NCBI RefSeq assembly: GCF_020514095.1
Contig: NZ_VTKY01000002.1
Span: 62,001-126,000 of the forward strand
Length of the DNA stretch: 64,000 nt
Source: Synechococcus sp. MU1643
GTDB taxonomy: Bacteria > Cyanobacteriota > Cyanobacteriia > PCC-6307 > Cyanobiaceae
Direction: 5' to 3'
Position 1 is the first letter of the stretch. Each line of letters begins with the position of its first letter. Below are positions 1 through 64,000 of this stretch, piece after piece. Made by a program: the position numbers and the translations under genes. The notes beneath the pieces were generated by a model, which was not told the DNA's origin, ran no database searches, and saw nothing but the letters and a program-made list of their open reading frames with translations.

Positions 1-230
1 ATCTCCTTGCCGTTGACGAACATCGAGCTGTCCGTGGTCTTGATGTCCACGGAGGGATCAAGGCGTCCAAGGATGGAGTCGTAGGTGAGCAGGTGAGCGC
101 TGGTGGCGGGGTCGGAGGTGGAGTTCATCCCCACGATTTCCAGGCCAGTGTCAGCGCCCCGGCTGATCCATCCCCGCAGAACATTGCGACCGATCCGGCC
201 GAATCCATTGATCGCAACGCGCAGGGTCAT
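1..230 (-). CDS. gap2: Glyceraldehyde-3-phosphate dehydrogenase, 5' part only
   Basis: Only the N-terminal 76 or so codons lie in the window; the gene runs off the left edge. The reverse strand starts with ATG at 230 and reads MTLRVAINGFGRIGRNVLRG, the Rossmann NAD(P)-binding start of GAPDH, followed by GADTGLEIVGMNSTSDP and the LLTYDSILG stretch typical of the family. The cyanobacterial Gap2 form uses NADP(H) or NAD(H) and works in the Calvin cycle and gluconeogenesis. Assigning Gap2 rather than the glycolytic Gap1 rests on the N-terminal sequence and on the neighbouring murC, an arrangement I remember from marine Synechococcus, so it is partly inference. The gene is divergent from murC. Confidence 0.9.
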   Translation of the reverse strand, partial: MTLRVAINGFGRIGRNVLRGWISRGADTGLEIVGMNSTSDPATSAHLLTYDSILGRLDPSVDIKTTDSSMFVNGKE

Positions 231-390
231 GGAAGAAGCGGCAAAGCCGCGCAGGGGTTTTGGCCGCCGATCATACAGAAATCAGCAGAAATACCTCGTT
301 CGACCCTGCATCAATCAGCTCGATCCGGCCCTCAGCACGGCAGACAAGCAGCGGCAACTGACTTATCTTTCCCCAGACTGAAGCCCTACG

Positions 391-1800
391 TTGCCGCGCC
401 TGCTCGACCGTCAGACACCAGTCCACTTCATCGGTGTCGGCGGAATTGGCATGTCGGCTTTGGCTCGGATTCTCGTTGACCGCGGTCACCCGGTCAGCGG
501 CTCGGACCCGCGTGACAATGCGACAACACAACAGTTGAAGACCCTCGGGGTGAAGGTCTTCCACCAGCAGGATGCAACCTGCATTGACGCTGTCTCAGCA
601 GCGAAAGACGCTTGTTCACCGGTGGTGGTAATCAGCACAGCCATCCCCGAGAACAATCCAGAACTGCAGCGGGCCCGACAGCAGGGGCTGGAGATCTGGC
701 ATCGCTCCGATCTTCTGGCGGCTCTGATCGAGCAGCAACCCTCCATTGCAGTTGCCGGCAGCCACGGCAAGACCACCACCAGCACCTTGATCACCACCTT
801 GCTGCTGGAGGCGAATCAAGACCCAACCGCTGTGATTGGAGGCATCGTTCCCAGCCTCGGCAGCAATGGTCACGCTGGCCAGGGAAAGCTGCTCGTGGCC
901 GAGGCGGATGAATCCGATGGGTCCCTGGTGAAGTTCAGTCCAAGCCTGGGGGTGATCACCAACCTGGAGCTGGATCACACCGATCACTACTCCAGCCTCG
1001 ACGACCTGATCTCCACCCTGCAACGCTTCGCAGGGGGTTGCGATCGCGTGCTGGCCAATCACGACGACCCGATCCTGCAGGAACACTTCCAGCCAACGGC
1101 CTGGTGGTCCAACCAAAGCGCCGAATCCGTTGACTTCGCCGCCCTGCCTCTGAGCCTTGAGGGCGATCGCTGCTTGGCCCGTTTCTACGAAGCTGGCCAC
1201 CCCGTCGGTGACTTCACCCTGCCGATGGCCGGGCTGCACAACCTCAGCAACGCAACAGGGGCCTTGGCCGCCTGCCGGATGGAAGATCTCCCCTTTGACC
1301 AGTTGGTGGAAGGCCTCGTTGGCCTGAAGGCACCGCGGCGGCGCTTTGATCTTCGGGGCACCTGGAAGGGCCGTCAAATCGTTGATGACTACGCCCACCA
1401 TCCCAGTGAGGTGAAGGCAACCCTGGAGATGGCACGCCTGATGGTGAGGAGTGGTCGCAGCCCGCTTCCCACAGCACCAGAACGGCTCCTAGCGGTGTTC
1501 CAGCCGCACCGTTACAGCCGCACCCAGCAGTTCCTCGATGGCTTCGCCCAGGCCCTGCAGAACTGTGATCTGCTGCTGCTGGCTCCCGTCTATTCCGCAG
1601 GAGAGCAACCGCTGCAGGGCATCTGCAGCAACGCTCTGGCGGATCGGGTACGCAGCCTGAAACCGGATCTTGAGATCGCCGTCGCAGACAACCTCGACCA
1701 ACTCACCGACCTGGTGATCCAGCACAGCCGCGAGAACGATCTTGTTCTGGCCATGGGTGCTGGCGATGTGAATGGACTGTGGTCAAAGCTGACGTCATGA
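391..1800 (+). CDS. murC: UDP-N-acetylmuramate--L-alanine ligase
   Basis: MurC adds L-alanine to UDP-MurNAc using ATP, the first step of the peptidoglycan stem peptide, in the cytoplasm. The 469-residue product has the Mur-ligase N-terminal motif [13 protein letters not shown] near residue 13, the ATP P-loop GSHGKTTT at about 123-130, the central-domain stretch EADESDGSL and the C-terminal [10 protein letters not shown] motif. Length matches the family. The start is TTG at 391; the next in-frame ATG lies inside the nucleotide-binding motif, so the TTG start is needed. The stop overlaps the murB ATG as ATGA, implying translational coupling. Confidence 0.95.
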
Positions 1801-2699
1801 CCCAGGGCGATGCCCGCCTGCCCCAGGCCGGAGTCAACCTGGCGGACTACACCACCTGGCGTGTGGGAGGAGCCGCCGAATGGCTTGCGGAACCCGCCAG
1901 CCTTGAGGAAGCCCAGGCTTGGATCGAATGGGCCGCTCACCAAGGCATGCCCTGCCGCGTCATGGGCGCTGGGTCGAATCTGCTGATTCACGATGATGGC
2001 CTACGCGGGCTTTCGCTCTGTCTGCGCAAACTTCAGGGGCTCCAGCTTGATGCAACCACTGGGACCGTGGAAGTGCTTGCCGGCGAACCGATCCCATCAT
2101 TGGCAAGACGCGTTGCACGAGCTGGTTTGCATGGTCTGGAGTGGTCGGTTGGCATCCCGGGGACCGCTGGCGGTGCGGCTGTGATGAATGCAGGAGCCCA
2201 GGGAGGCTGCACAGCGGAATGGTTGGAGTCGGTGCGGGTCATGCCCCTAGAGGGGGGCGACTGCTTTGAGCTGCAGCGGGATCAACTGGACTTCGCCTAC
2301 CGGCATAGCCGTCTCCAAGAGGGCAACCTCGTGGTGTTGTCCGCACGGTTCCGCTTGGAGCCCGGTCACGATCCGGATGAACTCAAGCGGGTCACCAGCG
2401 CGAACCTCAGCCACCGCACCACCACGCAGCCCTATCAACAACCCAGCTGCGGCAGTGTCTTCCGCAATCCCGAACCGCTCAAGGCCGGACGGCTGATCGA
2501 AGAGCAGGGGCTTAAGGGAACCCGGATCGGCGGCGCTGAAATCTCAAACGTGCATGCCAATTTCATCGTCAACACCGGTCATGCCCAGGCAAAGGACATC
2601 GCCCAGCTGATCCACCTGGTGCAGGACCGCGTCGAAGCCGAGCACGGAATCCGTCTGCACCCCGAAGTGAAGCGGCTGGGATTCTCTTCGGCGGCTTAA
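1797..2699 (+). CDS. murB: UDP-N-acetylenolpyruvoylglucosamine reductase
   Basis: MurB is the FAD and NADPH enzyme that reduces UDP-GlcNAc-enolpyruvate to UDP-MurNAc, the substrate consumed by MurC next door. The 300-residue protein shows the FAD-binding stretch [14 protein letters not shown], the core [16 protein letters not shown], the active-site region SCGSVFRNP and [12 protein letters not shown] near the C-terminus. I chose ATG 1797, which overlaps the murC stop by four bases; the frame stays open to a GTG at 1779 inside murC, but that is less likely. murC-murB pairing is common in cyanobacteria. Confidence 0.95.
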
Positions 2700-2723
2700 C
2701 CTTCCGGCTCCCACAGGATCGCC

Positions 2724-3065
2724 ATGGCAGGGTTCGGACTCCCCAATTTCGGCCAGCTCACCGAAGCCTTCAAGAAGGCCCAGGAGATTCAGCAGAACGC
2801 TCAGGCCCTGCAGAACGAACTTGATGGGATGGAGATCGAAGGCAACAGCAGCGATGGCCGTGCCAGCGTTTGGCTGTCGGGCAACCAGCAACCCCTCCGG
2901 GTGCGGTTGGACCCAGCCCTGCTGCAAGAGGGCCAACAGGCCAGCGAAACGGCCACGCTGGAAGCCCTGCAAGCGGCCTACGAGCAATCCACAGCCACGA
3001 TGAAGGGCCGCATGGAAGAACTCACCGGTGGCCTGAACCTCAACCTCCCCGGAATGGGCGGCTGA
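2724..3065 (+). CDS. YbaB/EbfC-family nucleoid-associated protein
   Basis: This is a small DNA-binding protein of 113 residues. The family forms homodimers that coat DNA. The sequence starts [20 protein letters not shown], then a helical region rich in Gln/Glu, the [12 protein letters not shown] strand motif, and ends [14 protein letters not shown], all typical of cyanobacterial EbfC/YbaB. It lies 24 bases after murB on the same strand, probably in one transcript with murC-murB. Its 3' end overlaps the convergent rsgA by 26 bases. Confidence 0.9.
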
Positions 3066-3954
3066 GGCCGCTCAGCTCGATCAATGCGGCCTTGTAAAGG
3101 GCGTAGCGTTCCCAGTCACTGGACACACCGCAGCCGGGCTCACCACGATGCAGGCAGTCGCGGAACCGACAGGGCCAGGGATCAAGCTGCTGCCGGAGCT
3201 CCGGGAAAAGCACCCCCAATTCCTGGGGGTCATCTGGCAAATCTGGACGGTTGAAGCCGGGGGTGTCAGCCACCCTCGCGCTCAGACCCAGGGGAAAGAG
3301 CTCCACGTGGCGGGTGGTATGACGCCCGCGCTGCAGTCGACCGGACACCGCAGCAGTACGCAGTTGAAGATCAGGACGCAGCTGATTCAGCAGGCTGCTC
3401 TTGCCCACCCCGGAAGGTCCACACAGCACCGACAGCTGCGCACCAGCCAAGCGCTGCCTTAGAGCGTCGATGCCCGTTCCAGCTTCACTCGAAAGCACCA
3501 GCGGGTCATAACCCCACCCCTGCAACCGGGCCACAAGACTCTCAAGCGCTGCGGCTGAGATGAGGTCTGTCTTGGTCAGCAGAAGGATCACCTCCAGCCC
3601 CGTCCGTTCCGCCGTCAAAAGGAAGCGACTTGCCTGATCAGGGTCAAAGCTGGGCTGTTCCACCGCTAACACCACAGCCACCAAGGAGACGTTGGCCACC
3701 GGTGGGCGTATGAGAAAGCTGTGGCGTGGCTCGACGTCAGCCACCACAGCCCGCCCTTGGCCTGGATCAATCGCCTCGACGCAAACCCGATCCCCCACGT
3801 AAACGGCTTCACCCCGATGGCTGAGCCGAGTGCGGCGTGTGCAGAGCAGCCGAACTGGACATCCGTCAGGTGCGGCATCCAGCTCAACCTCCAAGTAGTT
3901 GGCCTGTAGCGCCACCACCATCCCGGAAGCCACCGAACTGACGGTGTCAGCCAC
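3040..3954 (-). CDS. rsgA: Small ribosomal subunit biogenesis GTPase RsgA
   Basis: RsgA is a circularly permuted GTPase that tests late 30S maturation. The 304-residue product has the N-terminal OB-fold, then G4 (LTKTDLI) ahead of G1 ([15 protein letters not shown]) and G3 (DTPGF), which is the permuted order that defines the family. It ends with the zinc site in [14 protein letters not shown]. The start is GTG at 3954, overlapping the tusA stop by eight bases, so it belongs to the grpE-dnaJ-tusA-rsgA minus-strand run. The 3' end overlaps ebfC by 26 bases. Confidence 0.93.
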
Positions 3955-4174
3955 CGCAGATCACCTCAATGGTGACGGAATCCGGCGTCTGATCAATGCA
4001 CTCAACACGATGGCCTGCATCCCTCAGGCCTGGAAGCACCATGGCCTCAGGCTCCCCCCGATCGAGACAGACCTCCAGACAGTCACCGCTGCTCATCTGC
4101 TCGAGGGTGAGCTTGCAGCGAATGAAATTCACCGGACAGGGCGTTCCCCGCAGATCCAGGGAACGCCTGCTCAT
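3947..4174 (-). CDS. TusA/SirA-like sulfurtransferase
   Basis: A 75-residue protein of the TusA family. The key motif is [20 protein letters not shown], in which the Cys of the CPxx motif carries the persulfide. Family members pass sulfur to tRNA thiolation or molybdenum cofactor pathways; the acceptor here cannot be told from sequence. The start overlaps the dnaJ stop by four bases and the end overlaps rsgA, so it is translationally coupled in the grpE-dnaJ operon. Lacking partner genes such as tusBCDE, I leave the gene symbol blank. Confidence 0.85.
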
Positions 4175-5307
4175 CTCTTCTGACCGAACAAGCTGGCGAA
4201 CAGACCACTGTTGTGGTGGTGGTGTTGCTTGCCGCGGGCGGAATGGTGACCCGCCAACTGCTCTAGGAGCTCGCGCTCCACATCGCTGATCCGCTTAGGC
4301 AAGTCCACGGTGACCGTCACGCGCTGATCACCCCGTGCCACCGGATTCCCGAGCTTGGGAATGCCCAGGTTCGACAAGGTGAGCACCGTGCCGGGCTGGG
4401 TGCCGGCAGGGATGTCCAGCTCCTTACTGCCGTCCACCGTTTCCACCTCGATGGTGTCGCCAAGAATCGCCTGGAGGTAGCTGACCTTGACCTCCGAAAA
4501 GATGTTCAGACCATCCCGCTGCAAGCGCGGGTGATTTCGAACGGTGAGGAAGACGTAAAGGTCACCGGACGGGCCTCCCCGGGGTCCCGCGTTGCCTTCG
4601 CCAGTCACGCGAAGCCGTGTTCCGGTGTCCACTCCAGCAGGAATGTTGATCCGCAGCTTCTTGCGCACCTGTTTGACACCCTGACCTCCACAGGACCCGC
4701 AGGGATCCGAAATCACCTGGCCAGTGCCCCCACAGGTGGGGCACTCGGCGACCTGAGTGAAGCTGCCGAAGGGAGTCCGCGTAGCACGGCGCACCTGCCC
4801 CGCGCCGCCACAGGTGCCGCAGGTAGTGGGCCCACTTCCCGCTTTGGCACCGCTGCCGCCGCAGGTGTCGCAGGTCTCCAGATGCGGGATCTTGATCTCC
4901 TGCTCCTGACCGAACACCGCCTGCTCGAAATCGATCGTCAGGTCGTAACGAAGGTCATCCCCCTGCTGGGGGCCCTGACGCCGCGGCCGCCCACCCCCGG
5001 CACCGCCGGGTCCACCGAAGCCCTGGAAAAACGTCTCGAACAGATCCGCGAATCCGCCCATGTCGCCCATGTCCTGAGCACCGGCCGCACCACCAAGACC
5101 GGCTTCACCGAACTGGTCGTAACGGGCCCGTGTCTGGGGATCACTGAGCACCTCGTAGGCGCGGCCAATTTCCTTAAAACGGTCTTCAGCGCCGGGATCC
5201 TTATTGATATCGGGGTGGTACTGACGCGCCATGCGCCGATAAGCCTGCTTGAGGCTGTCGGGATCCACATCTCGGCTGACGCCGAGCAGGTCGTAGAAGT
5301 CGGCCAT
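4171..5307 (-). CDS. dnaJ: Chaperone DnaJ (type I Hsp40)
   Basis: DnaJ is the co-chaperone that delivers substrates to DnaK and stimulates its ATPase. All type I parts are visible in 378 residues: a J domain with YHPDIN, a Gly/Phe-rich linker ([16 protein letters not shown]), four zinc-binding repeats ([36 protein letters not shown]) and the C-terminal substrate domain. The tail contains a run of four histidines ([10 protein letters not shown]), which is unusual. It starts at 5307, one base into the grpE stop, so the pair is coupled. dnaK itself is 40 kb away at 45992. Confidence 0.95.
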
Positions 5308-5978
5308 CAGGCCTCCTCCACCGTCTGATCCGGTGCTGCCTCAGCAGGCGCTGAGGCTGGATCGGATGGTCCTGGACCCATCGACACCTTCACCATGGCG
5401 TGGCGCAACACACGACCATCGCGGTGGTAGCCCCGCTGAAGCTCCTCACACACCACATCCTCAGCGAACTCGCTGCTTTCCTCGCGCAACACGGCCTCAT
5501 GCAGGTTCGGGTCGAACTCCTGACCGACCACCTCCATCCGGGCTACCCCCTGCTGCTTCAGCACCTCCACCAATTGCTTGTAGAGACCCTGATAACTGCG
5601 ATGCAGCGCCTGGGCTTCTTCCCCTTCGGGATTGAGCTGCTGACGGGCCCGCTCGAAGTTATCGACCACCGGAAGGATTTCGGTGAGGGTCGAGCAGACC
5701 AGTTGCTGACGCATGTCGTCCTGGTCGCGGCTCTGGCGCTTGCGGAAGTTGTCGAAATCCGCCGCAATACGCATGTATTGGCTGTTGAGCGTCTCGTGCT
5801 CCTGCTTTAGCGAACTCAACTCCTGCTCGAGTTGCTGCATCCGATCCGCAGGATCCACAGCTGCAGGAGCCTGTTCGGACGTCGCCTCTGGCGCATCAGG
5901 AGCGGGCTCCGGCGGTGCTGGAACAGCACCGGACTCAACAGTTTGGTCCTGCTCTGGGGTGGAGGCGTCGCCGCTCAT
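5307..5978 (-). CDS. grpE: Nucleotide exchange factor GrpE
   Basis: GrpE releases ADP from DnaK. The 223-residue protein has an acidic, Pro/Ala-rich N-terminus of about 45 residues, a long coiled coil ([19 protein letters not shown]), the conserved helix [17 protein letters not shown], and the C-terminal beta domain with FDPNLHEAV and [17 protein letters not shown]. It heads the grpE-dnaJ-tusA-rsgA run. I see no CIRCE inverted repeat in the roughly 90 bases upstream, which are shared with the divergent small ORF at 6069. Confidence 0.93.
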
Positions 5979-6068
5979 GCTGACCGCTCAGGGATTGCTG
6001 TCTAGACATGTTGAAGGGCAACGCTCACCTCCCACAAGCTGCGGAAGCCCGCACCTCGGTCGCAACCC

Positions 6069-6236
6069 ATGACTCTGACGCTGCCCACCCCCGATGCCGG
6101 CAACGCGGCGCGGCAGCGTTTCGCCCTTGAATTGCTGTTGCAACAGCGGGTTCCAGGGCCGGACCAGCTGCTGGCAAACCGCTACCTGCTGGCGATGTAC
6201 CTGCCGATGTTCACCGTGTTTGATCAGATCCACTGA
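6069..6236 (+). CDS. Small hypothetical protein, 55 aa
   Basis: A short ORF with ATG at 6069 and TGA ending at 6236. It reads MTLTLPTPDAGNAARQRFAL, then a leucine-rich helix (ELLLQQRVPGPDQLLANRYL) and MFTVFDQIH. It fills an otherwise empty stretch between grpE and the flavoprotein, and its last 26 bases overlap the flavoprotein 3' end convergently. The composition is helical and plausible for a real protein, but there is no clear Shine-Dalgarno site and I do not recognise a family. No function is proposed. Confidence 0.45.
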   Translation: MTLTLPTPDAGNAARQRFALELLLQQRVPGPDQLLANRYLLAMYLPMFTVFDQIH

Positions 6237-7479
6237 GCACTGCAGCGATGGCCTGGCCCGCTAACCAACCGCCGCTCCAGCAGGCCTGAAAGTTAAAACC
6301 GCCGGTTACACCATCCACATCCAGCAGTTCTCCGGCCAAGTAAAGACCGGGGCAGCGGCGGCTCTCCATCGTGGCCAGGTTGACGTCCCCCAGGGCGACA
6401 CCGCCGGCGGTAACGAACTCCTCCCCGAACGGTCCACGTCCCTGGATCGGCACACTCTGCGCGCAGAGCAGCTCTACCAATCGACGCTCCGCCTTGATCG
6501 GCAGATCGGCCCAACGGCGTTCTGGCTCCACCCCAGCGATGGTCAAAAAGATCTGCCACAACCGCCGCGGCAAATGCTCGAACGGCTTCGCTGCTGAAAG
6601 AGTTCGCCGCGCCTGCTCCTGCCGCCATTGCTGCAATCGCTCGGTCAGCCCCGAACGACCCAACCCAGCACTCCAGTCCAGCTTCAGCTCGCCCTGATAG
6701 CGGTTCTGATGCAGGGCCCTGGCGGCAAAGGCTGAGAGCCGCAGCGTGGCCGGACCACTCAGACCGCGGTGAGTGATCAGCACCCGCCCGGTCTGGCGGA
6801 AGCGCTGGTTGCCCAGTTTCAAATCAAGGCCCACATCGTCGATGGCAATGCCACTGCAGGCCGTCAGAGCCGGTGCCTTCAGCGTGAGGCTGAACAGCGA
6901 TGGCACCGGCGGCACCACCTGGTGACCAAGGGCTTCCGCCAGTTTTCGGCCACTGGGATGCCCCCCCGTGGCCAGCATCAAACAGCGCCCATGCAAAGGC
7001 TCAAGGCCGCGGCCCTCGAGCACAAACCCCCCCTCGGAGTGAACGCGCACCTGCTGGACCATGGCCTTCGTGCGCAGCTCGACACCTGAGGCCCTTGCCG
7101 CCTTCTGCAGGCACTGAATCACGGCCTCAGAACGGTTCTGCTGCGGAAACATCCGTCCATCGGGTTCCTCCACCAGGGTGAGCCCGTGCTCGTCAAACCA
7201 GGCAATCGCATCGCCACAGGCAAAGCGACTGAAGGGCCCCCGCAAGGGTCGACTACCACGGGGGTAATGGGTGGCCAGTTCACGGGGATCCCAACAGGCA
7301 TGGGTCACATTGCAGCGACCGCCACCGCTGATTCGTACCTTCTGGAGGGGCTCAGGGGTGCCTTCCAGCACCAGCACATGCCGAACTCCCTGCTCGGCTG
7401 CACTGATTGCTGCCATGTACCCGGCAGGACCACCACCAACAACGATCAGATCAAGCGGGCTGAAAGCGGAGGGCGACAC
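6211..7479 (-). CDS. BaiN/HI0933-family NAD(P)/FAD-dependent oxidoreductase
   Basis: A flavoprotein of the HI0933 (BaiN, 'aminoacetone oxidase') family, substrate unknown. The N-terminus carries the FAD dinucleotide motif LIVVGGGPAGYMAA. KVRISGGGRCNVTHA is the family hallmark, LMLATGGHPSGRKLAEALGH follows, and the C-terminus has TAGGVALGDVN and the FAD-closing LYLAGELLDVDGVTGGFN. I prefer GTG 7479, giving about 422 residues; ATG 7521 and a further start at 7548 are open, but both run deeper into the conserved C-terminal codons of msrB. Even the preferred start overlaps msrB by 29 bases. Confidence 0.85.
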   Translation of the reverse strand: MSPSAFSPLDLIVVGGGPAGYMAAISAAEQGVRHVLVLEGTPEPLQKVRISGGGRCNVTHACWDPRELATHYPRGSRPLRGPFSRFACGDAIAWFDEHGLTLVEEPDGRMFPQQNRSEAVIQCLQKAARASGVELRTKAMVQQVRVHSEGGFVLEGRGLEPLHGRCLMLATGGHPSGRKLAEALGHQVVPPVPSLFSLTLKAPALTACSGIAIDDVGLDLKLGNQRFRQTGRVLITHRGLSGPATLRLSAFAARALHQNRYQGELKLDWSAGLGRSGLTERLQQWRQEQARRTLSAAKPFEHLPRRLWQIFLTIAGVEPERRWADLPIKAERRLVELLCAQSVPIQGRGPFGEEFVTAGGVALGDVNLATMESRRCPGLYLAGELLDVDGVTGGFNFQACWSGGWLAGQAIAAVLSGSDQTR

Positions 7480-7954
7480 CGTTGTTGCAGTAGCGCTTGC
7501 CGGTGGGTCGTGGTCCGTCATTGAAAACGTGGCCCTGGTGCCCACCACAACGGCTGCAGTGGTATTCCGTGCGCGGCAGAATCAATTTGAAATCTACTTT
7601 CGTGGCGACGGCACCATCCAGGGGCTGCCAGAAGCTGGGCCAGCCGGTGCCGCTGTCGAATTTGGCCTCCGACGAAAACAACGCTGCATCACAACCGGCG
7701 CAGTGATAAGTGCCGGAACGCTTCTCTCCATTAAGCGGACTCGTGAAGGGACGTTCCGTTCCCTCATTGCGCAACACGTCATAGGCCTGGGGAGACAAAC
7801 GCTCACGCCACTGCTCGGGATTGAGATCCCAAGAGGGATCGCCAGCGTTGGACGCCGCCAAAACAGGCTGAGGTCTCCAGAGACTGCCAAACACCCCTGC
7901 CATTGCCGCCAACAACAGCGATCGACGGGACAGAACGGCGGCACTCAAGCTCAT
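7451..7954 (-). CDS. msrB: Peptide-methionine (R)-S-oxide reductase MsrB, Tat-exported
   Basis: MsrB reduces methionine-R-sulfoxide in damaged proteins. The catalytic domain has the two zinc CxxC pairs (CAGC, CSRC), the core SGTGWPSFWQP and the catalytic Cys in GKRYCNNGVALRF. Ahead of it is a signal peptide starting SRRSLLLAAMAGVFGS and ending near VLAASN, which looks like a twin-arginine (Tat) signal, so the enzyme probably acts outside the cytoplasm. I chose ATG 7954, which places the RR motif about nine residues in. An ATG at 8014 is open but would overlap the divergent dus start. The stop lies inside the next minus-strand gene. Confidence 0.9.
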   Translation of the reverse strand: MSLSAAVLSRRSLLLAAMAGVFGSLWRPQPVLAASNAGDPSWDLNPEQWRERLSPQAYDVLRNEGTERPFTSPLNGEKRSGTYHCAGCDAALFSSEAKFDSGTGWPSFWQPLDGAVATKVDFKLILPRTEYHCSRCGGHQGHVFNDGPRPTGKRYCNNGVALRFQPA

Positions 7955-7994
7955 CGACGCTGAAGCGGGAATCACGGGCGGTTCTAATGGATTG

Positions 7995-8990
7995 ATGACT
8001 GCCGCCGGATCCACCGCTGCCTACCGCTTCAGTGTGGCGCCGATGCTGGATTGCACCGACCGCCATTTCCGGGTGCTGATGCGCCAGATCAGCCGTAGAG
8101 CCATGCTCTACAGCGAAATGGTGGTGGCCCAGGCGCTGCACCACAGCAAACGACGCAACAAGTTGCTGGATTTCGATCCGGTGGAACATCCCATCGCCCT
8201 GCAGGTGGGGGGAGACGATCCAGCCCTGCTGGCCGAGGCGGCACGACTGGCGCAGGACTGGGGCTACGACGAAATCAACCTCAATGTGGGTTGCCCCAGC
8301 CAGAAGGTGCAGGCCGGGAATTTCGGGGCTTGCCTCATGGCGGAGCCGGATCTGGTCGCCCGCTGTGTGGAGGCCATGGTGGACTCAGGGGAGCTCCCTG
8401 TGACCGTGAAACATCGGATCGGCATTGACGATCTCGACAGCGATGCCCTGCTGACGAACTTCGTGGATCGAGTGGCTCTAGCAGGGGCCAGCCGCTTCGC
8501 TGTTCACGCCCGTAAAGCCTGGCTGGAGGGCCTGGATCCCAAGCAGAACCGAACGATTCCTCCGCTGCAGCATGACCGCGTGGTGGCTCTCAAACAACGC
8601 CGCCCCGATCTGGTGATTGAACTCAACGGAGGGCTGGAATCCCCTAAAGACTGCCTTGAGGCACTGGAAGGGTGCGATGGCGCCATGGTGGGACGGGCGG
8701 CCTACAGCCATCCCCTGCGCTGGACCAACATCGATGCCTTGATTTTCGGGGAGGAGTCACGCCAAATCCTGGCGTCAGATGTTGTGGAGGGTCTACTTCC
8801 CCATGCAGAGGCTCATCTCGAGCGAGGGGGCCGGCTGTGGGACCTCTGCCGTCACTTAGTGCAACTCGTAGAAGGTGTCCGTGGTGCAAGGCACTGGCGG
8901 CGGGAGCTGGGGGAGAAAGCCCAGCGCCCCGGAGCGGATCTGGATGTGCTGCTCCAAGCCGGACAGCAACTTAAGGACGCAGGACTCTGA
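7995..8990 (+). CDS. dusA: tRNA-dihydrouridine synthase, DusA type
   Basis: An FMN enzyme that reduces uridines in the tRNA D-loop. The 331-residue protein shows the DusA-type start FSVAPMLDCTDRHFRVLMRQ, the FMN-site and catalytic-loop region INLNVGCPSQKVQAGNFGAC with its catalytic Cys, VKHRIGIDD, FAVHARKAWLEGL, and the phosphate-binding ELNGGLESP and CDGAMVGRAAYSHP. The LDCTDRHFR start and LEGLDPKQNR loop fit DusA better than DusB or DusC. ATG 7995 is preferred over the adjacent TTG at 7992. It is divergent from msrB. Confidence 0.92.
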   Translation: MTAAGSTAAYRFSVAPMLDCTDRHFRVLMRQISRRAMLYSEMVVAQALHHSKRRNKLLDFDPVEHPIALQVGGDDPALLAEAARLAQDWGYDEINLNVGCPSQKVQAGNFGACLMAEPDLVARCVEAMVDSGELPVTVKHRIGIDDLDSDALLTNFVDRVALAGASRFAVHARKAWLEGLDPKQNRTIPPLQHDRVVALKQRRPDLVIELNGGLESPKDCLEALEGCDGAMVGRAAYSHPLRWTNIDALIFGEESRQILASDVVEGLLPHAEAHLERGGRLWDLCRHLVQLVEGVRGARHWRRELGEKAQRPGADLDVLLQAGQQLKDAGL

Positions 8991-9003
8991 TCAACGGCTG
9001 AGG

Positions 9004-9462
9004 TCAGCCCTCAGCTCCCCCGTAACCGGAAAAGTCATCGCCACCGCCGCTGGAGGATCCACGGCGACGACGGCTACGACCCTCGTCGTAGGCGTTGCCC
9101 TCGCCAGCGTTATCTCGGGCGCCATAGCTGCGATCTTCCCATCCCCTTGCACCAGAGGGGCGATCACCACCGCCGCCGTATCCACCACCGCCACCACCGC
9201 CGCCACGACGGGGGGCACTACCGCGGGGCTCCGCTTTGTTGATCCGGAGAGGACGGCCCATCAGTTCTGCACCCTGCAGGCCTTCAATGGCTGCTTCTTC
9301 GGTGGACTCATCAGCCATCTCAACGAAGGCAAAACCACGCTTGCGACCTGTGTCCCGCTCGAGGGGCAGCGCACAGTTGGTCACTTCACCGAACTGGGCA
9401 AACAGCTCGATCACATCTTCCTGCTCAGCGCGGAAGGGAAGGTTGCCGACAAAAATGCTCAC
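9004..9462 (-). CDS. Glycine-rich RRM RNA-binding protein
   Basis: A 152-residue cyanobacterial Rbp-type protein with one RNA-recognition motif followed by a Gly/Arg-rich tail. RNP2 is IFVGNLPF at the N-terminus and RNP1 is RKRGFAFVEM around residue 45; the tail begins near residue 80 with runs of glycine (RRGGGGGGGGYGGGG). Such proteins bind mRNA and in several cyanobacteria are cold-induced; no such control can be seen here. The gene is convergent with dusA (13-base gap) and stands alone; about 125 bases separate it from argH. Confidence 0.92.
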   Translation of the reverse strand: MSIFVGNLPFRAEQEDVIELFAQFGEVTNCALPLERDTGRKRGFAFVEMADESTEEAAIEGLQGAELMGRPLRINKAEPRGSAPRRGGGGGGGGYGGGGDRPSGARGWEDRSYGARDNAGEGNAYDEGRSRRRRGSSSGGGDDFSGYGGAEG

Positions 9463-9588
9463 GTTTTGCGTGGACCGGGTACGAAACAGTGGACCGATGA
9501 GGCCTTGAACATTGCCATCGGGCTATGACTCCGGAACGAAGTGACATAGCTCTGGCTGATTAAGCGTAGACCCGGTTATGGGTGTGAG

Positions 9589-11007
9589 TCATCCCACCGG
9601 TTGAGTTCCGTTGAAACGCTGTAACCAGCGCTGAAGCTGTTCATCAACACGCTCAAATCCCGTTCCACCTTCACTGCGACGGGCGGCCACAACGGCGCGG
9701 GGAGCCAGGGCGTCATGCAAATCCGCCTCAAAGGCCGGATGAAGTTCCTTCCAAGCAGTCAGATCAAGGTCCCGCAACAGACAACCCTGCTCGAGACAGC
9801 GCCGGACGACAGCGCCGACCAATTGATAAGCCTCGCGAAATGGAACACCGCGAGACACCAGATAGTCGGCCACATCCGTTGCATTAGAGAAATCCTGCTC
9901 CACGGCTTCATTGAGGCGCTCGACTCTGAAATCAAGGCCTTCCTCAAACAAAATCGCCATCGCCTCAACACAATCACGTGTTGTGCGGAAGGCATCAAAC
10001 AGCGCCTCCTTGTCTTCCTGAAAATCCTTGTTGTAGGCCAGTGGAAGACCCTTAATCATGGTCAGTAATCCCTGGAGATGTCCGAAGACTCGCCCGGTCT
10101 TGCCCCGAACCAACTCAGGTACATCGGGATTCTTCTTCTGAGGCATGAGGCTGCTGCCCGTGGCACAGCGGTCGCTGAGCCGCACGAAGCCGAATTCCTC
10201 GGACGCCCAGGAGATCACCTCTTCGGCGAGACGGCTGAGGTGCACCATCACCAAGGATGCGGCAGCGGAGAACTCAACGCAGAAATCACGGTCGCTGACC
10301 GCATCGAGGCTGTTGGCATAAACCGCTGAAAAACCCAGCTCCTTCGCAGTGTGCTGACGATCAATCGGTACCGGCGTGCCCGCCAGGGCAGCAGCACCGA
10401 GCGGGCAAATATTCACGCGTTTCCGCACATCCTGAAGACGCTCGCGGTCGCGCTCCAACATCTCGACATAAGCGAGAAGATGATGGGCGAGACAGAGCGG
10501 CTGGGCCCGCTGCAGGTGGGTGTACCCGGGAATCATGGTGCGGCGATGACACTCCGCCTGGGTCAGCAGTGCCCCCTGCAACCGCTGCAGATCCTGATCC
10601 AGGCCATCCAGCCGTCGTCGCAGCCAGAGGCGTAGGTCAGTCCCAACCTGATCATTGCGGCTGCGTCCGGTGTGCAACTTCTTGCCCACCGGACCAAGCA
10701 AAGCAATCAGCCGGCGTTCCACAGCGAAGTGAACATCTTCATCAGCCAAACCCGGCTGGAAACTGCCGGATGCCGCCTCAGCACGAACCGTCTCCAGGCC
10801 CTTCACCAACTGCTCAGCTTCCGCCTCCGTGATCACTCCCACGCCGGCCAGCATCTGGGCATGGGCGATAGAACCATCGAGATCCTCCTGAAGAAGGGTC
10901 AGGTCAAAACCGATGGAGGCATTAAACGCCTCGATGAAAGGATGCAGACCCTGCTCAAAACGATCGCTCCAGGTGCCTGCAGCACCACCGGTCACCCCAC
11001 CAGCCAT
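9589..11007 (-). CDS. argH: Argininosuccinate lyase
   Basis: ArgH splits argininosuccinate to arginine and fumarate, the last step of arginine synthesis. From ATG 11007 the protein is about 472 residues. It shows the family start [51 protein letters not shown], the [10 protein letters not shown] block and the signature loop [16 protein letters not shown] carrying the catalytic serine. The frame stays open to 11061, which would overlap the upstream phosphatase stop, so 11007 is preferred. The partner gene argG lies on the other side of the window at 42458. Confidence 0.95.
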
Positions 11008-11035
11008 CAATTCATCCGTCGATTTCCTCAGCTTG

Positions 11036-12379
11036 TCAGGCGATTGGCCGTCCCTGCACACTCGGCAACGTGACTGCTTCCGGAACTTTCAACACCACAA
11101 GCGAGGCGTCATCCTCCAGCTGACGATCCGGACCAACAAAACGGTCCAAGCGTTCAAACAGGCTTTCAAGAATTCCCTGCGCTCCCTGACCACTTCGACA
11201 GGCCGTTTCAAGGGCACGAATCAGCCGCGCCTCGTCGAAACGATCGCCGGTGATCCCCGATGCTTCGGTCACACCATCGGTGTAGTACAGCAAAACGTCT
11301 CCCGGTTCAAGGCGAACCTCGCCAAGGGCGAACTCAGCTTCAGGTTGGAGACCGATCAGAAGCCCAGCGGCATCGAGCCGCATGATCACCCGTCGCTCGG
11401 CGCGCCAAAGCAGGGGCGGGTTGTGGGCCGCATTGGCATAACGCAACCGCAGCGTACGCGGATCCAGATCGGAATAAAACAGCGTCACAAACCGGTGCGA
11501 CTGCGCAAGGTCTTCCTGCGCCAGCTGGTTGAGGTCGTGGAGAATCCGATCCGGTGGCAGACCACTGAGAACCTCAGCGCGCAGCATCCCGCGCAACATC
11601 GTCATCAACAGCCCAGCAGGAACGCCTTTGCCCATGACATCACCCATCACCAGCGCCCAGCGACCCCGCTCACGGCGTCGGCCAATGAGTTCCGGACGGG
11701 TGGGAATGAAGTCGTAGTAGTCACCGCCCACCTGAAAAGCAGGCCGACAGCGCGCAGCCAGATCAACGCCCTCGATCACAGGGCAACGATCCGGCAACAA
11801 CTGCGCCTGAATCTCTGCACCAATACTGAGTTGTCGATCCACCCGCTCATACCGACGGGCGTCCTGAAGCATCTGATCGTTTTCGATCGCAACACCAGCA
11901 AGATCCGCCACCAACTGAACGTGCCGACGATGCACCTCGGTCCAAACCAAAGAGCCGTTGCGGGCATAGACATAAAGACGGCCACGCGTCCGACCACGGG
12001 CCGTCACACACGTCGCGAACAAAGCCGCTTTGGGCAGGCAGCGTTGAACCAGACGGTCGAGCGCCAACAGCTGCTGATCGTCACTGCCAAAACCCACGGC
12101 AGATCCAGGTTCAAAGGCGGCTAAGCGCTGCAGCAGATCCTGGGACGGCTCAGCTGGACTCCCCTGCAACTGATCACGCCAGAGGCGACCATCCATCTGA
12201 AACGGAACAAGCAAGGCCCCCTCAACACCCACCAGGCGTGAGGCCACGACGGGCACAAGCTCAAGAAATCGCTGAAGGTTGGTGAAGCTGCGGAGGGCAA
12301 ACCCCAGGGAGACCAACAGATCCTGATTGCGGAGCTGTTCGCCGCTGAGGCTGTCAAACAGCTGACGCAACGAAGCCAT
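11036..12379 (-). CDS. GAF-like plus SpoIIE/PP2C-family protein phosphatase
   Basis: A regulatory serine phosphatase of the RsbU/SpoIIE type, about 447 residues from ATG 12379. The N-terminal 180 residues resemble a GAF sensor domain ([20 protein letters not shown] to [16 protein letters not shown]). The C-terminal half has the PP2C metal motifs [39 protein letters not shown] and EDDASLVVL. These enzymes usually dephosphorylate anti-sigma-antagonist proteins; no RsbV or RsbW partner is next to it here. It sits between ftsY (104 bases upstream) and argH (28 bases downstream). The frame is open to 12487, but that would begin inside ftsY. Confidence 0.88.
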
Positions 12380-12483
12380 GGCCTCGGGCGAGGGGTGTCC
12401 AGTCCGCTGCGCAGAGCTGGGGTGACGTCCGGGCGGCTTGCTGCTCAACCTCGCACCCTTAGGGTCCGCAAGGTAGCAACGCT

Positions 12484-13974
12484 TCAACGTCCAGTCAGCA
12501 GAGCCTCAACGAATTCAAAACTGTTGAAGGGGCGCAGATCGCGGATTCCTTCCCCAGCGCCGATGAAACGAATCGGCAATCCTGCCTCAGACGACACCGC
12601 CAGGGCGACGCCGCCACGAGCTGTGCCGTCGAGTTTGGTGATTACAACGCCGGTGAGGCCGGCCGCCTTGGCAAAGGCCATGGCCTGGCGAAGCCCGTTC
12701 TGACCCTGACTTGCATCAAGAACCAGCAAGGATTCGACCTTCGCCTCCGGCGCCAAACGGTCGATGATCTTTCTGACTTTTTGGAGTTCCTCCATCAAGT
12801 TGTGCTTGGTTTGCAACCGTCCGGCGGTATCCACCAACAGCAGATCAGACTTGCGCGAACGAGCGGCGCCAATTGCATCGAAAACAACGGCAGCAGGGTC
12901 GGCATTGCTGCTGGGGTTTGACACCACAGGAACATCACTGCGCTCTCCCCAAACCTCAACCTGCTGCACGGCTGCAGCACGGAAGGTGTCTGCAGCAGCA
13001 ATCAGAGCCGAATAGCCACTGCGAACAGCCAGATTGGCAAGTTTTCCCAGGGTGGTTGTCTTACCAACCCCATTCACCCCCACCATCAACCAGATATTGA
13101 GGCGATCCCGTTCCGGCGCCAGAAGATGAACACCACTGGCCTGGATCGGCTCGTCCAACAGGCCACGCAGCTGTTCCTTGAGGAAGCGAATCCCTTCCGC
13201 AGGATCAACGACCTCCTCATTCATCCGTTGACGGAGGGCATCCAGCACCTGATCGGTGGCCTGGACGCCAGCATCCGCTCTCAGCAAGAGAGTTTCGAGA
13301 TCATCGAGAACCTCCGGTGTTAACGGGTCGTCACCGAGATTCTCCAAAAGGCTTGTAACAAAACCCTGACGGGTCTTTTCAAGGCCGCGGCGGAGCCGGC
13401 CCAACCAATCGATTTCCTCGAGGGAAACCTGATCGACCCGACGGCCCTGGGCCGCAAGCACCTCGGCAGACCAGGTGAAATCCTGATCAAAGTCACCCAG
13501 CTGCGGCTCTTCTGAGTCGAGAGCTGGCGCAGGGGTAGAAGCCAGCGTGGGTGCAGGGGGAGCCTCAAGAGCCCTGTCATCCAGATCCTGCTGTCGCTGC
13601 TGGCGCTGAGCCGCGGCCTGCTCCAGCAGCGACAGTCCGGGGGCTGGTACTGGAGAAGGTGTCGGTAAAGGTGCCGGACCTGGCGTTGGTGAAAGTGAAA
13701 GTGAGGGTTCTGGTTCTGGACTGGGCGCAGGGGTGGGCTTGGGGGCCGATTCAGCAACAGGAGACGCTGCCTGTTGCTGAGCCTTCAGGCGGGCATAGGC
13801 TTCACGGGCCCAAACCAGGGCTTCGTCTTCTTCCTCACTGGCTGCAGGAGCTGGAGTGGGCTCCGGCGCTGCTGAAACGGGAGCATCAATCCCACCAGCC
13901 GTCGGTTCCGGCTTCGGAGCGGGGGGTGGCGTCGGCGACTCCTCAGCCTGTCGTTCGAACCAGTTGAACACCAT
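12484..13974 (-). CDS. ftsY: Signal recognition particle receptor FtsY
   Basis: FtsY is the SRP receptor GTPase that brings ribosomes making membrane proteins to the membrane. The NG domain is in the last 300 or so residues: GVNGVGKTTTLGKLA (G1), ADTFRAAAVQQ (G2), DTAGRLQTKHNLMEEL (G3), TKLDGTARGGVAL (G4) and the closing FIGAGEGIRDLRPFNS. The first 170 residues are a low-complexity Pro/Ala/Glu/Ser linker, an acidic A-domain analogue. At 496 residues it is long because of this region. The start overlaps the nusB stop, so nusB-ftsY are coupled. Confidence 0.95.
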   Translation of the reverse strand: MVFNWFERQAEESPTPPPAPKPEPTAGGIDAPVSAAPEPTPAPAASEEEDEALVWAREAYARLKAQQQAASPVAESAPKPTPAPSPEPEPSLSLSPTPGPAPLPTPSPVPAPGLSLLEQAAAQRQQRQQDLDDRALEAPPAPTLASTPAPALDSEEPQLGDFDQDFTWSAEVLAAQGRRVDQVSLEEIDWLGRLRRGLEKTRQGFVTSLLENLGDDPLTPEVLDDLETLLLRADAGVQATDQVLDALRQRMNEEVVDPAEGIRFLKEQLRGLLDEPIQASGVHLLAPERDRLNIWLMVGVNGVGKTTTLGKLANLAVRSGYSALIAAADTFRAAAVQQVEVWGERSDVPVVSNPSSNADPAAVVFDAIGAARSRKSDLLLVDTAGRLQTKHNLMEELQKVRKIIDRLAPEAKVESLLVLDASQGQNGLRQAMAFAKAAGLTGVVITKLDGTARGGVALAVSSEAGLPIRFIGAGEGIRDLRPFNSFEFVEALLTGR

Positions 13975-14609
13975 CAGGCCGATGCTTTCGATTGAGCGTC
14001 ATGGAAGCGGCGCAACACGCCATTAATCATCCGGCGACCCTGCTCATCGCTATAACGGTTGGCCAGCTCAACCGCCTCGTTAAACGCCACTGGAGCAGGA
14101 GTGCGCAGGCTTTCCAGGTCAACGACAGCCAACCGGAGAATGTCGCGATCGATCCGCGGCAGTCGGGTCAGTCTCCAGCCCTCCATCACCTGATCGAGCC
14201 GTTTGTCGATGCCCTCGCGCTGGGTGAGCACCTTCTGAACCCGATCCATGGCGCCGCGGCGAATCTGCTCCTGGTCGCCAAGCAACAACAGCCGAGGCAA
14301 ATCAAGACTGGCGGACAATCCATTCAGCACCTGTTCAGCGGAACTCAACGATTCGCGCAGATGGGTGCGGACGGTGTCATGGGTTCCGGTTTCACCCTGC
14401 TGCAACTCGCTATCCAGCAGGGACTGCTGCGCCTGATCGAGCTCTGCAGCACTGGTATCAAGCGACTCACGCCAGTGCTGGGTGAGGGTGTCGAGGGCCT
14501 GGTCCAGGATCAAATCAAGGGCCAGGTCAGCGACTGAAGCTGACTTCTGTTCCGGCACCTGACCAAGCACCAGCAAGGCCAGCTCTCGTGTAAGGGATCG
14601 TATCGCCAT
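13974..14609 (-). CDS. nusB: Transcription antitermination factor NusB
   Basis: NusB binds boxA RNA with NusE in rRNA antitermination. The protein is 211 residues, longer than the 140 of E. coli, because of an insertion after the first helix; this form is usual in cyanobacteria. The start MAIRSLTRELALLVLGQV matches the family, and the conserved C-terminus reads RLPRIDRDILRLAVVDLESL, PVAFNEAVELANRYSDEQGR and MINGVLRRF. It is preceded by the DUF502 gene with a 3-base gap and followed by ftsY with overlap. Confidence 0.92.
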   Translation of the reverse strand: MAIRSLTRELALLVLGQVPEQKSASVADLALDLILDQALDTLTQHWRESLDTSAAELDQAQQSLLDSELQQGETGTHDTVRTHLRESLSSAEQVLNGLSASLDLPRLLLLGDQEQIRRGAMDRVQKVLTQREGIDKRLDQVMEGWRLTRLPRIDRDILRLAVVDLESLRTPAPVAFNEAVELANRYSDEQGRRMINGVLRRFHDAQSKASA

Positions 14610-14612
14610 GAC

Positions 14613-15347
14613 TCAGCTGGAAGGAGATGCAGAAGCCCGTAACTGGGCCATGAGGCTTGAAAAACTCCGATTCACAGGAGCTTCACGATCATCGGGGTTG
14701 ACGATTCCGGCCGAAATGATCGTTCGGAAGGCTTCTTCAACGCTGATCTCAAGCTCTCGGACGGACCCCTCTGGAACAAGGGTGTACCAACCGGTGGTGG
14801 GATTCGGAGCGGTGGGGATGAACACACTCAACAGGGGCTCCTTCAGATCAGATTGAAGTGAAGGACCCACTTCCCCGGTCACAAAACCAACGCTGAACAA
14901 TCCCTCCCGGGGGTACTCGACGAGAACAACGCGACGGAAGCGAGTGGAGTTGTCGCGGAAAAAGGTCTCAAGCAGCTGCTTCAGAGTCTTGTAAACCGAT
15001 CCAGCCAGGGGAATCCGGCTCAAGGTGCCTTCACCGAACTCCAACAGCCAGCGACCCACAATGTTTCGGGCCATCAAACCGATCAGAAGGATGCCCATCA
15101 GAGGCACCGTGAGACCGAGAGCCAGATTGATCAGATCCTGAAGCAGTGGATTCAGGGTGATAAACGGATTGAACTGCTTCGGTATCGAGGTCAGGAAGGC
15201 CAGAACAAAGCGACTGACAATCGTTGACAGCCAAATCGTGGTCGCCAATGGAATGACCACCAGCAGCCCTGCAATCAGGTCGTTTTTTAGATCCTGCCGA
15301 AGCCTTGCGGAGAGCGGCAGATCAGGTCTGGGATTGGACTGGACCAA
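14613..15347 (-). CDS. DUF502 family membrane protein
   Basis: A 244-residue protein of the DUF502 family, function unknown. Two hydrophobic segments are clear: LIAGLLVVIPLATTIWLSTI near residue 25 and LALGLTVPLMGILLIGLMAR near residue 75. The diagnostic stretch SRIPLAGSVYKTLKQLLETF follows, then a soluble beta-rich part (VVLVEYPREGLFSVGFVTGE) and FIPTAPNPTTGW. The gene is three bases upstream of nusB, and DUF502-nusB-ftsY probably form one transcript. Confidence 0.88.
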   Translation of the reverse strand: MVQSNPRPDLPLSARLRQDLKNDLIAGLLVVIPLATTIWLSTIVSRFVLAFLTSIPKQFNPFITLNPLLQDLINLALGLTVPLMGILLIGLMARNIVGRWLLEFGEGTLSRIPLAGSVYKTLKQLLETFFRDNSTRFRRVVLVEYPREGLFSVGFVTGEVGPSLQSDLKEPLLSVFIPTAPNPTTGWYTLVPEGSVRELEISVEEAFRTIISAGIVNPDDREAPVNRSFSSLMAQLRASASPSS

Positions 15348-15397
15348 GGAGCTACTGCGCCCAGCTTTGAGTTAGTTCTGACCAACCTAACCAGCGG

Positions 15398-16045
15398 TCA
15401 GAGCACTGCCGTGAACGCGAGGAGCACAAACGCAATCGCAAGAACCACAGCCGTTATGGTTCCACCGATAAACCGCTGCTGAGATTCACGGGCCTGACCG
15501 GCCTCAACAGTCTTGAATTGGGCCTCTATCTGGGCAATCTGATCGTCCACCATCTTTTCGGCAGCCCGCAGCTTGTCGTCCTCGGTGGCATCGGCAGCGA
15601 GTTGACCGGCCTGGGCAAGCTGCTCACCCAAGGAGGTGACCTGCGCGGGATCGGCGCGGAATGCTCGGGCATCCTTCAAGGCTTCGCGACCCTGTTCCAG
15701 ATTGCGCTGGAGAGCAATGTCACCCGCACCCCTATCCAGGGACATCGGCACGGCAACCACCATGCCGAAGGCCAACAGCCCTGAAAGGACAGCGATCAGG
15801 AGGCGCAGAGGACTGAGCTGCTGCTGAGGGTGATCCAGCCTTGATCCAATCAGGCAGATCAACAAACCGGCAAACCCCAGAGGAGCCAAAGCCACGAGCG
15901 GACCGGTGACCTGCGGGCGAGGAGCATCCGCACTCCAGTCGACGCCAACAAGAACAGCCAGCATCTGCAGGACGAGAATCACCACGAGGGTCAAGCCCAG
16001 CCAGCGCAGCAAAGGTGCAAGACGTCCTGTCTCAGTCCCGGTCAC
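15398..16045 (-). CDS. Cyanobacterial membrane protein, HpsJ-like
   Basis: A 215-residue membrane protein. Three or four hydrophobic segments are visible: near residues 12-32 (LLRWLGLTLVVILVLQMLAV), 47-66, 80-100 and the extreme C-terminus (FIGGTITAVVLAIAFVLLAF). Between them, residues 110-185 form a charged, coiled-coil-like region (EQGREALKDARAFRADPAQV). The layout resembles the HpsJ family linked to hormogonium polysaccharide in filamentous strains, but that is a recollection of architecture, not a confirmed match. The start is GTG at 16045. Confidence 0.7.
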   Translation of the reverse strand: MTGTETGRLAPLLRWLGLTLVVILVLQMLAVLVGVDWSADAPRPQVTGPLVALAPLGFAGLLICLIGSRLDHPQQQLSPLRLLIAVLSGLLAFGMVVAVPMSLDRGAGDIALQRNLEQGREALKDARAFRADPAQVTSLGEQLAQAGQLAADATEDDKLRAAEKMVDDQIAQIEAQFKTVEAGQARESQQRFIGGTITAVVLAIAFVLLAFTAVL

Positions 16046-16081
16046 AGAGAAGATGCTGATGAGCGCTCAACCCTAAGGTCG

Positions 16082-17047
16082 ATGAAAGGGCATGTCACCG
16101 ATCAACAAACGCTGTTGAGTCAGGCTCTAAAGCACCGCGCCGGTGAGGAGGGCTTCAACCCCGTTGGCATTGCCAGGATCCCAGGAAGTCCACGGCTGCA
16201 GCTGCGCACGCAAGCCCTGCAGCGCTGGTTGGACCATGGCCATCAAGCCGACATGGCCTGGATGGCGGCCCCCCGACGGCGAGACCCCAGGCTGCTGTTG
16301 GACGGAGCCAACAGCGTGCTCGCCGTTGGCCTCAACTATTACGTCGACGCCCAACCCTCCCCCGGCTCCCTCAAGGTCGCACGCTATGGCTGGGGACGGG
16401 ACTATCACCGGGTTGTGGATCAACGGCTGCGACGGATCGGCCGCTGGCTTTCGGAACAACGGCCAGATTGCGGCTGGCGCGCCTGTGTTGACGCAACACC
16501 TCTGCTGGACAAGGCCTGGGCTGAGGAAGCCGGCCTGGGCTGGATCGGCAAGCACAGCAATCTGATTCACCCCGAAAGGGGCTCGTGGATGGTGATTGGC
16601 CATCTGCTGACCACAGAGCCTTTGGACGCCGATCCACCAGCCCGCAGCCTCTGTGGACGCTGCAGCGCCTGCATCGATGCCTGCCCCACGGATGCGATTC
16701 ATGAACCTTTTGTTGTGGATGCAAGGCATTGCCTGGCCTTTCACACAATCGAAAACCGTGAGGACGACCTACCTGAAAACATTCGCGCTGCCCTTGGACC
16801 ATGGGTAGCCGGGTGCGACATCTGCCAGGACGTCTGCCCCTGGAACCATCGAAGCTTGACCCAGAGCAGCGATCCCGACATGCAGCCACGCCCATGGTTG
16901 CTGAATCTGGACAAGCAGCAGATCCAGAACTGGGATGACAGCATCTGGGACAAAAACCTGCGGGGGTCGGCGTTGCGACGGGTTAAACCCTGGATGTGGC
17001 GACGCAACGCCGCTGCAGCACAACCGGATTCCACACCTACGCTTTAA
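16082..17047 (+). CDS. queG: Epoxyqueuosine reductase
   Basis: QueG reduces epoxyqueuosine to queuosine in tRNA, the last step of queuosine synthesis, using cobalamin and two 4Fe-4S clusters. The 321-residue protein has the family start GFNPVGIARIP, the stretch RYGWGRDYHRVVDQRLR, GWIGKHSNLIHPERGSW, and two ferredoxin-like motifs: CGRCSACIDACPTDAI and CDICQDVCPWN. The downstream TPR gene begins 20 bases after the stop. It is divergent from the HpsJ-like gene. Confidence 0.95.
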   Translation: MKGHVTDQQTLLSQALKHRAGEEGFNPVGIARIPGSPRLQLRTQALQRWLDHGHQADMAWMAAPRRRDPRLLLDGANSVLAVGLNYYVDAQPSPGSLKVARYGWGRDYHRVVDQRLRRIGRWLSEQRPDCGWRACVDATPLLDKAWAEEAGLGWIGKHSNLIHPERGSWMVIGHLLTTEPLDADPPARSLCGRCSACIDACPTDAIHEPFVVDARHCLAFHTIENREDDLPENIRAALGPWVAGCDICQDVCPWNHRSLTQSSDPDMQPRPWLLNLDKQQIQNWDDSIWDKNLRGSALRRVKPWMWRRNAAAAQPDSTPTL

Positions 17048-17066
17048 CTACTCCCCCCTCGCTCCA

Positions 17067-17948
17067 GTGCTGCGTCGAATTGGCTTCCGTCGAACGCTGG
17101 CGGCTGCGCTGGTCGTTCTGGGGGGTTGGTTCGGCACCCCAGCAGCCAACGCCCTGATCCCCTACGTCTACCTGCCCACCGAGAAGGAGCTCAAGGGCTC
17201 ATCGATCGGCATCGGACGGACCGCTGCCCAGCTGCTGCAGCTGGGGCAAGCCAAGGAAGCAGCACGACGCGCGGCTCTGGCGGTGCGGCTAAACCCAAAT
17301 GACGAACGGTTCTGGTCGATCCTGGCGGAGGCTCAACTCCGCAACAACAACCTCAAGGACGCAAGCCGGTCTCTAGCCCGCGCCAAGCAGCTGAATCCTG
17401 AAAAAGCCGGCCTGTGGTTCGCCGAAGCAGCGATCGCCCTTCGGGCAGAGCGACCGAACAATGCCGTTCTCTTAATTTCCCGCGGACTCCAATTGGATCC
17501 GAACAACGCTGCGGCCTATTTCGACCTTGGCAACGCCAGAATCATGCAGGGCGTACTCCCTCTGGCACTGAAGTCGTTCGAAAAAGCCACCGCTCTGAAG
17601 CCGGAGTTCTGGGAAGCCCTTAACAACCAAGCCCTGGTGCTTTATGAGATGGGCCAGCGTCAGGAAGCCGTGAGGCGTTGGCGCCGGGTGTTGAAGCTGG
17701 AGCCCAACGCGGAACCGATGCTGGCTCTGGCCGCAGCGCTGCATCAACAAGGTGAGCAGACCGAGGCAATCCAGCTGGCTTCCAGAGCGTTGGCCCAGAA
17801 CCCCAACTACGTCTTGCCCCTGCATCAAACCGAACAGCTTTGGGGGGTGCGCATCCGTGAGGCGACGGCACAATTGCTGAGCGAGACGGAGCTCACCAAC
17901 AGCGTGGAACGGGCCCAAGCCAACGCAACGTGGAAGAACAGACATTGA
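17067..17948 (+). CDS. Exported TPR-repeat protein
   Basis: About 293 residues from GTG 17067. The N-terminus is a signal peptide (RRTLAAALVVLGGWFGTP, cleavage near AANA). The rest is made of about six tetratricopeptide repeats, for example AAQLLQLGQAKEAARRAALA, LAEAQLRNNNLKDASRSLAR, YFDLGNARIMQGVLPLALKS and NNQALVLYEMGQRQEAVRRW. TPR arrays act as scaffolds for protein assembly; the partner is unknown. An earlier in-frame start lies inside queG and would remove the N-terminal signal, so the GTG is preferred. Confidence 0.85.
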   Translation: MLRRIGFRRTLAAALVVLGGWFGTPAANALIPYVYLPTEKELKGSSIGIGRTAAQLLQLGQAKEAARRAALAVRLNPNDERFWSILAEAQLRNNNLKDASRSLARAKQLNPEKAGLWFAEAAIALRAERPNNAVLLISRGLQLDPNNAAAYFDLGNARIMQGVLPLALKSFEKATALKPEFWEALNNQALVLYEMGQRQEAVRRWRRVLKLEPNAEPMLALAAALHQQGEQTEAIQLASRALAQNPNYVLPLHQTEQLWGVRIREATAQLLSETELTNSVERAQANATWKNRH

Positions 17949-17993
17949 CTATCTGTAGGCTGAGCGCCTTCCGGTCGGAGAGCGATAGACCGA

Positions 17994-20462
17994 ATGGCTG
18001 AGGAGCGCGTTCAACCGATCGCCCTGCATCAGGAGATGCAGCGCTCCTACCTCGAATACGCGATGAGCGTGATCGTGGGTCGGGCGTTGCCCGATGCCCG
18101 AGATGGTCTCAAGCCTGTACAGCGACGCATCCTCTACGCGATGCAAGAACTGGGTCTTACCCCAGACCGTCCTTACCGCAAGTGCGCGAGGGTCGTCGGT
18201 GACGTGCTGGGCAAATACCACCCTCACGGGGATCAAGCGGTCTATGACGCCCTAGTGCGGCTTGTTCAGACCTTCTCCAGCCGTCATCCCCTGCTAGACG
18301 GCCACGGCAATTTCGGCTCGGTGGACGACGACCCACCGGCGGCGATGCGGTACACCGAAACCCGCCTCGCGCCGATCTCCCATCAGGCGATGCTTGAGGA
18401 GATCGGTGAAGACACCGTTGATTTTGCGCCGAACTTCGATGGATCCCAACAGGAACCCACCGTTCTTCCGGCCCAGCTTCCCTTCCTGCTGCTGAACGGT
18501 TGCTCCGGCATCGCCGTCGGCATGGCCACCAGCATTCCCCCGCACAATCTGGGAGAGGTGGTGGATGGCCTGATCGCCTTGATCCACAAGCCGGAGCTGA
18601 GTGACGACAAACTTCTGGAACTGGTCCCGGGGCCCGACTTCCCCACAGGTGGTGAAGTACTGATCAGCTCAGGCCTGCGAGACACCTATCTGCACGGCCG
18701 CGGCAGCATCCCGATGCGCGGGGTCGCCCACACCGAAGAAGTGCAACTCGGCAAGGGGCGCCATAAACGCAATGCCGTTGTGGTCACGGAACTGCCCTAC
18801 CAGCTCAGCAAGGCCGGCTGGATTGAAAAACTGGCTGAATCTGTCAACGACGGAAAAATCGGCGGAATCGCCGACATCCGGGACGAAAGCGACCGCGAAG
18901 GCATGCGCGTGGTCGTGGAGCTGCGCCGCGATGCGGATCCGGAGAAGGTGCTGAAGGATCTGCAGCGTCGAACAGCGCTGCAAAGCAACTTCGGATCGAT
19001 CTTGCTGGCCCTGGTGGATGGACACCCCCAGCAGCTGTCTCTACGCCAACTGCTCCAGACCTTCCTCGATTTCAGGGAATTGACCCTGATCCGGCGCACC
19101 AGTCATGCCCTGCGCAAAACCGAAGACCGGCTTGAGGTTGTGGAAGGACTGATCACAGCCCTGAACAATCTTCAGGCCGTGATCGCCATGATTCAGGAAG
19201 CGAATGACGCCGCCTCAGCCCGCGCCAGCCTGATGGTGCGACTCGACCTCAGCGAACGGCAGGCGGATGCTGTGTTGGCCATGCCCCTGAGGCGTCTGAC
19301 TGGACTGGAACAGGAAAGCCTGCGCCAGGAGCTGGACGAGCTTCAAGCGGAACGTCAACGACTCAAGTTGCTCTTGGACAACCGGGATCAACTGCTGGAC
19401 GCGATGGTGACAGAGCTCAAAGCATTGAAAAAACGCTTCAGCACCCCGCGTCGAACCCGCCTGGTGGAGGGCGGTGATGCCCTGATAGCCGAACGGGCAG
19501 CCAGCCAACGCCCGAACACAGAACTGCTGCGTCAGCAGGCCCTGGCCGCATTGCCCGGAGATGGTCGGGTGCTGATCCAGGCCGATGGACAAGTGAAAAT
19601 CATCACCCCTCAGGTGCTGGGCCGGCTGCACCTCAATGATCCTTGCCCCATTGGTGATGCACCATCTCCAGCGCAGGTGATCTTGCCAATCGAACCACCA
19701 CCGCGGCTGCTGGCCGTGAGTGCAAGCGGACGCATTGCCCAAGTGCGCTGGGAGTTTGCAGGACAACAGCCAGGCCCAATCGAGCGTTTCCTTCCCACCG
19801 GCCTCGACGGAGACACGATCGTTTCGCTGCTGTCGTTGCCCAGCCAAAACATCGATGCGTTGAGTCTGGGCTTGCTGAGCAGCGATGGTCGTTTCAAGCG
19901 ACTTCCCCTCAGCGAAGTGGTGGACCTGTCCGGTCGGGCTACCAGCGTTCTCAAATTGAAAGAGGGCGTAGAGCTCAATAGTGCAGTTATCTGTCGCGAC
20001 CAAGGAACACTGATGCTGATGAGCGACATCGGTCGCCTGCTGCGACTGCAAGTCACTGAGGATTCGCTTCCGTTGATGGGTCGATTGGCGCAGGGACCCA
20101 TGACCATGCGATTGCTCCCCGAGGAACAGATCGTCGGAGCCATCTGCACGGAACAGACACCACTAATGCTGCTCAGCCAACGGGGATTGGTCGCGAGAAT
20201 CGACTGTTCAGGCCTGCGCTACAACCAACGGGGCGATCTCGGCAGCATGGCCATACAGGTTGATGCTGAATCTGATCGCTTGGTCGGTATCAGCGCTGGA
20301 ACAGGACTTGTCGGTGTGCGCACCAGCAAAGACCGTCACGGACGCTTGGATCCGGACGACATCAACATCTCAAACCCCGGAGAGAAACTGACAGAACAGA
20401 CGTCTCTTCAGGACGGAGAAACCATCGTTAAAGTGATCAACGCCATTCAACCGAATCCCTAA
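17994..20462 (+). CDS. gyrA: Type II topoisomerase subunit A (GyrA/ParC family)
   Basis: This is the DNA-cleaving subunit of gyrase or topoisomerase IV, 822 residues. The catalytic tyrosine is Y120 in [12 protein letters not shown]; the helix [16 protein letters not shown] holds the quinolone-determining positions. The breakage-reunion core, coiled coil ([20 protein letters not shown]) and a six-blade C-terminal beta-propeller region are present. I see no canonical GyrA box (QRRGGKG); the closest is YNQRGDLGS near residue 745, so negative supercoiling activity is uncertain and a ParC-like role is possible. It starts with ATG after GGAGAG, 45 bases behind the TPR gene, and is convergent with purF (7-base gap). 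Confidence 0.9.
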
Positions 20463-20469
20463 CCCACGA

Positions 20470-21927
20470 TCAAGAGCTGCAATTCTGCTCTAACCATTGG
20501 AAATAATCTTCGTCGATTCCACCGGTCACATAGTGGCCATCAAAACAAGACATCTCGAGATCTTTGATCTCAGTTTTCTCAACAATGCTTTCTAACAAGT
20601 TCTCAACGGTCTGATAAACAACATAATCAGCACCGAGAACATCTGAAATCTCATCACTGGTTCGTCCGTGGGCAAGTAGTTCCGCCCGAGTCGGCATGTT
20701 GATCCCATAAACATTTGGATAGCGAACTGGCGGGGCAGCAGACGTAAAGGTCACCTGGTTGGCACCAGCGCTGCGTGCCATCTGAACAATCTCGCGAGAA
20801 GTTGTACCACGAACAATTGAATCGTCGACGATCAAGACATTCTTGCCGGCAAATTCAGTGCCGAGAGCGTTGAGTTTTTGCCGCACGGATTTCTTTCGCT
20901 CCGCTTGACCCGGCATGATAAATGTGCGGCCGACATAGCGGTTCTTGTAAAAACCTTCGCGATACTCAATGCCCAATTGCTTGGCCACCTGCATCGCCGA
21001 AGGCCTTGCCGAATCAGGAATCGGCATCACAACATCGATATCACCAGCCGGTAACGTTGCGGCAATAGTTTGAGCCAAACGATCACCCATTCGCAGCCGC
21101 GACTCATAAACCGAAATACCGTTCATGAGGGAATCTGGCCGCGCCAAATACACGTACTCAAAAGCACAGGGAATCAACCGAGGAGACTCGGCACACTGAC
21201 GCTGGTGCAGGTTCAAATCAACGTCAATAAACACCGCCTCGCCAGGGTCAACATCGCGAACGATCTCGTAGCCGCTGTTTTCAATCACCAACGATTCACT
21301 GGCGACAATCCACTCCTCACGACCCTGTTCAGACAATCGCCTGCCGAGAATCAAAGGCCGAATTCCGTAGGGATCCCGGAAGGCCAGCATTCCGTGGCCC
21401 GCAATCAAAGCGATCGCTGCATAGGACCCCTGAACGCGGTGATGCAGTGACACCACCGCATCAAACAACTGATCCGGTGTCAAATCACCGCCTGTGAGTT
21501 GAGATTGAATCTCCGTGGCCAACACATTGACCAGCATCTCCGTATCGCTGCTCGAATTGGTATGACGACGATCAATCTTGAAAAGATCCTGCTCAAGCTG
21601 ATGGGTGTTGGTGAGATTGCCGTTATGCACAAAAGTGATGCCATAGGGGGCATTCACATAGAACGGCTGAACTTCCTCTTCTGACGCAGCAGCGCCACGG
21701 GTGGCATAGCGAACGTGACCGATCCCGGCATTCCCCAACAGCTTTCGCATATCTCGGGTGCGAAAAGCTTCACGCACACGTCCCCTTTGTTTATGCACAT
21801 GGAAGGTGTGATTGTCCATCGTGACAATCCCTGCTGAGTCCTGACCACGGTGCTGAAGCAGAAGAAGATTGTCGTAAATCTGTTGGTTGACTGAGTCAAC
21901 ACAGAACATTCCGATAATGCCGCACAT
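20470..21927 (-). CDS. purF: Amidophosphoribosyltransferase
   Basis: PurF converts PRPP and glutamine to phosphoribosylamine, the committed step of purine synthesis. The nucleophile is Cys2 exposed after removal of Met (MCGIIGMFC). The glutaminase domain shows LLLQHRGQDSAGI, GHVRYATRG and FVHNGNLTN, and the PRPP loop is VLIVDDSIVRGTTSREIV. Length, 485 residues, is normal. It lies 61 bases after purL on the same strand, with a perfect hairpin between them. Confidence 0.96.
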   Translation of the reverse strand: MCGIIGMFCVDSVNQQIYDNLLLLQHRGQDSAGIVTMDNHTFHVHKQRGRVREAFRTRDMRKLLGNAGIGHVRYATRGAAASEEEVQPFYVNAPYGITFVHNGNLTNTHQLEQDLFKIDRRHTNSSSDTEMLVNVLATEIQSQLTGGDLTPDQLFDAVVSLHHRVQGSYAAIALIAGHGMLAFRDPYGIRPLILGRRLSEQGREEWIVASESLVIENSGYEIVRDVDPGEAVFIDVDLNLHQRQCAESPRLIPCAFEYVYLARPDSLMNGISVYESRLRMGDRLAQTIAATLPAGDIDVVMPIPDSARPSAMQVAKQLGIEYREGFYKNRYVGRTFIMPGQAERKKSVRQKLNALGTEFAGKNVLIVDDSIVRGTTSREIVQMARSAGANQVTFTSAAPPVRYPNVYGINMPTRAELLAHGRTSDEISDVLGADYVVYQTVENLLESIVEKTEIKDLEMSCFDGHYVTGGIDEDYFQWLEQNCSS

Positions 21928-21967
21928 GATGAATCCGAAGTCAGCTAGATAAGGAAGAGAAACGACC

Positions 21968-21984
21968 GTCAGGCAACGCCTGAC
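21968..21984 (-). terminator. Hairpin between purL and purF
   Basis: A perfect 7-base-pair inverted repeat, GTCAGGC / GCCTGAC with a three-base loop, lies four bases beyond the purL stop and 41 bases before the purF ATG. On the minus strand it is followed by GGTCGTTTCTC rather than a run of U, so it is at best a weak terminator. It may stabilise the purL 3' end or set the purL:purF ratio. Confidence 0.4.
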
Positions 21985-21988
21985 TCAA

Positions 21989-24295
21989 TCACTCCGAATG
22001 CATCCGTCGGGACAACGCATCACGGAAAACAGCAGCACAGCGTTGCACCTCAAGATCGAGCTGAACAGCAGATTCGGATCGAATCACCAATCGAGCCTGC
22101 GCCGTAACACTGCCCAGCGGGGTAACGCAGAGCGCTGGATTGGATCCGATCAACTGCTCCCATGCAGGGAGACGAGCTGCCTTCACCGACACAATCACCC
22201 GGCTGCCGCCTTCGGCGAACAGCACCCGCTCTAGGCGCGCCGATCCTATAGAAAGCGTCACGTTGATGCCCAGATCAGAGGCGATGCAGGCTTCAGCCAA
22301 CGCCACTGCCAAGCCGCCATCACTGCAGTCGTGGGCGGAGGCCAACAGACCTTGAGCAATGGCCTCACGCACCAGACGCCCCACCGCTGATTCGACGGCA
22401 AGATCGGGCTTTGGCGGTCGTCCGGCCAAGGAGCCAAGGGTCTGCTGCTGATAGGCACTGCCCGCCAAACCAAGGCTGGGGTTGGCACCGTCCTCGGGAG
22501 GAACACCGATGAGGAAGATCGCATCGCCGGGCTGTTGCCAGGCCAAGCCAGTCACACGGCTGATGTCATCCACACTGCCAACCATGCCGATTACCGGCGT
22601 GGGGTGGATCGGTTGCATGGTGCCGTCGTCCTGTTTGGTCTCGTTGTAGAGCGAGACATTGCCGCCAGTAACGGGTGTGTTGAGGGCGCGGCAGGCATCG
22701 GAGATCCCTCGACAGGCCATGGCCAGCTGCCAGAACCCCTTGGGTGTTTCCGGTGACGGGAAATTGAGGTTGTCGGTCACCGCCAAGGGCTCCGCCCCCA
22801 CGCAACTCAGGTTGCGTGCCGCTTCTGCGACGGCCGCCTGAGCGCCGCGTTCGGGATCCAGGGCAACCCAACGGTTGGGGCAATCCACCGTGGCGGCAAC
22901 ACCACGATTGGATGCGGCCATGGATCCATCGCCTTGCTGGGGTCTCAGACGCACCACAGCAGCATCAGCGGCACCGGATGAGACCACCGTGTTGGCCAGC
23001 ACCTGCTGGTCGTACTGACGGTGAACCCACTGCTTGCTTGCAATGGTGGGGTCATCTAGAAGCTGAAGCAGGGCTGCCGTGGCATCGGTCAGCTCCGGAA
23101 GTTCCTGATCGGTCCAACTCCAAAGAGCCTGAAGGTCTGCCGGGGGCTCTTGCAACAGAGCATGTTTTTCGATCGGGGTGTCATCGGCAAGAGCCGTGGC
23201 CGGCACCTCAGCGGCAACGGCACCGTGATGCAACACCCGAACAATCGGTTCCTGGAGCACCTTGCCCACAACCGCCGCCTGCAATCCCCAGCGACGGAAC
23301 CGCTGCATCAAAGCGTCCTCACGCCCGGCCTTCACCACGAACAACATCCGTTCCTGGGACTCGGATAACAGGAACTCATAAGCCGTCATCCCCGCTTCAC
23401 GGGCCGGAACACGATCGAGATCCAGTTCCACCCCTAAGCCCCCTTTGGCGGCCATTTCCGAACAGCTACAGGTCAGACCAGCGGCGCCCATGTCCTGCGC
23501 TGCCACCACATCACCACTGGCGAAGGCTTCAAGACAGGCTTCGATCAGCCCTTTCTCCAGAAAGGGATCCCCCACCTGAACGGCGGGGCGATCATCCAAG
23601 GAATCAGCACTGAGCTCAGCGCTGGCAAAGCTGGCTCCCCCCATGCCATCCCGACCGGTGGTGCTTCCCACATACACCACGGGATTGCCAACGCCGATCG
23701 CGCCAGATTTGACGATCTCCTCGGTCTCCATCAATCCGAGGGCCATGGCATTCACCAGCGGATTGCCGGAATAGGAGGGATCAAAGGCCACCTCACCGCC
23801 CACCGTCGGCACCCCAACGCAGTTGCCGTAATGAGCAATGCCGGCCACAACGCCTTCCATCAGGCCAACGTTGGCGGGATCCTCAAGGGGACCGAAGCGC
23901 AGGGCGTTCAGCAGCGCGATCGGACGGGCGCCCATCGTGAAGATGTCACGCAGGATGCCGCCCACCCCTGTTGCGGCCCCCTGAAAGGGTTCGACGGCGG
24001 AAGGGTGGTTGTGGCTTTCGATCTTGAAAGCCAACCGGTGACCCTCTCCGAGATCGACCACACCGGCGTTTTCACCAGGGCCCACCAGGATGCGTGGTCC
24101 CTCAGTGGGGAAGCCACTCAGCAAGGGCCGGGAATTGCGATAACAGCAGTGTTCGGACCACATCACACCGAACATGCCCAGCTCAGCTCGATTCGGCTCG
24201 CGACCAAGCCGCCTACAGATCTCATCCCAGTCACTGGACTTGAGCCCTTCCTGCTTCAGGGCTGCAGCTATCTCGTACGCAGGGGAGGAAACCAC
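21989..24295 (-). CDS. purL: Phosphoribosylformylglycinamidine synthase subunit PurL
   Basis: The small-type PurL (about 768 residues) turns FGAR into FGAM with ATP and glutamine-derived ammonia, working with separate PurQ and PurS. Visible motifs are [64 protein letters not shown] and the second-half [15 protein letters not shown]. The frame is open to 24613, but the upstream part overlaps the PRC-barrel gene and has no family likeness. GTG 24295, preceded by GGAGG at a somewhat long spacing, starts 40 bases after that gene's stop and gives normal length. Confidence 0.95.
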
Positions 24296-24335
24296 GAATC
24301 GCGGAGCACCTCCCCCCAGTGTTGCCGACCGCCCG

Positions 24336-25088
24336 TCAGACCCAGGGGTCTTCGTCTTCGCGGCGGCGGCGGGAGGGGGGCTCGTCCCAGCTTTCGTCGT
24401 CCCAAACCTCAGGTCCAGAGACGTCCTCTGATTCTTCGTCGTCAAGCGAAGAACGCCTGGTTTCCGATCGCAGCTCATCAATGGGCGCGTCGTCCAACCA
24501 ACCCTCCAGGCGATCGCCCGCACGGTCGCCCATGGAACGCAACTGGTCCCGCCAGTTTTGGGTGCGTTGGAGCAGATCCTGACGAACGCTGGCGCGGGCC
24601 ATCGGCAGATCATCCAGTCCCATCAGGCCGGTTTGGATCTGACCCGGTTGTTGATCAAGGATGCGATCGGGAGCCAAACGCCATCGAGAACTCCCCGGCA
24701 GACGCGGGTCGCTGCGGGCAATGAGGTAATGAAGAATCGAGCCATCGGCCGCTCGAAAATCAAGGTCGACAACACTGCCGATACGCTCACCGTCGCGGTC
24801 CAGCAAGGCTGCATCCATCAGCGTTGGCAAACGCTCCAAGGTCACCTGATCGGTGACCGCCGGCTCGCCACGCACAAAAACCTGTTGATCGCTCAAACCA
24901 CAACACTGGTTCAAACGCCAGACATCCCGCGACATGCGCAGGGCCGATGGACGGCTGACCCAGCCCAGCAGACGATGCACCGGCGGATGCATCCAAGCCA
25001 TGACCCCAGGCCCGTGATCCAGACCCAGATCACAACGGACCGTATGACTCAGAAGATCACTGAGAAGCAGCTGATCCGGTAGCGACAC
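24336..25088 (-). CDS. PRC-barrel domain protein next to dnaN
   Basis: A 250-residue soluble protein. The first 80 residues contain [20 protein letters not shown] and [20 protein letters not shown]; a second barrel-like unit follows with [20 protein letters not shown] and [11 protein letters not shown], the usual PRC-barrel pattern. The last 60 residues are acidic and disordered ([18 protein letters not shown], ending in Arg/Asp). It starts one base after the dnaN stop, so it is co-transcribed with dnaN and probably purL. I recall this order at the start of marine Synechococcus genomes. Function is not known. Confidence 0.8.
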
Positions 25089-25089
25089 A

Positions 25090-26247
25090 TCAGGAACGAA
25101 TCTGAACGGGCATCACCAAATAGGTGAAAGCTTCAGGCACTTCATCGGAGCGGAGCACGGCCGGCGTGGTGGGCGCGTTGCAGTGCAGAACAATCCGATC
25201 AGAGCCCATAGCTTTCAGGCCATCCAGCAGATAGCGAACGTTGAAGGCAATCTGCATGGCATCACCCTCCAGGTTGGCGGGAAGCGACTCAGAGCCACTG
25301 CCCACATCCTGCGCATCTGCACTGATCTGGACAACACCGTCCTCAGGCTGACTGCTGAATTTCACAACGTTGTTGTGTTGATCAGCCAGCACAGCAATCC
25401 GCTCCAAAGCAGCGATCAGAGCGCGACGCTCCATTCCAAAGGTACGGGTGAAACCATCAGGGATCAGCTGGCCGTAGTTGGGATAGGTGCCTTCCAGGGT
25501 GCGGCTGGTAACCATCTGGTCGGCCGCAAGAAACACCACCTGACCACGATCACAGAACAAACTGACGGGTTCATCGGACCGCCAGGACGCCATCAGCCGC
25601 TCCACCTCGCGCAGCGAGCGCGATGGGAGCGTCACCGCGAAACCCTCGTCGTCTACAGCGTCGACAACAGCCGCATCCTGCAGAGCATCATCAACATTGA
25701 GCACGGCAAGACGGTGACCATCGGTGGCAGCCGCTTCCAGAGCCCGCTGGTTGAACTTGAGATGCACACCGGTGAGCAGTTGCTTCGCTTCGTCAGCGCT
25801 GCTGGCAAACAGGGTGCCTTTGAGCGCCTGCACCAACCGTTCAGGTTGCAGTTTGAGCGTCATGCCGCTTTCCACCATCGGAAGGTCGGGATAGTCATCG
25901 GCGCTCATGCCGCGCATCTGATAGCTGCCGCTGAGGCAGGTGAGCTGAACCTGCTCACCGGAATCATCAACGGCGAGTGTGATCGGAGAGTCGCTGGATA
26001 AGCGGGAAACGATCTCTCCCAGCAACCGGGCTGGAAGTGTGATGGCACCGCTGGTTTCAACGCTGGCGGCGAGAGAGGTCTGAATTCCGAGGCTTAAGTC
26101 AAAACCAGTGAGGCTGAGGCGGTTGCTGCCAGCATCGGCGGTGAGCAACACATTCGCCAAAACCGGATGGGTGGGGCGTGTGGCGACTGCACGGCTCACC
26201 AACTGCAGAGCGCCATTCAGTTCGGACTGAGAACAGACCACCTTCAT
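25090..26247 (-). CDS. dnaN: DNA polymerase III beta subunit (sliding clamp)
   Basis: DnaN is the ring that tethers the replicative polymerase to DNA. The 385-residue protein has three repeats of the clamp fold: an N-terminal MKVVCSQSELNGALQLVSRA, a middle TDGHRLAVLNVDD and a C-terminal part ending YLVMPVQIRS, the MP-x-R ending typical of DnaN. It reads leftward from the dnaN-thrC gap. In cyanobacteria dnaN often lies beside oriC, which fits the DnaA-box-like sites upstream. It is followed by the PRC-barrel gene with one base between. Confidence 0.96.
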   Translation of the reverse strand: MKVVCSQSELNGALQLVSRAVATRPTHPVLANVLLTADAGSNRLSLTGFDLSLGIQTSLAASVETSGAITLPARLLGEIVSRLSSDSPITLAVDDSGEQVQLTCLSGSYQMRGMSADDYPDLPMVESGMTLKLQPERLVQALKGTLFASSADEAKQLLTGVHLKFNQRALEAAATDGHRLAVLNVDDALQDAAVVDAVDDEGFAVTLPSRSLREVERLMASWRSDEPVSLFCDRGQVVFLAADQMVTSRTLEGTYPNYGQLIPDGFTRTFGMERRALIAALERIAVLADQHNNVVKFSSQPEDGVVQISADAQDVGSGSESLPANLEGDAMQIAFNVRYLLDGLKAMGSDRIVLHCNAPTTPAVLRSDEVPEAFTYLVMPVQIRS

Positions 26248-26339
26248 CGTCCTGACGACCTGATCGCGCTGAGGTGTCCCACGGTTTCACAGGCTGAGGG
26301 GAAGTGCAATGGCCAGCGCATTGGGAGCCTCTGTTCGGC

Positions 26340-26605
26340 TGTTTGGTTCTTATGGATTTAAAAAATAAAAAACAAATACAGCCGTCGTAGGGCTTGGGGA
26401 AAAGGGGGAAAGGCACCCAAAACCCAGCTTTCACACGAACTCTCGATGAACCAAAGCTGAGGAGAATTTTTCACGGGATGGGGAACGAGACTTCGTTTTC
26501 CACCGCTTCACAGGAGGGTGGAAAACTCATGGGGTTAACGGGTGGATTGTTTTAGGTTGTTTTCCACAGCGTGTTGGGATGGTTTTAGGGCGTTTTCCGT
26601 AGCCG
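26340..26605. other. Candidate replication origin (oriC)
   Basis: This is most of the 435-base gap between dnaN and thrC, the longest gene-free stretch here. It holds an AT-rich tract at about 26347-26380 (ATTTAAAAAATAAAAAACAA), which could be the unwinding element. A cluster of DnaA-box-like sites on both strands follows at 26467-26601. Origins beside dnaN are known in Synechococcus elongatus, where boxes read TTTTCCACA. The rest of the gap, 26248-26339 and 26606-26635, holds the dnaN upstream region and no ORF I would defend. Confidence 0.7.
26467..26601. repeat. DnaA-box-like site cluster
   Basis: Three sites share the ten bases GTTTTCCACM. They are 26495-26504 (GTTTTCCACC, plus), 26517-26526 (the same on the minus strand) and 26559-26568 (GTTTTCCACA, plus; contains the exact cyanobacterial box TTTTCCACA). 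Weaker relatives are GTTTTCCGTA at 26592-26601 and TTTTTCACG at 26467-26475. All are in non-coding sequence. Confidence 0.7.
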
Positions 26606-26635
26606 CTTTGTCGGTTGGTTTTGCCTTATGGCCAC

Positions 26636-26658
26636 AAAAAAGCCCCCGTTAGGGGGCT
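26636..26658 (-). terminator. Intrinsic terminator of thrC
   Basis: On the minus strand the sequence reads AGCCCCC-TAAC-GGGGGCT followed by a run of T (six A on the plus strand, 26636-26641). The stem is 7 base pairs, nearly all G-C, with a four-base loop. It begins 24 bases beyond the thrC stop and stops leftward transcription before the candidate origin. Confidence 0.9.
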
Positions 26659-26682
26659 GAAGCGCGTCGATGTAAGGCGGTG

Positions 26683-27789
26683 TCAGAAGCCCATCACACT
26701 GGCGACGGTGCTTAGATCGGGATTGAGGTCGGTGTGGAACGAGGCGTCGTTGTTGCTGATGGCGCAGTCGGGATCCTTGAGGCCGTTGCCGGTCAGAACG
26801 CATACAACTGTGGCGCCGGCTGGCACTTCATCTTTGCGCTTGAGCAGGCCTGCCACAGAGGCAGCGCTAGCGGGTTCGCAGAAGATTCCCTCTTGGCCGC
26901 CCAGAAGCTTGTAGGCCGCGATGATCTCCGCATCGGTGACATCCAGGAACGCACCGTCGCTGGCTTCGCGTGCTGCCAGGGCTTTGGCTCGGTTCACCGG
27001 GTTGCCAATGCGAATGGCGGTGGCGATGGTTTCGGGGTCCGTCACCGTGGTGTCGTTCACCAGTGGGGCTGATCCGCTGGCCTGGAATCCCATCATTCGG
27101 GGAAGACTGCGGCTCCGGCCGGCCTGCTGATATTCCTGAAAACCCATCCAATAGGCGGTGATATTCCCTGCGTTGCCCATGGGAATGCACAGCCAGTCGG
27201 GTGCCTCTCCGAGGGCATCCACGATTTCGAAGGCTGCCGTCTTCTGGCCCTGCAGCCGGTAGGGATTCACCGAGTTCACCAGGGTGACGGGATACTTCTC
27301 TGCCGCTTCCCGAACGATGTCGAGGGCGCGGTCGAAGTTGCCGCGGATCGCCAAGACCTCAGCTCCGTACACAAGAGCTTGAGCCAGTTTTCCCTGGGCG
27401 ACATAGCCGTCAGGGATCAAGACGAAGGCTCGCATCCCTCCCCGTCTGGCATAGGCCGCTGCAGCAGCACTGGTGTTGCCCGTGCTGGCACAAATCACCG
27501 CTTCACAACCGGCTTCCTTCGCTTTGCTGATGGCCATGGTCATGCCCCGGTCCTTGAAGGACCCTGTGGGGTTCAGGCCGTCGTATTTCACGAACACCTT
27601 CACGCCCTTACCGATCTGTTCCGCAACCGATGGCACAGGGATCAGAGGGGTGGCGCCTTCGCGCAGGCTGATCACCGGGGTCGCATCGCTGACGGGAAGC
27701 CAGCTGCGATAGGCCTCGATCAGTCCAGGCCAGTCCTGCATCACAGGGGTGGCAGTGAAACGCCGACGGAGGTTCTGAAACAGGGACAC
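26683..27789 (-). CDS. thrC: Threonine synthase
   Basis: ThrC is the PLP enzyme converting O-phosphohomoserine to threonine. The PLP lysine lies in [20 protein letters not shown], and the phosphate-binding loop appears in [12 protein letters not shown]-like form ([15 protein letters not shown]). [20 protein letters not shown] is also characteristic. The length of 368 residues fits the short cyanobacterial/Bacillus class. It starts with GTG at 27789 and ends with a strong terminator facing the candidate origin. Confidence 0.94.
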
Positions 27790-27843
27790 CGGCTGGGATG
27801 GGGGGGGTTGCCGGAATCTAGGCGGCGTCCGTTCAGGGCTTGG

Positions 27844-28431
27844 TCAGGGTTGCGCTTCCTTCAATCCGTCCAAGGGGGAGTCGGAGAAAAACTGCACCAG
27901 GCCGGCGATCGAATCCGCTTTTTCAATCACATCAAACAGAGCCGGAAGATTCACCGCCATCACGCCATTGGGGTAGCCCTTCAAAAAGCTCACGGCACTC
28001 AGCCCATCTTCACTCTGCAATCCACTGATCACTCCTGCGCGGATCGCCGGAACACTCACTTCAGTTTCCGGTGAGTAGATCGGATAAATGATGCGTGCAA
28101 CACGACTCAGGATGGCCTCACCGATCCGTGTGTTGATCAGACGGCTTGTGAGCGCCAGGGGAAGCTTGAGCTGCTGGTTGAGCATCTGCGACACCTCGTT
28201 GGGTTCCTGCCCGGAGATCTCGAGCAGATCCTCCAGAAGGCCGATGGCTTGACCGGTTTCGGCCAGGTGCTCAACTTCCTTGACGGGAATGGAGCGGCGG
28301 AAGGCGCCACTCACCAAGGCGACATCCGTGGCGGCCTGCAGGGGTTGCATGACGAAGCTCCAACTAAGTCCAAGACCTGCCGCTGCCGCAACGGCCAGCA
28401 AAGAGGAACGGGTGAGGGGCCTGGGGAGCAT
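27844..28431 (-). CDS. Exported stand-alone DUF1400 protein
   Basis: A 195-residue protein with a signal peptide (RSSLLAVAAAAGLGLSWSFV, cleavage near LQAAT). The mature part resembles DUF1400, the cyanobacterial domain usually placed before an alpha/beta hydrolase: ALVSGAFRRSIPVKEVEHLA, ETGQAIGLLEDLLEISGQEP and LINTRIGEAILSRVARIIYP. No hydrolase domain follows, so this copy consists of the DUF1400 part alone. The start is ATG 28431 (a GTG one codon earlier is possible), 24 bases after the UbiB-family kinase stop, so the pair may be co-transcribed. Function unknown. Confidence 0.75.
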   Translation of the reverse strand: MLPRPLTRSSLLAVAAAAGLGLSWSFVMQPLQAATDVALVSGAFRRSIPVKEVEHLAETGQAIGLLEDLLEISGQEPNEVSQMLNQQLKLPLALTSRLINTRIGEAILSRVARIIYPIYSPETEVSVPAIRAGVISGLQSEDGLSAVSFLKGYPNGVMAVNLPALFDVIEKADSIAGLVQFFSDSPLDGLKEAQP

Positions 28432-28455
28432 CACGCAGAAGGTGTTGCCCGGAAG

Positions 28456-30315
28456 TTAGGCAGGAACTCCAGCGGCGACCCGTACCAGGCGGACAACTCC
28501 ACGTTCGGCCAGTCCCTGAGCCACTTTGAAGCCCATGCGGCGGGTGTTGGGTTCGTTGAGCACCCTTGGCATTCGACGCAGGAGAAGGTCGGGTGTGAAT
28601 CCAGGCAACGACTGCAGCACCTGAATTAACTCCCTCACCGGCTCCAGTTGCATCAGTGGATCGGAGAGCCCTGGAGGTGTCTGGGTAACGGCGGAGGGTT
28701 GCAGTCGTTTGGGGAGGCGTCGACCCAGGCGTTGCATCGTTGACCAACCCAGGGCGTCCAACCGTTCCACGGTGGCGGTTACCAGTTGATCCCGAAGCAG
28801 TCCTGCTTTGGGTGAGAACAGGAAATCGAGCAGTTGATCGAGCAAGGCCTCCAGATCCAGCTGGGCTTGGCTGGCAGCGCTCGACACCAGATTTTCCAGC
28901 CGGGTCCAGCGGAAGGCGTCCCCGTCGAACAGCATTTCCTTGAGGCTCTGACGAAGCTGTGGATCGGGATCCTCCATCAGCCGCCGGGCAAAGTACGGGT
29001 AGGCAGCACCGAGGATCTTGAAGTTCGGATCCACGCTTAGGGCGATGCCCTCCAGGGTGACCAGCGACCGAATGATCAAGGCGTAGTAAGGCGGCACCCG
29101 GAAGGGGAATTTGTACATCACACCTGACATGTCATCGGTGACCGCTTTGAAATCCATGCGGTTGACGCCGGCTTCCAAGGCCTGGCTGAAGACCTTCTCA
29201 AAAGCGGGAACAATTGGTTCCAGGTTCACGTCTTCCGCCAGGAACCCCAGGGTTACGAAGTCCTTGGAGAGCTTCCCGAAGTTCCGGTTCACTAGATGAA
29301 CCACCGCCTGAATCAAGCCGGTGCGTGATTCGCGGCTTACCTCGCTCATCATCCCGAAGTCGAGATAGCAGAGGCGCCCGTCCTTCAGGGCCAGAAGATT
29401 GCCGGGGTGGGGATCGGCATGGAAGAAGCCATGCTCCAGCAATTGTTGAAGGCTGCAGTTCACGCCCACCTCCACCATGTCGTCGGGGTCTACACCCAGC
29501 TCGCGAACCGCTTCAAGGTTGGTGAGCTTGACGCCGTCGATCCACTCCATCGTCAGCACGCGGCGACTGGTGGCGTTGCGATAGATCGTCGGAACAGCAA
29601 TTCGAGGGTTGTGCTGATGCAGCTCAGCGAAAGTCTCAGCGTTAGTGGCCTCGTTGATGTAGTCCATCTCTTCGAACACCCGTCTTCCCAGCTCGTCGAT
29701 TAGGGCAACGAGGTCGCTTCGGATCAATCCGATGTTGCTGTTCAACCAGGCGGCGATGTTCCGCACGATGTACAGATCCAGAGTGATCTGTTCGCGCAAC
29801 CCCGGGCGTTGCACCTTCACCGCCACCCTGGCGCCGCCTTTGAGGGTTCCCTTGTGCACTTGCCCCAGCGAGGCGGCTGAAATCGGTTCCCGGTCCAGCT
29901 GCTCGAAAATGTCATCCACCGGTGCGCCCAAGTCCTCTTCGATGCAGGCCATGGCCAGGTCGCTGTCGAAGCCGGGCAATTGGTCTTGCAGCTGGGCCAG
30001 TTCTTCAAGCAGCAGCGGGGGGACGATGTCTGGTCGGGTAGAGAGAGCCTGGCCGGCTTTGATGAACGCGGGGCCGAGATCCACTAGCAGCTCAGCGCAT
30101 TCTCGAGCTCGACTCCGGGCCCGTTCCTCATCCTTCAACAGCTGGAAGATCCAGTCGAAGGCGACGCCCAGAAGCAACAATCCGATGGGGACAAGGGTTT
30201 GCCAGAGCCGGCGGATCAGCCGCTGGGGATGGCCTGCATAAATACGAGTGATGGCGGCGGGGTCGTACTCGAGCAACCCCGCGGCTTCGATGAAATCCCC
30301 GAGCTCCTGCGCCAT
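28456..30315 (-). CDS. ABC1/AarF/UbiB-family atypical kinase
   Basis: A 619-residue ABC1/UbiB-family protein. Family markers are the KxGQ motif in GPAFIKAGQALSTRPDIVP, the Ala-rich loop/Lys pair in GGARVAVKVQRPGL, the catalytic-loop equivalent FFHADPHPGNLLAL and LDFGMMSE for metal binding. A hydrophobic segment (LVPIGLLLLGVAFDWIFQLL) near residue 50 suggests membrane attachment. In other organisms such proteins support quinone or tocopherol metabolism; here the substrate is unknown. The start is ATG 30315; divergent recN begins 78 bases away. Confidence 0.92.
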   Translation of the reverse strand: MAQELGDFIEAAGLLEYDPAAITRIYAGHPQRLIRRLWQTLVPIGLLLLGVAFDWIFQLLKDEERARSRARECAELLVDLGPAFIKAGQALSTRPDIVPPLLLEELAQLQDQLPGFDSDLAMACIEEDLGAPVDDIFEQLDREPISAASLGQVHKGTLKGGARVAVKVQRPGLREQITLDLYIVRNIAAWLNSNIGLIRSDLVALIDELGRRVFEEMDYINEATNAETFAELHQHNPRIAVPTIYRNATSRRVLTMEWIDGVKLTNLEAVRELGVDPDDMVEVGVNCSLQQLLEHGFFHADPHPGNLLALKDGRLCYLDFGMMSEVSRESRTGLIQAVVHLVNRNFGKLSKDFVTLGFLAEDVNLEPIVPAFEKVFSQALEAGVNRMDFKAVTDDMSGVMYKFPFRVPPYYALIIRSLVTLEGIALSVDPNFKILGAAYPYFARRLMEDPDPQLRQSLKEMLFDGDAFRWTRLENLVSSAASQAQLDLEALLDQLLDFLFSPKAGLLRDQLVTATVERLDALGWSTMQRLGRRLPKRLQPSAVTQTPPGLSDPLMQLEPVRELIQVLQSLPGFTPDLLLRRMPRVLNEPNTRRMGFKVAQGLAERGVVRLVRVAAGVPA

Positions 30316-30392
30316 CAATTCATCGGGATGTTCGACACCCCTTCTAAACGAACCGAGCTGCCGCTACGGTCGGCATCATCACAGGGCTGGAC

Positions 30393-32075
30393 GTGCTCAC
30401 CGGTCTGCTGCTGCAGAACATCGCTCTGATTGAGAGTCTTGAACTGGAGTTCAGCTCTGGTTTTACGGTGCTCACCGGTGAGACCGGCGCAGGCAAGTCG
30501 ATCCTTCTCGATGCCCTCGATGCCGTGCTGGGTGGAGCGCAGGGTTCCAGTGGCATTCGTCTGCTTCGGACTGGTTCGGATCGCGCGAAGATTGAGGCTG
30601 CGTTTCAACTCACCCCAGCCCTTGAGCATTGGTTGATCGCAGCGGAGTTTGACCCCGAAGAGGAGCTCCTGATCAGTCGCGAATGGAAACGGCAGGAGGG
30701 TGATCGTTACTCCAGTCGATGTCGTTTGAACGGCAGCACGGTGAACCGTCAGCAGTTGCTTGAGCTCAGGCCGCTGTTGATTGATCTCACTGTTCAGGGA
30801 CAGACCCAGCTGTTGTCGCGGGCGGGGCAGCAACGGCTTTGGCTTGACCGTCTCGGTGGATCTGCATTGGCTGAGGTCAAAGCTCAGGTGGCTGATGCCT
30901 GGACTGCGTGGCGCCAGACTGCAGATGCCCTGATGGCACTTGAGCAGGAGCAGCAGCGCTCCGAACAGGAGCGGGCTGAACAGGAAGAGCAGCTGGAGCA
31001 GCTTCAAGCTGCAGATCTCGAAGACCCAGACGAGCAGCAGCGGCTGGAACAGGACCAAGACCGCCTTGTCCATGGCGTGAGGCTGCTGGAAGGTCTGGCC
31101 TTGCTGTTTGGCCGAATCCGCGATGGTGTGGATCAGGCGCCTTCGCTGCAGGATCACTTTGCGGCGTGCATTCAGGAGCTGCAGGCCATGGCGCAGCTGG
31201 ATGGTTCGCTTGAGCCCCTCCGTGATCAGGCTCTGGATCTCGAGGCTGGTGTGGACGGTTTGTTGCGCTCCCTCGATCAATACGGTCTGGCGCTTGAAAG
31301 CGATCCAGACCATCTGGAGCGAATCCAGGACCGCTTGTCGGTTTTAAAACGTCTGCAGCGTCGTTACAGCCTTGATCTGGCCGGCTTGATTCAGCGTCGC
31401 GATGAACTGCTTCATCGTTTGGGATCTGAAGGCTTCGCGGCGGATCTCGACCGCCTGCAACAGGAGGCAAACGACCGTCGCCAGATGCGCGATAACGCCA
31501 ATGCCACCTTGCGTCGCGAGCGGTCTAAGGCGGCGGAGGCTTTACAGGCGTCGTTGCTGGAGCTGTTGCCTCCCATGGGCTTGGCCAACGTGCGTTTCGA
31601 GGTGGATCTCACCGCCTGTGATCCGGCTGAGCATGGTGCGGATGCTGTTCAATTTCTGTTTTCCGCCAATCCCGGCCAACCGATGGCACCGCTGACGGAG
31701 GTGGCGTCTGGCGGTGAGATGTCTCGTTTTCTGCTTGCGCTCAAGACCAACCTTGCCGCGGTGGATGGTTCCAGCACGTTGTTGTTCGATGAGATTGATG
31801 CCGGTGTCAGCGGTCGCGTCAGTGGAGCGATGGCGGATCTCCTTCAGACCCTGGCCCGTCAGCGTCAGGTGTTTTGCGTTACCCACCAACCGCTTGTGGC
31901 AGCGGTTGCTGATCACCATTTCCGGGTGAGCAAGAATGTGGAAGACGGCGTAACCCACTCGCGAGTGTCCCGACTGCGGGACACTCAGGAACGCCGCCAA
32001 GAGCTGGCAGACCTCGCTGGTGGGGATCAGGCCGATGCCTATGCAGCGAGCCTGCTGGACCAGCGAACAGCTTGA
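30393..32075 (+). CDS. recN: DNA repair protein RecN
   Basis: RecN is an SMC-like ATPase used in double-strand break repair. The 560-residue protein begins LTGLLLQNIALIESLELEFS, has Walker A in LTGETGAGKSILLDALDAVL, two long coiled coils (EQEQQRSEQERAEQEEQLEQ and RLQQEANDRRQMRDNANATL), the ABC signature EVASGGEMSRFLLALKTNLA, Walker B in TLLFDEIDAGVSGRV and the His-loop FCVTHQPLVAA. It starts with GTG at 30393 and is followed 45 bases later by uvrA, forming a DNA-repair pair. Confidence 0.95.
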   Translation: MLTGLLLQNIALIESLELEFSSGFTVLTGETGAGKSILLDALDAVLGGAQGSSGIRLLRTGSDRAKIEAAFQLTPALEHWLIAAEFDPEEELLISREWKRQEGDRYSSRCRLNGSTVNRQQLLELRPLLIDLTVQGQTQLLSRAGQQRLWLDRLGGSALAEVKAQVADAWTAWRQTADALMALEQEQQRSEQERAEQEEQLEQLQAADLEDPDEQQRLEQDQDRLVHGVRLLEGLALLFGRIRDGVDQAPSLQDHFAACIQELQAMAQLDGSLEPLRDQALDLEAGVDGLLRSLDQYGLALESDPDHLERIQDRLSVLKRLQRRYSLDLAGLIQRRDELLHRLGSEGFAADLDRLQQEANDRRQMRDNANATLRRERSKAAEALQASLLELLPPMGLANVRFEVDLTACDPAEHGADAVQFLFSANPGQPMAPLTEVASGGEMSRFLLALKTNLAAVDGSSTLLFDEIDAGVSGRVSGAMADLLQTLARQRQVFCVTHQPLVAAVADHHFRVSKNVEDGVTHSRVSRLRDTQERRQELADLAGGDQADAYAASLLDQRTA

Positions 32076-32120
32076 AGGCTTCGGTTCTTCCTAAGCTCAC
32101 GAGCTTTCCAACGGGTCCTG

Positions 32121-35084
32121 ATGGCGCGAGCTGCTGCCAAGATCGCTGACTCAGCTGGCCCGCTGGCGACTCAGGACGATGTAATTCGTGTGAGGGGTGC
32201 CCGGCAGCACAACCTCAAAAACGTCGACGTCACCATTCCCCGCAACAAGCTGGTGGTGTTCACCGGGGTGAGCGGAAGCGGCAAGAGTTCGCTCGCCTTC
32301 GACACGATCTTTGCGGAGGGGCAACGCCGCTACGTCGAAAGTCTGTCGGCCTATGCCCGCCAGTTCCTGGGGCAGGTGGACAAGCCCGATGTGGATGCCA
32401 TCGAGGGCCTGTCTCCTGCGATCTCGATTGATCAGAAATCCACCAGTCACAACCCTCGTTCCACGGTGGGCACCGTCACCGAGATTCAGGATTATCTGCG
32501 TCTTCTGTTCGGCCGGGCTGGTGAACCCCACTGCCCCAAATGTGGCCGCTCGATCAAGCCGCAGAGCATCGACGAGATGGTCGATCAGATCCTGCTGTTG
32601 CCGGAGGGAACCCGCTATCAATTGATGGCGCCCGTGGTGCGCGGCAAAAAGGGAACCCACACCAAGTTGATTAGCGGTCTGGCGGCCGAAGGTTTCGCGC
32701 GGGTGCGCATCAACGGTGAGGTCCGCGAGTTGGCCGACAACATCGAGCTCGATAAGAACCACAGCCACAACATTGAGGTGGTGGTCGATCGCCTTGTGGC
32801 CCGTGAGGGGATTCAGGAGCGGCTAACCGATTCGCTGCGCACGGCTCTCAAACGCGGTGATGGTCTGGCGTTGGTGGAGGTGGTGCCCAAGAAAGGTGAG
32901 GAGCTTCCTGATGGCGTTGAGCGGGAGCAGCTTTATTCCGAGAATTACGCCTGCCCCGTGCATGGGGCTGTGATGGAGGAGCTCTCACCACGGCTGTTTT
33001 CTTTCAACAGCCCTTACGGCGCCTGTGAGGCTTGCCATGGTATTGGCCATCTGCGCAAGTTCACTGTTGACCGGGTGATCCCGGATCCATCTCAGCCGGT
33101 GTACTCCGCTGTTGCTCCCTGGGCTGAGAAAGACAACAGCTATTACTTCTCACTGCTCTACTCGGTGGGAGAAGCCTTTGGTTTCGAGATAAAGACCCCA
33201 TGGAATGAACTCACCGATGAACAGCGGGATGTGCTGCTTAATGGAAGCCGCGAACCGATTCTGATCCAGGCTGATAGCCGCTACCACAAGGGCAAAGCCG
33301 GCTACAACCGCCCGTTTGAGGGCATTCTTCCGATTCTTGAGCGTCAGCTTCGCGACGCCAGCGGCGAGTCCCAGCGCCAGAAACTTGAGAAGTATTTGGA
33401 GTTGGTTCCCTGTGCCAGCTGTGCTGGTCAGCGGCTCCGCCCCGAAGCCCTAGCGGTGAAGGTGGGGCCCTATCGGATTCCAGAGCTCACGGCCGTCAGC
33501 GTTGGTCAGACCCTGGAACGGATCGAGAAACTGATGGGTGTGGGCGCCCATGAGGGTTCAGGGCCCCTGCTGAATGCCCGTCAGATCCAGATCGGTGATC
33601 TGGTGCTCCGGGAAATCCGCCTGCGTCTGAAATTCCTGCTCGATGTTGGTCTGGACTACCTGAGCCTGGATCGACCGGCGATGACGCTCTCCGGCGGTGA
33701 AGCCCAGCGCATTCGCCTGGCCACTCAGATCGGTGCTGGTCTCACCGGGGTGCTTTACGTGCTGGATGAGCCGAGCATCGGCTTGCACCAGCGGGACAAT
33801 GACCGCCTCTTAAACACATTGGTACGGCTCAGGGATCTCGGAAACACCTTGGTGGTGGTGGAACACGATGAAGACACCATTCGTGCTGCTGATCATGTGG
33901 TGGACATCGGCCCTGGTGCCGGCGTCCATGGGGGCCACATCGTTGCGGAGGGAAGTTTCGATGACCTGGTGGCGAGCAGCGAATCCATCACCGGCGCATA
34001 CCTGAGCGGCCGGCGTTCGATTCCCACACCGGCCGAACGCCGCCAGAGCGGTTCACGCTCACTGAAGTTGATTGATTGCAACCGCAACAACCTCAAGAAC
34101 GTTTCGGTTGAGTTCCCCTTGGGTCGGCTCGTGTCGGTCACCGGGGTGAGCGGCAGCGGCAAGAGCACCCTGGTGAACGAGCTCCTGCATCCGGCTCTCG
34201 AGAACGGACTGGGTCTCAAGGTTCCCTTCCCTCAAGGGTTGGGAGAACTGCGGGGGTTGAAGTCGATCGACAAGGTGATCGTGATCGACCAGAGCCCGAT
34301 CGGACGGACTCCCCGCTCCAACCCAGCCACTTACACCGGTGCCTTTGATCCAATCCGTCAGGTGTTTGCTGCCACGGTGGAGGCAAAGGCCCGTGGTTAT
34401 CAGGTGGGGCAGTTCAGTTTCAACGTCAAGGGTGGCCGCTGTGAGGCCTGTCGCGGTCAGGGCGTGAACGTGATTGAGATGAACTTCCTTCCGGACGTCT
34501 ACGTCCAGTGCGATGTCTGCAAGGGCGCTCGATTCAACCGTGAAACCCTGCAGGTGAAATACAAGGGCTACACCATCGCGGATGTGCTTCAAATGACGGT
34601 GGAGCAGGCCGCTGAAGTGTTCGATGCGATTCCTCAGGCGGCAGATCGCTTGCGCACGCTGGTTGATGTGGGCCTCGGCTACGTCAAGCTCGGCCAGCCG
34701 GCGCCAACCCTTTCGGGGGGTGAGGCCCAGCGGGTGAAGCTGGCGACGGAGCTGTCACGGCGGGCCACCGGCAAGACGCTCTATCTGATTGATGAGCCCA
34801 CGACCGGCCTCAGCTTTTACGACGTGCACAAGCTGATGGACGTGATGCAGCGGTTGGTGGACAAGGGCAACTCGATCATCTGCATCGAGCACAATCTTGA
34901 CGTGATCCGTTGCAGCGACTGGATCATCGATCTCGGCCCTGAAGGTGGTGACAAGGGTGGCGAGATCCTGGTCACCGGCACTCCAGAGGAGGTCGCCCAG
35001 CATCCCACCAGTCACACCGGCCGTTACCTCAGTCGGGTTTTGGAGCAGCATCCACCAGAACTACCCGTTCCCCTGGCGGCTTGA
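32121..35084 (+). CDS. uvrA: Excinuclease ABC subunit A
   Basis: UvrA finds bulky DNA lesions in nucleotide excision repair. The 987-residue protein has two ABC ATPase modules: Walker [21 protein letters not shown] near residue 45 and [20 protein letters not shown] near residue 675. The signatures are [13 protein letters not shown] and [13 protein letters not shown]. Zinc-module cysteines are visible ([42 protein letters not shown]). Its TGA overlaps the TTG start of the next gene by four bases, so the downstream DUF1400 gene is coupled. Confidence 0.97.
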
Positions 35085-35857
35085 CGGCTCGATTTCGGAC
35101 ACACCTGACCGCCCTGGCTTTTGGCATGTCGCTGGCCCTCAGCGGGGGTCCCGCTTCAGCATTGGAGCGGCTGGTGTTGCGACTGCCATTCCTGGAAATG
35201 GAGATCACGATCAACTTCGATGACGGTGAGTCCGCTGAACAATTGATCCAGGCCAGTCCAGATCTGCAGGATCTGGAATTGGCCAGTGGTGGCAAGTTGT
35301 TGCCGCTGATGCGCCAGGTGTTCCTTACGCCACTGCCCTTGGAAACCAAGGCGTTGCTGGCGGGATCGACCGGTCAGCCGCTGCTGGAGCAGGCCCTCAA
35401 TGCGGCGACGCAGGTGGTGGCTCTTGAAGGAGTTGAGCCGGATGTGAGTGGGCGGATGCTGACCGAGGCCCTGATTCGTGCTGAACGCCGGGGGCAACCC
35501 AACATCCTTGGTTTTTTGCGGGAGTTGCCGGGAGAACAGGCATCGATCGATCTGTCGCGTCTCGCTGAGGTGGCCAATCGGCTGAAAACCAATCTTGAGG
35601 AGGGGGTTGCCCTAGCTCGTTCCGTTGAGCCCGCATCCGTGACGGCTGCCCTGCGGGGGCCACTGCGACCCAGTTGGTCCCGTCAGGTTGTTCAGGTGCC
35701 CGTGCCCCACCGGTCGAAACCCCTGAAGCTTCAGCCTGCAGCGCCTGGTGATGGTCGCTTGGTCGTGATTTCCCACGGGCTCTGGGACGATCCGGAATCC
35801 TTTGAAGGTTGGGGTGACGAGCAGGGCAGCCTTGTCGATGTCAGTGAGCTCCTCTGA
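35081..35857 (+). CDS. Exported DUF1400 protein with truncated hydrolase domain
   Basis: 258 residues starting with TTG 35081, inside the uvrA stop. A signal peptide (ALAFGMSLALSGGPASA) leads into a DUF1400-like domain of about 170 residues (ERLVLRLPFLEMEITINFDD, NAATQVVALEGVEPDVSGRM). After a short linker comes RLVVISHGLWDDPESFEGW, which is the first strand and HG oxyanion motif of an alpha/beta hydrolase. The protein then ends after 14 more residues. The serine nucleophile, acid and histidine are therefore missing, so no hydrolase activity is expected. It looks like a full DUF1400-hydrolase shortened by deletion; it could still work as a DUF1400 protein. Confidence 0.7.
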   Translation: MTARFRTHLTALAFGMSLALSGGPASALERLVLRLPFLEMEITINFDDGESAEQLIQASPDLQDLELASGGKLLPLMRQVFLTPLPLETKALLAGSTGQPLLEQALNAATQVVALEGVEPDVSGRMLTEALIRAERRGQPNILGFLRELPGEQASIDLSRLAEVANRLKTNLEEGVALARSVEPASVTAALRGPLRPSWSRQVVQVPVPHRSKPLKLQPAAPGDGRLVVISHGLWDDPESFEGWGDEQGSLVDVSELL

Positions 35858-36011
35858 CGTTGCTGGCTTGTTACATCAAGCAGAGGGTATGTCTGTTGTC
35901 CCTTGGGCTCAGATCCCTTGCACTACAACACGACTCGGCTTTTTTGTTTGGTTTGATTTGTCGGTCTTCTAAGGTTTTTTTCATTTTTCACCTCTTCTTC
36001 CGCCTCTAAAG

Positions 36012-36051
36012 AAAAACAACGGCACCGAATTTGCGTCCCGTTGTTTTTTTT
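36012..36051 (+). terminator. Terminator-like hairpin just upstream of sps
   Basis: An 11-base-pair inverted repeat AAAAACAACGG (36012-36022) / CCGTTGTTTTT (36038-36048) with a 15-base loop is followed by more T to 36051. It has the form of an intrinsic terminator on the plus strand. Only 12 bases separate it from the sps ATG, and the sps ribosome binding site GAGGGGGAG starts directly after the T run. It could end the uvrA transcript or act inside the sps leader as an attenuator. The 35858-36011 stretch before it is AT-rich and T-rich with no ORF I would defend. Confidence 0.7.
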
Positions 36052-36063
36052 GAGGGGGAGCGA

Positions 36064-38187
36064 ATGGGCATCCGGTTGTTGCATCTGCATCTTCACGGTC
36101 TGTTTCGTTCCCATGAGCTCGAACTGGGTCGGGATGCTGATACCGGTGGCCAGACGTTGTACGTGCTTGAGCTTGTGCGCAGCCTGGCCCAGCGGGCCGA
36201 GGTTGAGCAGGTTGATGTGGTCACCCGGCTGATTCAGGACCGTCGGGTTGAGCTGGACTACAGCCAACGGGTTGAAGACATTGCTCCAGGTGCACGGATC
36301 CTGCGCTTTCCCTTTGGTCCGAAGCGTTATCTGCGTAAGGAGTTGCTTTGGCCCCATCTCGAGGAGCTGGCTGATCAGCTTGTGGAACATCTGAGCCAGC
36401 CCGGCCAGAGGGTGGATTGGATTCATGCTCACTACGCCGACGCCGGCCTGGTGGGTGCTTTGGTTAGTCAACGGTTGGGGATTCCGCTTGTCTTCACCGG
36501 CCATTCCCTCGGTCGGGAGAAACAGCGACGTCTCCTGGCCGGTGGCCTGGATCGCTCTCAGATCGAGCAGACCTATTCCATCAGCCGCCGCATCGACGCT
36601 GAAGAGCGTGCTTTGGCCCAGGCGGATCTGGTGTTCACCAGCACCCGTCAGGAGGCGGATCAGCAGTACTCCCGCTACGGCCACTTTCAGGCGAATCAGG
36701 CGGAGGTGGTGCCCCCAGGTGTCGATGCTTCCCGGTTCCATCCCCACGGTTCATCGCAGGAATGCTCCGCGCTCGAAAGTCTGTTGCAGCCTTTCCTAAG
36801 GGAGCCGGATCGTCCGCCTCTGCTTGCGATTTCCCGTGCGGTGCGGCGCAAGAACATTCCCGCGCTGGTGGAAGCCTTTGGCCAGTCGCCGGTGCTGCGG
36901 CAGCGTCACAACCTGGTGCTTGTGCTGGGCTGTCGCGATGACCCGCGTCAGCTCGAGAAGCAGCAGCGTGATGTGCTTCAGCAGGTGTTCGATCTGGTGG
37001 ATCGGTTTGATCTCTATGGCCAGGTTGCTTATCCCAAACAACACAGCCGTGCCCAGATCCCCGCTCTGTACCGCTGGGCGGCGCGTCGTGGAGGGCTGTT
37101 TGTGAACCCGGCTTTGACCGAACCCTTCGGACTCACTCTTCTGGAGGCCGCGGCCTGTGGTTTGCCGATGGTGGCCACTGATGATGGTGGTCCACGGGAC
37201 ATCCAACTCCGCTGCGACAACGGTCTTCTGGCGGACGTCACCGATCCTGGTGCACTTCAAGAGGCCTTGGAATTGGCCGGCAGCGATCGCTCCCGTTGGC
37301 GTCGTTGGAGTGACAACGGGGTTGAGGCCATCAGTCGCCACTTCAGCTGGGATGCCCATGTGTGTCAGTACCTCGCCCTGATGCAGCAAAAGATCCGCGT
37401 CTCACCTGTTCGTGCGATGTCGGTATTGCGGCGGCCCAGTCCCGTCTCCAGGCTGTTGGCGTTAGACCTCGACAGCTGTTTGGAGCTGCCGGAGGAACGC
37501 TCCCTGGCGCATCTGCGCGATCGGCTTCACGCCGAACCTTTTTCCGCTTCCACCGGCTTGGTGATCCTCACGGGGCGGTCGCTGGATCAGGCGCGTCAGC
37601 GCTACCAGGAGTTGCATCTTCCCGATCCCAAGGCCTGGATCTGCCGGGCTGGAACGGAGATTCACCACAGGCTGGATCGCGCAGATGATCCCGTTTGGGC
37701 GCAGCGCATCAGCCAAGCCTGGGATCGTGAGGCTGTTCTCGCAGCGATGGGGCAACTCCAGGAACACGTTCAGCTTCAGGACTCTGATCATCAGAGTCCC
37801 TTCAAGGTCAGCTACCTCTTGCGTGCTTCCAACCGCGGTCTGATTGGTTTGGCCCGTCAGTGCCTGCGCCGCCATGGTTTGCAGGCTGAACCCCAGCTCC
37901 GTTGCCACTGGTTCCTGGATGTTCTGCCCCAGCGCGCGTCCCGTAGCGAGGCCATCCGTTTTCTGGCCCAGTCTTGGGAGCTTCCCCTGGAGCAGGTTCT
38001 GGTGGTGGCCAGTCAGCAGGGCGATGGAGAGTTGCTGGATGGTTTGCCCGCCACGGTGGTACCTGCGGATCACGATCCCTGCCTGATGGGTCAAAGGACT
38101 CAGCAGCGGGTGTACGTCTCGAAACGCCCCAGTGTTGGAGCCGTGCTGGATGGCTTAACCCACTACCGGTTTTCAGGCAGCCGTTGA
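36064..38187 (+). CDS. sps: Sucrose-phosphate synthase with fused SPP-like domain
   Basis: SPS makes sucrose-6-phosphate from UDP- or ADP-glucose and fructose-6-phosphate; sucrose is a compatible solute in marine cyanobacteria. Residues 1 to about 455 are the GT4 glucosyltransferase: HGLFRSHELELGRDADTGGQ at the N-terminus, IHAHYADAGLVGAL, and the donor-site VNPALTEPFGLTLLEAAACG. From about 470 to 707 follows a HAD phosphatase-like domain (LLALDLDSCLELPEE, VILTGRSLDQA, CRAGTEIHH, SPFKVSYLL). Some HAD catalytic residues look changed, so phosphatase activity is uncertain. ATG 36064 follows a strong GAGGGGGAG; upstream codons lie in the hairpin. Confidence 0.93.
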   Translation: MGIRLLHLHLHGLFRSHELELGRDADTGGQTLYVLELVRSLAQRAEVEQVDVVTRLIQDRRVELDYSQRVEDIAPGARILRFPFGPKRYLRKELLWPHLEELADQLVEHLSQPGQRVDWIHAHYADAGLVGALVSQRLGIPLVFTGHSLGREKQRRLLAGGLDRSQIEQTYSISRRIDAEERALAQADLVFTSTRQEADQQYSRYGHFQANQAEVVPPGVDASRFHPHGSSQECSALESLLQPFLREPDRPPLLAISRAVRRKNIPALVEAFGQSPVLRQRHNLVLVLGCRDDPRQLEKQQRDVLQQVFDLVDRFDLYGQVAYPKQHSRAQIPALYRWAARRGGLFVNPALTEPFGLTLLEAAACGLPMVATDDGGPRDIQLRCDNGLLADVTDPGALQEALELAGSDRSRWRRWSDNGVEAISRHFSWDAHVCQYLALMQQKIRVSPVRAMSVLRRPSPVSRLLALDLDSCLELPEERSLAHLRDRLHAEPFSASTGLVILTGRSLDQARQRYQELHLPDPKAWICRAGTEIHHRLDRADDPVWAQRISQAWDREAVLAAMGQLQEHVQLQDSDHQSPFKVSYLLRASNRGLIGLARQCLRRHGLQAEPQLRCHWFLDVLPQRASRSEAIRFLAQSWELPLEQVLVVASQQGDGELLDGLPATVVPADHDPCLMGQRTQQRVYVSKRPSVGAVLDGLTHYRFSGSR

Positions 38188-39351
38188 TCCCGGGATCACG
38201 GTCACATAGGCGGCTGCCCTGTCGGCCTTGGCTTGTGCTTCCTTCCGATCTCCTCCTTTTGCCAGGGCCACACCCATCCGCCGACCGGGGCGGGCCGTGG
38301 GCTTGCCGAACAGCAGCAATTGGGTGTCAGCTTCCGTGAGCGCTTGTTCGACCCCTTCAAAAGCGACGGAGTCCATATTCGTTTGAGCCAAAATCACTCG
38401 GCTTGCGGCGGCAGCAGCTGCTGTGATGGTGGGGATCGGTAGACCAAGAACAGCGCGCAGGTGCAGTTCGAACTCGCTCAGGTTCTGGCTGATCAGGGTG
38501 ACCAGGCCTGTGTCGTGCGGCCGGGGAGACAGTTCGGAAAAAATCACCTCATCGCCACAGAGGAAAAATTCCACACCGAAGAGGCCGGCACCGCCCAGGT
38601 TGTCGGTAACGGTCTTGGCCATGGCCTGGGCCTGATGCAGTTGTTGTTCGGTCAGTTGAGCCGGCTGCCAGCTGCACTGATAGTCCCCTCCTTCCTGTTC
38701 GTGGCCGATCGGTGCACAGAACAGGGTTTCGCCATTGCGTTGACGGATGGTGAGCAGGGTGATCTCCAGATCAAAATGGAGAAATTCCTCCACGATCACT
38801 TGGGTTGAGGTGCCCCGTGCGCGGGCCATGGCGGCCTCCCAGGCTTTGGGCAGATCGTCCGCAGAGGCCACCACGCTCTGGCCTTTGCCGGATGAACTCA
38901 TCACCGGTTTCACCACGACGGGCCAGCCCAGAGGTTCCGCCACCGCTATGAGTTCCTCAGCACTGGAGGCATAGGCGAACCTGGCGGTTCGGAGACCGAG
39001 TTCGCCGGCCGCCAGGTCGCGGATGCGGTCTCGGTTCATCGTGACGGCCGTCGCGCGGGCTGTCGGAATCACGGTGATCCCCTCTTGTTCGAGTTCTGCC
39101 AGGGCATGGACGGCGAGTGCTTCGATCTCCGGGATCACCACGTCGGGTTGGTGGCGCCTGACCACCTCAAGCAAGGCATCGGCATCGGTCATCGGCAGCA
39201 CTTCGGCCACGTCAGCCACCTGCATGGCCGGGGCACCGGAATAGCGATCACAGGCGATCACCTGGCAGCCAAGCCGTTGGGCAGCAATGGCCACTTCCTT
39301 GCCCAGCTCTCCGCTGCCCAGCAGCATCACGGTGCGTGGAAACGACGGCAT
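38173..39351 (-). CDS. purT: Formate-dependent GAR transformylase PurT
   Basis: PurT is an ATP-grasp enzyme that formylates GAR using free formate instead of formyl-THF. From ATG 39351, which has AAGGA six bases upstream, it is 392 residues, the same as E. coli PurT. Motifs are VMLLGSGELGKEVAIAAQRL, DRYSGAPAMQVADVAEVL, WPVVVKPVMSSSGKGQSVV and FGVEFFLCGDEVIFSELSPR. A start 11 codons upstream is open but lacks a ribosome site. The 3' end overlaps sps convergently by 15 bases. purU, a formate source, lies 10 kb away at 49523. Confidence 0.95.
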   Translation of the reverse strand: MPSFPRTVMLLGSGELGKEVAIAAQRLGCQVIACDRYSGAPAMQVADVAEVLPMTDADALLEVVRRHQPDVVIPEIEALAVHALAELEQEGITVIPTARATAVTMNRDRIRDLAAGELGLRTARFAYASSAEELIAVAEPLGWPVVVKPVMSSSGKGQSVVASADDLPKAWEAAMARARGTSTQVIVEEFLHFDLEITLLTIRQRNGETLFCAPIGHEQEGGDYQCSWQPAQLTEQQLHQAQAMAKTVTDNLGGAGLFGVEFFLCGDEVIFSELSPRPHDTGLVTLISQNLSEFELHLRAVLGLPIPTITAAAAAASRVILAQTNMDSVAFEGVEQALTEADTQLLLFGKPTARPGRRMGVALAKGGDRKEAQAKADRAAAYVTVIPGSTAA

Positions 39352-39461
39352 GGTGATCCTTGAACGGCCTGCCAGCATCATCAATCAACGCAAGTCCTGA
39401 GACTTTCCGCAGCCTGGGGTGCAGCGCCCGATGTCCGGCTAGGTCAAGGATGCGTTCTTGA

Positions 39462-40002
39462 TTGAGTCCAGTGCTTCGGGCGACGTTGTTGGCGGTTTTG
39501 GCTGGAGCCTGTCTCCAGCTTTGGCCTGTCCAGGCAAGGTCTGCGGATCCGATTCCACCGGTTGCCCCCTGGCTCAGTGATGCGGAGGCGCTGGCCTTGC
39601 TGCCTGCTGCTGTTCGTTCCTGCTCCACCAAACAGCTGGTGCTGCATCGTTCCAGCCTTGGACATCTCCTGCCGCATTGGTCGCCCTGTGCGTGCCGCTC
39701 ATGACGGGGTCGGTCGAAGTCGCTGGACAGCCACCCACGGATGGACGTTTCATCTGGCTGGGGCAGGCGTCAAGACGCGTTACAGCTATCTCAATGCTGG
39801 TGCCTCAGCAGGCTCCTATGACCGTGGCGAGATCATTGGTCTTTGCGGGAATACGGGCCGTTGGTCGACCGGTCCTCATCTGCACTTCGAAGCAGAACCC
39901 CTGCATCTCCTGGATGTGCTCGAGAGCCCCAGCGCAGAGCAGTTGAAATCGATGGAGAAAACGCCTCAATGGCGTCAGCGCTCGGTGGAAGCGAGCCGTT
40001 GA
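39462..40002 (+). pseudogene. Frameshifted, degenerate M23 (LytM-like) peptidase
   Basis: Two overlapping frames carry parts of one protein. The first (TTG 39462) encodes a signal peptide, MSPVLRATLLAVLAGACLQL, then WLSDAEALALLPAAVRSC and VLHRSSLGH before losing sense and stopping at 39704. The second frame holds VKTRYSYLNAGASAG, GEIIGLCGNTGRWSTGPHLH and FE, the C-terminal M23 zinc motif, ending at 40002. The shift lies around 39655-39690. The other M23 zinc ligands (HxxxD) are not visible in any frame. It is most likely a pseudogene; a sequencing error cannot be excluded. Confidence 0.7.
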
Positions 40003-40006
40003 GGGC

Positions 40007-40174
40007 TCAGTTCGAATCGGTGCTGCTCTGACGGCGCACTTCTCCGATCAGCCACACGCCCATGAATCCAAGCGACGAAACACCGAAATAGATCAGCACC
40101 CAGCGCAGAACCCGATCAGGATCGGCAGCTGCGTTGGCGAGCAGCTCAGCGGTTTTGGCAAGCAGGTTGTCCAT
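40007..40174 (-). CDS. Small single-TM protein, 55 aa
   Basis: ATG 40174 to TGA at 40007 on the minus strand. It reads MDNLLAKTAELLANAAADPD, then one membrane helix (VLRWVLIYFGVSSLGFMGVW) and a polar tail LIGEVRRQSSTDSN. Its ATG overlaps the stop of the upstream 82-residue gene (TGATG), implying translational coupling, which supports it as real. I recognise no family. It could be a thylakoid or plasma membrane micro-protein. Confidence 0.6.
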   Translation of the reverse strand: MDNLLAKTAELLANAAADPDRVLRWVLIYFGVSSLGFMGVWLIGEVRRQSSTDSN

Positions 40175-40422
40175 CAGTTCTGAAGATCGGGGATCAGCGT
40201 GAGTTGGCGGACCGGTGATTCTTCGCTGACGAAACCCCAGGCTTCAAACACGGTGGCATCGGAATGCGTGATGCGCTGTTCCTTTCCATGGCATTCCAAT
40301 TGGAACCCTTCGCTCGACATGCGCCGCATCAAACTGGCCGACTCCTCAAAGCGGGCAGCCATCGCCTCGAGGCTTGAGCAGTCAGCTGTGAGACCGGATT
40401 CACGCCAGGTGAAGTAGGTCAT
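40174..40422 (-). CDS. Conserved-looking hypothetical protein, 82 aa
   Basis: From ATG 40422 the protein starts MTYFTWRESGLTADCSSLEA and continues with MAARFEESASLMRRMSSEGF, QLECHGKEQRITHSDATVFE and AWGFVSEESPVRQ. It is soluble, compact and acidic with a predicted alpha/beta mix. The frame is open to 40440, but the ATG chosen gives a natural N-terminus. It is coupled to the 55-residue membrane protein downstream. I think it is a picocyanobacterial conserved protein, from memory only. Function unknown. Confidence 0.65.
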   Translation of the reverse strand: MTYFTWRESGLTADCSSLEAMAARFEESASLMRRMSSEGFQLECHGKEQRITHSDATVFEAWGFVSEESPVRQLTLIPDLQN

Positions 40423-40440
40423 CCTGCCCTGCTGCCTCAA

Positions 40441-40720
40441 AGCAAGACTTTAAGGGATATGAGCGGCATAAAGCTTTCGTTCTGAATATGAAAAATTCCG
40501 TGAATACAAGGTGTGTCGTTCAGGCCTCCATTCATTCAGGGCACCTGGTTTTGGTCATTCCAAAATGTGAAAACATCGGTTATATTTTCTGCATCAGGCT
40601 CAATCTTTCTCAGAAGATATTGGCTTTGTATGTTGTTAAACTAGCTTCAATCTCATTGGCGATCTGAATCACTGCATCTTTGAGATCGCTTCAAAATGAT
40701 GGTTCTCAGGATTGGATCAA
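40441..40720. other. AT-rich intergenic island
   Basis: About 280 bases between the 82-residue gene and mraY are clearly richer in A and T than the surrounding sequence (for example 40561-40640). The only ORF of note is the 59-codon one listed separately at 40488-40667. I see no terminator hairpin, tRNA or known small RNA motif. It may hold promoters for the left-reading genes, or be a remnant of inserted DNA. Confidence 0.5.
40488..40667 (+). CDS. Possible 59-aa ORF in the AT-rich island
   Basis: ATG 40488 to TGA ending 40667, reading MKNSVNTRCVVQASIHSGHL, then VLVIPKCENIGYIFCIRLNL and a hydrophobic C-terminus (KILALYVVKLASISLAI). Codons are A/T-ending, unlike the G/C-ending usage of neighbours. 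There is no good ribosome binding site. It may be a chance ORF, a foreign gene or a small hydrophobic peptide; no family recognised. Confidence 0.25.
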   Translation: MKNSVNTRCVVQASIHSGHLVLVIPKCENIGYIFCIRLNLSQKILALYVVKLASISLAI

Positions 40721-40723
40721 AGA

Positions 40724-41824
40724 TTAGGGACGCAGCACCAGTCCGAGAAGCACAAGCCCTGCTGTGACAAGCCAGAACGCAGGCACCACGCTTCGTTCAT
40801 CGGTGCCCCCCAGCTCAAAATGGTGATGGAGTGGCGCCATGCGGAACACGCGTCGCCCTTGCCCATCAGGGCCTTTCGTGGCCTTAAACACCCAAACCTG
40901 GATGATCACGGAGAGGGATTCCGCCACGAAGACGCCTCCCATCACCAGCAGGGGCCAAAGGCTGTTGGACAAGAGGGCCACACCGCTGAGGGCGGCCCCC
41001 ATCGCTAAGGATCCTGTGTCGCCCATGAAGGCCCGAGCAGGGTTTCGGTTGTGCACGAGAAACCCAAGCCATGTCCCGGCCATGGCCATGCAGAAGCCAG
41101 CCAAGGCGGGATCTCCGTTGTCTCCTCGCAGCATCAGTTGAAGTGCTAGACCCGTAAACACCAGTGCTCCGCAGCCGCTGGCCAAGCCATCAAGGCCATC
41201 GGTGAGGTTGGTGGCGTTGCTCTCCGCCAGAACGACAAACAGCCCCAGCGGCCAGATCAGCAGTCCCAACGGCAGTTCAAGGCCAAAGGGCAAAGCAATG
41301 CCGCTGCTGATCCAGCCCTGCCAGGCAGCGATGGCCAGAAAGGCTGCGGCCGCCATGGCTTGCAGCACCAATTTCCCTTGTGCCGTCAGGCCTGTATTGG
41401 TGTGTTTGGTGAGGCTGCTCCAGTCATCGATGCCGCCGATCAGCATGAATGCCAAGGTGAGTCCTGCCAGGCTGAGTAGTTGTTGCGACGCCACGGCGTC
41501 CCGTGTGATCAAGCTCCCGAGAATGACCCCGGCGGGAACAACCAGAAGTCCACCCATCGTTGGGGTTCCCGCCTTGCTCTGATGGGCTTTGGGGCCTTCC
41601 TCACGGATGAACTGCCCCATCTTCAAGCGACGTAGAAGGGGAATGCCCAAGGCCGCAGTCGCTGTTGCGCAGACTGCTGAAATCAAGAGCGGCAGGCTCA
41701 GTTGCGCATTGGTGATCCATTTGTCGGCTGCAAAGCTGATCATCAAGACCACCAGCATCAGCAAGCTGGCACTCAATGAGCCGTTCTCCCACCAAGGACG
41801 GTGGTTTGAATCCGTGGATTGCAA
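40724..41824 (-). CDS. mraY: Phospho-N-acetylmuramoyl-pentapeptide-transferase
   Basis: MraY moves phospho-MurNAc-pentapeptide onto undecaprenyl phosphate, forming lipid I at the inner membrane. The 366-residue protein has about ten membrane helices and the family blocks [40 protein letters not shown], the catalytic [20 protein letters not shown], and [19 protein letters not shown] with [16 protein letters not shown] near the C-terminus. It stands alone between small genes; murC and murB lie at the other end of the window. Confidence 0.95.
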
Positions 41825-41895
41825 AGCGGCACTGGACTGGTCGCTGGGACCCTAGGTGAGTCGCTCAGTGTCGACCAGTCAGTGCTTGGGGGACG

Positions 41896-42165
41896 TCAGT
41901 CCTCCCACTGCTCCTCGTTTTGCTCGTCATCCTTGTTGTAATCCTCTTTCTCACCCATGAGCGCAGAGAGTTCTTCCTCTTCGACGGTGCTCACTTCAGG
42001 TGATCCGGATTCTTCGTCGGCAACGAGACGACCGCTGGTTTCGAGCCAGGACAGGAGGTCGGGTTCCTCACGCAGGGGCAGCACGGGCGCAGGGTCGCGG
42101 CGCCCATAGCGGGTGAGGGACGGGTTGACGCTGTCCAGGGCGTTTAAATCAACCAGAGCGCTCAT
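41896..42165 (-). CDS. DUF3134 family protein
   Basis: An 89-residue cyanobacterial protein. The conserved core is RYGRRDPAPVLPLREEPDLL followed by SWLETSGRLVADEE; the last 35 residues are strongly acidic (STVEEEELSALMGEKEDYNK, ending EEQWED). I chose ATG 42165 because MSALVDLNALDSVNPSLTRY is a natural start; an upstream start at 42186 adds seven residues. Neither has a clear ribosome site. Function unknown; found widely in cyanobacteria as far as I recall. Confidence 0.8.
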   Translation of the reverse strand: MSALVDLNALDSVNPSLTRYGRRDPAPVLPLREEPDLLSWLETSGRLVADEESGSPEVSTVEEEELSALMGEKEDYNKDDEQNEEQWED

Positions 42166-42224
42166 GCAGGGAGGGACGCGGGCCAATCAACCAAGATAAA
42201 CCACGTGCTGTTTTTGGCCCGCCC

Positions 42225-42458
42225 CTGAACAAATCTGCGCTGCTCGTTTTTCTGTGGGGCCTGGCCCTGATCATCAGTGCTGGCCTGTATTGGTGGGGTT
42301 TGCAGCGGCCTGAACCGTTGCAGACCTCTTGGGCGCTGGCGCTGCTGCTGGTCTTTTCCCCGGCTCTGGCGGTGGCTGGGTGGTTGCTTGTGGCTTTCTC
42401 AAAGGTGGCGGCCGGCGAGACGAGAGAATCAGACGATTGTGAGCAGGAGACCCATTGA
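42225..42458 (+). CDS. Possible small two-helix membrane protein, non-standard start
   Basis: A frame that reads [55 protein letters not shown], then a polar tail ending [10 protein letters not shown]. It forms two clear membrane helices with a sensible turn and tail. Its TGA overlaps the argG ATG (TGATG), which is typical of a coupled gene pair. The frame has no ATG, GTG or TTG before the first helix; CTG 42225 gives 77 residues. So either the start is CTG or a base has been lost. No family recognised. Confidence 0.45.
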
Positions 42459-43669
42459 TGGGCCGCGCCAAGAAGGTGGTACTCGCCTATTCCGGGGGAG
42501 TCGATACCAGTGTCTGCATCCCTTACCTCAAGCAGGAATGGGGTGTGGAGGATGTGATCACATTTGCCGCTGATCTCGGCCAGGGCGATGAACTAGAGCC
42601 CATTCGTCAGAAAGCGCTAGATGCCGGTGCCAGTCAGTCGCTGGTGGGAGATCTGATCGAGCCCTTCATTAAGGATTTCGCCTTTCCGGCGATTCGTGCC
42701 AACGCCCTCTATGAAGGCCGTTACCCCCTCTCCACGGCCCTGGCGAGGCCTCTGATCGCCAAGCGTTTGGTCGAGGTAGCCCGGGAAGTGGGTGCCGATG
42801 CTGTCGCCCATGGATGCACAGGCAAGGGCAACGATCAGGTGCGTTTCGATGTGGCCATCGCTGCGTTGGCACCGGATCTCAAGGTGCTCACCCCAGCCCG
42901 TGAGTGGGGCATGAGCCGTGAGGAGACCATCGCCTACGGCGAACGCTGTGGTCTGCCCGCACCGGTGAGCAAGAAGTCCCCTTACTCGATCGACCTCAAT
43001 CTGCTGGGCCGCAGCATCGAGGCAGGACCCCTCGAAGACCCGATGGTGGCTCCGCCGGAGGAGGTGTTTGCGATGACGCGATCGGTGGAGGCTGCTCCGG
43101 ATGTCTCCGAAGAGATCGAGATTGCTTTTGAAGCAGGCAATCCTGTGGCGATCAACGGTCAGAAGTTGGACCCCGTGGCTTTGATCCGTGAAGCCAACCG
43201 TTTGGCGGGCACCCATGGCATTGGCCGCCTCGACATGATCGAGAACCGGGTGGTGGGCATCAAATCCCGGGAGATTTACGAAACGCCCGGGCTGTTGTTG
43301 CTGATCCAGGCCCACCAGGAACTTGAAAGCCTGACCCTGGCTGCCGATGTGCTGCGCAGCAAGCGGCAATTGGAAATGCAGTGGGCTGACCTCGTCTACC
43401 AGGGGCTTTGGTTTGGCCCCCTCAAGAATGCTTTGGACGGCTTCATGGACCGCACCCAGACCACCGTCAATGGTGTTGTTCGTCTCCGGCTGCACAAAGG
43501 AACGGCCACGGTCACCGGACGTGGCTCAGCAGACAGCAGTCTTTACGTCCCAGAAATGGCGTCCTACGGCAGTGAGGATCAGTTCGATCACCGTGCTGCA
43601 GAGGGCTTTATTTACGTCTGGGGTCTGCCAACCCGACTCTGGTCAGCATCCCAGCGCCGTTCAAGCTGA
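42458..43669 (+). CDS. argG: Argininosuccinate synthase
   Basis: ArgG joins citrulline and aspartate using ATP, the step before ArgH. The 403-residue protein begins [20 protein letters not shown] with the SGGxDTS pyrophosphatase loop. It then shows [38 protein letters not shown] and [18 protein letters not shown] 42458 overlaps the stop of the upstream membrane ORF. Length fits the family. The last bases overlap the decayed minus-strand gene. Confidence 0.96.
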
Positions 43670-44030
43670 GCGCTGCAGTTTCTGCAGGAACTTGGGAAGC
43701 CTCAGGCCTGGAAAACGCACAACGTTGTCCGGTTCTGAGCTTCCCGGCAGGGCCGGCTGAGACCGCTCGAACTGTTCTTGATCAACCTGTTCAGCCAGCA
43801 GTTGATAACGCTCCATCAAGGGCTCCAGCCGCTGTTGGAAGCGGCGTTCAAAAACACCGGCAGTTCGGCAAGAAGCTTGTTGAAGGCCTTGATCTCGGCC
43901 TCAGTTCTGAAATTCTCTTGTTCAGCAATCGAATTACTTCAGCGTCGCCATGACGCTCGTTCCAGACAGGTTCGGTTGGCTGAGGTTGGTCGTGTTTCGA
44001 ATCTATGGGCGGACGGTATCGCCCACCCAT
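43661..44030 (-). pseudogene. Decayed small gene with several frameshifts
   Basis: The 378 bases between argG and rpsF hold no intact gene, but one minus-strand protein can be pieced together across three frames. The pieces are DAEVIRLLNKRISELR near 43960, then EIKAFNKLLAELP near 43880, then VFERRFQQRLEPLMERYQLL and AEQVDQEQFERSQ ending [17 protein letters not shown] at 43661. One shift fits a lost G in a CCGG run near 43858. The helical Gln/Glu-rich text looks like a real former protein. No family recognised; a short 52-residue form starting at an internal ATG is also possible. Confidence 0.5.
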
Positions 44031-44047
44031 GAATCCAACAATGCTGA

Positions 44048-44422
44048 TCAGTCAGCTGATGCAGCGGCTTCGGCTTGTTGCTGTTGAGCAGCTTCGCTGC
44101 CCGGCATCACCCGAGGTGCGGGAAGGGGGCCTTCCTGCTTCACGGTCAGATAGCGGATCACGTCTTCACTTAGACGCATCGCCTTTTCGAGAACAGCAAC
44201 TTGCTGGCCATCGCCGTTGTGGCTCAGTTGCACGTAAATGCCTTCCTTGTGCTTCGCAATGGGATAGGCCAGACGGCGCTTGCCACGCATCTGGTTGTCC
44301 AGAACGTCGGCACCAGCTTCCACGAGCATGTCGCGGTACTTGGTGAGATGGCTTTCAACTTCCTCCTCCGGAATGTCCGGACGAAGGATGTACATGGTTT
44401 CGTAATACGGATCGAGCGTCAT
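44048..44422 (-). CDS. rpsF: Small ribosomal subunit protein bS6
   Basis: S6 binds 16S rRNA with S18 in the 30S platform. From ATG 44422 the product is 124 residues: [20 protein letters not shown] at the start, then [40 protein letters not shown] and the [12 protein letters not shown] ending of the fold. The C-terminal extension is Ala/Gln-rich ([13 protein letters not shown]). A start three codons upstream is open. It stands 81 bases after tic20. Confidence 0.94.
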
Positions 44423-44503
44423 GGCCAGCACCTAAGGGGCATCAGGCTCACCGGAGTGAGCGACGGATTCAACACCTTATCCCCTGGCGTGTCCCCCACA
44501 CTT

Positions 44504-44980
44504 TCAGTAGAGCTGCATGCGTACCGCCTGGCTGATTCCGGGCAGATCAGGTTCGCGCCCGCGCCAGCACTCCAACAGGGCGAACAGAATGATCGCCAGC
44601 ACCGCTACCACGATTGTGCTGGACAGGGTGCCCACCAGCAGGCTGCCCCCAGCAATCGGTTGCAGCAGGATGCCAAACGCGAAGCTGAGCACAACGATCA
44701 CGATGTCGGTGAGTAGGGCCTGCAGGGTGTTGAAGCGCAGGAAGTAGGGAACGGCTGGATTGCGCACCACTGCCAGAAACAGCACGAAGAAGAGCAGCAG
44801 GCCACCGAAGGGAACTCCCCGATCCAATTGGATCAGCGGCACCGCTGGAACGATCAGCAGCCTCAGCAACGGGATCTGGTTAAACACGCCGTCAGCCCCG
44901 AGGCCAAAGGGAATGGCGTCACTCCAGGGGAGCAGGTACACCAGCGGTGCAAGCAGCCGCTGCCAGAGGGGAATCTGCAC
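44504..44980 (-). CDS. Tic20-family membrane protein
   Basis: A four-helix protein of the Tic20 family, the bacterial relatives of the chloroplast inner-envelope channel; bacterial function is unknown. The core reads QRLLAPLVYLLPWSDAIPFG, LLRLLIVPAVPLIQLDRGVP, FGGLLLFFVLFLAVVRNPAV and FLRFNTLQALLTDIVIVVLS, which is the family pattern. I chose GTG 44980 (158 residues), 25 bases after the aroE stop; the open frame upstream overlaps aroE and has no likeness to the family. Confidence 0.85.
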   Translation of the reverse strand: MQIPLWQRLLAPLVYLLPWSDAIPFGLGADGVFNQIPLLRLLIVPAVPLIQLDRGVPFGGLLLFFVLFLAVVRNPAVPYFLRFNTLQALLTDIVIVVLSFAFGILLQPIAGGSLLVGTLSSTIVVAVLAIILFALLECWRGREPDLPGISQAVRMQLY

Positions 44981-45005
44981 GTTGGAGCTGAGGATTGTTT
45001 GGACC

Positions 45006-45875
45006 TTAGGCCGCAAGAGCAGTCGCGGCGGCGTTTCGCATCGCCTCGACAGGAACGTCATTGCGACCACACCAGAGCCGCAGCGAGGCAGCGCCCTGCT
45101 GCACCAGCATCTCGAGGCCATCGCTGCAGCGATGGCCCCGTTGTTGCCCAGCGGCAAGCCAGCTGGTGGGCCTTGGGGTGTAGATCAGGTCGTACAACAA
45201 CGCCTCTCCGTTCAGGCCTGACCAGAGTTCGGCCCCCAATGGCATTGCCCTGGGGTCACCGTGCTGTGCCATGCCCACCGGGGTGGTGTTCACTACGAGA
45301 GCCGCTTGAGCCACGCTTTCGTTGAGCTGAACAGCGTTGTCGAGACAGGCCGTCAGGGGGGCGTGGCTCTGCTGCAGATCTGTGATGAAGGCTTGGAGTG
45401 CCTCGCTTCGCCGTCCCACAATGGTGATGCTGCTGAGTTCCAGGGTCTGCAGACCGGCGACCACTGCTCGAGCTGATCCGCCGCAGCCGATCACCACGGC
45501 ATGGCGTCCTGCCCAGGCGTCGTTGGCACCGAGGGGTGCCAGAAAGCCCTCCACGTCGGTGTTGGTGCCGAACCAGCCACCGCCTGTTCCTGGGATCAGG
45601 GTGTTGACGGCACCGAGCCGTTTCGCCAGCGGGCTCAGCTCCTCGCAGAGCTCGGCGATGGCTTGTTTGTGGGGAATGGTGACGTTGAGGCCCTGGCAGC
45701 CAACGGCCCTGAGACCGTTCAACACCTGATCAAGACTTTCGCTTTCGCAGGGCAGGGCCAGGTAGCGCCAGTTGAGCCCCATGCTTTCGAGGGCGGCGTT
45801 CTGCATCACCGGCGAAAGCGAGTGGCGTACTGGATTGCCAAGCAGGCCCACAAGGCTGGTGCCGCCGTTGATCAT
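45006..45875 (-). CDS. aroE: Shikimate dehydrogenase
   Basis: AroE reduces 3-dehydroshikimate to shikimate with NADPH. The 289-residue protein from ATG 45875 starts with [20 protein letters not shown], holds the catalytic Lys in [14 protein letters not shown] and Asp in [11 protein letters not shown], then the NADP fold [20 protein letters not shown] and the closing [17 protein letters not shown]. The frame is open to 45989, but that would reach the dnaK start. DAHP synthase of the same pathway is at 57415. Confidence 0.93.
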
Positions 45876-45991
45876 TGCCAGGGCCGGATCGCTCCACCAG
45901 CCTGCCTGTTCGGGAACCACACCTCGCCTGTCAGAGGGTCTGCTGTGGAGGATGTGGCCATTCAAATCACTATTTCTGGAGGTGGGCACCG

Positions 45992-47887
45992 ATGGGCAAG
46001 GTTGTCGGCATTGACCTTGGCACTACGAACAGCTGTGTTTCCGTGATGGAGGGCGGCAAGCCCACCGTGATCGCGAACGCCGAGGGCTTCCGCACCACGC
46101 CCTCCGTGGTTGCTTACACCAAGAACCAGGATCAGCTGGTGGGTCAGATCGCCAAACGTCAGGCGGTGATGAATCCAGACAACACCTTCTATTCCGTCAA
46201 GCGTTTCATCGGCCGTCGGGTTGATGAGGTGAATGAGGAGTCGAAAGAGGTGAGCTACGGCGTTGAGAAGGCCGGCTCCAACGTGAAGGTGAAGTGCCCT
46301 GTTCTCGACAAGCAATTTGCGCCTGAGGAGGTTTCCGCCCAGGTGCTGCGCAAACTGGCTGAGGACGCCGGTAAGTACCTCGGTGAAACCGTCAGCCAAG
46401 CGGTGATCACCGTTCCGGCCTACTTCAACGACTCCCAGCGCCAGGCCACCAAGGACGCCGGCAAGATCGCTGGCCTTGAAGTGCTGCGCATCATCAACGA
46501 GCCCACCGCTGCGGCTCTGGCCTACGGCCTCGACAAGAAGAGCAACGAGCGCATCCTTGTCTTCGACCTGGGCGGCGGCACCTTCGACGTCTCCGTTCTG
46601 GAAGTTGGCGACGGCGTGTTTGAGGTGTTGTCCACCGCTGGTGATACGCACCTCGGCGGTGACGACTTCGACAAAGTGATCGTTGATCACTTGGCCGAGA
46701 CGTTCAAATCCAACGAAGGAATCGATCTGCGTCAGGACAAGCAGGCCCTGCAACGCCTCACCGAATCCGCTGAAAAAGCGAAGGTCGAGCTGTCCAATGC
46801 CACTCAGAGCGAGATCAACCTGCCGTTCATCACGGCCACGCCCGAGGGTCCCAAGCACCTGGACCTCACCCTCACCCGCGCCAAGTTCGAGGAACTGGCT
46901 TCCAAGTTGATCGACCGCTGTGCGATGCCTGTGGAGCAGGCGCTCAAGGACGCCAAGTTGTCCTCCGGAGAGCTGGACGAGATCGTGATGGTGGGTGGTT
47001 CCACCCGCATCCCGGCTGTGCTTGAGCTTGTCAAGCGCATCACCGGCAAAGACCCCAACCAGACGGTGAACCCCGATGAGGTGGTGGCTGTCGGTGCTGC
47101 GATTCAGGGCGGTGTGCTGGCCGGCGAGGTGAAGGACATCCTTCTGCTCGACGTCACGCCTCTCTCCCTGGGTGTGGAGACCCTCGGCGGTGTGATGACC
47201 AGGATGATCACCCGCAACACCACGGTTCCCACCAAAAAGACCGAGACCTATTCCACGGCTGTGGACGGTCAGACCAATGTGGAAATTCACGTGCTTCAGG
47301 GCGAGCGCGAGATGGCATCCGACAACAAGTCGCTCGGAACCTTCCGTCTCGATGGCATTCCTCCCGCTCCTCGGGGCGTGCCTCAGATCGAAGTGACCTT
47401 CGACATCGATGCCAACGGCATCCTCAGCGTCACCGCCAAGGACAAGGGCAGCGGTAAGGAGCAGTCCATCTCGATCACTGGCGCGTCGACCCTCTCGGAT
47501 TCCGAGGTCGACAAGATGGTCAAGGACGCCGAGGCCAACGCCAGCGCTGACAAGGAGAAGCGCGAGAAAATCGACCTCAAGAATCAGGCCGAAACCCTCG
47601 TCTATCAGGCTGAAAAGCAGATGGGCGAACTGGGCGACAAGGTTGATGCCGATGCCAAGGCGAAGCTGGAGGAGAAGCGCCTCAAGCTCAAGGAAGCCAC
47701 CGAGAAGGACGATTACGACGCGATGAAGACTCTGCTGGAGGAATTGCAGCAGGAGCTCTACACCGTGGGTGCTTCCGTCTACCAGCAGGAAGGTGCAGCA
47801 GCAGGAGCGCCTGGTGCTGGTGCCAACGCCGGTGGTGGCGATGCCAGCGACGATGTCATCGATGCAGAGTTCACCGAGACCAAGTGA
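45992..47887 (+). CDS. dnaK: Chaperone DnaK (Hsp70)
   Basis: DnaK is the ATP-driven folding chaperone. The 631-residue protein starts [40 protein letters not shown] and [20 protein letters not shown] are the Hsp70 signatures, with [20 protein letters not shown] third. The C-terminal lid ends in a Gly/Ala-rich linker and [14 protein letters not shown] 45992 is preceded by GGAGGTG at good spacing. It is one of the several DnaK copies expected in cyanobacteria (DnaK2-like by its ending). No CIRCE repeat is seen upstream; a strong terminator follows. Confidence 0.96.
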
Positions 47888-47908
47888 TCGGTTGAACCAC
47901 CAATGCGT

Positions 47909-47933
47909 TAGGGCCCTTTGGGGCCCTTTTTTT
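47909..47933 (+). terminator. Intrinsic terminator of dnaK
   Basis: AGGGCCC-TTTG-GGGCCCT (47910-47927), a 7-base-pair G-C-rich stem with a four-base loop, is followed by a run of T to 47933. It begins 22 bases after the dnaK stop. Its T run touches the stop codon of the convergent oxidase gene. Confidence 0.92.
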
Positions 47934-48984
47934 ATTCCTGTTGAACGGCAGCTGCGACCCACTCTGCGGTGCCAGGCGTGAGCAGAACGCCGTTGCGGTA
48001 GTGCCCACTGGCAAGGATCAACCCAGGTTCCAGCTCCTCCAGCAGAGGGGCCGGTCGATCCACGGGCCGGGCTCGCAGTCCGCTCCAATGGCTAACCACC
48101 GTGGCTGAGCTCAGCCATTCCGGAGCCCGCTCATTCAGGCTGCGCATCAGGGTCAGAGGATCCTTTGAAGCGCGATCGCCTGGTTCCACGGTGGCTCCGA
48201 GCAGCAACCGTCCGGGTTCGGTGGGAATCAGGTTGAAGCCCTGATCCACCAGCACCGAGGGCCAGTTGCTCCACGCCGTCGGACCAGTTGTCAATTGGAG
48301 TGACAGGGCTTGGCCCAACACCGCTTTCATCGCTCGGGCATGGCCCAGGGGTTTCAGCAAGGCATCCGAGCACAGTGCGGTGGAGAGGATCACAAGGTCG
48401 TGAACGGAGTTGTCTCCGTCGGCTCGATGCACATGCCAGTGGTTTTCGTTGCGCTCCAGACGGACCACCGCCTTGGCAATCAGCGCCACACTTTGCTCTG
48501 CTAGCGCTTGCCGCAGGGCCAGTTGCAGCAGCAGTGGATCCACCCGACCGTCGTGACGCGAGTAGAGGCCACCGTGGCTGGCCGTCGGCCAGACCGCTGC
48601 TAGGTCGGCGTTGGACACCATGTGCAGCCCCAGGTCAAAGCGTTGTGCGCCCAGCGACTCCATTCGCTCAGCCGCTCGTTCATCCTCGGCGATTTGCAGT
48701 AGGCCTTGGTGGAGCTTGAGGTCAGGCTGGTGAGCCTGAAGTGTTTCGATCCACTGGGGCCAGAGCTCCATGCTCCGGCGGCGCAGCCTCCAGCCCCGTC
48801 CGCTGCTGCGGCGAAAGACGTGTCCCATCAGCACTCCGAGGGATGCCGATGTTCCACTCAAATCGTTTGCTGATCCCTGGCGATGAACGGGCTTGTTCAG
48901 GCGAGGGTCGTAAACAGAAACAGCATGCCCCTGCTGGGCTAGATGCCAGGCGGTGCCGAGGCCGATGGCCCCGGCACCAATCAC
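47932..48984 (-). CDS. FAD-dependent amino-acid oxidase family protein (ThiO-like)
   Basis: A DAO-family flavoprotein of 350 residues. The N-terminus is the FAD motif IGAGAIGLGTAWHLAQQGH; SGTSASLGVLMGHVFRRSSG, LLLGATVEPGD and the C-terminal GLRARPVDRPAPLLEE with LILASGHYRNGVLLTPGTAE match glycine oxidase ThiO, which makes dehydroglycine for thiamin. Other amino-acid oxidases share these features, so the substrate is open. GTG 48984 puts the FAD motif at residue 2; a CTG a few codons upstream (SRSVGVIG) would give a fuller first strand. It follows psbQ after 14 bases. Confidence 0.8.
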   Translation of the reverse strand: MIGAGAIGLGTAWHLAQQGHAVSVYDPRLNKPVHRQGSANDLSGTSASLGVLMGHVFRRSSGRGWRLRRRSMELWPQWIETLQAHQPDLKLHQGLLQIAEDERAAERMESLGAQRFDLGLHMVSNADLAAVWPTASHGGLYSRHDGRVDPLLLQLALRQALAEQSVALIAKAVVRLERNENHWHVHRADGDNSVHDLVILSTALCSDALLKPLGHARAMKAVLGQALSLQLTTGPTAWSNWPSVLVDQGFNLIPTEPGRLLLGATVEPGDRASKDPLTLMRSLNERAPEWLSSATVVSHWSGLRARPVDRPAPLLEELEPGLILASGHYRNGVLLTPGTAEWVAAAVQQE

Positions 48985-48998
48985 ACCAACGGAGCGGC

Positions 48999-49448
48999 TC
49001 AGCTGAAGGCCTCAGCCGGGATCAGGTCGCTGTAGGCATCGAATCCGGCAGCTACTGCGCTGTAGGACTTCTGCATGCGGCTGAAGTCCTGCAGGCGTGC
49101 CGCTTCATCCAGATCAGCCAGAGCTTCTTTCAAGGAGCGGGCCACCTTGGTGGCCTCTTTGCGCTCGCTCTTGTCGAGGCGCTGATTGATGTAGAGCATT
49201 TCCCGGCTCACTTCCTGCATAGGGCCATGCAGAAGGTTTCGGGTGAAGACCCAATCCTTTTCACTCACCAGCCGGGCCAGATCAGGGAGACGGGATTTTG
49301 CGTCATCAAATGCTGCGGCTTGGCGGCGGATCACGCCCAGATCGTTAGGACTGATTCCGGCAGCATTGACAGCAGCCGGGGCCATCAGACCCAGGTTCAA
49401 AGCGACGCAGAGGCAGAACGCGGCGAGGCGGCTCAGAGCCTTCAGCAT
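48999..49448 (-). CDS. psbQ: Photosystem II protein PsbQ (CyanoQ)
   Basis: CyanoQ is a lumenal extrinsic subunit that stabilises the oxygen-evolving complex. From ATG 49448 the 149-residue precursor has a signal peptide (MLKALSRLAAFCLCVALNLG, ending near APAAVNAAG) and a four-helix bundle: DLGVIRRQAAAFDDAKSRLP, ARLVSEKDWVFTRNLLHGPM, EMLYINQRLDKSERKEATKV and LADLDEAARLQDF. No lipobox cysteine is found at the cleavage site, unlike the lipidated Synechocystis protein. It is upstream of the ThiO-like gene in one minus-strand pair. Confidence 0.85.
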   Translation of the reverse strand: MLKALSRLAAFCLCVALNLGLMAPAAVNAAGISPNDLGVIRRQAAAFDDAKSRLPDLARLVSEKDWVFTRNLLHGPMQEVSREMLYINQRLDKSERKEATKVARSLKEALADLDEAARLQDFSRMQKSYSAVAAGFDAYSDLIPAEAFS

Positions 49449-49522
49449 GGTGATTGGAAATTTCCTTGCGACTTTAACCAGCACCTCCTGCGCGGGAGAA
49501 TTTTGTTTTTCAAAGCGTTGTT

Positions 49523-50377
49523 GTGAGTGACGCCACGGTCATCCTCCAGATGATCTGCCCCGATCGGCCGGGCCTGGTCAGCGAATTGGCGGGTTGGGTA
49601 GCAGCCAACGGCGGCAGCATTCGTCATGCCGATCACCACACGGACGCTGGAGCTGGGTTGTTTCTCAGCCGGATTGAGTGGCAGCTCCAGGGATTCGGCA
49701 TACCCCGGGATGTGCTTCCTGAAGCGGCTCAGGCTCTGGGACAGCGGCTTGGTGGGGAGGCGCAGCTCCACTTCTCAGACGACCTGCCCCGCGTGGCGAT
49801 TTTCGCCAGCAAGCAGAGCCACTGCCTGCAGGATTTGCTCTGGCGGGTTCAAAGCGGGGAGCTGCCGATGCAGGTTCCCCTGGTCATCGCCAACCATCCG
49901 GATCTGGAACCCCTGTGTGCGTCGTTTGAGGTTCCTTTTGTATGTGTTCCCGTCAGCCGGGACACCAAAACGGAAGCGGAGCAGCGGATGCTTCAGCTGC
50001 TTGAAGAGAACAAGGTTGAACTTGCGGTGCTGGCCAAATACATGCAGGTGTTGAGCAGTGATTTCCTCGAGAGTTTCCCCCAGGTGATCAACATTCACCA
50101 TTCGTTTCTGCCAGCGTTCAAGGGCGCCCAGCCGTACCACCGCGCCTGGGACCGTGGGGTCAAGCTCATCGGCGCTACAGCCCACTACGTCACTGAAGAT
50201 CTGGATGACGGACCGATCATTGAGCAAACCACCGTTCCCGTCAGCCACCGGGACGAGGTGGAGGATTTGATCCGTAAGGGCCGTGACACAGAACGCCTTG
50301 CCTTGGCGAGGGCCCTTCGTCTGCATCTGCGCCGTCAGGTGATGGTGTATCGCGGGCGTACGGCGGTGTTTGCATGA
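49523..50377 (+). CDS. purU: Formyltetrahydrofolate deformylase
   Basis: PurU hydrolyses 10-formyl-THF to formate and THF, giving formate for PurT. The 284-residue protein has an N-terminal ACT-type regulatory domain (VILQMICPDRPGLVSELAGW) and a C-terminal formyltransferase fold with the catalytic Asn/His in INIHHSFLPAFKGAQPYHRA and Asp in VTEDLDDGPIIEQTTVPVSH. Length matches the E. coli enzyme. It starts with GTG 49523. Its TGA overlaps the next gene's ATG (ATGA). Confidence 0.94.
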   Translation: MSDATVILQMICPDRPGLVSELAGWVAANGGSIRHADHHTDAGAGLFLSRIEWQLQGFGIPRDVLPEAAQALGQRLGGEAQLHFSDDLPRVAIFASKQSHCLQDLLWRVQSGELPMQVPLVIANHPDLEPLCASFEVPFVCVPVSRDTKTEAEQRMLQLLEENKVELAVLAKYMQVLSSDFLESFPQVINIHHSFLPAFKGAQPYHRAWDRGVKLIGATAHYVTEDLDDGPIIEQTTVPVSHRDEVEDLIRKGRDTERLALARALRLHLRRQVMVYRGRTAVFA

Positions 50378-51654
50378 CGGTAGGTCTGTACGCATGGCTG
50401 AGTGGCGATTGTCCGGCCTCCTCTTCCCCCTGGGGTTGGTGCCTGTTTCAGCTCGGACTGCTGTTGCTTCCCTCGTCAGTGTTGCTGGCCAGCTTGCTAT
50501 TTGTGCCGGCTTTGGTCCTGGGCAGCCTCCGTCGTGAGTGCGCCTACTGGCGTGACCGCTGGAACTGGCCGCTCCTGGTGGCTGGCGGGTTCATGTTTCT
50601 CGGCTGTTTCAGCGCCTTGCGTGCTGATCTGGCTTGGGCAGGTCTGGCCAATTGGCTGCCTTTTTTTTGGGGGTTCTGGGGGTTCCAGCCCTATGTGGCC
50701 GAGGCTGGGGCGCGCCGCCGTGCGGCGCTTTGGATGGTGGCGGGCACGGTGCCTGTGGTGGTGACTGGTTTGGGTCAGTTGTGGTTGGGTTGGCAGGGGC
50801 CCTGGCAGTCCCTGGGTGGCCTGGTGATCTGGTTCATGGCCCCTGGAGGCGAGCCGGAGGGCCGGCTGTCGGGTCTGTTCGATTACGCCAACATCGCCGC
50901 GGCCTGGTTGGCGCTGGTATGGCCGTTGCTACTGGCGGCCCTGGTGCAACCCGGACTCGATCGCCGTCGTCGGAGTGTGGTGCTGATCCTGGCTGTCGCT
51001 TTGGTGACGGCTCTTGTGCTTACGGAGTCCCGCAACGGCTGGGGCGCGTTGGTGCTGGCGGTGCCTCTGGTGCTTGGGCCGGTGAGTTGGCCCTGGTTGC
51101 TGCCTCTGTTGGCCCTTGGATTGATCCCTGTTCTGTTGGCGGTGTTGCCCGGTGTCCCGGAGCTTCTCCAGCACCCCGCTCGGGCGTTGGTTCCCGAGTC
51201 GGTCTGGTCACGGCTCAGCGACAGCCGCTATGCGGGGGAGCGTGCCCTGGCTTCCACTCGTCTGAGTCAGTGGGGTTCGGCTTTGCAGTTGATCACTGAA
51301 CGGCCATGGCTGGGCTGGGGTGCTGCGGCTTTTTCCGTTCTGTACACCTTGCGCACGGGCAAATGGCATGGCCATTCTCACAACCTGCCTTTGGAGCTGG
51401 CGGTCAGCAGTGGGGTGCCGGCGGCGCTTGCGCTGGTGGTTCTGGTGCTGGCGTTGATGATCGTCTCCTTGCGCTGCAGCCGCATGGGTTTGTTTGATCG
51501 CGCTTGGTGGGCTGCGGTGCTCGTGCTGGTGGTGCTTCACGGCACCGACATGCCTTTCTTTGACAGCCGCTTGAACATTGCCGGTTGGATTCTGATGGCC
51601 GGATTGCGCAGTCGGATTCGGCAAACTGAGACGGCAGCGGTCAGCCCAGGCTGA
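50374..51654 (+). CDS. O-antigen ligase/Wzy-family membrane protein
   Basis: A 426-residue protein with about ten membrane helices, e.g. LFQLGLLLLPSSVLLASLLF and VVLILAVALVTALVLTESRN. The Wzy_C pattern appears as TERPWLGWGAAAFSVLYTLR with the loop HGHSHNLPLELAVSSGVPAA, which places it in the O-antigen ligase/polymerase superfamily (also containing the cyanobacterial IctB proteins). The role, lipid A core ligation, polysaccharide polymerisation or other, cannot be decided. It is translationally coupled to purU, which seems unrelated. Its 3' end overlaps the radical SAM gene by 14 bases. Confidence 0.8.
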   Translation: MTVGLYAWLSGDCPASSSPWGWCLFQLGLLLLPSSVLLASLLFVPALVLGSLRRECAYWRDRWNWPLLVAGGFMFLGCFSALRADLAWAGLANWLPFFWGFWGFQPYVAEAGARRRAALWMVAGTVPVVVTGLGQLWLGWQGPWQSLGGLVIWFMAPGGEPEGRLSGLFDYANIAAAWLALVWPLLLAALVQPGLDRRRRSVVLILAVALVTALVLTESRNGWGALVLAVPLVLGPVSWPWLLPLLALGLIPVLLAVLPGVPELLQHPARALVPESVWSRLSDSRYAGERALASTRLSQWGSALQLITERPWLGWGAAAFSVLYTLRTGKWHGHSHNLPLELAVSSGVPAALALVVLVLALMIVSLRCSRMGLFDRAWWAAVLVLVVLHGTDMPFFDSRLNIAGWILMAGLRSRIRQTETAAVSPG

Positions 51655-53245
51655 GGGCCTGTTGGCGGTGCTCCTGCAGCTTCTCCTGACTCAAGGGGCC
51701 ATCGAGATGGCCCCAGGGCAAGACCGTGTCAGAGGCCCATTCGTCGTGCACCACTCTTTCCCAACTGGGAGGCAGTGGCAAGACCACTCCCGCGCTGCGG
51801 GCTTCAGGGAGTTCACCAGCCAGGGCGGCTCGGTAGGCCTTCTTCCAACCCCCCAGGCTTTCCTGCGAGCCGCGCACCGCTGCGATTACGGGGGCCAGGC
51901 GCCGGTCGCTCCGAGACAGCAGGGCCTGAATCACGCTCCAGCCGTAGCTTTCCGGGCGCAGATCAATGCCTTTGGGTTTGAGACGTTTCGCCAGCAACTT
52001 CAGGCGTTTTTCCGCTTCGGGGCGTACCCCTTGCCATTGGAACGGGGTGTGCGCTTTGGGCACGAATGTGCTCACCCCCAGGGTGAAGCGCAGGCCGGGG
52101 GTGGCTTTCTTAACGCTCAGCAGCAGTGCTGCGGTGCTTTCCACATCGTCGTTGTTTTCGCAGGGGAGTCCAACCATTCCGTAGAGCTTGAGGGCCTTCA
52201 GTCCGCCTTGCTTGGCATGGCGGGCGGCTGCTTCGATTTCCTCACCACTGAGTTTTTTGTTCACCACGCGGCGCATGCGCTCGCTGCCGCTCTCGATGGC
52301 GATGGTGAGGGATTTGCTGCCTCGCCCTGCCAACACAGCCGCCAGCTCTGGAGTGACCGTTGCGGCCCGCACGGAACTAACGCTGACGCGGAGGTCATCG
52401 AAGCGGTCTTGGGCCAGCCACTGGAGCAGATCGCTGAACTGGGGGTGCTGTGTCACGGATGCCCCCAGCAGGCCGAGGCGTTTGGTGGTTTTAAGGCCTT
52501 TCTCCACCGCCGGGATCAGCCCGTCATCTAATGATGGTGTTCGGAACGGCAGGGTCAGATAGCTGGCAAGGCAGAAGCGGCACAGTTCCGGGCAGCTGCG
52601 CACCACTTCCACCATGTGGATGTCGGGCCACGCGGCTTCCGGGGTGATCACCGTTGAGTGGCTGAGGCTATTGCCGCGCCAGGTCTGTTTGGCCACCCGC
52701 TCCGGCAGGGTTGCGTCCACCGGTGTCACCCCCAGCAGGGTGCCGTCCGCTTCATAGCGGGGTGCATGGAGCTCCGGCACGTAGATCCCCGGCACTCTGG
52801 CCAGATGCTGCAGTTGTTCTGCTCGGGGTTGTCCCTTCACGCTCTGGAGAGCATCTATGAAGGCGGGCAGAAGGTCTTCGCCATCGCCTAGCAGCACTAC
52901 ATCAAAAAACGGTGCAAGGGGCTCTGGATTGGCTGTGAGCACAGGTCCGCCACCAAACACGATCGGATCGTCGTTCGTGCGCGTGTGGCTCCAGATCGGG
53001 ATTCGCTGCTGCTCCAGCAGATCGAGCAGGACTGGTCCGTCGAGTTCCCAGCTCAGAGAAAGCCCAAACAGGTCGCAGTGTCGGTGGGGTGGATCCCCCT
53101 GATCAGTGAACAGACGGCGCACGTCAACATCGGACCGCATCGCCAGGGTGGACCAGACGATCTGATAACCAAGGCTGGTAATGCCCACGGTGTAAGTGCT
53201 GGGGAAGGCCAGCACCGTGCGTAGGGCTCCGGGCTCCGGCGTCAC
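51641..53245 (-). CDS. B12-binding/radical SAM domain protein
   Basis: A 534-residue protein with an N-terminal cobalamin-binding-like domain (TVLAFPSTYTVGITSLGYQI to PIVFGGGPVLTANPEPLAPF, FFDVVLLGDGEDLLP) and a radical SAM domain whose cluster cysteines are VRSCPELCRFCLASY (CxxxCxxC). KLYGMVGLPCENNDD and FTLGVSTFVPKAHTPFQWQG follow, then an extra C-terminal part. It resembles the TIGR03960-type family of unknown substrate. The start is GTG 53245; the frame continues upstream without a standard start. It follows the ClC gene after 26 bases. Confidence 0.85.
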   Translation of the reverse strand: MTPEPGALRTVLAFPSTYTVGITSLGYQIVWSTLAMRSDVDVRRLFTDQGDPPHRHCDLFGLSLSWELDGPVLLDLLEQQRIPIWSHTRTNDDPIVFGGGPVLTANPEPLAPFFDVVLLGDGEDLLPAFIDALQSVKGQPRAEQLQHLARVPGIYVPELHAPRYEADGTLLGVTPVDATLPERVAKQTWRGNSLSHSTVITPEAAWPDIHMVEVVRSCPELCRFCLASYLTLPFRTPSLDDGLIPAVEKGLKTTKRLGLLGASVTQHPQFSDLLQWLAQDRFDDLRVSVSSVRAATVTPELAAVLAGRGSKSLTIAIESGSERMRRVVNKKLSGEEIEAAARHAKQGGLKALKLYGMVGLPCENNDDVESTAALLLSVKKATPGLRFTLGVSTFVPKAHTPFQWQGVRPEAEKRLKLLAKRLKPKGIDLRPESYGWSVIQALLSRSDRRLAPVIAAVRGSQESLGGWKKAYRAALAGELPEARSAGVVLPLPPSWERVVHDEWASDTVLPWGHLDGPLSQEKLQEHRQQALSLG

Positions 53246-53271
53246 CGGATCAAATAGCAGCGTTTCTTGGT

Positions 53272-54717
53272 TCAGCTGGGGCCTCCTGTTGGGCCTGATG
53301 GCGGGGTAGGCGGCGTGAACGGACGTCTGTAGCGGTTGAGCTTCATCGCCATCCGATTTTCCGAGTCGAGTTCCATGCCCATCTGACGTTCGTAGATCGA
53401 GTGGGGGTGGAATAGTCGGGCGATGACGAAGCTGGTGAGGCAGGCCACCAGGATCGGCTTGAGGATCAGCAGATCCTTTGTGAGGGCAAATGCAAGGAAC
53501 ATCGCCGAGATCGGTGTGCGGGAACAGCCGGCAACGAAGGCGCCCATGCCCGCGAAGACATAGGTGGTGGGCACATGGCCGGTGAGGGCCTCAACGCCAC
53601 CGCCACAGGCCAAGCCAATGGCCCCTCCCAGCGTCAGCATCGGCATGAACAGTCCCCCTGGAGCTCCCGAGCCCGCCGCCAGACCGGTGCTGAAGAAGAG
53701 CATTACAAAGCTGGCGAGGGCCAGGCTGATGTCGGCCTTGCCGGCTCCGATCAGGTGCTTCAGTTCGCTGGGGTTATGGAACGTATCCGGCAGGGCCGCA
53801 TAGACGCAGCCCAGCACGAGCCCGCTCAAGGTCATGCGCAGGATCAGTCGGTCTCCGAACCAACGGTTGCCCTGCCGCTGCATGGTGAGTACGTAGCGGG
53901 TGTAGAGCTCCGCCAGCACACCGATCACCACACCGAGAGCGACCAGATACAGCAGATCGACAGGCAGGAAGCGCACCAGGGGGGTGTATTCCCGTTCCAG
54001 TTGAAATCCGATGGTGCTGTTGAGTCCGCCGCCCCCGGGGTTGAGACCAAGAAAGCCGAGCACATCCGCCAGGGTGTCGGCCGAGAAGGTGGTGATGATC
54101 ACCAGCAGCAGCACCACGGGCCTGGCGGAGTGGAGCAGCTCCTCGATCGCGTAGATGAATCCACCGATCGGAGCGCTGAACACAGCTGCGATACCGGCAC
54201 CGCCACCGGCGGCCACGATCACCCGGCGAAAGGCCACCGGTGCTCGCAGCCAGCGGGACATCTGCCAGGCCACGGACCCGCCCATCTGAACGGCGGGGCC
54301 TTCCGGACCCAGGGGGAAACCTGAGCCGATTGCAATGATGCCGGCTACCAGTTTCACCAGGCCCACCCGAAGCCCCATCGGAACAGAACGGTGGCGCAGG
54401 AAGCCCATGATGTGGGTGATCCCGGCTCCGCCAGCGGCCGGAGATAGGGTGCTGATCAACCAGGCCGAGACCATCCCGCCGATAGCGCCGATGGCGGGGA
54501 GTACTACCCAGGCTGGAAACTCATCGAGCAGATCGAGCCGCCAATCCCGCAGCAGGTTGATGCCGCTGGTGAAGAGCAGGCCGGTGATGGCGGCCCCAAG
54601 GCCCGTAAGCGCCAGAGCCAAAACCACTACCAGCCAGCGGCGTTCCAACATCCTCCTGATGCTCCGGCTGGAGCCCAGGAGGTGGTGTCGTTGTTTGGGT
54701 TCGATCAGGGTTGGCAC
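53272..54717 (-). CDS. ClC-family chloride channel/transporter
   Basis: A 481-residue membrane protein with the ClC fold. Key motifs are GGAGITHIMG (first selectivity loop), GSGFPLGPEGPAVQMGGSVA with the gating Glu in GPEGP, FSAPIGGFIYAIEELLHSAR carrying the proton-path Glu of exchangers, and GAPGGLFMPMLTLGGAIGLA. Both glutamates suggest a Cl-/H+ antiporter rather than a channel. A charged C-terminal tail ends in Pro/Gly repeats. It starts with GTG 54717, 18 bases after the acnB stop. Confidence 0.92.
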   Translation of the reverse strand: MPTLIEPKQRHHLLGSSRSIRRMLERRWLVVVLALALTGLGAAITGLLFTSGINLLRDWRLDLLDEFPAWVVLPAIGAIGGMVSAWLISTLSPAAGGAGITHIMGFLRHRSVPMGLRVGLVKLVAGIIAIGSGFPLGPEGPAVQMGGSVAWQMSRWLRAPVAFRRVIVAAGGGAGIAAVFSAPIGGFIYAIEELLHSARPVVLLLVIITTFSADTLADVLGFLGLNPGGGGLNSTIGFQLEREYTPLVRFLPVDLLYLVALGVVIGVLAELYTRYVLTMQRQGNRWFGDRLILRMTLSGLVLGCVYAALPDTFHNPSELKHLIGAGKADISLALASFVMLFFSTGLAAGSGAPGGLFMPMLTLGGAIGLACGGGVEALTGHVPTTYVFAGMGAFVAGCSRTPISAMFLAFALTKDLLILKPILVACLTSFVIARLFHPHSIYERQMGMELDSENRMAMKLNRYRRPFTPPTPPSGPTGGPS

Positions 54718-54735
54718 AGATGAGGTGATCCCGGA

Positions 54736-57318
54736 TCAGGCCTGAGCCAGAACGGTTGCTTCGTCGTCAGCACTGACCACCCGCCCCTGGTCTTCAAAGC
54801 CACTGATCTCATCGAAGTTTAAGTAGCGATAGAGCTCGTCGGAGAGAGGATCGATCTTCGCGGCTGCAATGCTTCGGTATTCGTCTGGGGTGGGGATGCG
54901 TCCCAGCTGGGCGCAGACGGCGGCCAGTTCGGCGCTGCCCAGGTACACCTGAGCACCTTTCCCCAGGCGGTTGTTGAAGTTGCGGGTGCTGGTGGAGAAC
55001 ACGGTGGTGTTGTCTTCCACGCGGGCCTGGTTGCCCATGCAAAGGGAGCAACCAGGCATCTCCATGCGGGACCCGGCGGCTTCGAAGGTGGCGTAGTAGC
55101 CCTCCTCTTTGAGGGTCTCCTCGTCCATTCGCGTTGGGGGGCAGACCCAGAGGCGCGCCGTGTTCTTGCCAGCGCCTTCCAGCACCTTGGCCGCGGCGCG
55201 GTAATGGCCGATGTTGGTCATGCAGGAGCCGATGAACACCTCCTGCACAGTGTCACCAGCCACCTCGCTGAGCAGTTTCACGTTGTCGGGGTCGTTGGGG
55301 CAGGCCACCACTGGTTCGGTGAGCTCGTCGAGGTTGATTTCCAGCACTTCCGCGTACTCAGCGTCAGTGTCAGCGCTCATTAGCTGCGGGTTCCCCAGCC
55401 AGGCCTCCATCTCCTTGATCCGGCGGGCCAGGGTGCGGGCGTCGCTGTAGCCGCGGGCGATCATGTTTTTAAGCAGCGCCATGTTGCTGCGCAGGTATTC
55501 GCTCACCGTGTCTTCGGAGAGCTTGATCGTGCAGCCGGCGCAGGAGCGCTCGGCACTGGCATCGGTGAGTTCGAAGGCTTGTTCCAGCTTTAGGTCGGGC
55601 AGACCTTCGATCTCCATGATCCGGCCATTGAACAAGTTTTTCTTGTTGGCCTTTTCAACGGTGAGCAGTCCTCGTTGAATGGCCACCCAAGGGATGGCGT
55701 TCACCACATCCCGGAGCGTGACGCCCGGTTGCAGGGATCCGCTGAAGCGCACCAGCACCGATTCCGGCATGTCCAACGGCATGGCACCGATGGCGGCCGC
55801 AAAGGCCACAACCCCAGAGCCGCCTGGGAAAGAAATGCCGAGGGGGAAGCGGGTGTGGCTGTCGCCGCCGGTGCCGACGGTGTCAGGCAGAAGCATCCGG
55901 TTCAGCCAGCTGTGGATGATGCCGTCACCTGGCCGAAGGGCCACGCCACCGCGCTGGGCGAAGAAGTCGGGCAGTTCGTTCTGGGTTTGCAGATCCACCG
56001 GCTTCGGATAGGCAGCGGTGTGGCAGAAGCTCTGCATCACCAGGTCGGAGGAGAAGCCCAGGCAGGCCAGTTCCTTCATTTCGTCCCGCGTCATCGGGCC
56101 GGTGGTGTCCTGGGAGCCGACGGTGGTCATCAGCGGTTCGCAGCTGGTTCCGGGTCGGACGCCCGCGAGACCGCAGGCCTTGCCAACCATCTTTTGCGCC
56201 AGGGTGAAGCCCTTACCGGTGTCTGCCGGGGCTGAGGGGCGGATGAACAGATCCGAAGGGGTGATGCCAAGCTTGGCCCGCACCTTGTCGGTCAGGGCGC
56301 GACCGATCATCAGGGGGATGCGACCGCCGGCCCGCACCTCGTCGCTGATCGTGGTGGGTTTCAGGTCGAACCTACTCACCACGCTGCCGTCCCGTTCGAT
56401 TGTGCCGGCGTGGGGGCGAATGGTGATCACATCACCGGTGTTCAGTTCGGTGACATCGCATTCGATCGGCAGGGCACCGGAGTCTTCAGCGGTGTTGAAA
56501 AAGATCGGGGCGATCTTGCCGCCAAGAATCACGCCGCCCGCCCGTTTGTTGGGCACATGGGGGATGTCATTGCCGGTGTGCCAGAGCACTGAATTGATGG
56601 CGCTCTTGCGCGAGCTGCCGGTGCCCACCACGTCGCCGACGTAGGCCACGGGATGGCCTTTTCCTTTTAAAATCGCGATGGTCTTCAGGCCTTCTGGATC
56701 CCGGGTCTCGAGCATCGCCAGGGCATGGATGGGGATGTCCGGCCGGGTGGTGGCGTGGGTGGCCGGTGACAGATCGTCCGTGTTGGTTTCGCCTTCGACC
56801 TTGAACACCGACACGGTGATGCTTTCGGCTAGTTCAGGTTTGGAGGTGAACCACTCGGCAGCGGCCCAGCTGTCCACCACTTGCTTGGCAAAGCGGTTGT
56901 CCACTGCCAGATCCATTACTTCGTTGAATGCGTCGTAGACGAGCAGCGTTCGGCTGAGTCCCTCAGCAGCACAGCCAGCCAGCGCAGCGTCGGAGTTCTT
57001 CAGCAGCTCGATCAGGGCGGCGACGTTGTATCCACCCACCATCGTTCCCAGCAGGCGGGTGGCTTCCAGTGGTGATATCAGGGGGCTCTTGGCGTCTCCC
57101 TGAGCCACGGCGCTGAGCCAGGTGGCCTTCACGTAAGCGGCTTCATCCACACCCGGGGGGATCCGTTCGCTGAGCAGGTGCAGCAGGAATTCCTCCTCGC
57201 CTGCGGGAGGGTTTTGCAGCAGTTCCGTCAGTCCCTGGGTCTGCTCGGCGTTGAGCGGAAGAGCGGGAACGCCCTGGGCTTCCCGGGCGGTGGCCAGCTC
57301 GCGGTAAGCGCTCAGCAT
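54736..57318 (-). CDS. acnB: Aconitate hydratase B
   Basis: AcnB interconverts citrate and isocitrate using a 4Fe-4S cluster. From ATG 57318 the protein is 860 residues, the normal size. It begins with the AcnB-specific HEAT-like domain ([15 protein letters not shown]). The swivel and cluster domains follow: [40 protein letters not shown], and cluster cysteines in [14 protein letters not shown] and [20 protein letters not shown]. The open frame to 57480 crosses the divergent DAHP synthase start. The first 100 bases upstream are shared with that gene. Confidence 0.96.
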
Positions 57319-57414
57319 TGAGATCTCTGTGCAGGGATTACCACCATTCTTCCGGACCGTGTCTGTTGCCAGTGAGCGGGGTGCGTAGCCTTGGTCGGAG
57401 TCTCGCGTCCAGCC

Positions 57415-58482
57415 ATGGCCACCACCTCCGATTTGCATGTGGTGGAGACACGTCCCTTGGTGGCCCCTGCTGTGTTGCATCAGGAGTTGCCCATGGACGC
57501 CTCGGCGCTCGAGACCGTTGCATCAGCCCGCCAGCGCATTCAAGAGATCCTCAGTGGCCGTGATCAGCGCTTGCTGGTGGTGGTGGGTCCCTGCTCCGTG
57601 CATGACGTCAAAGCTGCCCAGGAGTATGCCCAGCGCCTGGCTCCGATCCGCGAGCGATTGAAGGATCAGCTCGAGGTGGTGATGCGGGTGTATTTCGAGA
57701 AGCCACGCACCACGGTCGGCTGGAAGGGGTTGATTAACGATCCTCACCTCGATAACTCCTACGACATCAATACCGGTCTGCGGCGGGCTCGGGGATTGTT
57801 GTTGGATCTCTCCCGTGAGGGGATGCCTGCTGCAACGGAACTGCTCGATCCTGTGGTTCCGCAGTACATCGCCGATTTGATCAGCTGGACTGCAATCGGC
57901 GCCAGGACGACGGAAAGTCAGACCCACCGTGAAATGGCCTCAGGGCTGTCGATGCCGATTGGCTACAAGAACAGCACCAATGGCAGCGCCACCATCGCGA
58001 TCAATGCCATGCAGGCGGCAGCGAAGCCGCATCACTTTCTCGGCATCAATCGCGAGGGTCATGCCTCGATCGTCAGCACCACGGGCAATCCCTATGGCCA
58101 CCTCGTGCTGCGTGGCGGCAGCCAAGGCAGCAACTACCACTTGGAGGCTGTGGAGCAGTCCGCAGCCGAGTTGAGAAAAGCCGGTCTGCAGGATCGTCTG
58201 ATGGTGGATTGCAGCCATGCCAACAGCAACAAAGACTTCCGCCGACAGGCGGACGTCCTGGCCAGCGTTGCCGAGCAGTTGCGAGGTGGCTCCGACCACG
58301 TGATGGGCGTGATGATTGAGAGCCATCTGGTGGAAGGCAACCAGAAACTGAACGCCGACCTGACGCAGCTGACCTATGGCCAGAGCGTCACTGATGCCTG
58401 CATCAGCCTCGAGACCACCGAAGCTTTGTTGGATAATCTGGCCGCGGCCGTGGCCAGTCGCAAACAGAAGGTCACCGCCTGA
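57415..58482 (+). CDS. DAHP synthase, type I (3-deoxy-7-phosphoheptulonate synthase)
   Basis: First enzyme of aromatic synthesis, condensing PEP and erythrose-4-phosphate. From ATG 57415 it is 355 residues, like E. coli AroG/F/H. Motifs are [52 protein letters not shown]-like text ([20 protein letters not shown]) and the metal-site [10 protein letters not shown]. The feedback inhibitor type cannot be told, so aroG, aroF or aroH is not assigned. It is divergent from acnB with 96 bases between the start codons. Confidence 0.95.
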
Positions 58483-58498
58483 GCATCAACGCCTTGGC

Positions 58499-59149
58499 TC
58501 AGACCACCAGTTGACTCCACAGCACTCCAACGCTGAGGGGAACGCTGAGGTTGTCGAGACCGCCCCAGCTGAGCTGTTCCAGCCCGGTTGCGATGGCGAC
58601 CATGCCAAGGGTTGCCGGAAGGGAAAGGTCAGCCCCCGACCATCGCGCCAGGCCGATCAGCACCAGGCTTGAGACAACGGCCATGGTCATCGTGCCGACA
58701 CTTGATTTGGTCTGACCAAAAAGAACCCATTTCGGGGACTCGACGTTGCGGCCGATCAACCCTGCAAGGCCATCCCCTAGGGCCATCACGAGAACCCCAG
58801 CGGACACAGCATCGGCTCGGGTTGGCCAGAACAAAAGAAGCAGCATTGCGATCGCGATGCTGTAGGCAATGGTGCCGTAGCTGTTGCGATCAATATCTTC
58901 AACGGCGGGGATAAAGCGCCATTGGTGGTTCAACGCCGTCACAAGGGTGATGACTGCCGCGACAGGCAGGGCAACGACGAAGGGAATTTGAAAGAACCAG
59001 GCCAAAGGAACCACGGCTCCGGTTCCGATGTGCACAATCTTTCGGCTCAGTTCCCTTTGGTTCGGCCGAAGCCGACGACACAACACAGCGCCTGCTGTCA
59101 CCATCGCCATCCAGATCAGGATGGCGATGGGTCCGGTGAAGGAAAGCAA
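58499..59149 (-). CDS. Phytol/dolichol-kinase-like membrane protein
   Basis: A 216-residue membrane protein with about seven helices. LSRKIVHIGTGAVVPLAWFF, NSYGTIAYSIAIAMLLLLFW, VLVMALGDGLAGLIGRNVES and KSSVGTMTMAVVSSLVLIGL are the blocks shared by the phytol kinase VTE5 and polyprenol kinases. In cyanobacteria this protein recycles phytol from chlorophyll for tocopherol; the substrate here is inferred. The start is TTG 59149, five bases after the sigma factor stop, so the two are probably co-transcribed. Confidence 0.82.
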   Translation of the reverse strand: MLSFTGPIAILIWMAMVTAGAVLCRRLRPNQRELSRKIVHIGTGAVVPLAWFFQIPFVVALPVAAVITLVTALNHQWRFIPAVEDIDRNSYGTIAYSIAIAMLLLLFWPTRADAVSAGVLVMALGDGLAGLIGRNVESPKWVLFGQTKSSVGTMTMAVVSSLVLIGLARWSGADLSLPATLGMVAIATGLEQLSWGGLDNLSVPLSVGVLWSQLVV

Positions 59150-59154
59150 GTTGC

Positions 59155-60141
59155 TTAGGCGGCTTGTTGGTGGTTGGTCATCGCGCGCAATTTGAGAATC
59201 GCTTTGGCCTCGAGCTGTCGAACGCGCTCACGGGACACATTGATCTGACGACCGATTTCCGCAAGGGTTAGAGGCTCTTCACCGCCGAGACCGAACCGCA
59301 ACTTCAGAATCTTCTGCTCGCGCTCGTTCAACTGCGACAGCCAGCCTCCCAGATGTTCCTTCTGGATGCTGCGATCCATCCCTTCCATCGGCTCTTCACC
59401 GTTGGGATCCGGGATCAATTCGCCCAGGGTGCTGCGATCTTCCTCGCCACGGGCATGGGCATCGAGTGATGCACAAGGTGCGCTTTGGGAGATCAGATCC
59501 TCCAGTTCCCGGGGTTCGATTCCCATGGCACTCGCCAATTCCAGCCGATTCGGTTGACGGCCGAAACGGTGGGACAATTCCCGGGAGATGCGACGCATCT
59601 TGGAGAGCTTTTCGCTGATGTGGATAGGCAGGCGAATGGTACGGGCGCTGTTGTCGATGGCCCGTGTCATGCCTTGGCGAATCCACCAGTAGGCATAGGT
59701 GGAAAATTTGTAGCCCATGGCGGGGTCGAACTTGTCGACCGCTCGTTCCAGGCCGATGGCACCTTCCTGAACCAGATCGAGCAGCTCTAGACCCTGGTTC
59801 TGGTATTTCTTTGCCACGCTCACCACGAGGCGTAGGTTGGCGGCCATCATCCTGTCGCGGGCTCGTTTGCCCATGCGGATCTTGTGGCGATGCCGGGAGG
59901 TCAACTCCTCTTCCGGTAACTCCTGAAGTTGCTTCATTGCTTGCACATGATGTGCAAGCTCGATTTCTTCAGCTGCCGTCAGCAAGGGGATGCGTCCGAT
60001 GCTGCTCAGATAAAAACCAATGGAGTCGGTGGCAAGCCGCCCTCCTTGTCGAGTTGATGGTCGACGTCCGGTGGACGGCAACGCAGGTTCTTTCCGAGAC
60101 GACTTTTTTGTCGTGCCGGAAAACTCCAGAGGGATCCCCAT
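59155..60141 (-). CDS. Group-2 sigma-70-family sigma factor
   Basis: A non-essential RpoD-like sigma factor of 328 residues. Region 1.2 is DSIGFYLSSIGRIPLLTAAE; region 2 contains LDLVQEGAIGLERAVDKFDP and GYKFSTYAYWWIRQGMTRAI; region 3 has IRLPIHISEKLSKMRRISRE; and region 4.2 is the helix-turn-helix TLAEIGRQINVSRERVRQLE. Region 1.1 is absent and the N-terminus is a basic linker, fitting the group-2 sigma factors of cyanobacteria that answer stress or light. ATG 60141 is preferred to a GTG one codon earlier. Confidence 0.92.
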   Translation of the reverse strand: MGIPLEFSGTTKKSSRKEPALPSTGRRPSTRQGGRLATDSIGFYLSSIGRIPLLTAAEEIELAHHVQAMKQLQELPEEELTSRHRHKIRMGKRARDRMMAANLRLVVSVAKKYQNQGLELLDLVQEGAIGLERAVDKFDPAMGYKFSTYAYWWIRQGMTRAIDNSARTIRLPIHISEKLSKMRRISRELSHRFGRQPNRLELASAMGIEPRELEDLISQSAPCASLDAHARGEEDRSTLGELIPDPNGEEPMEGMDRSIQKEHLGGWLSQLNEREQKILKLRFGLGGEEPLTLAEIGRQINVSRERVRQLEAKAILKLRAMTNHQQAA

Positions 60142-60347
60142 CACCCTGGTCTCCTGAATGAATTTGGGCTGAACTTAGCACCAAGCAACAGTGTTGACTG
60201 TTTCGAATCGAAAGAATTTCAGGAGTTGAATCTTTGGGCTTCTAAAACAACTGATTTGGCTGTGATCGTGGCTACTTCAAGTTTGTTTTTGAAGCAATGT
60301 TGTGTATCGAACGTCACAGGCGTACTCACTTCTCAAAACCAAAAGAA

Positions 60348-62486
60348 TCACAAGGATTGGATGCCATTGATCCATTCCTTGGTCAATTGAATCTGGGAAT
60401 TGCGTTCTGAGGCGTCGTTTTCGGGTTTGCGCTGTACAAATGTGCCGTCGCTCTGCATGTCCCAGGCAGCCTGGTTGTCATTCAAGTACAGCTGCAGTAG
60501 GTGTTCCAGTTTCTGGCGATGCTCGGGGTGTTCGATCGGTGTGACCGCTTCAATGCGGCGGTCGAGGTTGCGGCTCATCCAGTCGGCACTGCCGATGTAC
60601 ACCTCCGGTGAGCCACCGTTGGCGAACGAAAAGATTCTCGAGTGTTCCAGAAACGGGCCGATGATGCTTATCACCCGAATGTTTTCACTCAGCCCTTCCC
60701 GGCTGGGATAGAGGCTGCACATGCCACGAATGATCAACTCGATCGTTACTCCGGCTTGGGACGCTTCATAAAGAAGCGCAATGATCGTTGGATCCACCAG
60801 GGAATTCATTTTGGCTCGGATCACGCCCTCTCGGCCCTGCTGAGTATGTTCAATTTCGCGGCGAATCAACAGCTCCATGCCTTTCCGCAGGGTGACGGGG
60901 GCCACGAGCAGGCGACGAAAACTCTGCTGTTTGGAAAAACCGGTGAGGTAATTGAACAGTTCCACTAGGTCTTGCCCCAGTTCCTGGTTGGCGGTGAGTA
61001 GGCCCAGGTCGGTGTAGAGCTTGGAGGTTTTGGAGTTGTAGTTGCCCGTGCCGATGTGTATATAGCTCTGAAGCTTTTCCTTCTCCTTGCGTACCACCAG
61101 AACAATCTTGGTGTGGGTTTTCAGCCCCAGCACTCCGTAGACCACATGCACTCCGGACTGCTCCAGGTGCCGGGCCCATTGGATGTTGTTGTCTTCGTCA
61201 AATCGTGCTTTCAATTCCACTAGTGCCATCACCTGCTTGCCGTTTTCGGCGGCACGGATCAGTGCAGCGATGATCGGCGAGTCTTTGGAGGTGCGGTACA
61301 GCGTCATCTTGATGCCCATCACCTGGGGATCGTCTGCCGCCTGGTTGATGAACTCTTCGACAGTTGTCGAGAAGAGGTCATAGGGATGGTGCAGAAGGAT
61401 GTCCTGACGGCGAATCACCGAGAAGATCGATTTGAACTCATCCGGTTTGATCGCTCCCTCGTCCAGCAAGTGCTGCTGACTGCGGGCAAGCAGCGATGGT
61501 GTCTGGCCTCCGTGGGTTCGACCTTTGAGTTTCGGCAGCGGTAGTGCGGTCAGGCTGAGCAGGTCGTCCAGGCCCAGCGGGCCATCGATCACATAGAGGT
61601 CTTCCTCTTCAACGCTGAGTCCTGTCATCAGCATCTCCACCACGTCCCGAGGCATCTCGTTGGGCACCTCGAGGCGCACCACCTCACCGCCCATCCGCCG
61701 CTTTCGCAGTCCCTGTTCCAGGGCCAGCATCAGGTCATCGGCTTCCAGATCCCTCAGTTCCAGATCCGCATCCCGCGTCACGCGGAAGAAGTAGTGCCCC
61801 TCGATCGTCATGCCAGGGAACAGCTCCTTCAGGTTGAAGGCGATCACCTGCTCGAGCGCGATGGCGGTGTGAACGGGGTTGTGCTCTTGGCCGCTCAGGT
61901 TCAAGGGGATCGCGATGAAGCGAGGAAGATTTTTCTGGGGAACTTTGACCCGTGCAAATTGCCGTTGTCCCGTTTCCGGATCAACAACCACGGCGGCAAC
62001 GTTCAGGCTCAGGTTGCTAACGAAGGGGAACGGATGGGCCGGGTCCACTGCCAGGGGTGTGAGCACTGGAAACACCGACGTCTGAAAGGTGTTGTCAACC
62101 CACTGGCGTTGGTCGTCGTTGAGCTGTTTGTAATCCAGCAGCTCAACTCTCTGTTCCAGCAGCTTCGGTCTCAGGTGCTGTCGGTAATGCACCTGTTGCT
62201 CTCGCAGCAGGGGGATCAGTCGCTCTCGGATCGCCAGCAGTTGCTCCAAGGGTGACTTCCCGTCCTCACTTGGTTTGCTGACGCCCGCCTCCACCTGAGA
62301 CTTCAGTGACGCCACGCGAACCATGAAGAATTCGTCGAGGTTGTTGCTGAAGATGGCGCTGAATTTGGCTTGATCGAGCAGAGGTGTGCGCGGATCCAGG
62401 GCCTGAGCCAGCACCCTCTCGTTGAAGGCAATCCAGCTCAGCTCCCGGTTGATGTAGTGCTCCGGAGCTAAGGCTGCTGCGCACAT
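60348..62486 (-). CDS. ppk: Polyphosphate kinase
   Basis: PPK1 makes polyphosphate from ATP. From ATG 62486 the protein is 712 residues. Motifs are the N-terminal HYINRELSWIAFNERVLAQA, the repeat FMVRVASLKSQVEAG, the PLD-like active-site blocks DEDNNIQWARHLEQSGVHVV with the catalytic His in GLKTHTKIVLVV, and SYIHIGTGNYNSKTSKLYTD. The C-terminal region YIGSADWMSRNLDRRIEAVT completes the family pattern. The open frame to 62582 overlaps the MFS gene. The following gap (60142-60347) has no ORF I would defend. Confidence 0.95.
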   Translation of the reverse strand: MCAAALAPEHYINRELSWIAFNERVLAQALDPRTPLLDQAKFSAIFSNNLDEFFMVRVASLKSQVEAGVSKPSEDGKSPLEQLLAIRERLIPLLREQQVHYRQHLRPKLLEQRVELLDYKQLNDDQRQWVDNTFQTSVFPVLTPLAVDPAHPFPFVSNLSLNVAAVVVDPETGQRQFARVKVPQKNLPRFIAIPLNLSGQEHNPVHTAIALEQVIAFNLKELFPGMTIEGHYFFRVTRDADLELRDLEADDLMLALEQGLRKRRMGGEVVRLEVPNEMPRDVVEMLMTGLSVEEEDLYVIDGPLGLDDLLSLTALPLPKLKGRTHGGQTPSLLARSQQHLLDEGAIKPDEFKSIFSVIRRQDILLHHPYDLFSTTVEEFINQAADDPQVMGIKMTLYRTSKDSPIIAALIRAAENGKQVMALVELKARFDEDNNIQWARHLEQSGVHVVYGVLGLKTHTKIVLVVRKEKEKLQSYIHIGTGNYNSKTSKLYTDLGLLTANQELGQDLVELFNYLTGFSKQQSFRRLLVAPVTLRKGMELLIRREIEHTQQGREGVIRAKMNSLVDPTIIALLYEASQAGVTIELIIRGMCSLYPSREGLSENIRVISIIGPFLEHSRIFSFANGGSPEVYIGSADWMSRNLDRRIEAVTPIEHPEHRQKLEHLLQLYLNDNQAAWDMQSDGTFVQRKPENDASERNSQIQLTKEWINGIQSL

Positions 62487-62529
62487 GGGCTGAACGGCTG
62501 CGCTGGTGTCTTTAGCTGAAACGTAGCAA

Positions 62530-63798
62530 TTAGGACTGGCTTGGTTGTGTGTCGGCGATGTCTGGCAGAGGGCTGCCTGCAACTAGGCCGATCACGATTA
62601 CCAGCACGGTTGCTGCAGCAGCAAAGGGGCTCACTGGACCCAGAAGGTCGTAGCTCAATCCCGCCAGGGGGGGACCGAGAAAACTGCCCAAACTCTGCAG
62701 GGCCTGAAGGCTGCCGAGGGCGCTGCCTTGCCCCTCCCGACCCAGGCGGCGCGACACCAGGCTGCGCAGGCTTGGTGTGACCAAGCCGGTGCCCAGGGCC
62801 AGGATGCCGACGGCGGTGAAGATTGCGCCGGCCCGATCGGATGCACCGACGCTGGGGATTAGCAGGCATCCAATGATCACTAGGCCCAGGCCCAGTAAGG
62901 TCAGCCGCCATTCACCAAACCGTTTCACCAGGGGCCCGATCAGCCCTCCTTGAACCACGGTGGCGACGACTCCTACGACAAGGAACGCTGTGGTGGCCAA
63001 TTCAGGGCCCCAGCCGAAGCGCTGCTTGAAATAGAGCACCAGGATGGCTGTGAAGCCGTTGAAGGCCAGAAAGAACAGGAAAAAAGCTCCGCACAGTCGC
63101 CCCACGCTGGGGTTCATCAGCACCTGGCTGAGTCGTGCAAACGGATTTAGATCGCGTTTTCTGGGCAGGCTTTTGCGCGAGTCCTGAGGATGGGTTTCCG
63201 GCAGCAGATTGAGCACCACCAAGAGGTTGAGAGCAGCAAAGCCTGTGGCCACCCAAACGGGAAGGGACACCGCCACCTGGGCCAGTTGCCCGCCAACGAA
63301 GGGCCCAAGGATGAACCCAAAGCCAAAGGCAACGCCAATCAAGCCGAAGGCCCGGGCCCGCTTGTCGGGAGGAGTGATGTCCGCCAGCACCGCGCTGGCC
63401 GTCGCTGCCGTACCCCCACTGATGCCGTCAATGATCCGAGCTGCGAATAGCAGCAACAGGGGCAGCAGACTTTGGCTGGGCCAAGGCAGTGAAACCGTCA
63501 CGGCAAATAGGCCGAGTCCCAAGACGGATCCTGCGACGCAGATGCTGATCACGGGGCGGCGGCCGTAGCGATCACTGAGCGCCCCGATCAACGGGGTGAC
63601 CAGGAACTGAGCGAGGGCATAGCTTCCCGCCAACAGACCCAGGGTTCGTCCGTCTGGGGCGAACTGGGCGAGGAGAAATGGCAACAGCGGAAAAACAATG
63701 CTTTCGCTGAGCCGGTCGTTAAGCAGCGTGAGAAATGCGCTGAGCAGTGTGGGAATCCGAGGACGCTGCAAGCTTGCTGCCACGCAGGAGAGACTCAC
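62530..63798 (-). CDS. Major facilitator superfamily transporter
   Basis: An MFS protein of about 422 residues and twelve membrane helices. The loop 2-3 signature is GALSDRYGRRPVISICVAGS, with IIDGISGGTAATASAVLADI and ALGLIGVAFGFGFILGPF-like text (RAFGLIGVAFGFGFILGPFV) following. The pattern resembles the TetA/DHA1 drug-efflux group, but the substrate is unknown. I chose GTG 63798; ATG 63819 is also open but would overlap the divergent GNAT start codon. It ends 43 bases before ppk. Confidence 0.88.
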   Translation of the reverse strand: MSLSCVAASLQRPRIPTLLSAFLTLLNDRLSESIVFPLLPFLLAQFAPDGRTLGLLAGSYALAQFLVTPLIGALSDRYGRRPVISICVAGSVLGLGLFAVTVSLPWPSQSLLPLLLLFAARIIDGISGGTAATASAVLADITPPDKRARAFGLIGVAFGFGFILGPFVGGQLAQVAVSLPVWVATGFAALNLLVVLNLLPETHPQDSRKSLPRKRDLNPFARLSQVLMNPSVGRLCGAFFLFFLAFNGFTAILVLYFKQRFGWGPELATTAFLVVGVVATVVQGGLIGPLVKRFGEWRLTLLGLGLVIIGCLLIPSVGASDRAGAIFTAVGILALGTGLVTPSLRSLVSRRLGREGQGSALGSLQALQSLGSFLGPPLAGLSYDLLGPVSPFAAAATVLVIVIGLVAGSPLPDIADTQPSQS

Positions 63799-63817
63799 AT
63801 TCCCACAGGCGGCTGCC

Positions 63818-64000
63818 ATGGCTTTGCGTCCGATCGCTCTGGAGGATCAACCGCTGTTGCGGGAGATCTATGCCGATGCGATCGAATCGCAGGCTCCCCT
63901 TCTTTATTCAGAGGAACAAGTCAGGGCCTGGGCGGCGCTGGCCTGGTTGCCCGGCGTGCTCGACGCAAGTTTTCGGGAGGGCTCGGGATGGCTCACCACT
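63818..64000 (+). CDS. GNAT-family N-acetyltransferase, 5' part only
   Basis: Sixty-one codons before the window edge, from ATG 63818: ALRPIALEDQPLLREIYADA, IESQAPLLYSEEQVRAWAAL and GVLDASFREGSGWLTT. The opening LRPIALEDQPLLREIY and the EEQVRAWA helix are typical of small GNAT acetyltransferases. The acetyl-CoA-binding loop would lie further right. It is divergent from the MFS transporter, and the start codons nearly coincide at a CCATGG. Confidence 0.75.
   Translation, partial: MALRPIALEDQPLLREIYADAIESQAPLLYSEEQVRAWAALAWLPGVLDASFREGSGWLTT

Follow-up and report, generated by a model that had tools for sequence, protein, structure and literature searches.

The dnaN–thrC gap as the probable chromosomal origin of a marine Synechococcus, with a conserved BUS-like element

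The intergenic region and its DnaA boxes

The window, a 64-kb stretch of the genome of Synechococcus sp. MU1643, contains a gap between dnaN and thrC (Table 1). The identities of the two genes, proposed in the initial annotation, are borne out by family profiles. A strong intrinsic terminator is placed such that, judged by its sequence, it would shield the origin from thrC transcription. The conserved block just upstream of dnaN contains a TGTGAAA sequence that is invariant in 30 of 30 genus-level gaps; the block is a candidate dnaN promoter or leader, or a DnaA site. A protein-coding function for the gap was rejected, the small overlapping reading frames at 26099-26434 and 26615-26914 having no family match. 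When the window was searched against Rfam, no RNA family reached the gathering threshold.

Table 1. Features of the dnaN–thrC region (window coordinates).
Feature	Position	Strand	Evidence or remark
dnaN, DNA polymerase III sliding clamp	25090..26247	-	TIGR00663
Intergenic gap, dnaN start to thrC stop	26248..26682 (435 bp)	.	Proposed oriC; ORF list, flanking-gene profiles, skew sign change
Conserved block CTGTGAAACCGTGGG just upstream of dnaN	26278..26292	-	Genus-level alignment
AT-rich tract TTTGTTTTTTATTTTTTAAAT	26356..26376	-	Probable unwinding element
Trio-like stretch CTA CGA CGG CTG	26379..26390	-	CTACTACTA in most other families
GC-rich 4-nt linker AGCC	26391..26394	-	Equal length in genus sequences and aligned distant modules
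Inner DnaA-box position TTTTCCCCA	26395..26403	-	Predicted; most conserved stretch of the gap, 0.91-0.93
Outer DnaA-box position CTTTCCCCC	26404..26412	-	Predicted; TTTTCCACA in other families
Weaker box-like site TTTTTCACG	26467..26475	+	CTGTGAAAAATTCTCC in close relatives
DnaA box GTTTTCCACC	26495..26504	+	GTTTTCCACM match; predicted
DnaA box GTTTTCCACC	26517..26526	-	GTTTTCCACM match; predicted; retained chiefly in close relatives
DnaA box GTTTTCCACA	26559..26568	+	GTTTTCCACM match; predicted; exact cyanobacterial consensus
Weaker box-like site GTTTTCCGTA	26592..26601	+	Inside conserved block 26591-26615, conservation 0.87-0.88
Intrinsic terminator 3′ of thrC	26641..26658	-	Strong
thrC, threonine synthase	26683..27789	-	TIGR00260

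The sequence GTTTTCCACM occurs exactly three times in the window, and all three matches lie inside the gap, spanning 74 bases. They have the two-plus, one-minus arrangement originally described, and one holds the exact consensus TTTTCCACA, at 26560. The mean expectation from shuffled sequences is 0.19, and three matches were reached in none of 100 shuffles. When one mismatch to TTTTCCACA is allowed there are 11 hits in the window against 11.55 by chance, so that there is no window-wide enrichment; four of these hits sit inside 175 bp, and four per 250 bp were reached in one of 300 dinucleotide shuffles. In the 2.07-Mb genome as a whole TTTTCCACM is found 35 times, against 32 for the reversed control, and the dnaN–thrC gap contains its sole triple cluster. 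The clustering of boxes beyond chance is a feature of a DnaA-dependent oriC.

The weaker flanking sites are present as well (TTTTCCCCA, GTTTTCCGTA and TTTTTCACG), as is the AT-rich tract, which lies about 120-140 bases from the first GTTTTCCACM site. The unit GTTTTAGG-3 nt-GTTTTCC occurs twice, at 26549-26568 and 26582-26601, its ends coinciding with the boxes at 26559 and 26592. The gene for the initiator is present, with a single Bac_DnaA match in the genome (contig C8, E 1.4e-67), and the DnaA recognition motif GGKDHTTV is intact.

A conserved core module

The minus strand between 26412 and 26356 reads in order CTTTCCCCC TTTTCCCCA AGCC CTA CGA CGG CTG, followed by the AT-rich tract. The complement of the four triplets is 3′-GAT GCT GCC GAC-5′. 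The A+T content is 0.92 across the 24 nt past the fourth triplet, placing a probable AT-rich unwinding element, as expected of oriC, beside the boxes. The core is single-copy in the host genome, even with up to three mismatches allowed.

We aligned the gap with its counterparts in a set of 30 genus-level sequences, for which the relatives came from one genus search, and made a wider comparison with evenly drawn family and class genomes; a separate scan of named relatives covered marine Synechococcus, Prochlorococcus and Cyanobium. The best-conserved stretch of the gap is 26407-26377, with a mean identity of 0.89-0.93 that exceeds that of the three GTTTTCCACM boxes. Its CCCC/trio core is recognisable in 30 of 30 genus-level sequences, and the GTGGAA core of the box at 26495-26504 (the core at 26496) is present in nearly all of them. 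Near relatives retain the divergent pair as well as the exact TTTTCCACA box, the latter being absent from part of the genus; the position of the box at 26559 is occupied by TGTGGAAAA in close relatives and by GGGGAAA in several others. The elements are thus found in the orthologous gap, as the origin proposal had required. Its emphasis on the GTTTTCCACM boxes needs adjustment: these boxes are real, but they evolve faster than the flanking site that had been regarded as weaker, together with the trio-like and AT-rich stretch. From its sequence, this conserved element of 35-60 bases adjoining the GTTTTCCACM boxes is the likeliest site of DNA opening.

The arrangement extends well beyond the genus. 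In eight other lineages we find TTTTCCACA-nTTTCCACA-4 nt-CTACTACTA-AT-rich in the same register with small variations, located in the gap or, in some, further upstream; the in-register equivalent in other cyanobacterial families is TTTTCCACA-nTTTCCACA-GGCC-CTACTACTA. A class-wide pattern search recovered it, mostly as a single copy, in 169 of 242 genomes; the reversed control gave hardly any hits. We also constructed a 31-nt matrix from the modules of seven distant families, none of them that of the host. This scores the site in the window at 21.9 bits, compared with 8.4 for the next site there and a best of 7.6 elsewhere in the host genome (400 kb sampled). In all 30 genus sequences the best site begins ~160-170 bp before dnaN. 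In the wider family the score exceeds that of the reversed control at 79 of 79 loci, where the trio precedes dnaN by 125-180 bp. Conservation in the orthologous gap, expected of a DnaA-dependent oriC, is therefore seen in both the 30 genus sequences and the 79 family loci.

The distance to dnaN is not fixed everywhere. In two genomes (G042 and G044) as much as about 640 bp separates the core from dnaN. In a third (G052) it is found at C1:1869-1889, near the dnaA match at C1:382-864 and not upstream of dnaN; therefore the origin and dnaN have separated in that genome. The signature of tandem boxes, 4-nt linker, CTACTACTA and AT tract across cyanobacterial families could serve as an origin finder, including for origins away from dnaN.

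Strand composition and the assignment of the origin

Skew was sampled in 20-kb stretches of genomes. Within the window (2-kb bins) GC skew is negative in all bins as far as 26 kb; of the 19 later bins, 18 are positive. AT skew switches sign at the gap in the opposite sense. The cumulative minimum falls at 25,879, offset by 0.5-0.7 kb toward the dnaN side of the boxes, which is well within noise. Gene direction alone does not account for the switch at the gap, since dnaN and thrC share the minus strand. The flanks on host contig C2 continue the pattern of the window, and on contig C1 the opposite switch is passed gradually, at about 450-530 kb. The profile of a complete relative whose numbering starts at dnaN (G003; 20 samples round the chromosome) is V-shaped, with the opposite switch roughly halfway, at ~1.2 of 2.29 Mb. 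Because numbering from dnaN is a convention, we also sampled relatives numbered elsewhere, taking 40 kb on each side of dnaN, and all five (G021, G026, G020, G023 and G015) switch at the gap. Thus the skew comparison, a check proposed with the original reading and standing in for a replication profile, locates a reversal of sign at the gap for the window, the complete relative and five further genomes; such a switch in strand composition is characteristic of a DnaA-dependent oriC.

Two other departures in composition were seen in the host genome. G+C drops to 0.52 at 20001-22000 of the window, compared with ~0.61 around it. At the end of contig C1 (G000:C1:677001-697000, L085) the skew flips back, with GC +0.039 and AT -0.087; the AT skew is +0.117 at 636-656 kb, before this abrupt flip, which may reflect an inversion or misassembly near the terminus.

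Taken together, the box cluster, the skew reversal, the presence of dnaA and the conservation of the core in a fixed register support the original reading of the locus, and the sequence evidence makes it very probable that the dnaN–thrC gap is the single DnaA-dependent oriC of this marine Synechococcus. The alternative that survives best accepts the gap as oriC, with the GTTTTCCACM boxes as its working core and the CCCC/CTAC block as something unrelated such as an untranslated leader. In the host genome the block indeed has degraded trios, and its boxes (TTTTCCCCA) are off consensus. We nevertheless consider this improbable: the block of distant families, in the same register and with the same 4-nt linker, has perfect or near-perfect TTTTCCACA and CTACTACTA, and the block is more conserved than the three GTTTTCCACM boxes.

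Still less probable is that the boxes are mainly a DnaA-controlled dnaN promoter region, with the true origin elsewhere nearby. DnaA does control genes in other bacteria, every element lies upstream of dnaN, and the TGTGAAAC..GTGG sequence immediately before dnaN is conserved. Yet the core does not stay next to dnaN in the manner of a promoter, as seen from its positions up to about 640 bp away in G042 and G044 and near dnaA in G052. A search of the dnaN–thrC gap for a sigma-70-type promoter found none, and the skew of the sampled genomes reverses only at the gap, besides the opposite pole and one contig end. The same sites may also regulate dnaN. That the gap is a relic in a chromosome with several DnaA-independent origins, as in Synechocystis PCC 6803, is very remote: DnaA dependence has been lost several times in cyanobacteria (PMC7198777), but DnaA-independent lineages show irregular skew, whereas the host has a regular, two-armed skew, a dnaA gene and a strongly conserved core.

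Other box clusters in the genome are not origins, because the skew keeps one sign there; an exact pair at G000:C1:148396-148426 and the sites at C1:347497/347777 were rejected on this basis. The former (L040 997-1027; L150) comprises TGTGGAAAA-13 nt-TGTGGAAAA, 22 bp apart in the same direction, and is flanked by DUF2811 and CbiX genes. About ten members of the genus have the pair at this position, together with a conserved CACAGGTTGACCGTCAC block on its upstream side. Possible roles are those of a promoter under DnaA control or a site that titrates DnaA.

How might the dnaN–thrC origin be opened? From the established biochemistry of DnaA and of the basal unwinding system (BUS) we infer DnaA binding, a direction of filament growth and unwinding as follows. 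DnaA, whose gene lies elsewhere in the genome, would have high affinity for the GTTTTCCACM boxes (26495-26568) and would also bind the tandem CCCC-type boxes (26395-26412). It would then spread from the inner box over the 4-nt linker onto one strand of CTA-CGA-CGG-CTG (26390-26379), opening the AT-rich tract (26376-26356). The helicase would load at the opened tract, from which two forks would depart in opposite directions. The origin of the host genome would in this way be narrowed to a few dozen bases.

Comparison with BUS and with other cyanobacterial origins

The core module has the layout of a BUS, which comprises a DnaA box, a short spacer and 3′-GAT-5′ trinucleotides on the strand stretched by DnaA (PMC6669920; PMC8287927). 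Described for B. subtilis (PMC6669920), the system has been demonstrated in vitro in several species, S. elongatus among them (PMC8287927). The box should lie within 16 bp of the trios (PMC8287927), and here TTTTCCCCA is followed by a 4-nt linker and CTA. The box-proximal trio has the commonest form, 3′-GAT-5′, and CTA occupies this position in 28 of 30 genus sequences, the window included. The published search rule requires at least three tandem 3′-NAN-5′ trios. In the register CTA CGA CGG CTG the second and third (3′-GCT-5′ and 3′-GCC-5′) lack the middle A, and thus the module falls outside the strict BUS definition; under a loose rule, enough trios are found only when the register is shifted into the T-rich tract. 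CGA is the second trio in 17 of 30 genus sequences and in many Cyanobium-type loci.

Judged on sequence, this is a derived BUS-like form inside an ordinary DnaA-type oriC, most likely descended from BUS. Unwinding through the trios is less certain than the assignment of the origin, because CGA and CGG lack the middle base of the motif. We give about even credence to the more specific proposal that the DnaA unwinding module of cyanobacteria has, in marine Synechococcus and Cyanobium, a derived form conserved within the lineage, with CCCC in place of CCAC in its inner box and the middle base lost from the second trio and often from the third, CTA becoming CGA, while Prochlorococcus loci retain CTACTACTA. 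The change in the trios may track the high G+C of marine Synechococcus and Cyanobium genomes. We looked for a change in DnaA matching the altered boxes and trios, and found the GGKDHTTV motif of domain IV and the FTNDLI stretch unchanged, so that no explanation emerged from this comparison. If the proposal is correct and the module still opens the origin, then DnaA recognises trios less strictly than the current motif states. In their degraded trios these lineages offer a natural experiment on the extent of the motif that DnaA requires.

Origins adjacent to dnaN with TTTTCCACA boxes are well known in cyanobacteria (PMC4674748, PMC3480399, PMC7198777). For marine picocyanobacterial genomes (Synechococcus and Prochlorococcus), base 1 is set 174 bp before dnaN as the approximate origin (PMC7522525). 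In the window this corresponds to about 26421, beside the core at 26412-26356. The locus is therefore an expected one, since authors already number genomes from this point. The passage concerned gives the point without an element map, so that ours adds detail to a recognised locus. The only additions apparent to us are this map and the degraded trios, and a bulk list in the supplement of PMC8287927 may already hold related predictions.

The closest comparison is with S. elongatus, which has a mapped, DnaA-bound oriC adjoining dnaN (PMC7198777) and whose DnaA unwinds its cognate BUS in vitro (PMC8287927). Like the oriC of S. elongatus PCC 7942, the host locus is adjacent to dnaN and distant from dnaA, has boxes of the cyanobacterial consensus and lies at a skew switch (PMC3480399, PMC7198777). 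The S. elongatus origin contains 11 boxes, most of them perfect (PMC3480399, PMC4674748), whereas the host has three near-perfect boxes plus the CCCC-type core boxes. In a genome whose gap resembles the S. elongatus oriC (G045) the layout of the core is the same as in the host, with CTATTACTA in place of CTA-CGA-CGG. Compared with the BUS of Bacillus subtilis, the host shares the tandem boxes, the short linker, the box-proximal 3′-GAT-5′ trio and the AT-rich tract on the far side; it differs in its second and third trios and in the CCCC-type sequence of its boxes.
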